This document shows positions 1 through 32,433 of a DNA stretch of 32,433 nucleotides, in pieces. Numbering within the stretch: position 1 is the first letter of the stretch; the number at the start of each line of letters is the position of its first letter. The position numbers and the translations under genes are program-made. This DNA comes from Streptococcus danieliae (GTDB taxonomy: Bacteria > Bacillota > Bacilli > Lactobacillales > Streptococcaceae): positions 1 to 32,433 of the forward strand of contig NZ_WSRS01000010.1 in NCBI RefSeq assembly GCF_009767945.1, written 5' to 3'. The notes beneath the pieces are model-generated. The model was not told where the DNA came from. It saw nothing but the letters and a program-made list of their open reading frames with translations, and made no database searches.

Positions 1-34
1 TTTTTTTTCACTTATCAGTTTACTAGGAATTGCT

Positions 35-105
35 TTTTTTTGCACTCTGAATTACAAAAAAAGTTGCATGGAGAGCAAGCTTTCCACACAACTTATTATA
101 GAACC
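35..105 (-). repeat. 71-bp repeat, left copy, with terminator-like hairpin
   Basis: These 71 bases are the exact reverse complement of 32264-32334, so the window is bracketed by a perfect inverted repeat. The flanks of the two copies differ, which places the repeat edges here. Inside is an imperfect palindrome (62-95) with a run of seven A on its left. Read on the minus strand this is a hairpin followed by seven T, which is the form of an intrinsic terminator. No transposase gene is attached and I do not recognise the family. A dispersed small repeat or the remnant end of an insertion sequence are both possible. Confidence 0.85.
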
Positions 106-126
106 CTTTTTTTCTATCTTTTTTCG

Positions 127-135
127 TGATATAAT
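127..135 (+). promoter_or_regulatory. Extended -10 promoter of the signal-peptidase-like gene and aa-ABC operon
   Basis: TGATATAAT is a perfect -10 hexamer (130-135) with the TGn extension common in streptococci. No good -35 lies 17 bases upstream, where there is only a T-rich tract. The AAAGGAG ribosome binding site at 148-154 and the ATG at 160 follow at suitable distances. Confidence 0.7.
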
Positions 136-159
136 AGGCAAAAGTATAAAGGAGAAGAC

Positions 160-720
160 ATGGTCAGAAGAGATTTGTTCCGGAATGTGTTTATCACCTG
201 TATCCTGGTGGTAATTTTTGTGCTCCTTCGTTTATTTTGGTTTACCCCTCATCATGTGACTGAAAAGGATGTTCAGAAGGGCTTGGAAGCAGCTGATTAT
301 GTATTGGCCTTTCATCAGAATGAGATTCCCAATGAAAGTATTGTCTTATACGAAGTCGATCAAAAAGAGTATGTTGGACGAGTGATTGCCCAAGGTGGCG
401 AGAGGGCTGTCTATATGGATGATGTTTTGTATGTCAACCATGAGGTTAAGGATGAACCCTATATTCGTAGTATGAAAAATACCTATCAAGGAAAAACGAG
501 TAATACAGGCAATCTGTTTACAGAAGATTTTACCATTGAGTCTTTGACCCAGTCCAAACAAGGTGTCCTTGGACAGGAGGAATTCCTGATCTTGAATGAT
601 AATCGGCTGAATCATGAGGATAGTCGTCAGTTTGGCTTGGTTCAAAAGGATCAGATTAAGGGTATAATTACCTTTCGTTTGACCCCGCTGGGGCGTTTTG
701 GTTTTATAGATGTGGAGTAA
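160..720 (+). CDS. Catalytically dead signal peptidase I-like protein (SipA-like)
   Basis: The 186-aa protein has one N-terminal membrane segment (about residues 9-28) followed by an S26 signal peptidase fold. Visible landmarks are GRVIAQGGE (residues 73-81), which matches the KRVIGMPGD box, and DNRLNHEDSR, which matches the GDNRxxSxDSR box. By alignment to canonical LepB, the nucleophile serine of the SMxPT motif is Asp37 and the general-base lysine is Gly73, so peptidase activity is not expected. From memory, the Streptococcus pyogenes pilus chaperone-like protein SipA carries the same Asp/Gly pair. That resemblance suggests a non-proteolytic role at the membrane, but no pilin or sortase gene is seen here. 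The gene has its own promoter and AAAGGAG site and ends 3 bp before an amino acid ABC permease, so the four genes probably form one operon. It could be misannotated as an active signal peptidase I. Confidence 0.8.
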   Translation: MVRRDLFRNVFITCILVVIFVLLRLFWFTPHHVTEKDVQKGLEAADYVLAFHQNEIPNESIVLYEVDQKEYVGRVIAQGGERAVYMDDVLYVNHEVKDEPYIRSMKNTYQGKTSNTGNLFTEDFTIESLTQSKQGVLGQEEFLILNDNRLNHEDSRQFGLVQKDQIKGIITFRLTPLGRFGFIDVE

Positions 721-723
721 TAA

Positions 724-1365
724 ATGGCTTACGTTTTAGAAATTTTACCTAGTTTGTTGCAGGGGGCTAATGTCACCCTGCAAGTTTTTAGTATTGTCTT
801 AATTTTGTCGATTCCTTTGGGGATCTTGGTGGCGTTTATCATGCAGGTGGAATCCAAACCTCTGCGTTGGTTGCTATCCATTTATATCTGGATTATGCGG
901 GGGACTCCCTTGCTGCTGCAACTGATTTTTGTTTATTACATTTTGCCAAGTATCGGGATCCGGATTGACCGGATGCCAGCAGCAATTATCGCCTTTACCC
1001 TTAACTACGCAGCTTACTTTGCAGAGATTTTCCGGGGTGGGATTGATTCGATTCCGCGAGGCCAGTATGAGGCTGCCAAGGTCTTGAAATTTAGCCCTGT
1101 GCAGACCATCCAGTATATCATCCTGCCGCAAGTGACCAAGATTGTGTTACCGAGTGTGTTTAATGAGATCATGGCCTTGGTTAAGGATACTTCCCTGGTT
1201 TATGCGTTGGGGGTTACGGATCTGATCCTGGTCAGCCGGACTGCAGCCAATCGCGATGCGAGTTTGGCTCCGATGTTTGTTGCTGGAGCCATTTACCTCA
1301 TTATGATTGGGGTAGTGACCTTAGTTTCTCGAAAAGTTGAACAAAAATACGCCTATGATCGCTAA
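724..1365 (+). CDS. Polar amino acid ABC transporter permease (HisM/GlnP type)
   Basis: A 213-aa inner-membrane permease of the polar amino acid uptake family, with about five hydrophobic segments. The cytoplasmic EAA loop that docks on the ATPase is seen as EAAKVLKFSPVQ from residue 116, after GGIDSIPRGQYEA. The GGAG site at 714-717 lies in the end of the preceding gene and the stop-to-start gap is 3 bp, so translation is probably coupled. The next gene starts 10 bp downstream and encodes the ATPase. Only one permease gene is present, so a homodimer is likely. The substrate cannot be read from the sequence; glutamine, cystine or basic amino acids are all possible. Confidence 0.9.
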   Translation: MAYVLEILPSLLQGANVTLQVFSIVLILSIPLGILVAFIMQVESKPLRWLLSIYIWIMRGTPLLLQLIFVYYILPSIGIRIDRMPAAIIAFTLNYAAYFAEIFRGGIDSIPRGQYEAAKVLKFSPVQTIQYIILPQVTKIVLPSVFNEIMALVKDTSLVYALGVTDLILVSRTAANRDASLAPMFVAGAIYLIMIGVVTLVSRKVEQKYAYDR

Positions 1366-1374
1366 GGAGACTGC

Positions 1375-2004
1375 ATGTTAGAATTAAAAAATATTAATAA
1401 ACGTTTCGGGGAGCGGCAAATCCTCAAAAACTTTAACTTAAATGTGCCTGAGAAGAAAATCCTAGCTATCGTGGGTCAATCCGGTGGTGGAAAGACGACT
1501 CTACTGCGGATGTTGGCGGGGCTAGAAACGATTGATAGTGGACAAGTGCTCTACAATGGTCAGGAGATCCCAGCTAGTGAGTTGGCCAGCATGAATCTCT
1601 TGGGCTTTGTGTTCCAGGATTTCCAACTCTTTCCACATATGACGGTCTTGGATAATTTAATCCTGTCACCTGTGAAGACCATGAATATGAAGCCAGATCA
1701 GGCCCAGCAAAAAGCGCGTCAACTCTTGGAGCGTTTGGGCTTGGCGGGGCTGGTTGATCATTACCCTCATGCCCTTTCAGGTGGGCAGAAACAGCGGGTG
1801 GCCTTGGCGCGTGCTATGATGATTGAACCTGAAATCATCGGCTACGATGAGCCGACTAGTGCCCTGGACCCAGGCTTGCGTTTGGAGGTTGAAAAACTGC
1901 TGATTCAAAACCGGGAAATGGGCATGACCCAGATTGTTGTCACCCACGACATGCAGTTTGCCCAGAACATCGCTGATGAAATCCTCGAAGTGATTCCCCA
2001 GTAG
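1375..2004 (+). CDS. Polar amino acid ABC transporter ATP-binding protein (GlnQ type)
   Basis: A 209-aa single nucleotide-binding domain. It shows Walker A GQSGGGKTT (residues 34-42), a Q-loop in FVFQDFQLFPHMTV, signature LSGGQKQR (from 134), Walker B ending at DEPTSALDP (Asp158, Glu159) and the switch histidine in VVTHDM. The length is slightly below the usual 240 aa because the C-terminus stops soon after the H-loop, but every catalytic element is present. Its AAGGAGA site overlaps the stop codon of the permease gene. It energises import by the permease before it and the binding protein after it. Confidence 0.93.
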   Translation: MLELKNINKRFGERQILKNFNLNVPEKKILAIVGQSGGGKTTLLRMLAGLETIDSGQVLYNGQEIPASELASMNLLGFVFQDFQLFPHMTVLDNLILSPVKTMNMKPDQAQQKARQLLERLGLAGLVDHYPHALSGGQKQRVALARAMMIEPEIIGYDEPTSALDPGLRLEVEKLLIQNREMGMTQIVVTHDMQFAQNIADEILEVIPQ

Positions 2005-2015
2005 GAGGACTGCAG

Positions 2016-2855
2016 ATGAAACGTATCATAGGATTCTTGACACTCCTCTCCCTGCTGGTTCTAACAGCCTGTAGTAGCCAGGTTACCGATCCCAAAACAG
2101 ATGCCTGGGATAGCTATCAAAAACGCGGAGCTTTGACTATCGGTTTTGACAACACTTTCGTCCCGATGGGTTTCCAAGAGAAAAATGGAAGCAATGTTGG
2201 CTTTGACATTGACCTGGCGAACCGAATTTTTGAAAAACAAGGTCTCAAGGTTAACTGGCAACCGATTGATTGGGATATGAAAGAGACCGAACTCAATAAC
2301 GGCACCATTGACCTCATCTGGAACGGTTACACCCAAACCGAAGAGCGGGCGGAAAAAGTCAACTTCAGCCTGCCTTACATGGCCAATGAACAAGTCCTGG
2401 TTGCCAAAAAGGCATCTGGTATCCGGACCCCGACGGACATGAAAGACAAGGTCCTCGGAGCCCAAGCAGGCTCCTCCGGTTACCTCAAATTTGAAGAGTA
2501 CCCAGACCTACTCAAGCAGTATGTTAAGAACAACCGCGCAACCCAATACCAAAGCTTCAATGAAGCTTTGATCGACTTGGAAAACGACCGCATCGATGGA
2601 CTTCTGATCGACCGTGTCTACGCCAACTACTACCTCACCCAAAAAGGAGTCTTAGAAGACTACCAGGTTTTCCCAGTAGGCTTTCCAGAAGAGGCCTTCG
2701 CGGTAGGTATCCGGAAAACCGACAAGACCCTCCAAGGACGCCTCAATCAAGGTCTCTTGGAACTCTACCAAACCGGCCAATTCCAAGAAATCTCGGACAA
2801 ATGGTTCGGTGATGACGTTGCCAGCAAGCAACTAAAAGAAGAAGCTAAGAAGTAA
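2016..2855 (+). CDS. Amino acid ABC transporter substrate-binding lipoprotein (SBP family 3)
   Basis: A 279-aa lipoprotein with a signal peptide ending in lipobox LTAC and lipid-anchor Cys19. The mature part is a family-3 periplasmic-type binding domain: GFDNTFVPMGF opens lobe 1, VGFDIDLANRI follows, and DLIWNGYTQTEERAEKVNFS is the family's usual D-x-I-x-x-G-x-T-x-T-xx-R stretch. It delivers a polar amino acid to the permease from the outer face of the membrane. A strong AGGAGGA site at 2003-2009 overlaps the stop of the ATPase gene. This is the last gene of the operon and is followed by a terminator. I cannot tell the ligand. Confidence 0.92.
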   Translation: MKRIIGFLTLLSLLVLTACSSQVTDPKTDAWDSYQKRGALTIGFDNTFVPMGFQEKNGSNVGFDIDLANRIFEKQGLKVNWQPIDWDMKETELNNGTIDLIWNGYTQTEERAEKVNFSLPYMANEQVLVAKKASGIRTPTDMKDKVLGAQAGSSGYLKFEEYPDLLKQYVKNNRATQYQSFNEALIDLENDRIDGLLIDRVYANYYLTQKGVLEDYQVFPVGFPEEAFAVGIRKTDKTLQGRLNQGLLELYQTGQFQEISDKWFGDDVASKQLKEEAKK

Positions 2856-2868
2856 AGAAACGAAAGTG

Positions 2869-2891
2869 AGAGGGTGCAAGCCCTCTTTTTT
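2869..2891 (+). terminator. Intrinsic terminator of the amino acid ABC operon
   Basis: Six-base stem AGAGGG (2869-2874) pairs with CCCTCT (2881-2886) around a 6-nt loop and runs into a T tract, 13 bases after the stop codon of the binding-protein gene. Confidence 0.8.
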
Positions 2892-2960
2892 GACCGTTTA
2901 GGACGTTTCAATGACCGTTTGGGAAAGGGGAATCAATTGATGAAAATTTGTCATATACTT

Positions 2961-3063
2961 TAGGGCACCTCTAAAAACTAAATTTCTGAAAATCTAAATG
3001 TTGATTTATCAAGGTTTGAGTGATTCAATTTGAAGAAAAACTGGGGTTTTTAGAGGTGCTCTA
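2961..3063. mobile_element. RUP-like MITE (about 100 bp, TA-flanked)
   Basis: GGGCACCTCTAAAAAC (2963-2978) is repeated in inverted form at 3046-3061 with one mismatch. The 99-bp unit is flanked on both sides by TA. Terminal inverted repeats, a TA duplication, a length near 100 bp and no coding capacity fit a MITE mobilised by an IS630/Tc1-type transposase. The pneumococcal RUP element (about 107 bp, TA duplication, linked to IS630-Spn1) is the closest description I know, but I have not compared sequences. It sits between two terminators in the 349-bp gap at 2856-3204, where I see no gene. Confidence 0.7.
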
Positions 3064-3127
3064 TAGCACAAAGTGTGCAGTTTCTGTTTTATTATACTAT
3101 ATATTGTATCAAGACTATCTCCATAAC

Positions 3128-3165
3128 GCAAAAAAGCAACGGCTTTAAAACCGTTGCTTTTTTGC
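3128..3165. terminator. Strong bidirectional terminator
   Basis: A 15-bp perfect stem (3128-3142 with 3151-3165) whose outer part is A6 on the left and T6 on the right, so it can end transcription from either side. It mainly serves the minus-strand purine permease gene that stops at 3205. Confidence 0.85.
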
Positions 3166-3204
3166 ATTAGTCAGAGGGGGGTGCCCCAGCCTCTTTTAAA
3201 TTTC

Positions 3205-4665
3205 TTATAGAAGAGCCAAAATGATAAAGTTTAGAATGAAAAGGGCTGTAGACCCCCAAAGAATTGGGTGAATTTCTTTAGCCTTACCAGTGGATACCTT
3301 AACCAAGCAGTAGAAGATGAAGGCTGCTGCAATTCCGTAAGAGATGGAGAAGCAGAGGGCCATAAAGAAGGCTGCAAAGAAGGCTGGAAGGGCATCTTCG
3401 AATTGGCTCCAGTCAACATCTAGGAAGGATGAAACCATCATAACCCCGACAATGATCAAGGCTGGTGCAGTCGCTGCAGCAGGGACAATGCCGATAAAAG
3501 GAAGAATTAGGGTTGATAGAAGGAAGCAGACCGCTGTGGTTACAGCAGTAAGACCTGTCCGACCACCGGCAGAAATACCAGCTGCGGATTCAACATAGGT
3601 AGTTGTGTTGGAAGTACCAAAGAGGGCACCGATTGATGTTCCGATGGCATCAGCAAAGAGAGCCTTGTCCATTTTGGAGTTGAATCCAGTTGAGTTTTCA
3701 AGGGCTTCTTCATCTTGGGCAGAGAAGATTCCAGTTTTGCGTCCGGTTCCGATAAAGGTTCCAAGTGTATCAAAGGTATCTGACAAGCTAAAAGCGAAAA
3801 TAGTCATAAAGACCAAAGGGAGGCGGCTAGAATCAGCGAAGAGGGAAGCGAACCCATCAAAAGCAGCTAAGAAGGTTGTTCCTAGTTCTCCAAAGGCTGT
3901 TGCTAGATTGTTGTTGGCGAAATCAATCGTTGAAAGATCGACAACACCAATCGGAATCCCGGCCAAGGTTGTCGCAACAATACCGATAAGAATGGCTCCA
4001 CGGACATTTTTAATCACCAAAACGGCGGTTAGGAGAAGACCGAAAACGGTGAGTAGCACGCTGGCATCTGTGAAGGTTGAAATGGCAGGAACAACACCCC
4101 CACCTGCAAAAACAGAAGTGATTCCATTGGCGAATGTTTCAGCCTTGGCTTCAGCAGGTGCAACTCCGTTGACAGTGATGATGTCAGAAGCTGAAGTGAG
4201 GAAGGTAATCAAGTTGGAATTTTTGAAACCAAGGTAGGCTACAAAGACCCCGATCCCTCCACCGATAGCGTGCTGGAGGCTGACTGGGATGGACTTGATA
4301 ATACTTTTCCGAACCTTGGTGATAGTGATAAAAACATTAAAGAGACCACAAAGGAAAACCATAGCGAGGGCTTCCTGCCAGGTAAAGCCAAGTCCGATAA
4401 CGACAGTATAGGTAAAGAAGGCATTGAGCCCCATTCCTGGTGCCAACGCATAAGGGACATTGGCAAAGAGCCCCATGACCAGGGTTGAAACGGCACTAGC
4501 AATAATGGTTGCCAAGAAAACGGCTTGTGTTGGCATACCAGCCACACTCAAAATACTAGGATTGACAAATAAAATATAAGACATGGCGAAGAAGGTTGTA
4601 ATTCCAGCCATAACCTCGGTTGATACGGATGTTCCGTACTCTTTTAAATTAAAAAACCGTTCCAC
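3205..4665 (-). CDS. Purine-base permease, AzgA/PbuG type (guanine/hypoxanthine)
   Basis: A 486-aa integral membrane protein of the AzgA-like NCS2 group, which imports guanine, hypoxanthine or adenine with protons. Family landmarks are the N-terminus FFNLKEYGTSVSTEVMAG, NPSIL in the first membrane segment, ALAPGMGLNAFF, and SDTFDTLGTFIGTGRKTG in the middle. About 12 or more hydrophobic segments run the full length. The start codon is GTG (4665-4663), preceded by AAGGAG at 4680-4675. The gene is monocistronic, with its own promoter upstream and the bidirectional terminator downstream. It complements the nucleoside import and cleavage genes at the far end of the window. The exact base transported is not determinable here. 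Confidence 0.9.
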   Translation of the reverse strand: MERFFNLKEYGTSVSTEVMAGITTFFAMSYILFVNPSILSVAGMPTQAVFLATIIASAVSTLVMGLFANVPYALAPGMGLNAFFTYTVVIGLGFTWQEALAMVFLCGLFNVFITITKVRKSIIKSIPVSLQHAIGGGIGVFVAYLGFKNSNLITFLTSASDIITVNGVAPAEAKAETFANGITSVFAGGGVVPAISTFTDASVLLTVFGLLLTAVLVIKNVRGAILIGIVATTLAGIPIGVVDLSTIDFANNNLATAFGELGTTFLAAFDGFASLFADSSRLPLVFMTIFAFSLSDTFDTLGTFIGTGRKTGIFSAQDEEALENSTGFNSKMDKALFADAIGTSIGALFGTSNTTTYVESAAGISAGGRTGLTAVTTAVCFLLSTLILPFIGIVPAAATAPALIIVGVMMVSSFLDVDWSQFEDALPAFFAAFFMALCFSISYGIAAAFIFYCLVKVSTGKAKEIHPILWGSTALFILNFIILALL

Positions 4666-4685
4666 GGGTTAAATCTCCTTTATTA

Positions 4686-4722
4686 ACGAATGATATGACT
4701 ATTCTAAACTAAATTCATTCGT
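4686..4722 (-). promoter_or_regulatory. Inverted repeat overlapping the purine permease promoter (candidate PurR-type operator)
   Basis: ACGAATGA (4686-4693) and TCATTCGT (4715-4722) form a perfect 8-bp inverted repeat that straddles the -10 hexamer. Each arm contains CGAA in a setting loosely like the Bacillus/Lactococcus PurBox (AWWWCCGAACWWT). The placement suggests control by a dimeric regulator. PurR is an inference from gene function and this weak match. Confidence 0.4.
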
Positions 4723-4729
4723 ATTTCAA
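4701..4729 (-). promoter_or_regulatory. Promoter of the purine permease gene
   Basis: On the minus strand TTGAAA (4729-4724) and TAGAAT (4706-4701) are separated by exactly 17 bases, giving a leader of roughly 30 nt before the GTG start. The leader is too short for a purine riboswitch. Confidence 0.8.
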
Positions 4730-4738
4730 GTCTTTTTT

Positions 4739-4823
4739 GACAAAAGTAAGAGGGGTCTGGGAGAATCAGCTACTGCGTCAAAATCATTTCGCTAACTAAA
4801 ATAATCGAAGTCGGACTTTTGTC
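4739..4823. repeat. Degenerate intergenic inverted repeat
   Basis: GACAAAAGT (4739-4747) is repeated in inverted form as ACTTTTGTC (4815-4823), with about 67 unrelated bases between. It fills the gap between two minus-strand genes. It resembles the GGGACAAAAGTCC-type intergenic repeats I recall from streptococci and may contain a weak terminator for the manganese exporter gene. I see no open reading frame in it. Confidence 0.35.
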
Positions 4824-4841
4824 CCCGCCTTCTTGCTTGGT

Positions 4842-6041
4842 CTATTCTAGAGATGTCTCTTCAATCTGCGTTTCCTGGTGGAAAATTTGCTGCCAGTCTT
4901 CATGGCGGCGCCAGATGGTGGTGTGTTGTTTTCCATCTAATTGATAGGAAACCAGTTTGGTTTTTTGGCTGATGGATTTAACTTGGAATTTTTTGAAGGC
5001 CATTTCTTGGTGCTTGGCAGCCAGGTAGGAGCTGCGGTTTTGGACTTGGCCGCTTGTAGGAATATAGGTAAAGTCATCGGCGATGTAGGTATCAAGATTT
5101 TGGCCGGCCTCGACCTGACTTTGATAGAGAAAGAGTTTTTTGAGGAGGAAGTCTAGATCTTCATCTTCTGGAATGGGGGAGGGTTCGATATGGATATCAC
5201 TATCAAAGACACCGTATTGCTCTTGGAGTAATTGCTCTACTTGATCGGCGATGCTGTGGCTCTCGTAGACCGAGAGGTCGGGATTCATGGCTAGGGTGAT
5301 GTCGAGGTAGATGTGACTGCCATAGTTGCGGCCACGGATTTCGAGGACTTGGTCGATTTTGGGAATTGTGAGGATGCTTTGGGTGTAGTGGTCCAACAGG
5401 TCTTCGTCAAAGCCATCTGAGAGGGAGAAAGTAGATTCTCGGAAGATGTCATAGGCTGTTTTGAGGATAATCATACTGATCAGAAGGGCGATGATTTTGT
5501 CGACTAGATAGAGTTGGAACTGGCTGGCGAGAATAGCCAGACTGGTCCCTAGGGAGGTGAGGACATCTGAGAGGTTGTCCAGGGCTGCGGCTTCTAAAGC
5601 TTTAGAATGCACGCGCTTGGCCAGGTTCCGGTTGTAGAGATAGACGCCGGTCATGATAAGGGCCGAGAAGAAGCCGACCCACATGGCTTGAGGGTCGAAG
5701 TTTTCCTGCTGGGGCTGGATAAGGCCTTGAATACTCTGAAACAGGACCTGAAAACCAACCAGTAACATAATTAGAGAGGTAATGAGACTGGCTAGATCCT
5801 CCATTTTCCAGTGGCCGAATTTGTGGTCGCGGTCGGCCGGTTTTTGGGCCAGGCGTAAACCGATAAGGACAGCCACATTGCCCAAAATATCAGTCATATT
5901 ATTAAAGCCATCGGCTGTGATGGAAGCGGACCCGAAGAAATGGCCAGCGATGATTTTGAGGATTGAGAGGAGGATATAGGTCGCGATGGCCAGCAGGGCA
6001 CCGCGTTCCGCCATTTTTAAATTCTGAGTCGGACTGGACAT
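4842..6041 (-). CDS. mntE: CDF-family manganese efflux protein (MntE-like)
   Basis: A 399-aa cation diffusion facilitator with six membrane segments and a cytoplasmic C-terminal domain. The transport site is Asn47/Asp51 in NNMTD (segment 2) plus Asp155/Asp159 in DNLSD (segment 5). This N-D-D-D set is typical of Mn exporters such as pneumococcal MntE; zinc exporters of the family usually have a histidine. Length also matches MntE (about 394 aa). I chose the ATG at 6041-6039 because AAGGAAG lies just upstream and the family begins there. The longer reading frame would run past the promoter and into pcrA. It has a divergent promoter region shared with pcrA. Expected role: export of excess Mn2+ at the cell membrane. 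Confidence 0.87.
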   Translation of the reverse strand: MSSPTQNLKMAERGALLAIATYILLSILKIIAGHFFGSASITADGFNNMTDILGNVAVLIGLRLAQKPADRDHKFGHWKMEDLASLITSLIMLLVGFQVLFQSIQGLIQPQQENFDPQAMWVGFFSALIMTGVYLYNRNLAKRVHSKALEAAALDNLSDVLTSLGTSLAILASQFQLYLVDKIIALLISMIILKTAYDIFRESTFSLSDGFDEDLLDHYTQSILTIPKIDQVLEIRGRNYGSHIYLDITLAMNPDLSVYESHSIADQVEQLLQEQYGVFDSDIHIEPSPIPEDEDLDFLLKKLFLYQSQVEAGQNLDTYIADDFTYIPTSGQVQNRSSYLAAKHQEMAFKKFQVKSISQKTKLVSYQLDGKQHTTIWRRHEDWQQIFHQETQIEETSLE

Positions 6042-6069
6042 TGGAACTTCCTTTTTTGCTTTTTCAAAA

Positions 6070-6098
6070 AGTTTAACAAAAGGGTCTCGGAAATTCAA
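6070..6098 (-). promoter_or_regulatory. Promoter of the manganese efflux gene
   Basis: Minus-strand TTGAAT (6098-6093), 17-base spacer, TAAACT (6075-6070) with a TGt extension. It lies back to back with the pcrA promoter, the two -35 boxes being 9 bases apart. This supports the shorter gene start at 6041. Confidence 0.65.
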
Positions 6099-6107
6099 TG
6101 ACGGCGA

Positions 6108-6137
6108 TTGAAGGTTAAGGACGGCAAATGTTATAAT
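6108..6137 (+). promoter_or_regulatory. Promoter of the pcrA operon
   Basis: TTGAAG (6108-6113), 18-base spacer, TATAAT (6132-6137) preceded by TGT. An AAGGAG ribosome binding site follows at 6162-6167. Confidence 0.75.
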
Positions 6138-6172
6138 AAGGAAAGATATTTTCACAACTACAAGGAGATGAC

Positions 6173-8434
6173 ATGAATCCACTATTAGCGGGTATGAATG
6201 AGCGCCAGGCCGAGGCTGTCCAAACGACGGAGGGACCCTTGTTGATTATGGCCGGGGCTGGTTCTGGTAAAACCCGAGTTTTGACCCACCGAATTGCCTA
6301 TTTAATTGATGAAAAGATGGTCAACCCCTGGAATATTCTCGCGATCACCTTTACCAATAAGGCGGCACGGGAAATGAAGGAGCGGGCCTATGCCTTGGAT
6401 CCTGCAACCCAGGATACCCTAATTTCAACCTTCCACTCCATGTGTGTCCGCATTTTACGGCGCGATGCGGATCGGATTGGTTATAACCGTAACTTTACCA
6501 TTGTCGATCCTGGGGAGCAACGGACGCTTATGAAGCGGATTCTCAAGGAACTTAACCTGGATCCGCAAAAGTGGAGTGAGCGAGCGGTTTTGGGAACCAT
6601 CTCCAATGCCAAGAATGATCTTTTGGATGACCGAGCTTATGAAGCTCAGGCTAGTGATATGTACAGTCAGGTTGTAGCCAAATGTTACAAGGCCTATCAG
6701 CAGGAGTTGCGCCAGTCAGAGGCCATGGACTTTGATGACTTGATTCTGATGACACTTCGGCTGTTTGACCAAAATCCGGATGTTTTAACCTACTACCAAC
6801 AAAAATTTCAATACATTCACGTGGATGAGTACCAGGATACCAACCAGGCTCAATACCAATTGGTTAAACTGTTAGCCTCTCGTTTCCAGAATATCTGTGT
6901 AGTGGGGGATGCTGACCAGTCCATCTATGGTTGGCGGGGTGCAGATATGCAAAATATCTTGGATTTTGAACGCGACTACAAGGCAGCCAAGGTTGTTCTT
7001 TTAGAAGAGAACTACCGCTCGACCAAGAAGATTTTGCAGGCAGCCAATGAAGTGATTGTGCATAATAAAAACCGCCGTCCGAAAAAACTCTGGACCCAAA
7101 ATCCCGAGGGACAATCCCTAGTCTATTACCGGGCCACCAATGAGCAAGAAGAAGCTCTCTTTGTTGCTAAAAGCATTCGCCAGCTGGTCCTAGAAGAAGG
7201 GAAAAATTATAAGAACATGGCTGTTCTCTACCGTACCAATGCCCAATCCCGGACTATTGAGGAAGCCTTAATGAAGTCAGCTATTCCCTATACCATGGTT
7301 GGCGGAACCAAGTTCTACAGCCGGAAGGAAATCCGAGATTTGGTGGCTTATTTAAACCTATTGGCCAACCTCAAGGATAATATTAGTTTTGAGCGGATCA
7401 TCAATGAACCCAAGCGCGGGGTGGGTCCAGGAACCCTGACAAAATTGCGAGAGTTTGCTCAGCTTCAGGGCTTGTCTTTATTTGAAGCTAGTGGCGAATT
7501 GATCCTATCTCCGATTAAGGGTAAGGCCGCCCAAGCTTTGGAAGACTTTGCGGCTATGATGAATCGCCTGCGTCAACAGGTTGACAACTTGAGCGTGACG
7601 GAATTGGTCAATGCCCTTTTGGATGAGTCAGGCTACCGTCAAAACCTAGAGGTCCAGCGGACAGTTGAAGCCCAGTCACGCTTGGAGAATATCCAGGAGT
7701 TTCTCTCAGTGACCCAGTCCTTTGATGAAGGAGAGGCTGAAGAGGGCGAAACTGGTTTGGACCGCTTGGGTCGTTTCTTGATTGATTTGGCGCTCAGCTC
7801 CGAGACTGATGAGGGAGAAGTGGAAGCAGCCGAGGTAACCTTGATGACCCTCCATGCAGCCAAGGGCTTGGAGTTTCCCTATGTCTTTCTGATTGGGATG
7901 GAAGAAAATGTCTTCCCGCTTTCTAGGGCCAGTCAGGAACCAGATGAACTAGAAGAGGAGCGCCGTTTGGCCTATGTAGGGATTACCCGAGCTGAGGAGC
8001 GGCTGTTTTTGACCAACGCCAATTCTCGCCTGCTCTATGGGCGGACCAGCTACAACAAACCCAGTCGTTTCTTGAATGAGATTTCAGCGGAGCTTTTGGA
8101 CTACCAAGGCTTGGCCAAGCCTGCTAATACTAGCTTTGCAGTTTCCTATACCAATCAAGCTGGGCAAAAGTTTGGTCAAGGAATGAGCTTGGAGGAAGCC
8201 CTACGCTTGCGGAAACAAGCGGTTCAACCCAAGACGGCAGGGATGGTGGCTCCTGCTTCGAAAGCAACCGGAGAAGTTTGGGAAATTGGAGATCAGGTTT
8301 CCCACCGCAAATGGGGACTGGGAACAGTCCTAGCGGTATCAGGTTCTGGAGATGCCCAGGAGTTGAAAATTTCTTTCCCAGACATGGGCGTGAAAAAAGT
8401 TTTGGCAGCCTTGGCTCCCATTGAAAAACGATAG
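6173..8434 (+). CDS. pcrA: ATP-dependent DNA helicase PcrA (UvrD/Rep family)
   Basis: A 753-aa superfamily 1A 3'-5' helicase, the normal PcrA length. Motifs in order: Q-motif at MNERQAEAV, Walker A AGAGSGKT (residues 27-34), Ia [19 protein letters not shown] (217-223), [35 protein letters not shown] and [13 protein letters not shown]. The C-terminal 60 residues, with [12 protein letters not shown], form the Tudor-like domain that PcrA uses to contact RNA polymerase. It acts in nucleotide-excision and mismatch repair, removes stalled polymerase or RecA filaments, and in Gram-positives supports rolling-circle plasmid replication. It is first in a run with truB, ribF and an ABM-fold gene, spaced 0-13 bp apart. 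Confidence 0.96.
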
Positions 8435-8443
8435 GAGAGAAGC

Positions 8444-9322
8444 ATGGAAGGAATTATTGCTGTTAATAAGGCAGCTGGGATGACCAGCCATGATGTTGTT
8501 GGCCGCTTGCGTCGCCTCTTGAAAACCAAAAAGGTTGGGCATGGTGGAACCCTAGATCCTCAGGTTACAGGAGTTCTCCCGATAGCTGTCGGCAAGGCAA
8601 CCCGTTTGATTGAATATATGCAAGATGGTGGCAAGGTCTACGAAGGTGAGATTACTTTGGGTTATGCAACGACCACAGAGGATGCCTGGGGCGAAAGGAT
8701 TGCAGAATCAGAGGTTCCTCGGGACCTGACTCCAGAAGTCGTTGACCAGTTGATGGCCAGTTTTCAGGGGGAAATCCAACAGATTCCGCCCATGTATTCA
8801 GCCGTCAAGGTCAATGGTCGGAAACTCTATGAGTATGCTCGGGCTGGTGAAGAAGTCCAGCGTCCGGTCCGCCAAGTGACCATTCAAGAATTTTCCCGTC
8901 AGTCAGAGTTCCGTTGGGAGGATGGCTTGCTCCGCTTTGACTTTCGGGTTGTTTGTTCCAAGGGGACTTATGTTCGAACCTTGGCGGTCGACTTGGGTCA
9001 AAAGTTGGGGTTGGCCAGCCACATGTCTCGATTGGTACGTACCCAGTCAGCTGGTCTAAGTCTGGCGGAAGCTTATAGCTTGGAAGAGTTGGAAAAACTG
9101 GTGGCAGAGGGGCAGGAAAGTTTTTGCTTACCTTTGGAGTTCGGAATTTCCAGTCTGCCCAGCTATGACCTAAGTTCAGCAGAGGCTGAGGAATTACGGT
9201 ATGGTCGTTGGATCCAGGCTACCAATTCAGAAGAGCGGGTGGCAGCTCTTTACCAGGAGCAGTTGTATGCGGTTCTGGAACGAAAGGGAGACCTTTGGAA
9301 GCCCAGCAAGGTTTTTGTCTAG
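8444..9322 (+). CDS. truB: tRNA pseudouridine-55 synthase TruB
   Basis: A 292-aa enzyme that converts U55 of the tRNA T-loop to pseudouridine. The catalytic aspartate is Asp38 in HGGTLDPQVTGVLP. The start (GIIAVNKAAGMTSHDVV) and the motif KGTYVRTLAVDLG in the second half are family signatures, and the C-terminal tail has the small PUA-like extension. A GGAGAGA site precedes the ATG, 9 bp after the pcrA stop. It is followed directly by ribF, a common truB-ribF pairing in Firmicutes. Confidence 0.96.
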   Translation: MEGIIAVNKAAGMTSHDVVGRLRRLLKTKKVGHGGTLDPQVTGVLPIAVGKATRLIEYMQDGGKVYEGEITLGYATTTEDAWGERIAESEVPRDLTPEVVDQLMASFQGEIQQIPPMYSAVKVNGRKLYEYARAGEEVQRPVRQVTIQEFSRQSEFRWEDGLLRFDFRVVCSKGTYVRTLAVDLGQKLGLASHMSRLVRTQSAGLSLAEAYSLEELEKLVAEGQESFCLPLEFGISSLPSYDLSSAEAEELRYGRWIQATNSEERVAALYQEQLYAVLERKGDLWKPSKVFV

Positions 9323-9335
9323 GAAAGGAGTAGGC

Positions 9336-10259
9336 ATGAAAAAACAAATCATTCAAGACTGGCGTGATATTGAACAGAAGGAGTCGACCATTTTGGTGCT
9401 CGGTTATTTCGATGGAATCCATAAAGGACATCAGCAGCTCTTTCAACGGGCCCGTCAGCTAGCAGACCAGTCAGGATTACAGGTGGCCCTGCTGACCTTT
9501 CCGGAATCTCCGCAGTTGGCCTTTAGTCGATTTCGACCAGACTTGCTCCTGCATTTGTCGAGTTCCGAATTGCGGGAGGAATTGTTGGAGCAGGCCGGTG
9601 TGGACCTCTTGTATTTGCAGGATTTTACCAGTGAATTTGGTAGTTTGACGGGGCAAGAATTTTTGGACACCTATGTGGCTAGTCTCAAGGCTCAGAAGTT
9701 GGTGGTTGGTTTTGATTACCATTTTGGCTGTGACCGGCAGGGAGCCCAGCTCTTAGCCTCATCCTTCCCAGGTCAGGTGGAAATTGTTCCTTCTTATGAT
9801 CTGGACGGAAAAAAAGTCAGCTCCACACGGATTCGAGCGGCCTTGGCCCAGGGACAGGTGGAAGAAGTGAGTCAACTACTAGGGCGACCTTATCAGACTT
9901 GTGGAATTGTGGTGCACGGGGATGCGCGTGGTCGGACGATTGGTTATCCGACAGCCAATCTGGCTCCTCTGGATCGGCTGCACATGCCGGCAGATGGCGT
10001 CTATGTCGTGGACGTTCATGAGGGGAATCGGGTCTATCGTGGAATGGCCTCGGTTGGGAAAAATGTAACCTTTGAAGGGGATGAATTGCGCTTTGAAGTC
10101 AATATCTTTGATTTCTCGGCGGATATCTATGGTCATCGTCTGAAGATTGATTGGTTGGCGCGGTTACGGGATATGGTGAAATTCTCGAGTGTGCAAGCTC
10201 TGATTGAACAATTAGAAGATGATAAAAACCGTGCTCAAGACTGGAAGGAGCGTGACTAA
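9336..10259 (+). CDS. ribF: Bifunctional riboflavin kinase / FAD synthetase
   Basis: A 307-aa two-domain enzyme that makes FMN from riboflavin and ATP, then FAD. The N-terminal adenylyltransferase domain shows GYFDGIHKGH (residues 23-32) with the HxGH-type nucleotide site; Tyr24 replaces the more usual Asn. SSTRIR closes this domain. The C-terminal kinase domain carries GRTIGYPTAN (199-208) and ends with a helical region. The start at 9336 follows AAAGGAG. An upstream in-frame extension exists but lies inside truB and lacks family sequence. The next gene starts immediately after its stop. Confidence 0.95.
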   Translation: MKKQIIQDWRDIEQKESTILVLGYFDGIHKGHQQLFQRARQLADQSGLQVALLTFPESPQLAFSRFRPDLLLHLSSSELREELLEQAGVDLLYLQDFTSEFGSLTGQEFLDTYVASLKAQKLVVGFDYHFGCDRQGAQLLASSFPGQVEIVPSYDLDGKKVSSTRIRAALAQGQVEEVSQLLGRPYQTCGIVVHGDARGRTIGYPTANLAPLDRLHMPADGVYVVDVHEGNRVYRGMASVGKNVTFEGDELRFEVNIFDFSADIYGHRLKIDWLARLRDMVKFSSVQALIEQLEDDKNRAQDWKERD

Positions 10260-10925
10260 ATGAAACCTGTGATCAATCTATTTCGTATTTCCATTCATCC
10301 GGAACAAAGGGAGGAATTTCTAGGCTGCCTGGCGGATCTAGCCCAAGATTCTAAAGAACTGGGTGAGGATCTGGTCAGTTTTTATGGTTTTCAGAGTCCA
10401 GAGCAGGGAGATCTGTATCTGGTTTTGGAGATTTTTAGTTCCAATCAGGCCTATCTCCAGTTTTTGAACTCCGATATCTACAAAGATTATAAAGACCAGG
10501 TTCAGGCCTATATTCGTGAGCAGGCCTATATTCGCTTGGAGGGGCTGATTTTGCTTGAGAAGTTGAGTAAAGAGCTGCCTCAAGCAGGTTCCGGCTTACG
10601 GCTGTCTTTGTTTCAAGCAGAGCAACCCGATAGTCAAGCAATGGATCGCTTGAATCGTTTGATTCAGGAGTACGTATTTGCTGAAGGGGGGCCTCATGCC
10701 TTTTATTTGAGCTTTGACCAGCAGTCGCCTACAGATTGGTACCAGATCGAAATCTTTTCGGACCAAAAAGAGGAAGATCTCTTGGAGGGTAAGAAGGGCT
10801 TTGACCATGACCAGGTAACCCTTCGCTGGGAGCCACAGGAAATTTTGGATTTTCCCTTGGCGATGGATGTTGTGGAAACTCGAGGGATAGAGCTAATGGA
10901 GCTCGATTTTATTGCCAAATCCTAA
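10260..10925 (+). CDS. Tandem ABM-fold (dimeric alpha/beta barrel) protein, function unknown
   Basis: A 221-aa soluble protein with no signal peptide. Residues 1-105 resemble an antibiotic-biosynthesis-monooxygenase (ABM) domain: a beta strand PVINLFRISI, helix, LVSFYGF, and DLYLVLEIFSSNQAYLQFL. Residues 110-221 look like a second, more diverged copy (HAFYLSFDQQ, DWYQIEIFSDQ). ABM domains normally pair to form a barrel, so one chain may fold as an internal dimer. Some relatives degrade haem or oxidise quinols, but no such residue set is recognisable and I assign no activity. The ATG touches the ribF stop, and AAGGAG lies inside the ribF end, so it is translated as part of the pcrA-truB-ribF operon. 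Confidence 0.7.
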   Translation: MKPVINLFRISIHPEQREEFLGCLADLAQDSKELGEDLVSFYGFQSPEQGDLYLVLEIFSSNQAYLQFLNSDIYKDYKDQVQAYIREQAYIRLEGLILLEKLSKELPQAGSGLRLSLFQAEQPDSQAMDRLNRLIQEYVFAEGGPHAFYLSFDQQSPTDWYQIEIFSDQKEEDLLEGKKGFDHDQVTLRWEPQEILDFPLAMDVVETRGIELMELDFIAKS

Positions 10926-10982
10926 AGGAGTGGAGCTTTTTGGGTACCTTTTCAAAAAAGACTAGGAATCCCTTTCCATTTT

Positions 10983-10991
10983 TGATAAAAT
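10983..10991 (+). promoter_or_regulatory. Extended -10 promoter upstream of spxA
   Basis: TGATAAAAT gives a -10 hexamer TAAAAT (10986-10991) with a TGn extension. No clear -35 is present. It lies in the 101-bp gap after the ABM-fold gene, where I see no convincing terminator. The ribosome binding site of spxA is weak (GGAAAG). Confidence 0.6.
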
Positions 10992-11026
10992 AGACATAGT
11001 ATGTAGGTTGGAAAGCGAATCTTACG

Positions 11027-11446
11027 ATGATTACTTTATTCTTATCTCCCAGCTGTACCAGCTGTCGGAAGGCGCGTGCTTGGTTGAGTAAGCACGAAGT
11101 GCCGTTTCAGGAACATAATATTATGACCAGTCCCCTCAGTGCGGAGGAATTGCGTCAAATTTTGTCTTTAACTGAAAATGGAACGGATGATATCATTTCA
11201 ACTCGTTCGAAGATTTTTCAAAAATTAAATGTGGATTTGGAGGAGCTGCCCATTTCACAACTATTGAGTTTGATTGAGCAGAACCCTAGTCTTTTACGTC
11301 GTCCGATCATCCTTGATTCCAAGCGTCTGCAAGTTGGTTTTAATGAGGATGAGATTCGGGCTTTCTTACCGAGGGGCTATCGGAAGCAAGAATTAAAAAA
11401 TGCAACCTTAAGAGCGGAGATGGATCGATATGAGGAATCAGTATAG
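11027..11446 (+). CDS. spxA: Spx-family transcriptional regulator
   Basis: A 139-aa ArsC-fold regulator that binds the alpha C-terminal domain of RNA polymerase and controls the thiol and oxidative stress response. The redox switch is CTSC (Cys10, Cys13) after a short beta strand. [15 protein letters not shown] and IRAFLPR in the C-terminal half are hallmark Spx sequence. Streptococci carry two Spx paralogues. The position just before a UPF0223 gene matches, from memory, the SpxA1 locus of S. mutans, so A1 is the likely identity. Its last 17 bases overlap the next gene. Confidence 0.9.
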
Positions 11447-11702
11447 TTATCCGTTTGATGAAAGTTGGAGTACTGAAGAATTAGCTTCAGTGCTCTCTTT
11501 TTTCAATCGCGTGGAAGAAGCCTATGAAGGTGGGGTTGAGGCCCAGGACCTGTTAGCGGCTTATCAGAAATTTAAACAAGTTGTTCCTGGCAAGGCAGCT
11601 GAAAAGACCCTGGGGCGTGAATTTGAGGCGGCCAGCGGTTATTCCTTGTACCGGGCCTGGCAGGCAGCGAAGGAGCGCGGGAATGGCAGAGTTCGACTTT
11701 AA
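11430..11702 (+). CDS. UPF0223 family protein (YktA-like)
   Basis: A 90-aa protein of the UPF0223 family, recognisable by [13 protein letters not shown] at the start and by the helical middle with [15 protein letters not shown]. No function is established for the family. It overlaps spxA by 17 bp and suhB by 20 bp, which points to coupled translation. Family length is about 90 aa, so the gene is complete. Confidence 0.85.
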
Positions 11703-12492
11703 GTCCAGATACAAGCTGGCCTTGGATTTGCTGGAAGAGGCTGGGATCATGCTTCGTGAAGCCTTGGAGCAACCCTTAGAGGTCAGTTGCAAGCAGGATC
11801 CGACGGACTTGGTCACCAACCTGGATTATCGGGTGCAAGATTTTTTAGTCAGTAAACTCAGTCAGGTTTTTCCAGAGGATACCTTTTTGGCGGAGGAGCT
11901 GACCGATCAGCCAGATGCCCGGTCAGGAGCAGTCTGGATTTTGGATCCAATTGATGGAACCAATAATCTGGTTGCCCAGCGTGAAAATTTTGCAATTATG
12001 CTGGCTTTTTTTCGGGATGGCCAGCCCGGTTTTGCCTTTATCTATGATGTGATGGGCCGAGTTCTTTTAGCTGGTGGTGGGGTACTGCCGGTTACCTGTA
12101 ATGGTAAGGCTTTTACAGCGCCGGCAGCCTGTGTGCAGGTAGAGCGGTCGCTGGTTTCGGGTAATGCTGCCATGTTGCGGGATAACACCTTTGGCCTGGC
12201 TGATATTGCCCGGGATAGCCTGGGAGTTCGGGTTTATGGAAGTGCCGGCATTAGTTTTCTCAAGGTCTTGCAGGGCAAGCTGTTGACCTATGCCTCCTAC
12301 CTCCAGCCTTGGGATTATGCGGCAGCCTATGTGCTAGCTCCAGCCTTGGGGTATCGTTTTCTCGAAGCTCAAGGGCAGGCCATTTGTTTTCAGGGCAAGC
12401 AGCCCGTTTTCCTAATTCCCGCCCATTTAGAAGATTATTTTTTGGAAAAAATAAGAGGAGGTTCCAGTCATGCCTTTTCCGGCAGGATTTAA
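11683..12492 (+). CDS. Inositol monophosphatase family protein (SuhB-like)
   Basis: A 269-aa metal-dependent phosphatase of the FIG superfamily. Metal-binding motifs are AEELTD (the acidic helix), [12 protein letters not shown] (the D-P-I-D-G-T signature) and [15 protein letters not shown], which carries the last aspartate. The true substrate in streptococci is unknown; related enzymes hydrolyse inositol phosphate, pAp or fructose bisphosphate. I chose the ATG at 11683 because AAGGAG lies 8 bases before it and homologues start there. The longer frame from 11581 would overlap most of the UPF0223 gene. It overlaps rsmF by 23 bp. Confidence 0.9.
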
Positions 12493-13780
12493 AGAGAAGT
12501 ATCAAGAAATCTTGGGGACGGAAAGTTCTGCCTTTCTGGCGAGTTTTGAGGAGGAAGCGGTTTCGGCTTTCCGGGTCAACCCTTTAAAAGAGGCCATCCA
12601 GCTACCAGAAACTGCCCAGCCGATCCCGGGGCTACCCTGGTCTTATTATGGGAAGGTTTCTGGTAAATCATTACAACATGTGACCGGCCAGGTTTATTCC
12701 CAGGAGCCCGCTGCCCAAATGGTGGTGGATGCCGCAGGGATTGAGCCAGGCATGAAGGTCTTGGACTTGGCCGCGGCCCCGGGTGGCAAATCGACTCATA
12801 TTTTGTCCTACTTGAACAATCAGGGGTTACTAGTCGCTAATGAAATTCATCCCAAAAGGGCTAAAATTTTGGTTGAAAATCTGGAGCGCTTTGGGGCTCG
12901 CAATGCAGTAGTGACCAATGCTGATGCGGCTACTCTCAGCAAGGTTTTTCAAGGTTTCTTTGATGTGATTGTCTTGGATGCTCCCTGTTCCGGTGAAGGT
13001 ATGTTTCGGAAACAACCGGAAGCTATGGATTATTGGACTCCGGCTTATCCGAGCCAGTGTGCCAGCCTGCAACGGGAGATTTTGGAGACGGCTGTGACCA
13101 TGTTGGCTCCGGGTGGTCGTTTGGTCTACTCGACCTGTACCTGGGCTCCAGAAGAAAATGAAGCGATTGTGGATTGGTTATTGACGGAATATGCATTTGA
13201 TTTGGAGCAGGTTCCCCTGAAAAATGGTATGGTTGCCGGTTTGGATCAGAGTCAGACAGCCCGGATGTATCCCCATCATTTTAAGGGAGAGGGCCAGTTT
13301 GTCGCTCGTCTGCACTACCAGGGTGCCAATAAGGTTCCCAAAAAGAAAGCTCCGCGCAGCAACCTTAGTGCGGAGCAGAAAAAACTCTGGCAAGCCTTTG
13401 AACAAGAACACTTGCAGGAGGCTTTGCCAGGAGTCTTGCAGACTTTTGGCGAGGAGCTATACCTGCTCCCGACAGGTTTGCCGGCTTTGGACAAAATCCG
13501 AATTGCCCGCAATGGCTTGCATCTGGGGACCTTCAAGAAAAAACGGTTTGAACCTAGTTTTGCCTTGGGGATGGCTTTGAAGCCCAGTCAGTCGCATCAC
13601 AAGTATGAATTGCCAGAAGAAGAGTTTCCGGCCTATGTCGCCGGTCAGAGTTTGCCAGCCCACAGTTCGCCGGCCAATGGTTGGTACCACTTAGTCTGTG
13701 GTAAAAATGGCCTTGGTTATGTCAAAATTAGTCAAGGGATGGTCAAAAATCACTATCCTAAAGGCTTGCGTTTTCAGTAA
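12470..13780 (+). CDS. rsmF: rRNA m5C methyltransferase (RsmF/NOP2-Sun family)
   Basis: A 436-aa SAM-dependent RNA cytosine-5 methyltransferase. The SAM site is VLDLAAAPGGKSTHI. The two catalytic cysteines are in DAPCSGEGMFRK (motif IV) and STCTWAPEENE (motif VI). An N-terminal RNA-recognition segment precedes these and the C-terminal third, with YVAGQSLPA, resembles the PUA-like RNA-binding tail of RsmF. The E. coli enzyme modifies 16S rRNA C1407; the Gram-positive target is less certain. AGGAGG lies inside the suhB end, and the start is within that gene. Confidence 0.9.
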   Translation: MPFPAGFKEKYQEILGTESSAFLASFEEEAVSAFRVNPLKEAIQLPETAQPIPGLPWSYYGKVSGKSLQHVTGQVYSQEPAAQMVVDAAGIEPGMKVLDLAAAPGGKSTHILSYLNNQGLLVANEIHPKRAKILVENLERFGARNAVVTNADAATLSKVFQGFFDVIVLDAPCSGEGMFRKQPEAMDYWTPAYPSQCASLQREILETAVTMLAPGGRLVYSTCTWAPEENEAIVDWLLTEYAFDLEQVPLKNGMVAGLDQSQTARMYPHHFKGEGQFVARLHYQGANKVPKKKAPRSNLSAEQKKLWQAFEQEHLQEALPGVLQTFGEELYLLPTGLPALDKIRIARNGLHLGTFKKKRFEPSFALGMALKPSQSHHKYELPEEEFPAYVAGQSLPAHSSPANGWYHLVCGKNGLGYVKISQGMVKNHYPKGLRFQ

Positions 13781-13790
13781 AGGGGAGAAT

Positions 13791-16337
13791 ATGACAGAAT
13801 TGCAACGTTTGTATCAAGGATTTCAACCAGAACACTACAGCTTGGAGCTAATGGTAGATCGGAAGGCTCGTACTTTTTCGGGTCAGGTAACCATCCAGGG
13901 GCATCTATCAGGCAGCGAGTTGGCTTTGCACCAGAAGGAGTTGGAAATTGTTTCCCTAGCTGTTGCAGGTCAGGACTGTGACTTTGTTGTTGAAGAGGAG
14001 CAGGACTTGGTCAGAGCTGCTGGTCTAGAGCCCGGTGATGTGTCAGTTGTGGTCAACTATCGTGGAAAAATTAATGACCGGATGACCGGTATCTATCCAT
14101 CCTATTACCGCTTGGATGACCAGGATAAGGAAATTATTTCAACGCAGTTTGAAAGTCACTTTGCGCGGGAAGCCTTTCCATGTATTGATGAACCAGAAGC
14201 CAAGGCGACCTTTGATTTAACCTTGCGGTTTGACCAGGTGGAGGGAGAAATTGCCCTGTCCAATATGCCGGAACAAGTACCAGGTCAGGGGGCACAAACC
14301 GGTGTCTGGACCTTTGAACGGACACCACGCATGTCGACCTATCTCTTGGCCTTTGGAATCGGAGATTTACAAGGAATTACCGATCGGACAGAACGGGGTA
14401 CCTTGGTTGGTGTTTATGCCAGCAAGGCTCATCCAGAAAGAAACTTGGAATTTGCCTTGGACATTGCCAAGCGTGTGATTGCTTTCTACGAAGACTATTT
14501 CGATGTCCCTTACCCAATTCCCCAATCCCTACATTTGGCCCTCCCAGATTTCTCTTCGGGTGCTATGGAAAACTGGGGCTTAGTGACCTACCGGGAGGTC
14601 TATCTCTTGGTGGATGCCAATTCAAGTTTCCACAGTCGTCAACAAGTGGCCTTGGTGATTGCCCATGAAGTAGCTCACCAGTGGTTTGGTAACTTGGTGA
14701 CCATGGAATGGTGGGATGACCTCTGGTTGAATGAGAGTTTCGCCAATATGATGGAATATGTCAGCGTGGATCACTTAGAGCCAGGTTGGAACATTTTGGA
14801 AGATTTCCAGACTAGTGGAATTCCACTTTCTCTTCGCCGAGATGCAACCGATGGGGTTCAGTCGGTCCATGTGCAGGTTAATCATCCAGATGAGGTCAAT
14901 ACCCTCTTTGATCCGGCCATTGTTTATGCCAAGGGAAGCCGGCTTATGCACATGTTGCATCGCTGGTTGGGCGATCAAGCCTTTTCTCAAGGCTTGGGAG
15001 ACTATTTCCGCAAACACCAATATGGAAACACAGTTGGAGCGGATCTCTGGGCTGCCTTGGAAGCTGCTTCAGGGAAAGAAGTTGGAGCCTTTATGGAGTC
15101 TTGGTTGGAGCAACCAGGTTACCCAGTGGTTACAGTTGCCCTTGAGGGGGATGATCTAGTGTTGACCCAGGAACAATTCTTCTTAGGACAAGGAGAAGAC
15201 AAGGGCCGTCTCTGGCATATCCCTCTAAACAGCAATTGGCAAGGGTTGCCAGATATGATGACGACAGGACGCTTGGTCATCCCAGGCTATGCAGCCTTGG
15301 CGGCTGCCAATGCTGAGGCAGGTGCCCTTCGCTTCAATGATGGCAATACAGCCCACTATATTTGTGACTACCAAGGTCTAATCGGAGCCTCCTTGGTTGA
15401 GAAGATCGCAGACCTAGATGCTATTAGTCGTCTGCAGTTGGTGCAGGAGCAACAATTGTTGGCAGAAGCTGGACGTATTTCTTATGCTTCCTTGGTTGCT
15501 TTGATGAAAAAATGGCCAGAAGAGAAAGCCTTTATTGTTCTCTCCGCCTGGGCCAATGTCGTCCGAGCCTTGGCCCGCTTTGTGGACCAAGATAAGGAGG
15601 CCCAGGCTGCTCTGGACCAAAAAATTTCACAACTCTTTGGTCCTGTAGTTCAAACCTTGGGGGTGGTGCCACAAGCTGGTGAAGCGGAGCAGGATGAATT
15701 GGTCCGCCAGGTGGCCTTGGGTCAACTGGTAGAAGCAGGAGATGTCCCTGTTGTGGAAGAAGTGGCAGCCCTTTTTGAACAGTACCAAGAACATTTGGAA
15801 GATACACCTGCTTCGATCCGCTCGCAAGTGTTGATCAATCAAATGAAGTCGGCTGAGTCAGCAGAGTTGGTAGAACTCTACCTGGCTTTGTACAAAAATG
15901 CAACCGATGGAACCTTCCAACGCCAGCTAGCGGCAGCCTTATCCTATGCGCAAGAGGAGGAGCATCTGCAGTTGCTGCTATCTAAGTGGCAGGACAAATC
16001 GGTTGTTAAACCACAGGATTTGGCCATGTCTTGGTACCGGGCCTTCTTGTTGCAAGCTAAGGCGAGTTCGCTAGCTTGGGACTGGGCTGGTCGGAATTGG
16101 GACTGGATTGTGGATGCCTTAGGGGGTGATATGTCCTTTGACAAGTACATTATCTACCCAGCTAACAGTTTCCATCGTCAGGATCAGTTGCAGGCCTACA
16201 AAGATTTCTTCCAGCCAAAATTGGATGATCTATCTATGCAACGTAATATCATCATGGGAATGAATGAGATTGAGGCGCGTGTTGCCTTGATGGAACGCGA
16301 TCGGGAGCAGGTTCTAGCTGCTCTAAAAGCGAATTAG
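13791..16337 (+). CDS. pepN: Aminopeptidase N (M1 family, lysyl aminopeptidase)
   Basis: An 848-aa cytoplasmic zinc aminopeptidase that trims N-terminal residues from peptides. Substrate-anchoring GAMEN is residues 257-261. The zinc site is His292-Glu293-xx-His296 in HEVAHQWFGN plus Glu315 in LNESFAN, the exact M1 spacing. The C-terminal half is the helical ERAP1-like domain. Length equals the streptococcal PepN I know. The start at 13791 follows AAAGGGGAG; the frame extends upstream into rsmF without family sequence. There is no signal peptide. It supplies amino acids from imported peptides. Confidence 0.96.
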   Translation: MTELQRLYQGFQPEHYSLELMVDRKARTFSGQVTIQGHLSGSELALHQKELEIVSLAVAGQDCDFVVEEEQDLVRAAGLEPGDVSVVVNYRGKINDRMTGIYPSYYRLDDQDKEIISTQFESHFAREAFPCIDEPEAKATFDLTLRFDQVEGEIALSNMPEQVPGQGAQTGVWTFERTPRMSTYLLAFGIGDLQGITDRTERGTLVGVYASKAHPERNLEFALDIAKRVIAFYEDYFDVPYPIPQSLHLALPDFSSGAMENWGLVTYREVYLLVDANSSFHSRQQVALVIAHEVAHQWFGNLVTMEWWDDLWLNESFANMMEYVSVDHLEPGWNILEDFQTSGIPLSLRRDATDGVQSVHVQVNHPDEVNTLFDPAIVYAKGSRLMHMLHRWLGDQAFSQGLGDYFRKHQYGNTVGADLWAALEAASGKEVGAFMESWLEQPGYPVVTVALEGDDLVLTQEQFFLGQGEDKGRLWHIPLNSNWQGLPDMMTTGRLVIPGYAALAAANAEAGALRFNDGNTAHYICDYQGLIGASLVEKIADLDAISRLQLVQEQQLLAEAGRISYASLVALMKKWPEEKAFIVLSAWANVVRALARFVDQDKEAQAALDQKISQLFGPVVQTLGVVPQAGEAEQDELVRQVALGQLVEAGDVPVVEEVAALFEQYQEHLEDTPASIRSQVLINQMKSAESAELVELYLALYKNATDGTFQRQLAAALSYAQEEEHLQLLLSKWQDKSVVKPQDLAMSWYRAFLLQAKASSLAWDWAGRNWDWIVDALGGDMSFDKYIIYPANSFHRQDQLQAYKDFFQPKLDDLSMQRNIIMGMNEIEARVALMERDREQVLAALKAN

Positions 16338-16347
16338 GAAATAGTTA

Positions 16348-16365
16348 AGTTTACCTTGGTAAACT
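16348..16365. promoter_or_regulatory. 18-bp palindrome after pepN
   Basis: AGTTTACC and GGTAAACT form a perfect 8-bp inverted repeat with a 2-bp centre, 10 bases after the pepN stop. A run of A, not T, follows it, so it is not a plus-strand terminator. Its compact symmetry fits a protein operator, but no regulator motif is recognised. Confidence 0.4.
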
Positions 16366-16383
16366 AGAAAAAAAGTAGACAGG

Positions 16384-16465
16384 GAAAGGCCTGGGGACTG
16401 AGGACGAACGGACCATTCATACGTGCTGTTGGTGGTTGGAGAGTCGCAACAGGCCCAGGCTTTTT
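16384..16465 (+). ncRNA. Candidate structured RNA / large terminator between pepN and ciaR
   Basis: A closing stem of up to 12 pairs (16384-16395 with 16454-16465) contains seven Watson-Crick GC-rich pairs, GCCTGGG with CCCAGGC. Inside is a second helix, CTGTTG (16426-16431) with CAACAG (16447-16452), plus about 30 nt that may form a third arm. The right strand ends in five T. The shape is a multi-branched RNA ending in a terminator, larger than is needed for simple termination. It could be the pepN terminator, a small RNA, or a leader for ciaRH. I do not recognise a known family. Confidence 0.5.
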
Positions 16466-16468
16466 GAA

Positions 16469-16592
16469 TAGACTTCCTGCGGAACTAATGTATTAGATCG
16501 CATAACCACACTGAAACATTTTGTAACTCAGTCTTTTTCAAGTGATGACTCCGATAAATCTCAGGTTCTGTCACTGTTTTGCAGGAAGTCTA
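16469..16592. mobile_element. TA-flanked MITE upstream of ciaR
   Basis: TAGACTTCCTGC (16469-16480) is perfectly repeated in inverted form at 16581-16592. The match continues inward to 15 of 17 positions, and TA is the outermost dinucleotide at both ends. The 124-bp unit has no coding capacity. This structure fits a non-autonomous transposable element with TA target duplication, distinct in sequence from the element at 2961-3063. Its right end is 14 bp before the ciaR start codon. Confidence 0.65.
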
Positions 16593-16606
16593 ATAGAGGA
16601 ATAGTG

Positions 16607-17284
16607 ATGATTAAGATTTTGTTGGTCGAAGATGACCTGAGTTTGTCCAATTCAGTTTTTGATTTTTTGGATGATTTTGCAGATGTGATGCAGGTTTTTG
16701 ATGGTGAGGAAGGTCTCTATGAAGCCGAGTCTGGCATCTATGATTTGATTCTTTTGGATTTGATGCTGCCCGAAAAAGATGGTTTTCAGGTCCTTCAAGA
16801 ATTGCGGGAGAAGGGAGTTTCCACCCCGGTTTTAATCATGACAGCCAAGGAAAGTTTGGAGGACAAGGGCCAAGGCTTTGAACTGGGAGCCGATGATTAT
16901 TTAACAAAACCCTTCTATTTGGAAGAGTTGAAAATGCGGATCCAGGCCCTGCTCAAACGCTCTGGGAAATTTCATTTGAATCAGTTGGTCTATGGGGATA
17001 TTGAAGTTGATCTCAATACCAATAGCACTAAAATGGCAGGGAAAGAGGTCGAGCTTTTGGGGAAAGAATTTGACCTTCTGATCTATTTCTTGCAGAACCA
17101 AAATGTCATCTTACCCAAGTCACAAATCTTCGACCGAATCTGGGGCTTCGATTCTGATACCACGATTTCGGTTGTAGAGGTCTATGTCTCCAAAATTCGG
17201 AAGAAACTTAAAGGAAGTGTTTTTGCAGAACATTTGCAGACACTTAGAAGTGTGGGATACATTTTGAAACATGAACAAGGTTAA
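16607..17284 (+). CDS. ciaR: Response regulator CiaR
   Basis: A 225-aa OmpR-family regulator. The receiver domain has acidic pocket Glu8-Asp9-Asp10, phosphoacceptor Asp51 in [13 protein letters not shown], and TAKE near residue 84. The winged-helix domain covers about residues 125-225 and ends TLRSVGYIL. In streptococci CiaR controls competence, cell-wall stress, beta-lactam tolerance, htrA and small csRNAs. I chose the ATG at 16607, which is 6 bases after AGAGGA. A GTG one codon upstream is too close to that site. Only 14 bp separate it from the MITE, and no CiaR box (TTTAAG-N5-TTTAAG) is visible upstream, so its promoter is not obvious. Confidence 0.95.
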
Positions 17285-18629
17285 AGAAAAAGCCCAATCG
17301 GCTAATTTTCCGTATTTTATTCGCTATGTAACCGTCTTTACCCTGATTTTTGGAACCATGACTGTGTTGATTTTACAAATTATGCGGTCGGGGATCTATA
17401 GTTCGGTCGATGGAACTCTGAGGAACTACAGCCAGAACTCGGAAGCAACGGTTTTAGCAGCCCTTCGGTCCCTAAAAAGTTATACCGATAATATTGCTGG
17501 GATTGAAAAGGATTTAAAGAATATTGAGGCGCCCCTTTCGGCCAATTCCGAAGTCCTCTTATTTAATGAAGATGGAGAAGCCTTGTCCACCAATAGCCAC
17601 TTGTTGGATACCAATAATATTCAGCTAGATGCTAAGAAAAAATTCTATCAGATCCGTCAGGTTGAAATGCGAACCACCTTTGGGAAAAAGGAGCGCTTCC
17701 GGGAAATTTGTTTTCCTCTAGAATTGGCCCAGCCCATTGACGGAATTGCCTATGCGGCTGTTTTGATTAACACCAGTCAGATAGAATCAACCAATCAGAG
17801 AAATGAAAACACCGTTATCATGGTAATGTTGATCTTCTGGTCAATCTCGCTCTTGGCTAGTTATTACCTGGCTAAATTAACCATGGTCCCACTTTTGGAC
17901 AGTGTCCAACGCCAAAAATCTTTTATCGAAAATGCCAGTCACGAACTTCGGACTCCTTTGGCAGTTCTTCAAAATCGCTTGGAAGGTCTTTTCCGTAAAC
18001 CTCAATCGACTATTCTGGAGGAAAGAGAGTCGGTTGCAGCCAGTTTGGAAGAAGTTCGGAATATGCGCAAGTTAATCGCTAATCTACTCAGTATGGCACG
18101 TCGCGATGACGGAATTGATCCTGTTTTAGAAACCATTGATGCTCAGTTTTTTGAAGATACCTTGGAAAACTTTGAGCTGGTTGCTGAGGACAACGGTAAG
18201 CAATTTACCTACGTCAATGAATTTCAAGGGCAAATCCAATCCGACAAGAGTTTGCTCAAACAGTTACTGACTATCCTCTTTGATAATGCCATCAAATATA
18301 CTGAGGAAGACGGTCAGGTAGGGATTCAGCTATTCCCCCAAGACCGGAATGGAGACCTGCGGATCCAGGTATGGGATGATGGGATTGGAATTCCAGATGC
18401 AGAAAAAGTCCGAGTCTTTGACCGCTTTTACCAGGTTGATAAGGCCCGGACACGCCAAAGCACAGGTTTTGGCCTCGGTCTAGCCTTGGCCAAACAGATC
18501 ATTTCGGCCCTCAATGCGACCATTCAAGTCAAGGACAATAGCCCCAAAGGGACGATTTTTGAAATCACCCTCAGTAAAGAAGGGAAAAAACGCTATCGCG
18601 CCCGTAATCGAAAAAATGCCTCTTCCTAG
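17271..18629 (+). CDS. ciaH: Sensor histidine kinase CiaH
   Basis: A 452-aa membrane kinase that phosphorylates CiaR. Two membrane segments (about residues 15-37 and 180-200) bracket an extracellular sensor domain. The H-box is [12 protein letters not shown] with His224 as phosphoacceptor. The ATPase domain shows the N-box DNAIKYT, G1 [12 protein letters not shown]-box FDRFYQVD and G2 [10 protein letters not shown]. It overlaps ciaR by 14 bp, so the pair is co-translated. The stop codon lies inside the loop of the terminator hairpin. Length and composition are normal for CiaH. Confidence 0.95.
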
Positions 18630-18643
18630 GAAGGGCATTTTTT
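18611..18643 (+). terminator. Terminator of ciaRH, overlapping the ciaH stop codon
   Basis: AAAAAATGCC (18611-18620) pairs with the GGCATTTTTT end and CTTCC pairs with GGAAG around a TA centre, with one bulged T. The ciaH TAG (18627-18629) is in the loop. The A/T ends could allow some function on the other strand. Confidence 0.8.
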
Positions 18644-18660
18644 CGTAACTAAAGGCAAAA

Positions 18661-18681
18661 GAAAAAAGCTCCGAGGAGCTT
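18661..18681 (-). terminator. Terminator of rpsT
   Basis: On the minus strand AAGCTCC and GGAGCTT form a 7-bp stem with a 2-nt centre, followed by T6. It ends 7 bases after the rpsT stop. Confidence 0.8.
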
Positions 18682-18687
18682 CTATTC

Positions 18688-18924
18688 TTATTGAGCAAGT
18701 TTAGCAGCAAGGCGTGACTTGTCGCGGCTTGCTTTGTTTTTGTGAATCAAACCTTTTGTTTCTGCTTTATCAATTGCAGCAGATGCAGTACGGAAAAGCT
18801 CTTCAGTTGGGTTTGCTTCAAAGTTCTTGATCGCAGTACGCATAGCTGATTTTTGAGCTGAATTTTTTTCGTTTTGTTTTACGTTCAATTCAGCGCGTTT
18901 GATAGCTGATTTAATATTTGCCAA
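18688..18924 (-). CDS. rpsT: 30S ribosomal protein S20
   Basis: A 78-aa basic helical protein that binds 16S rRNA in the small subunit. The N-terminus [10 protein letters not shown] and the tail [21 protein letters not shown] are typical of S20. The start codon is TTG (18924-18922) with a perfect GGAGGTGA site six bases before it. TTG starts are also known for rpsT in other bacteria, where they are linked to autoregulation. It has a consensus promoter and its own terminator and converges with ciaH. Confidence 0.97.
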
Positions 18925-18956
18925 AATCTTTCACCTCCATAAATAATAACTATCTA

Positions 18957-18985
18957 ATTATACAGAAATTTTGAGCACTTGACAA
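18957..18985 (-). promoter_or_regulatory. Near-consensus promoter of rpsT
   Basis: Minus-strand TTGTCA (18985-18980), 17-base spacer, TATAAT (18962-18957) with a TG extension. The -35 is 7 bases past the coaA stop, so rpsT can be expressed alone or together with coaA. Confidence 0.85.
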
Positions 18986-18992
18986 GAAAAAT

Positions 18993-19913
18993 TCATTTTT
19001 TTAGGTAGATTTTATCAATTTTATGATCATGGTTCTTATGCAGGATCATTTGTGCCCGATTTCGAGTCGGCAGAATGTAGTTGACCAGATTGACCAGATT
19101 GATTTTTTCCCAAACATGACGGGCATAAGCCAGGGATTCCGCTGCGGTCATCTGACTGAAACGGTGGTGGTAATTCTCCGGTTTATCCATAGCCAGGTCG
19201 CGCAGTTTTAAGAAGCGTTCCAAGTACCACTGCTCGATGAGGGCAGTGGGGGCGTCGATGTAGATGGAAAAATCAAAATAATCGAGACTGAAAAGATTGG
19301 GCTGGTCTGAAATTTGAAAGAGATTGATCCCTTCCACAATCAAGATATCCGTGTTTTCCAAGTGGTAGACCTGGTCGCTGAGGATATCGTAACTCTCATG
19401 GGAGTAGAGGGGAACGTCGTAGGCATCGCCATTACGGATGTGGTCCAAAAAGTCTAGCAGTTTTTCCATGTCATAGGACTGGGGGAAGCCCTTTTGGTGC
19501 ATCATATCTTGGGCCTCTAAGTAGACATTGGGGTAGAGGAAGCCATCTGTGGTGACCAGGTCGACCTGTAATTCGGGATAGGTTTGTTGCAGTAGCAAGC
19601 GTAGGAGTCGACTGGTTGTAGATTTCCCAACAGCCACGCTACCCGCGATACCGATGATAAAGGGAGACTTACTAGCGGTTTGGCCCAGAAAAGCCCCCTT
19701 GGCTAGATTTAGTTCTTCTTTATTTTTCTTATAGATATGAAGCAAATGGATGAGGGGGAGATAGATGGCCTCGATCTCTTCTAATTCGATGGGGTCGTTG
19801 AGGCTGCGAATTGCGTCTAATTCGGCCTGGGTTAAGCCGGCCTTGGTGAAATCAGAGTGGAGCTGGCTCCAGTCCTCCCGCTTCATCTGACGGTAGTTAA
19901 AAAATTCCTGCAT
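18993..19913 (-). CDS. coaA: Pantothenate kinase, type I
   Basis: A 306-aa prokaryotic type I pantothenate kinase, the first committed step of coenzyme A synthesis. The P-loop is GSVAVGKST (residues 91-99), followed by TTDGFLYPN and the acidic helix with KGFPQSYD. LIVEGINLFQ and the C-terminal motif EKINLVNLVNYILPTRNRA are typical. The ATG at 19913 follows GAGGA. It is read divergently from the methyltransferase-pdp operon; the two promoters sit within about 60 bp. Confidence 0.95.
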   Translation of the reverse strand: MQEFFNYRQMKREDWSQLHSDFTKAGLTQAELDAIRSLNDPIELEEIEAIYLPLIHLLHIYKKNKEELNLAKGAFLGQTASKSPFIIGIAGSVAVGKSTTSRLLRLLLQQTYPELQVDLVTTDGFLYPNVYLEAQDMMHQKGFPQSYDMEKLLDFLDHIRNGDAYDVPLYSHESYDILSDQVYHLENTDILIVEGINLFQISDQPNLFSLDYFDFSIYIDAPTALIEQWYLERFLKLRDLAMDKPENYHHRFSQMTAAESLAYARHVWEKINLVNLVNYILPTRNRAQMILHKNHDHKIDKIYLKK

Positions 19914-19934
19914 AAGATCCTCGCTTCCTCGCCT

Positions 19935-19964
19935 AGTATATCATAGGGCTGATGGACCTGTAAA
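19935..19964 (-). promoter_or_regulatory. Promoter of coaA
   Basis: Minus-strand TTTACA (19964-19959), 18-base spacer, TATACT (19940-19935) with a TGA extension. The -35 overlaps the cre-like palindrome. Confidence 0.7.
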
Positions 19965-19973
19965 CCGTTTCCA
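19959..19973. promoter_or_regulatory. cre-like palindrome between the coaA and pdp promoters
   Basis: TGTAAAC-C-GTTTCCA is a 15-base near-palindrome of the form TGnAAAC-N-GTTTnCA. It resembles the CcpA operator (TGnAAnCGnTnnCA) but is one base longer at the centre. Nucleoside catabolic genes are common CcpA targets, which makes the site plausible. Confidence 0.4.
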
Positions 19974-19988
19974 TAATGCTTTCAGATG

Positions 19989-19997
19989 TGATAAAAT
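19989..19997 (+). promoter_or_regulatory. Extended -10 promoter of the methyltransferase-pdp operon
   Basis: TGATAAAAT places TAAAAT at 19992-19997 with a TGn extension; the -35 is poor. Initiation about 7 bases downstream falls on or beside the ATG at 20004, so the mRNA may have no leader. Confidence 0.6.
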
Positions 19998-20003
19998 AAA
20001 CGT

Positions 20004-20594
20004 ATGAGTAAGATGTATTTTGAGCAGCAGCCGGATGCCGCACATGATGTGCGAGAGTTACGCGTATCTCTATTGGACGCGGATTTTCGTTTTTTAGCCG
20101 ATGCCGGTGTTTTTTCGAAAAAGCAGGTGGACTATGGTTCCCGGGTCTTGTTGGATAGCCTGGATTTTGCACCGGGGGAGCGGTTGTTGGACCTGGGCTG
20201 TGGGTATGGCCCTTTGGGGATTGCCTTAGCTAAGGTGCAGGGCCAGCAGGTGACCATGGTCGATGTCAATGAAAGAGCTTTAGATTTGGCAGCCAAGAAT
20301 GCCCGGGCTAATGGGGTGGAGGCGCAGATCTTTTCTTCAGATGTGTATGAGCAGGTTGCAGGGACCTTTACCCATATTATCTCCAATCCGCCAATTCGGG
20401 CAGGTAAGAGTGTGGTCCACAAAATTATTGTGGAGGCACCGGACTACTTGGAGTCTGGTGGAGATTTGACCCTTGTGATTCAAAAGAAGCAAGGGGCGCC
20501 AAGTGCTAAGAAGAAGATGGAAGAAATCTTTGGCAATTGTGAAATTATCAGAAAGGATAAGGGTTATTATATCCTTAGGAGTGAAAAGGAATGA
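20004..20594 (+). CDS. Class I SAM-dependent methyltransferase (RsmC/MTS type)
   Basis: A 196-aa protein with the MTS domain of the RsmC group, which methylates guanine N2 in rRNA. The SAM loop is LLDLGCGYGPLGIALA, the acidic end of beta 2 is VDVNERAL, and the catalytic NPPIRAGK follows. It lacks the extra N-terminal domain of E. coli RsmC. The RNA target is unproven. No Shine-Dalgarno sequence is visible before the ATG at 20004, and the promoter is only 7 bases upstream. An internal ATG at 20013 is the alternative start and also lacks a ribosome binding site. Its stop overlaps the pdp start (ATGA). Confidence 0.88.
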   Translation: MSKMYFEQQPDAAHDVRELRVSLLDADFRFLADAGVFSKKQVDYGSRVLLDSLDFAPGERLLDLGCGYGPLGIALAKVQGQQVTMVDVNERALDLAAKNARANGVEAQIFSSDVYEQVAGTFTHIISNPPIRAGKSVVHKIIVEAPDYLESGGDLTLVIQKKQGAPSAKKKMEEIFGNCEIIRKDKGYYILRSEKE

Positions 20595-21868
20595 GAGCGG
20601 TTGACTTAATTCAGAAAAAACGTGATGGCCATGCCTTGAGCAAGGAGGAGATTGATTGGTTGATTGAGGGCTATGTGGATGGATCGGTTCCGGACTACCA
20701 GATGGCGGCCTTGGCCATGGCAATCTACTTTAAGGGAATGGATACGCGGGAGATCAGTGATTTAACCATGGCTATGGTGGCTAGTGGTGATCAGGTGGAC
20801 TTATCTGCTATTCCGGGTATCAAGGTTGATAAGCATTCCACGGGTGGTGTGGGGGACAAGGTAACCCTGATTCTGGCACCGCTGGTTGCGAGCTTTGGTG
20901 TATCGGTGGCTAAAATGAGTGGTCGTGGCCTGGGGCATACGGGTGGTACCTTGGACAAGTTGGAATCGATCAAAGGCTTCCAGGTAGAAATTCCGGAAGC
21001 GGACTTCATTCAGCAGGTCCAAGAGATTGGTGTTTCTGTGATTGGCCAGTCGGATCAGTTGGTTAAGGCTGATAAGTTGCTCTACGCTCTGCGGGATGTG
21101 ACCGCAACGGTGGATATCATTCCTTTGATTGCTAGCTCGGTTATGAGTAAGAAAATCGCGGCAGGGGCCGATGCCATTCTTCTAGATGTGACAGTTGGGC
21201 AAGGTGCCTTTATGAAAACGATCGAAGAAGCGCGTGAGTTGGCAACAACCATGGTCAATCTTGGAAAAGCAGTTGGTCGTGAAACGGTGGCTGTGGTGAC
21301 AGACATGAGCCAACCGTTGGGTCGGGCGATTGGGAATCGTTTGGAGCTATTGGACGCGATTGAGATTTTACGGGGACAAGGTCGTTCGGATATTACGAAC
21401 TTTGTAAGCGAATTGGGCCAAATGTTGTTGGCTTTAGCAGGTGTTGAAAAATCACTTGAGGAAGTTCGTTCCCATCTTGAAAACGGTTTAGCCCTGGCTA
21501 AATTTGAAGAGATGGTGGTGGCCCAAGGTGGTGATTTAGAAGACCTCTATCGCCCGGTCCAAGTTCAAGAGGTGTATGAGGTTAAGGCGCCTGTAAGTGG
21601 CTATATTACAGAGCTTCCAGCCCTTTATTATGGTCTCTTTGCCATGAAGTTAGGTGCTGGTCGTGCTGTCAAAACAGATCCTCTAGATTTCGAAACCGGT
21701 CTTGTTTTTGAGAAAAAAGTAGGCGATCGGGTAGAAGTAGGTCAAGTTTTGGCGAGAATTTACGCAAATTCGGAAATTCCGAAAGTTATGCTTGAAGAAT
21801 TTCTGGAAAATGTTAAAATAGGAAAAGAAGAGGTCGAAATCAAGGAAATTATTGAAATCGTTCGTTAA
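20591..21868 (+). CDS. pdp: Pyrimidine-nucleoside phosphorylase
   Basis: A 425-aa enzyme that splits uridine, thymidine or deoxyuridine with phosphate to the base and (deoxy)ribose-1-phosphate. The phosphate loop is KHSTGGVGDKVT and the family signature is MSGRGLGHTGGTLDKLES. The three-domain length is normal for the pdp/deoA group. Firmicute enzymes usually accept both uridine and thymidine, so pdp is preferred over deoA. It overlaps the methyltransferase gene by 4 bp. In related genomes deoC is, from memory, the next gene; here a BMP gene follows. Confidence 0.94.
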   Translation: MRAVDLIQKKRDGHALSKEEIDWLIEGYVDGSVPDYQMAALAMAIYFKGMDTREISDLTMAMVASGDQVDLSAIPGIKVDKHSTGGVGDKVTLILAPLVASFGVSVAKMSGRGLGHTGGTLDKLESIKGFQVEIPEADFIQQVQEIGVSVIGQSDQLVKADKLLYALRDVTATVDIIPLIASSVMSKKIAAGADAILLDVTVGQGAFMKTIEEARELATTMVNLGKAVGRETVAVVTDMSQPLGRAIGNRLELLDAIEILRGQGRSDITNFVSELGQMLLALAGVEKSLEEVRSHLENGLALAKFEEMVVAQGGDLEDLYRPVQVQEVYEVKAPVSGYITELPALYYGLFAMKLGAGRAVKTDPLDFETGLVFEKKVGDRVEVGQVLARIYANSEIPKVMLEEFLENVKIGKEEVEIKEIIEIVR

Positions 21869-21916
21869 TTTTGAAGGACTTTGAATTTCCGGTATCCCTC
21901 ACCGTATCTTTTGCCT

Positions 21917-21932
21917 AGTGATTTGGATCACT
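21917..21932 (+). other. Small hairpin between pdp and the first BMP gene
   Basis: AGTGAT (21917-21922) pairs with ATCACT (21927-21932) around TTGG. It lies in the 96-bp pdp-BMP gap with no immediate U-tract terminator. It may be a processing or partial attenuation point that sets a separate level for the lipoprotein. A weak promoter (TTGAAT 21881-21886, TATCTT 21905-21910) lies just before it. Confidence 0.35.
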
Positions 21933-21964
21933 CATTCGTTTTAACATTTTTTAGGAGGTTCATA

Positions 21965-23017
21965 ATGAACAAGAAACAATGGTTTGGTATCGGTTTGACG
22001 GCTGCAGCAGCCCTAACATTGGTAGCCTGTGGTAACCGTTCTACCAGTGAAAATGCCGATGCTAAAACAGACCTTAAGGCAGTTATCGTAACCGATACTG
22101 GTGGGGTTGATGACAAGTCCTTTAACCAATCAGCTTGGGAAGGTTTGATGGCTTGGGGTAAAGAAAACGGCCTATCTGAAGGAAGCGGTATTAGCTATAT
22201 CCAATCTCAAAGTGAGTCTGACTATGCCAACAACTTGGAACAAGCAGCATCTAGCGGTAACCAATTAGTATTCGGTATCGGTTTTGCCCTTCGTAACGCT
22301 GTTGAATCAGCTGCGAAAGACCGTACAGACACCAACTACGTTATCATTGATGAAGTGATTGAAAACATGGACAACGTTGCTTCTGCAACCTTTGCGGACA
22401 ACGAAGCAGCTTACCTAGCTGGTGTGGCTGCGGCTAAAACAACTAAAACAAAAGAAATTGGTTTCATCGGTGGTATGGAATCAGAAGTTATCACCCGTTT
22501 TGAAAAAGGATTTGAAGCAGGGGTTAAATCTGTTGATCCTTCTATCAACGTTCGTGTGGACTACGCAGGTTCTTTCAGTGATGCAGCGAAAGGGAAATCA
22601 ATCGCTCAAGCTCAATACTCAGCTGGCGTAGATGTAATCTACCAAGCAGCTGGTGGAACTGGTGTGGGTGTCTTCAAAGAAGCGAAAGACTTGAATGAAA
22701 CTAAAGACGAAGCAGAAAAAGTTTGGGTAGTCGGTGTTGACCGTGACCAGAAAGATGAAGGAAACTACAAATCTAAAGACGGTAAAGAATCCAACTTTGT
22801 TCTTGCCTCTACTTTGAAAGAAGTTGGAGCGGCTGTTGCAGACTTGGCAAATCAAGCCAAAGATGGTAAGTTCCCAGGTGGTAAACACCTTACTTACGGT
22901 TTGAAAGACAAAGGTGTTGACCTTACAGAAACAAACTTGTCTGATGACGCAAAAGCAGCTGTTAAAGAAGCAAAAGATAAAATCGTAGCTGGTGATTTAG
23001 AAGTTCCAGCTAAATAA
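21965..23017 (+). CDS. BMP/PnrA-family nucleoside-binding lipoprotein, paralogue 1
   Basis: A 350-aa lipoprotein with signal peptide and lipobox LVAC, followed by a BMP (TmpC/PnrA) domain. This family binds purine and other nucleosides for ABC import. Landmarks are TDTGGVDDKSFNQSAWEG, ATFADNEAAYLAGVAAA, GFIGGMESEVITRFEKGF and VDYAGSF. The stretch QAAGGTGVGVF replaces the HASGKTGDGL of paralogue 3, a probable ligand-site difference. Codons are strongly biased to GGT, AAC, AAA and GCT, as in highly expressed genes. AGGAGG at 21953-21958 fixes the start; the frame extends upstream without meaning. A terminator follows. Confidence 0.92.
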   Translation: MNKKQWFGIGLTAAAALTLVACGNRSTSENADAKTDLKAVIVTDTGGVDDKSFNQSAWEGLMAWGKENGLSEGSGISYIQSQSESDYANNLEQAASSGNQLVFGIGFALRNAVESAAKDRTDTNYVIIDEVIENMDNVASATFADNEAAYLAGVAAAKTTKTKEIGFIGGMESEVITRFEKGFEAGVKSVDPSINVRVDYAGSFSDAAKGKSIAQAQYSAGVDVIYQAAGGTGVGVFKEAKDLNETKDEAEKVWVVGVDRDQKDEGNYKSKDGKESNFVLASTLKEVGAAVADLANQAKDGKFPGGKHLTYGLKDKGVDLTETNLSDDAKAAVKEAKDKIVAGDLEVPAK

Positions 23018-23032
23018 TCGACATTAGGGAGT

Positions 23033-23064
23033 GAGAGAGGGGATTCGTGTCCTCTCTCTTTTTT
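23033..23064 (+). terminator. Terminator after BMP paralogue 1
   Basis: GAGAGAGG (23033-23040) pairs with CCTCTCTC (23051-23058) and is followed by six T. It marks the end of the methyltransferase-pdp-BMP1 unit. Confidence 0.85.
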
Positions 23065-23108
23065 ATTAGACTTATAAGATGTTGGTTTTGCCTTAAAAGG
23101 AGATTGTG

Positions 23109-23798
23109 ATGTTGTTAGAAATAAAAGATGTTCATAAAGTGTATACAGGGACCTCGAACGCTAGTGAGCAAGCCCTAAAGGGAGTCAATCTCCAATTGGA
23201 AGAAAACAAGCTGGTGGTGATTTATGGTCCATCCGGTTGTGGGAAGACCAGTCTGTTAAACATTATTAGTGGTCTGGACTCAGATTATCAGGGGGAGGTT
23301 CTCTTTAAAAATCAGCGTTTGGGTGAGTTATCTCCAGATGAGTTGACCCTTTTCCGAAAAGAGAATATTGGTTTTGTTTTTCAAAATTTTAATGTCATTG
23401 CCCATCAATCTGTTTTAGAAAATGTAAAGTTGCCGCTGCGTTTATACGGCTTAAGGGAACAAGAAATGAATGCGATTGGAGAGCGGTATCTGGAGCAGTT
23501 GGGGATGTTGGCCTTTAAAGCGAAAAATGTTCAGGAATTATCTGGAGGGCAGCGGCAACGAGTGGCGATTGCCCGAGCCCTGGTTAATACTCCAGACTTA
23601 ATTGTGGCGGATGAGCCGACGGGGTCTTTGGATTCCAAATCCCAAGCAGCAGTTTTAGAGATTTTTAAACAGTTGCAGATACTGGGGAAAACAATCATTA
23701 TTGTGAGCCATAATCCAGAAGTTGCGGATTATGCAGACATCATTATCAGGATGAAGGACGGTGAGATCATTGAGAAAACAGAAAAGTCAGAGAAATAG
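23109..23798 (+). CDS. ABC exporter ATP-binding protein (MacB/LolD/SalX type)
   Basis: A 229-aa ATPase with Walker A GPSGCGKTS, Q-loop FVFQNFNVIAHQ, signature LSGGQRQR, Walker B LIVADEPTGSLDS and switch His in IVSHNP. The ADEPTGSLDS form and GEVLFKNQRLGELS are typical of the MacB/FtsE-like group that powers FtsX-fold permeases in peptide, antibiotic or lipoprotein handling. I chose the ATG at 23109, 6 bases after AAGGAG; a GTG one codon earlier is too close. It overlaps the permease gene by 38 bp. It is not a nucleoside importer component. Confidence 0.9.
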   Translation: MLLEIKDVHKVYTGTSNASEQALKGVNLQLEENKLVVIYGPSGCGKTSLLNIISGLDSDYQGEVLFKNQRLGELSPDELTLFRKENIGFVFQNFNVIAHQSVLENVKLPLRLYGLREQEMNAIGERYLEQLGMLAFKAKNVQELSGGQRQRVAIARALVNTPDLIVADEPTGSLDSKSQAAVLEIFKQLQILGKTIIIVSHNPEVADYADIIIRMKDGEIIEKTEKSEK

Positions 23799-25059
23799 TT
23801 TTACATGGCGGAGCAAGCTGCGTTTGGCCTGGTCTAATTTTTTAGAACGGCGTTGGCGAAATTTTATGATTGCAGCAGCGACTTCTATCGGCTTTATCGG
23901 GATTTTACTTGCTTTTGGTCTAGGAAACGCAGTTGTTGATCTAATTCATCGGGAAACCAATCAGGGCCAATTACCAGCTCAGATCCAGGTGTCCTTGAAT
24001 GCTCAAACAACTGGTGGTGGGGTTTTGAATCAATCTGATATTGATTTTATCTATGAGCTGGTGGGCAAAGACCAGATCAAGTATCTAGAAAGTCCCTTTT
24101 CAACCCTGATTCAAACAGCTAGTATTGAAGGGAAACAGCTGGATCTCAGTCAGTCTCTACCCAATTATGCTCAGCTGGTCAGCCTTTATACAAATAGTGA
24201 GATTGCAGTCCCTGCTAATACAGAGGGAAATCTCCTTGCCGGGAATCCCTATAAGGATTCATCTGAAGAGGGGATAACGGTTCCAATCACCTTTATCGAG
24301 GATTTTAATCGCGAGACCAAAAGTAGTTACACAGCAGAGAGCTTGATAGGAAAAGAAGTTCAATTAGTCATCCTGGAGAATACCGAGAAAGGGAGTCATA
24401 CAGCAACTGTTTCAGTGAAGATTAGCAGGGTTTTGACAGATGAGTTGGCAGATAGCAATAGTTATATGGCGCCAGTGACACTGGAAAAAATCCTGCAACA
24501 ACATCAGTTTGTACGCCTGAAGCCTTATGTAATTTTTGAGCTGGGGGATCCAAGTACAACAGAGGCCGTTGTGGAAAGTCTGAAGGAAAATAAAAAATAT
24601 ACTGTGCTGTCGCAACAAGAGGTACTTGGTTTGGTGATCCAGTTTATTCGGGTGATTCAGGGATTATTGGTTGTCCTGTCTTTCCAAGCGGTGGTTGTTT
24701 CTACTATTATGATTGGGATTATCGTTTATATTAATATCATGCAACGATCTAGGGAGATTGGGGTTATGAAGGCGGTTGGTTATTTGAACCGGGATGTTCA
24801 GTCAATTTTTCTCTATGAATCCCTCATCATTACCTTCCTGTCCTTAGTGGTGGCCTTCCTAGTTTCTCAAGTTATTGGAAGTATCGCCAATGTAGTTGTT
24901 CGTCATTTTTATCCTAGTATTACCAAGGTCTTTTTCTTAGACCTGCAGTCGATTCTGATGATGATTGGGTTAGGTTTGGTCTTGGGTTACCTATCCGCCT
25001 ATTTCCCAACCAAAAAAATTAGTCAATTAGATCCGGTTGTTTCTTTGAGGTATGAATAG
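23761..25059 (+). CDS. FtsX/MacB-type ABC permease
   Basis: A 432-aa membrane protein. One segment near residues 36-60 is followed by a large extracellular domain (about 60-290). Three more segments (about 300-325, 345-372, 398-420) form the FtsX unit, including SREIGVMKAVGY, the usual coupling helix motif, and DPVVSLRYE at the end. Such permeases with a MacB-like ATPase act mechanically on periplasmic or extracellular partners, or expel peptides. The start is a GTG inside the ATPase gene with AAGGA just before it; a TTG three codons later is an alternative. No partner membrane-fusion protein is next to it. Confidence 0.87.
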   Translation: MRSLRKQKSQRNSFTWRSKLRLAWSNFLERRWRNFMIAAATSIGFIGILLAFGLGNAVVDLIHRETNQGQLPAQIQVSLNAQTTGGGVLNQSDIDFIYELVGKDQIKYLESPFSTLIQTASIEGKQLDLSQSLPNYAQLVSLYTNSEIAVPANTEGNLLAGNPYKDSSEEGITVPITFIEDFNRETKSSYTAESLIGKEVQLVILENTEKGSHTATVSVKISRVLTDELADSNSYMAPVTLEKILQQHQFVRLKPYVIFELGDPSTTEAVVESLKENKKYTVLSQQEVLGLVIQFIRVIQGLLVVLSFQAVVVSTIMIGIIVYINIMQRSREIGVMKAVGYLNRDVQSIFLYESLIITFLSLVVAFLVSQVIGSIANVVVRHFYPSITKVFFLDLQSILMMIGLGLVLGYLSAYFPTKKISQLDPVVSLRYE

Positions 25060-25075
25060 GGGAAAAATTAGAGGA

Positions 25076-25103
25076 GGAGTCGGTTTTGCCGGCTTCTTTT
25101 TTT
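25076..25103 (+). terminator. Terminator of the exporter pair
   Basis: An 8-bp stem with two or three G-U pairs (25076-25083 with 25089-25096) and a 5-nt loop runs into a T tract, about 17 bases after the permease stop. Confidence 0.75.
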
Positions 25104-25161
25104 GAGAAAAAAGGAAACAACAGTTGCATATAAGAGAAATGGTCCTGAAAAATATTCGGGA

Positions 25162-25175
25162 TTCAAACGCTTTCG
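25162..25175 (-). promoter_or_regulatory. cre-like site upstream of BMP paralogue 2
   Basis: The minus strand reads CGAAAGCGTTTGAA, matching the CcpA operator TGnAAnCGnTnnCA at all but two fixed positions. It lies about 65 bp before the -10 of the BMP2 promoter, an atypical distance for direct repression. Confidence 0.35.
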
Positions 25176-25217
25176 TGAAAGTTTACAGAAAAGTTTTTGA
25201 TTTTTCGCGAATGAATC

Positions 25218-25246
25218 TAGTCAAAATGATTTTTCTGTGCTATACT
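25218..25246 (+). promoter_or_regulatory. Promoter of BMP paralogue 2
   Basis: TAGTCA (25218-25223), 17-base spacer, TATACT (25241-25246) with a TGC extension. It gives this paralogue its own transcript, bounded by terminators on both sides. Confidence 0.7.
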
Positions 25247-25279
25247 GTCAACTGTATGTAAAAAACGGAGGTTAGTGCT

Positions 25280-26326
25280 TTGAATAAGAAGCCGATTCTT
25301 GCGGTTGCAGGCCTAGCAGTGGCAGCACTGGGACTGGTTGCTTGTGGTCAGCGAGAAAACACAGAAAATTCAGAAGCCAAGGTAAAAGCTAGTTTGGTTA
25401 CTAGCGTTGGTGGCGTGGATGATAAATCCTTTAACCAGTCTGCCTGGGAAGGTTTAGAGGCATGGGGTAAGGCCCAAGGTCTTAGCCAGGGTAATGGTTA
25501 TGATTATTACCAATCCGATTCGGAGTCGGATTACACCAATAATTTTGAGCAGGCCGCTTCGAGCGGAAGCAATTTGATTATTGGAATTGGTTACATTGTC
25601 AAAAATGCAGTTGAGCAGGCTGCTAAGGATCATCCAGATGTGAATTATGTTATTTTGGATGAAGTGATTGAAGGTCAAAAGAATGTAACTAGTGCAACAT
25701 TTGCGGATCAAGAAGCAGCTTACTTAGCGGGGGTTGCAGCAGCTAAGACCAGTCAGTCGAAGAAGATTGGTTTTATCGGCGGAATTGAATCTGAAGTTGT
25801 GAAACGGTTTGAAAAGGGCTTTGAAGCAGGGATTCATTCGGTGGATCCGGATATCAAGGTTCAGGTAGATTACGCAGGTTCCTTTACGGATGCCTCTAAA
25901 GGGAAATCCTTGGCACAGGCTCAATATGCGAGTGGTGTGGACGTGATTTACCAAGCAGCAGGTGGAAGTGGAGCTGGAGTCTTCAAAGAAGCGAAAGATT
26001 TAAATGAAACACGTGATGAAGCTGACAAGGTTTGGGTCATCGGTGTGGATCAGGATCAATCAGCTGATGGAGAATTTACTTCCAAGGATGGGAAAAAAGC
26101 AAACTTTGTTTTGACTTCCACAATCAAGGAAGTTGGAGCAGCTCTGAAAGATATTGCAGATAAGGCCAGTCAAGGGAACTTCCCTGGAAACCAGACAGCT
26201 GTCTATGGTTTGAAAGTGGGAGGTGTGAACCTCGTGACAGGTCAACTTTCCTCAGATGCCAAAGCAGCCGTTTCAACAGCTAAAGAAGATATTATTGCGG
26301 GACGTTTGACCGTTCCAGAAAAATAA
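25280..26326 (+). CDS. BMP/PnrA-family nucleoside-binding lipoprotein, paralogue 2
   Basis: A 348-aa lipoprotein with lipobox LVAC after a hydrophobic signal and a complete BMP domain (SVGGVDDKSFNQSAWEG, ATFADQEAAYLAGVAAA, GFIGGIESEVVKRFEKGF). Like paralogue 1 it has QAAGGSGAGVFKEAKD instead of the HASGKTG form. Codon choice is less biased than in paralogue 1, suggesting lower expression. The start codon is TTG at 25280, 8 bases after GGAGG, and no better ATG lies nearby. It is monocistronic, with its own promoter and terminator. Confidence 0.9.
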   Translation: MNKKPILAVAGLAVAALGLVACGQRENTENSEAKVKASLVTSVGGVDDKSFNQSAWEGLEAWGKAQGLSQGNGYDYYQSDSESDYTNNFEQAASSGSNLIIGIGYIVKNAVEQAAKDHPDVNYVILDEVIEGQKNVTSATFADQEAAYLAGVAAAKTSQSKKIGFIGGIESEVVKRFEKGFEAGIHSVDPDIKVQVDYAGSFTDASKGKSLAQAQYASGVDVIYQAAGGSGAGVFKEAKDLNETRDEADKVWVIGVDQDQSADGEFTSKDGKKANFVLTSTIKEVGAALKDIADKASQGNFPGNQTAVYGLKVGGVNLVTGQLSSDAKAAVSTAKEDIIAGRLTVPEK

Positions 26327-26390
26327 TCTTTTTGGTGTGGACGTAGGTTTTGAAGTTTTTCTTTAAAACCTTAGCCGCTTTTGTATTCGT

Positions 26391-26419
26391 AAGAGGTTGA
26401 GAAATCAACCTCTTTTTTT
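26391..26419 (+). terminator. Terminator after BMP paralogue 2
   Basis: A perfect 10-bp stem (26391-26400 with 26405-26414) capped by a GAAA tetraloop is followed by a T tract. Confidence 0.88.
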
Positions 26420-26473
26420 GCAAAATAAGCGCCCAAAAAACTTGAAGGGAGGTGGTCAATGACCGCTAAAAAA

Positions 26474-26482
26474 TGATAAAAT
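26474..26482 (+). promoter_or_regulatory. Extended -10 promoter of the deoC operon
   Basis: TGATAAAAT gives TAAAAT at 26477-26482 with a TGn extension. TGGTCA 18 bases upstream is a partial -35. It starts the deoC-cdd-BMP3-transporter operon. Confidence 0.65.
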
Positions 26483-26533
26483 AGAGGGAGTAAAATGTAA
26501 CCGCATTTCCTGCCAAAAGAATAGGAGAAAAGC

Positions 26534-27196
26534 ATGAAACTGAACAAATACATTGACCACACACTTCTCAAAGCAGATGCTCAAAAAGCTGCGATTTTAC
26601 AGTTGATTCAAGAGGCCAAAGACTATGATTTTGCGAGTGTTTGTTTGAATCCAAGCTGGGTCGCTCTGGCTGCGGAGGAGCTGGCTGGAACAGATGTTAA
26701 AGTCTGTACCGTTATCGGTTTCCCTCTTGGAGCAACAACTCCTGCTACAAAAGCGTTCGAAACGGCAGAAGCTGTTAAAAATGGCGCTGATGAAGTGGAT
26801 ATGGTCATGAATATTGCGGCCTTAAAAGATGGTGATGATGCAACTGTTCTACAGGACATCCAAGCAGTTGTGGAGGCCAGTGGTGATGCCTTGGTTAAGG
26901 TTATCATTGAAACAGCCTTGTTGACAGATGAAGAAAAAGAGCGTGCTTCTCGTCTAACCGTTGAAGCAGGAGCTGATTTTGTGAAGACGTCTACAGGATT
27001 TTCAACAGCTGGTGCCAATGTGGCGGATCTTGAATTGATGCGTCGTGCAGTTGGACCAGAGTTTGGTGTCAAAGCAGCTGGTGGAGCGCGTTCTTATGAA
27101 GATGCTGTTGCTTTTGTGGAAGCAGGAGCAACTCGAATTGGAACTTCTGCTGGTGTGGCCATTATGAAGGGTGAGGTTGTGAATGGAGGCTATTGA
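26534..27196 (+). CDS. deoC: Deoxyribose-phosphate aldolase
   Basis: A 220-aa class I aldolase that cleaves 2-deoxyribose-5-phosphate to glyceraldehyde-3-phosphate and acetaldehyde, the last step of deoxynucleoside breakdown. The Schiff-base lysine is Lys151 in FVKTSTGF. Asp89 in EVDMVMNI and Lys182 in the VKAAGGARS stretch complete the usual catalytic set. It starts the second half of the locus and overlaps cdd by 14 bp. A phosphopentomutase gene, which links pdp to deoC, is not in the window. Confidence 0.95.
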
Positions 27197-27572
27197 TCCA
27201 ATTCAGCTGGCCATGAAAACAGCTAACCAGGCTTACGTTCCCTACTCCCATTTCCCCATAGGGGCTGTCCTTGTTGCCAAGGATGGCCAGGTTTTTACCG
27301 GAGTTAACATTGAAAATGCTAGCTTTGGCTTAACCAACTGTGGGGAGAGAACCGCTATTTTTAAGGCCGTTTCAGAGGGAGTAACTGACTTCTCTGCTCT
27401 CTACATTTATGGAGAGACGCAAGCCCCGGTGTCACCGTGTGGAGCTTGCCGGCAAGTGATGGCGGAATTTTTTGAAATGGAAGTACCCATTACCTTAATT
27501 GCCAAGGATGGTTCAACAAAGACCATGACGATGGCAGAATTGCTACCTTATTCTTTCCAAAATTTAAATTAA
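27183..27572 (+). CDS. cdd: Cytidine deaminase
   Basis: A 129-aa homotetrameric-type zinc enzyme that deaminates cytidine and deoxycytidine to uridine forms. Zinc ligands are Cys53 in TNCGERTA and Cys86/Cys89 in SPCGACRQ; Glu55 is the proton shuttle. The usual CAER is CGER here, with Gly54 replacing alanine. [13 protein letters not shown] and [10 protein letters not shown] form the substrate pocket. The start lies in the deoC end. Its product feeds pdp, which links the two halves of the locus. Confidence 0.95.
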
Positions 27573-27596
27573 TTGATTCAAATAAAGGAGATTGTA

Positions 27597-28652
27597 ATGA
27601 AGTCAAATAAAATTGTGGCCCTTGGTGCAGCCTCTCTTGCAGTAGTTGCTTTAGCAGCTTGTTCAAACCGTAGTGCGAATCGTTCCGAGTCAGCTGCTGA
27701 TTCGATTCGTGTAGCCTATGTTACGGATACAGGTGGGGTTGATGATCACTCTTTCAACGAATCTGCTTGGACAGGTTTGAAGGCTTGGGGTGAGGAAAAT
27801 AAATTAGAACAAAATCAGGGCTATACTTATTATCAGTCTGAAAATGAATCTGACTTCACCAACAATTTCCAACAAGCCATTACAGAAGGCTATGACATGG
27901 TTGCAGGTGCAGGCTTTGCCCTAGCGACATCCTTGGAAGAAGTCGCTAAAAACAATCCAGATACAAAATTTGTAATGGTGGACAGCGTGATTGATTTGGA
28001 CAACGTTGCTTCTGCAACCTTTGCCGATCAAGAGGCAGCTTACCTAGCCGGTGTTGCAGCGGCCAAAAACACAAAATCAAAACAAGTTGGTTTCATTGGT
28101 GGTGTGGAAAGTGAAGTTATCACACGCTTTGAAAAAGGGTTTGAAGCTGGTGTGAAATCTGTCGACCCATCGATCAAAGTCCAAGTGGACTATGCAGGCT
28201 CTTTTAATGATGCTGCCAAAGGTAAAACAATCGCTGCAGCTCAATATGCGGCAGGTGCAGATGTGATCTTCCACGCATCTGGTAAAACTGGTGATGGACT
28301 TTTGAATGAAGCCATTACGCGGAACGAAAAACTTGCTGCAGATTCTGATGAAAAAGTTTGGGTCATCGGTGTAGATAGTGACCAAGCTCCTCAAGGTGGT
28401 TACAAAGACAAGGACGGAAAAGAAGCCAATGTTGTCTTGACTTCAACCTTGAAAGAAGTTGGAAACACCATTAAAGACATGGCCAATAAATTGCAAGAAG
28501 ACAAGTTCCCTGGTGGAACAACCACTGCCTATGACCTAAAATCAGGTGGTGTTGAAGTCACTTACGATAACTTGAACGATGAAACCAAAAAAGCTGTTGA
28601 AGAAGCAAAACAAGCGATTATTGACGGCAAAGTAACCGTTCCTGAAAAATAA
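27597..28652 (+). CDS. BMP/PnrA-family nucleoside-binding lipoprotein, paralogue 3 (likely the transporter's cognate)
   Basis: A 351-aa lipoprotein with lipobox LAAC and a full BMP domain (TDTGGVDDHSFNESAW, ATFADQEAAYLAGVAAA, GFIGGVESEVITRFEKGF). The HASGKTGDGL stretch is the form I associate with ordinary PnrA. It is in the same transcription unit as the ATPase and permeases that follow, so it is the best candidate for the binding protein of that importer. AAGGAG precedes the ATG at 27597; eight in-frame codons upstream are not family sequence. Confidence 0.93.
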   Translation: MKSNKIVALGAASLAVVALAACSNRSANRSESAADSIRVAYVTDTGGVDDHSFNESAWTGLKAWGEENKLEQNQGYTYYQSENESDFTNNFQQAITEGYDMVAGAGFALATSLEEVAKNNPDTKFVMVDSVIDLDNVASATFADQEAAYLAGVAAAKNTKSKQVGFIGGVESEVITRFEKGFEAGVKSVDPSIKVQVDYAGSFNDAAKGKTIAAAQYAAGADVIFHASGKTGDGLLNEAITRNEKLAADSDEKVWVIGVDSDQAPQGGYKDKDGKEANVVLTSTLKEVGNTIKDMANKLQEDKFPGGTTTAYDLKSGGVEVTYDNLNDETKKAVEEAKQAIIDGKVTVPEK

Positions 28653-28684
28653 TAAGCGGAGACGTTGGAAAGGACAAACGGAAT

Positions 28685-30220
28685 ATGGCGAATGAACATG
28701 TCATCGAGATGCGCGACATCACCAAAAAATTTGGGGATTTTGTTGCCAACGACCATATTAATCTTCAACTCCGGAAGGGCGAAATTCATGCCCTTCTAGG
28801 AGAAAACGGGGCAGGAAAATCCACTTTGATGAATATGCTGGCAGGTTTGCTAGAGCCAACCAGCGGTGAGATCGCGGTCAATGGCCAGATTGTTCAATTG
28901 GATTCTCCTTCTAAAGCAGCTTCTCTTGGAATCGGGATGGTCCACCAACACTTTATGTTGGTGGAGGCCTTCACGGTTGCTGAAAACATCATCTTGGGAA
29001 GTGAAGTGACCAAAAATGGTGTCTTAGATATTAAAGAAGCAACTAAGGAAATCAAAGCATTGTCCGAACGGTACGGTCTGGCAGTCGATCCAGCAGCTAA
29101 GATCGAAGATATCTCAGTAGGAATGCAGCAGCGGGTTGAAATTCTAAAGACCCTTTACCGAGGTGCAGATATCCTTATCTTTGACGAACCGACCGCGGTT
29201 TTGACCCCTTCTGAAATTCAAGAGTTGGTTGAAATTATGAAGAGTTTGGTTAAAGAAGGGAAATCCTTGATTTTGATCACCCATAAATTGGACGAAATCA
29301 GGGCTGTTGCCGATCGCGTGACCGTTATTCGTCGTGGTAAGAGTATCGAAACGGTTGAAATTGCTGGGGCTAGCAATCAGGATTTGGCTGAAATGATGGT
29401 CGGCCGTTCGGTTTCCTTCAAGACAGATAAGGTCAAAGCACAGCCACAAGAAACGGTTCTATCTATTAAAGATCTGGTGGTTTTGGAGAATCGTGGTGTT
29501 CCTGCGGTTAAAAACCTCAACCTGGATGTTCGTGCTGGTGAGATTGTCGGGATTGCCGGAATTGATGGCAATGGTCAGACAGAGCTGATTCAGGCTATCA
29601 CTGGATTGCGGAAGGTTAAGTCGGGAATGATTACTCTAAAAGGCCAAAATATTGTCGGGGCTAGCCCACGGACAATCACGGAAATGCAGGTTGGACACGT
29701 GCCGGAGGATCGCCATCGTGATGGTCTGGTTCTGCAATTATCGATTTCTGAAAATATTGCCCTGCAAACCTATTACAAGGAACCAATGAGTTCTAAGGGA
29801 ATTTTGAACTATACCAATATTTACCAACATGCGCGTAAATTGATGGATGAGTTTGATGTTCGGGCTGCCAGTGAATATGTCCCCGCTAAAGCCTTGTCTG
29901 GAGGAAACCAGCAGAAGGCGATTATTGCGCGGGAAGTGGATCGGGACCCAGATTTACTCATCGTTAGTCAACCGACCCGTGGTTTGGATGTTGGTGCGAT
30001 TGAGTATATTCACAAACGTCTGATTGAGGAGCGGGATAAAGGGAAGGCCATTTTGGTTGTTTCCTTTGAACTAGATGAGATCTTGAATGTTTCAGATCGG
30101 ATTGCGGTTATTCATGATGGTAAAATTCAGGGTGAATTGGATCCTGAAATCACTAACAAACAGGAGCTTGGAATCTTGATGGCTGGTGGAGAATTGAAGA
30201 AGGAGGAAGGAAATGTCTAA
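28685..30220 (+). CDS. Nucleoside ABC transporter ATP-binding protein (two NBDs)
   Basis: A 511-aa protein with two nucleotide-binding domains, as in sugar- and nucleoside-type importers (YufO/NupA class). The first has Walker A GENGAGKST (residues 39-47), a degenerate signature ISVGMQQR, and FDEPTAVLTP. The second has a degenerate P-loop GIDGNGQTE, intact LSGGNQQK and SQPTRGLDVG where Gln replaces the catalytic Glu. This asymmetry is normal for the family. It starts 32 bp after BMP3 and overlaps the first permease gene by 8 bp. Confidence 0.95.
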   Translation: MANEHVIEMRDITKKFGDFVANDHINLQLRKGEIHALLGENGAGKSTLMNMLAGLLEPTSGEIAVNGQIVQLDSPSKAASLGIGMVHQHFMLVEAFTVAENIILGSEVTKNGVLDIKEATKEIKALSERYGLAVDPAAKIEDISVGMQQRVEILKTLYRGADILIFDEPTAVLTPSEIQELVEIMKSLVKEGKSLILITHKLDEIRAVADRVTVIRRGKSIETVEIAGASNQDLAEMMVGRSVSFKTDKVKAQPQETVLSIKDLVVLENRGVPAVKNLNLDVRAGEIVGIAGIDGNGQTELIQAITGLRKVKSGMITLKGQNIVGASPRTITEMQVGHVPEDRHRDGLVLQLSISENIALQTYYKEPMSSKGILNYTNIYQHARKLMDEFDVRAASEYVPAKALSGGNQQKAIIAREVDRDPDLLIVSQPTRGLDVGAIEYIHKRLIEERDKGKAILVVSFELDEILNVSDRIAVIHDGKIQGELDPEITNKQELGILMAGGELKKEEGNV

Positions 30221-31274
30221 GAAAATTCAAGGTGCAGCTGTTCCCCTAATTTCAGTTCTCTTGGGGATTGTCCTTGGAGCCATTATCATGTGGATTTTTG
30301 GCTACGATGCTATTTGGGGATATGAAGCTCTTTTTGCAACAGCTTTTGGTTCTCTGCGTTCGATTGGAGAAATCTTCCGGGCTATGGGACCTTTGACCTT
30401 GATTGGTCTTGGTTTTGCGGTAGCTAGTCGTGCAGGTTTCTTTAACGTCGGTTTGGCGGGACAAGCCTTGGCTGGTTGGATTGCAGCAGCATCCTTTGCT
30501 CTTCTCAATCCAGACCTGCCACGCCTGGTTATGATTCCGGCTACCATTATCATTGCCATGTTTGCTGGGGGGATCATTGGTTCGATTCCAGGAATTTTAC
30601 GGGCCTACTTGGGAACAAGTGAGGTTATCGTGACCATCATGATGAACTATATTGTTCTCTATGTTGGAAATGCGCTTATTCACCAATTGCCTCAGTCTGT
30701 GATGCAAAGTACCGACTCTAGTAAGCCAGTGGGAATGGCTGCGAGCTACCAAACAGAATGGCTGCGGGCTCTGACCAGTAACTCACGGATGAACATTGGG
30801 ATTTTCTTTGCCCTGATTGCAGTCTTTGCGATTTGGTTCCTCTTGAAAAAAACCACTCTTGGTTTTGAAATTCGCTCTGTTGGTCTCAATCCTCATGCCA
30901 GTGAGTATGCGGGGATGTCTTCCAAACGAATTATCATTATTTCGATGATTATCTCCGGTGCGCTTGCGGGTCTGGGAGGAGCTGTTGAAGGGCTTGGAAC
31001 CTTCCAGAATGTCTACATTCAAGGAAGCTCCCTCTCGATTGGTTTTAACGGGATGGCAGTATCGCTGTTAGCCAATAATTCGCCAATTGGAATTATCTTT
31101 GCGGCTTTCCTCTTTGCTGTCCTACAAGTTGGGGCGCCAGGTATGAATGCGGCGTCAATTCCGCCAGAACTGGTTAACATTGTGACAGCATCGATTATCT
31201 TCTTCGTTGGAATTCATTATGTCATTGAAAAATTCCTTGAATCAAAAGCAAAAAAGGAGGGGCAAGCTAAATGA
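30213..31274 (+). CDS. Nucleoside ABC transporter permease 1
   Basis: A 353-aa permease of the BPD_transp_2 family, the larger of the two nucleoside permeases. About eight to ten hydrophobic segments are seen. FFNVGLAGQALAGWIAA after the second segment and SVGLNPHASEYAGMSSKRI, the cytoplasmic coupling loop, are characteristic. An AAGGAGG site lies in the end of the ATPase gene. It overlaps permease 2 by 4 bp and forms a heterodimer with it. Confidence 0.93.
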   Translation: MSKKIQGAAVPLISVLLGIVLGAIIMWIFGYDAIWGYEALFATAFGSLRSIGEIFRAMGPLTLIGLGFAVASRAGFFNVGLAGQALAGWIAAASFALLNPDLPRLVMIPATIIIAMFAGGIIGSIPGILRAYLGTSEVIVTIMMNYIVLYVGNALIHQLPQSVMQSTDSSKPVGMAASYQTEWLRALTSNSRMNIGIFFALIAVFAIWFLLKKTTLGFEIRSVGLNPHASEYAGMSSKRIIIISMIISGALAGLGGAVEGLGTFQNVYIQGSSLSIGFNGMAVSLLANNSPIGIIFAAFLFAVLQVGAPGMNAASIPPELVNIVTASIIFFVGIHYVIEKFLESKAKKEGQAK

Positions 31275-32227
31275 ATCTCGAAACCCTATTAGCCTTATTA
31301 GTGTCTTCCATGCTGATTTATTCAGCCCCTCTCATTTTTACTTCTATCGGTGGAAGTTTCTCTGAGCATGCTGGGATTGTCAATGTCGGTTTGGAAGGAA
31401 TCATGGTTGTTGGTGCCTTTTCAGCAGTTGTTTTCAACCTTGAGACAGCTTCCGTTTTTGGAGAGGCAACTCCCTGGTTGGCTCTTCTAGTTGGAGGTTT
31501 GGCGGGTGTGCTCTTCTCCCTCCTCCATGCTGTAGCGACCGTTCATTTCCGTGCGGACCACGTGGTCAGTGGTACGGTGCTGAACCTGATGGCTCCAGCC
31601 TTGACTGTTTTCTTGGTCAAAGTGCTTTACAATAAAGGCCAAACTGATAATATTCAAGAGTCCTTTGGACGTTTTGATTTCCCAATCTTGTCGGATATTC
31701 CGTTTATCGGCGAAATCTTTTTCAAAAACACGTCGATTATGGGGTATGTGGCCATTGCGGTTTCCTTCCTGGCTTGGTTTGTGATGTTTAAGACCAAGTT
31801 TGGTCTCCGCCTCCGTTCCGTTGGTGAACATCCACAGGCGGCTGATACTCTTGGGATCAATGTTTACATGATGCGGTATGCGGGTGTAATGATTTCTGGT
31901 TTCCTTGGTGGTGTTGGGGGTGCCGTTTATGCCCAATCGATTTCGGTTAACTTCTCCATTTCAACCATTGTAGGGCCAGGATTTATCGCCCTTGCAGCAA
32001 TGATTTTCGGAAAGTGGAATCCAGTTGGTGCCATGTTCTCCAGTCTTTTCTTTGGATTGTCCCAAAGTTTGGCGGTTATTGGAAGCCAGTTACCACTCTT
32101 TGATAAGGTTCCAGCCGTTTACCTACAGATTGCTCCTTACGTCTTGACAATCGTTGTCCTTGCGGTCTTCTTCGGAAAAGCCGTTGCGCCGAAGGCAGTC
32201 GGAGTCAATTATATTAAGTCTAAATAA
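31271..32227 (+). CDS. Nucleoside ABC transporter permease 2
   Basis: A 318-aa permease of the same family, with about eight membrane segments. GIVNVGLEGIMVVGAF and the coupling loop SVGEHPQAADTLGINVY mirror the equivalent parts of permease 1. AAGGAGG occurs before its ATGA start overlap. It is the last gene of the deoC operon and is followed by a strong terminator. Confidence 0.93.
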   Translation: MNLETLLALLVSSMLIYSAPLIFTSIGGSFSEHAGIVNVGLEGIMVVGAFSAVVFNLETASVFGEATPWLALLVGGLAGVLFSLLHAVATVHFRADHVVSGTVLNLMAPALTVFLVKVLYNKGQTDNIQESFGRFDFPILSDIPFIGEIFFKNTSIMGYVAIAVSFLAWFVMFKTKFGLRLRSVGEHPQAADTLGINVYMMRYAGVMISGFLGGVGGAVYAQSISVNFSISTIVGPGFIALAAMIFGKWNPVGAMFSSLFFGLSQSLAVIGSQLPLFDKVPAVYLQIAPYVLTIVVLAVFFGKAVAPKAVGVNYIKSK

Positions 32228-32232
32228 ATGTT

Positions 32233-32263
32233 AAAGTTTCCTGGTGTCGCCAGGAAACTTTTT
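32233..32263 (+). terminator. Strong terminator of the nucleoside operon
   Basis: A perfect 12-bp stem (32233-32244 with 32250-32261) and a 5-nt loop end in five T. The 71-bp repeat begins on the next base, so the two hairpins act in series. Confidence 0.9.
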
Positions 32264-32334
32264 GGTTCTATAATAAGTTGTGTGGAAAGCTTGCTCTCCA
32301 TGCAACTTTTTTTGTAATTCAGAGTGCAAAAAAA
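32264..32334 (+). repeat. 71-bp repeat, right copy, with terminator-like hairpin
   Basis: Exact reverse complement of 35-105. On this strand the hairpin (32274-32307) is followed by seven T. Its two non-Watson-Crick steps at TG/TG become U-G and G-U wobbles, leaving one A-C mismatch and a CTTG loop. A TATAAT sequence lies at the left edge, but no -35 partner is seen. Confidence 0.85.
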
Positions 32335-32381
32335 GTAAGCGCCCAATAACAAGGTATCTTCCGATAAAGTAGAAATCTAGC

Positions 32382-32387
32382 TATACT
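32382..32387 (+). promoter_or_regulatory. Possible promoter of the gene leaving the window
   Basis: TATACT could be a -10; the -35 region is poor. An AGAGGAG site follows at 32407-32413. Confidence 0.4.
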
Positions 32388-32422
32388 AGTCTCAGAAAAC
32401 ATGAGTAGAGGAGATTGGTTTA

Positions 32423-32433
32423 GTGGATGCGAA
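32423..32433 (+). CDS. Possible start of a truncated gene
   Basis: GTG at 32423 stands 9 bases after AGAGGAG; only three codons are inside the window. An ATG at 32427 in another frame is the alternative. The product cannot be identified. Confidence 0.3.

Follow-up and report, generated by a model that had tools for sequence, protein, structure and literature searches.

The closest described system is pneumococcal PnrA (SP0845/SPD_0739) with the importer PnrABC/NupABC, a lipoprotein of the same family as the three proteins described here, BMP1, BMP2, and BMP3. The pneumococcal gene order given in PMC11620282, pdp-deoC-cdd-pnrA-importer, is the same as at our locus apart from insertions, but the pneumococcus has one receptor where three are found here, and the canonical slot here is occupied by the diverged copy BMP3. 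Several BMP paralogues with one proposed nucleoside importer are described in Borrelia burgdorferi, namely BmpA-D and BB0677-0679, and their base preferences differ, with BmpD assigned to purines and BmpA to thymidine (PMC7093131, PMC13325309). By locus number, the Borrelia receptor genes (BB0382-0385) are not beside the importer genes (PMC7093131), unlike here. By analogy, the Borrelia Bmp family is probably the parallel for a shared importer, delivery to the importer being a proposal there too. In the pneumococcal Ami system, five binding lipoproteins that are ~52-60% identical use one ABC channel and have distinct recognition patterns (PMC11192437); the pairwise identity among BMP1-3 is 53-67%. 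Ami differs in that it handles peptides rather than nucleosides and in that its receptors belong to another binding-protein family.

Gene order and BMP copy number

We analyzed 32,433 nucleotides (the window) from the mouse-associated species Streptococcus danieliae. Open reading frames and Pfam matches gave the order pdp, BMP1, an ABC-FtsX pair, BMP2, deoC, cdd, BMP3, nupABC, all on the plus strand. The upstream part of the split salvage cluster is pdp, encoding pyrimidine-nucleoside phosphorylase (20591-21868; NCBIfam NF004747, 703 bits against a cut-off of 559), while deoC (26534-27196; PF01791) and cdd (27183-27572; PF00383) lie downstream of the insertions, followed by BMP3 and nupA-nupB-nupC (28685-32227; Pfam). 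The canonical layout, rsmC-pdp-deoC-cdd-BMP-nupABC with the pdp and deoC matches 19 to 61 bp apart, was found at 54 fetched loci, some of which share a species or genome. Among the fetched loci, a split layout was seen outside the window only at L063/L112 and at L111/L179, each pair from one genome, which bears out the original prediction that a cluster contiguous elsewhere is interrupted here between pdp and deoC. Since pdp sits in a separate operon in the pneumococcus (PMC11620282), this is a split in gene order and not surely one in the transcript. In the fetched loci of S. massiliensis, the sole BMP gene is at the pdp-deoC site and none is present between cdd and nupA. A search of the whole window with Rfam at gathering thresholds gave no match in the BMP and exporter region.

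The genome has three PF02608 matches, all at this locus, and a single BMP-type ABC importer was found in it, nupABC. The four remaining PF02653 permeases are components of three other systems, a Liv-like one for branched-chain amino acids and two with ABC_sub_bind receptors. Thus, as had been proposed, three BMP lipoproteins face a single importer of the matching type. The accompanying statement that streptococci have one such gene holds for 184 of 197 genus genomes; two or three matches occur in 13, the window's genome included, so that 12 of the 196 others carry extra copies. The arrangement itself is not widespread, with orthologues of BMP2 and BMP3 in only 3 of 284 genus genomes in a protein-level search.

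The extra BMP copies of other streptococci were sampled as 12 copies from 10 of the 12 other multi-BMP genomes (one of three copies in G015 and one of two each in G175 and G178); the two genomes outside the sample are G111, which is Streptococcus sp. 121 with the same tandem as the window, and G127. These copies form a separate clade (support 99/96), and no importer genes were present on the stretches fetched around the 12. A gene of the purA group lies upstream at 7 of 11 loci, a label tested at one locus (L078) and extended to the other six by sequence clustering. Like BMP2, 8 of the 12 lack the aspartate of loop 2 (D44), but the co-occurrence of D44 loss with an orphan position comes down to only two to three independent pairs and carries no significance.

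The ABC-FtsX pair between BMP1 and BMP2

The inserted pair consists of a MacB/LolD-type ATPase (23106-23798; PF00005), whose best NCBIfam match, TIGR03608, scored 203 bits and thus below the cut-off of 254.85, and a 432-residue FtsX/MacB-type permease (23761-25059; PF02687). Residues 19 to 432 of the permease align with residues 3 to 419 of PDB chain 5xu1_M, nearly full length although with an E-value of only 1.6e-09, while MacB aligns in part. We take 5xu1 to be a non-canonical S. pneumoniae ABC transporter. The two components are thus a MacB-like ATPase and an FtsX permease encoded by separate genes, with no NCBIfam cut-off reached. Compared with MacB-type transporters, no MacA/HlyD partner gene is adjacent to the pair, whose neighbors are BMP1 and BMP2.

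The original prediction had suggested that copies 1 and 2 might serve this exporter. Such a role would make them a receptor for it or a partner on the extracytoplasmic side. Adjacency speaks for this, as BMP1 and BMP2 flank the exporter in the window and likewise in strain STR of S. danieliae. However, the sister Streptococcus sp. 121 has all three BMP genes and no exporter: by blastn, the stretch from 23018 to 25171 has no DNA match there, and the match resumes at 25172. Conversely, exporter orthologues occur in 26 of 196 other genomes, each with one BMP, so that their overlap with the 12 multi-BMP genomes is zero. The probability of zero overlap by chance is 0.17, which indicates no association rather than avoidance. 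A predicted intrinsic terminator (23033-23060, plus strand) also separates BMP1 from the exporter. These results contradict a receptor role for the exporter, which we regard as most improbable, and show that the exporter assorts independently of the extra BMP genes. We likewise reject a five-gene insertion as a single event.

To judge from these sequence comparisons, the exporter seems unrelated to the BMP copies and a later arrival. We infer that the BMP copies are older at the site, provided that the exporter was gained in S. danieliae, the simpler reading, and not lost in sp. 121. In the GC profile, the exporter region showed no sign of foreign origin. The exporter surroundings were fetched in 15 of the 26 genomes with orthologues, and the ~390-residue proteins beside some of them (three tested) had no Pfam or NCBIfam match.

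Divergence of the three receptors

All three copies have a full-length PF02608 domain and, as predicted from the translations, a lipobox cysteine near the N terminus (LVAC-G, LVAC-G, and LAAC-S for BMP1-3). The aromatic sandwich and polar pocket, the equivalents of BmpA F27, F176, D24, D98, D225, and K242, are kept in the three copies of both species, with residues assigned to structures by alignment and motif rather than by coordinates. The dN/dS values against sp. 121 were 0.028, 0.067, and 0.021 for BMP1, BMP2, and BMP3, making BMP2 the fastest evolving between the two species; these low values denote purifying selection, so all three have been kept as proteins. The effective number of codons (ENC) increased from BMP1 to BMP3 to BMP2, and the order was identical in both relatives.

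BMP1 (21965-23017; PF02608, 257 bits, cut-off 24.1) is by sequence a PnrA-like nucleoside-binding lipoprotein. Its nearest counterpart is the PnrA encoded in the operon in other streptococci (65-75% identity). Of 132 nearly invariant columns, 8 differ between BMP1 and the references; BMP1 aligns over residues 38 to 350 with the chains of 6ya3 and 6yab, 6ya3 being pneumococcal PnrA (PMC12892991). The 61 loci classed as having a single BMP beside nupA include the BMP3 copies L192 and L193 of the same lineage and the repeats L186 and L188, and no Paenibacillus. With an ENC of 36.4, BMP1 has a stronger codon bias than any other of the 25 window genes for which ENC was computed. As judged from these features, the ancestral PnrA sequence has been retained, together with strong codon bias, in BMP1 rather than in BMP3, the copy in the canonical slot.

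BMP2 (25280-26326; PF02608, 264 bits, cut-off 24.1) has a TTG start codon in all three genomes and, with an ENC of 52.5, no codon bias. All 57 reference copies have the loop-2 aspartate D44, and so do BMP1 and BMP3, but BMP2 has serine at this position here and glycine in sp. 121. Because the aspartate is missing in both species, we class BMP2 as a BMP-family protein and not as a PnrA equivalent. D44 aligns with Asp27 of TmpC, which can contact the inosine carbonyl (PMC7093131); according to PMC13325309, the specificity of PnrA is tuned by this loop. However, the equivalent Asp19 of BmpD points away from the ligand (PMC7093131), so the loss of D44 need not matter. The sp. 121 BMP2 also lacks the pocket asparagine equivalent to N28, which could mean a loss of binding there and not a shift. 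Loop 1 is variable among the reference copies too, so its change in BMP2 says little.

BMP3 (27597-28652; PF02608, 234 bits, cut-off 24.1; ENC 43.8) is the most diverged copy, with a branch of 0.71. In both species compared, its GGTG motif near the pocket has become GKTG (G231 to K) and arginine 260 (BMP1 numbering) has become serine; the stretch with G231 holds a glycine predicted to contact the ligand (PMC12892991). In a tree of 55 rows, sp. 121 copies included, BMP1 and BMP2 form a clade (99/97), whereas BMP3 is weakly placed (83/23) on its long branch. The tree leaves out loci L001-L062, L101-L103, L111, L179, L178, and L182, a further 29 locus prefixes, the outgroups, and identical or near-identical sequences.

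Given this weak placement and long branch, acquisition from elsewhere is possible: BMP3 may have come from another lineage and replaced a native gene that had moved to the BMP1 site. The sole BMP of S. massiliensis at the pdp-deoC site fits such a history, and grouping BMP1 and BMP2 with S. massiliensis was not rejected (p = 0.145). Yet a single clade of all six copies was not rejected either (AU test, p = 0.27), whereas grouping BMP3 with the extra copies was rejected (p = 0.014), and 284 genus genomes contained no closer relative of BMP3 outside the lineage, the next best being 63% identical. The groups compared in these tests were defined with the tree already in view. We consider a transfer unlikely.

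Expression signals and a shared importer

The original prediction had given each copy its own expression setting, and what speaks for this is a set of predicted terminators and promoters, their likeness in sp. 121, and codon bias. Besides the terminator after BMP1, an extended -10 promoter is predicted for BMP2 (25218-25246, plus strand), its TGCTATACTGTCAA stretch being kept in sp. 121, followed by a predicted terminator (26391-26414, plus strand) with a similar hairpin in sp. 121 and a predicted promoter for the deoC-cdd-BMP3-nupABC unit (26453-26482, plus strand), where sp. 121 has a similar sequence.

Separate predicted transcription units with very different codon bias would suit a partition of dosage or expression, in which all three proteins bind the same nucleosides and are kept for differing levels or times; the intact aromatic sandwich and D24, D98, D225, and K242 equivalents are consistent with this. 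Changes shared by the two species nevertheless affect loop 2 of BMP2, whose aspartate is replaced differently in each, and the GGTG stretch of BMP3, and we rate this explanation a minor possibility. Alternatively, BMP2 (or BMP3) might have ceased to feed the importer and act as a sensor or at the cell surface. There is a precedent in mycoplasma P48, with a reported binding-dependent, transport-independent role in ICE acquisition (PMC12892991), and BMP2 is a solitary gene between a promoter and a terminator of its own, both predicted. Against such a role, no regulator or sensor gene lies between pdp and deoC, BMP3 is inside the importer operon, and lipobox and pocket scaffold are kept in every copy, which makes it quite improbable.

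We therefore favor, with some reserve, duplicated and specialized BMP receptors that share one NupABC importer, the exporter being later and separate. One importer, three conserved but diverged receptors, and changes at or near the pocket loops make a shared permease, already put forward in the original prediction, the best-supported reading; copy number, synteny, conservation, residue changes, and the lack of an exporter in sp. 121 are observed. A single ancestral PnrA gene would have been duplicated twice in the stem of S. danieliae and sp. 121, in a presumed order. BMP1, now after pdp, would be the main broad nucleoside receptor, still with the sequence, codon bias, and pocket of the ancestor. 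BMP2, with its own promoter, TTG start, and low bias, and BMP3, in the importer operon, would each have changed a different pocket element and may have come to bind different nucleosides or compounds related to them. The three receptors would dock on and deliver to the one NupABC, with a presumed ranking of the copies in expression, and the ABC-FtsX exporter would have been inserted later between BMP1 and BMP2 as a functionally separate system, by gain rather than loss.

A bolder version, to which we give little weight, is that the importer has changed cargo: the conserved lysine of GKTG near the pocket might let BMP3, as the receptor encoded with the importer, bring a charged or unusual ligand, such as a nucleotide or modified nucleoside, with BMP1, moved next to pdp, keeping the old nucleoside job and BMP2 taking a third class, so that one permease would handle three ligand classes.

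If the shared-importer reading is true, the locus is a compact natural experiment in the passage from a single-receptor to a multi-receptor ABC importer. Within one genus there are the exporter-free state (sp. 121), relatives in which the gene is not duplicated, and a group that expanded separately and lost the same pocket residue, and three natural sequences make the base specificity of PnrA-type receptors testable.

With one mismatch allowed, a PurBox-like pattern gave 0 matches and a cre-like pattern 14, against 15.7 expected. Upstream of BMP1, a perfect inverted repeat, AGTGAT-N4-ATCACT (21917-21932), is kept in all three genomes with a different spacer in sp. 121 and is a possible candidate operator.

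A single BMP-type importer for three BMP genes

The genes rsmC, pdp, BMP1, ABC ATPase, FtsX-type permease, BMP2, deoC, cdd, BMP3, nupA, nupB, and nupC follow one another in this order on the + strand, at the coordinates given by the original prediction. The genome assembly, a 244-contig draft with a completeness rating of 100%, contains three PF02608 (BMP/PnrA) genes, all in the window. It encodes six PF02653 permeases, two of which are nupB and nupC. A second pair (C99) has as neighbours an ATPase of the branched-chain amino acid type and a Peripla_BP_6 protein; C218 and C222 carry one permease each, next to ATPases and ABC_sub_bind proteins. Because these four permeases keep other receptor company, the predicted single importer for three BMP proteins holds for the whole genome.

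The order rsmC-pdp-deoC-cdd-BMP-nupABC was found in 54 fetched loci (a count of loci rather than species, as some species or genomes contribute several), where the pdp and deoC matches are 19 to 61 bp apart; pdp and deoC were undetected at the expected place in five fetched loci. Since PMC11620282 describes pneumococcal pdp as an operon separate from that of pnrA, the broken pdp-deoC contiguity in the window is first of all a matter of gene order.

Across the genus, 184 of 197 genomes carry one BMP gene and 13 carry two or three. At high thresholds, BMP2 and BMP3 orthologues were present in 3 of 284 genomes: that of the window, S. danieliae strain STR (evidently G206), and Streptococcus sp. 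121 (evidently G111). A fourth BMP3 match (G156) is only 63% identical. STR is the best named match, with BMP1 99.7 to 100% identical and a DNA identity of 94 to 95% over the region, followed by sp. 121 (81–89% over matching pieces); the window therefore probably comes from S. danieliae or a very close sister. No report of several BMP paralogues in one streptococcus was found in searches of an open-licence library, which is not proof of absence.

All three copies are kept. Nei-Gojobori dN/dS values for BMP1, BMP2, and BMP3 were 0.014, 0.021, and 0.020 against STR and 0.028, 0.067, and 0.021 against sp. 121, the latter at a dS of 0.65 to 1.14 that is partly near saturation.

In S. massiliensis (L127), the sole BMP gene sits between pdp and deoC, with nupA directly after cdd. 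This relocated PnrA is an isolated parallel to the position of BMP1; the species did not fall next to S. danieliae in a tree built from six flanking proteins. In sp. 121, the pdp-BMP1 gap of ~360 bp holds an insert, absent from the window, in which inspection by eye showed a hairpin resembling a terminator and a palindromic stretch resembling a mobile element.

Ancestry of the three copies

Identity to the streptococcal operon copies is 65 to 75% for BMP1, 57 to 64% for BMP2, and 55 to 63% for BMP3. BMP1 and BMP2 are sisters in the tree (99/97), and BMP3, on a branch of 0.71, falls within their supergroup (97/87); the point at which it forks off is weakly supported (83/23). A single clade of the six copies from the window and sp. 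121 was not rejected (p 0.27). Joining BMP2 or BMP3 to the clade of extra copies, the additional BMP genes of other streptococci, was rejected (p 0.026 and 0.014; the groups were defined with the tree already in view).

The effective number of codons (ENC) for BMP1, BMP3, and BMP2 was 36.4, 43.8, and 52.5 in the window, with the same order in STR (36.1, 44.4, and 50.5) and sp. 121 (39.7, 43.2, and 50.7). Over 61 loci that pair a single BMP with a nupA, the median BMP value was 38.1. The set takes in Lactococcus, multiple strains of one species, two repeats, and BMP3 of STR and of sp. 121; these two BMP3 copies give its sole values above 43. For nupA, the median was 47.3 in 73 loci, some of them from Paenibacillus. 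In all three genomes the start codon of BMP2 is TTG, preceded by a good ribosome site. On these grounds, BMP1 most probably inherited the ancestral PnrA role, and BMP3, which occupies the canonical slot, diverged.

Pocket residues and proposed ligand ranges

BmpA pocket residues named in PMC13325309 were placed on BMP1 to BMP3 by motif and TmpC alignment; by our count on that alignment, the TmpC chain number plus 15 gives Asp27, Ser28, Ser86, Phe87, and Phe186 as published in PMC7093131. The Phe pair and the equivalents of D24, D98, D225, and K242 are present in all three proteins, and BMP1 is unchanged at every mapped site. Among 132 nearly invariant columns, 8 differ in BMP1, 14 in BMP2, and 15 in BMP3 from 57 Streptococcus and Lactococcus references that include near-identical strains.

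The loop-2 Asp, D in 57/57 references, is S in BMP2 of the window and G in that of sp. 121, where the N28 equivalent is also S. In BMP2, loop 1 reads YIV or FMV; the references mostly have FAL, but because YKL and YAL also occur, just L109V is unusual. BMP3 retains the loop-2 Asp, reads FHASGKTGDGLLNEAI where references have YQAAGGTGAGVFxEAK or similar, and has S in place of R260, both changes being identical in the two species compared. A predicted contact glycine of P48/PnrA, one of two candidate glycines, lies in this stretch (PMC12892991). Counting against the weight of the BMP2 change, Asp19 of BmpD, the loop-2 Asp equivalent, points away from the ligand (PMC7093131).

Of the 12 extra copies, seven have N at the loop-2 position, one has G, and four have D, and the tree requires at least five changes when BMP2 is counted with them. 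This suggests repeated change in extra copies, though not significantly by independent pairs. In seven loci (L067, L068, L072, L074, L078, L080, and L081), an extra BMP lies downstream of a purA-group (adenylosuccinate synthase) gene, with one ORF between them in L068 and L081; loop 2 of these purA-linked BMPs reads TNQTG or TNVTG in 6 of 8 copies, versus TDTGG.

We consider it rather likely that BMP1, BMP2, and BMP3 would have different ligand ranges and all deliver to NupABC. Copy number, synteny, constraint, and residue changes are observed; ligands, docking, and expression are inferred. A precedent within the genus is the Ami system, which serves one channel with five binding lipoproteins, ~52 to 60% identical (PMC11192437). 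Borrelia BmpA and BmpD are paralogues that differ in nucleoside preference (PMC7093131 and PMC13325309).

The exporter and expression signals

In sp. 121 the order is pdp-BMP1-BMP2-deoC-cdd-BMP3-nupABC without the exporter, and 23018-25171 has no DNA match there. Because no other examined locus carries the exporter at this place, we read it as a probable later gain in the S. danieliae lineage and favour less its loss in sp. 121. ATPase and permease are constrained (dN/dS against STR of 0.069 and 0.084). The permease matches 5xu1_M and MacB among solved structures; no MacA gene adjoins the pair.

Permease orthologues occur in 26 of 196 other genomes (52–66% identity, one partial; the closest has an in-frame TGA), each with one BMP. 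The chance that these and the 12 multi-BMP genomes would not overlap at all is 0.17; the result thus speaks for a lack of association and does not prove avoidance. For the 15 of 26 genomes with surroundings fetched, no BMP or importer gene lay beside the orthologue, just weak 34% ATPase matches. The neighbours, labelled from one to three members per group, differ: a ComR-like regulator and adhE-like gene, a MerR/TipAS regulator, or a second ABC ATPase and an unknown 390-aa protein. In L082, L084, L085, and possibly L083 and L089, a 194-aa ABC ATPase and/or a ~390-aa protein, the latter without Pfam or NCBIfam match, precedes the exporter genes, perhaps forming a four-gene module.

Terminators are predicted after BMP1 (23033-23060) and BMP2 (26391-26414), and promoters upstream of BMP2 and deoC; sp. 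121 has similar sequence there. The scans gave 26 promoter-like sites where 18.0 were expected and 16 terminator-like sites where 11.6 were, so that any one site carries little weight and conservation argues better. Upstream of BMP1, all three genomes keep the inverted repeat AGTGAT-N4-ATCACT. Elsewhere in the window, 3066-3167 matches the streptococcal sRNA SpF25 in Rfam (48.8 bits, cut-off 48).
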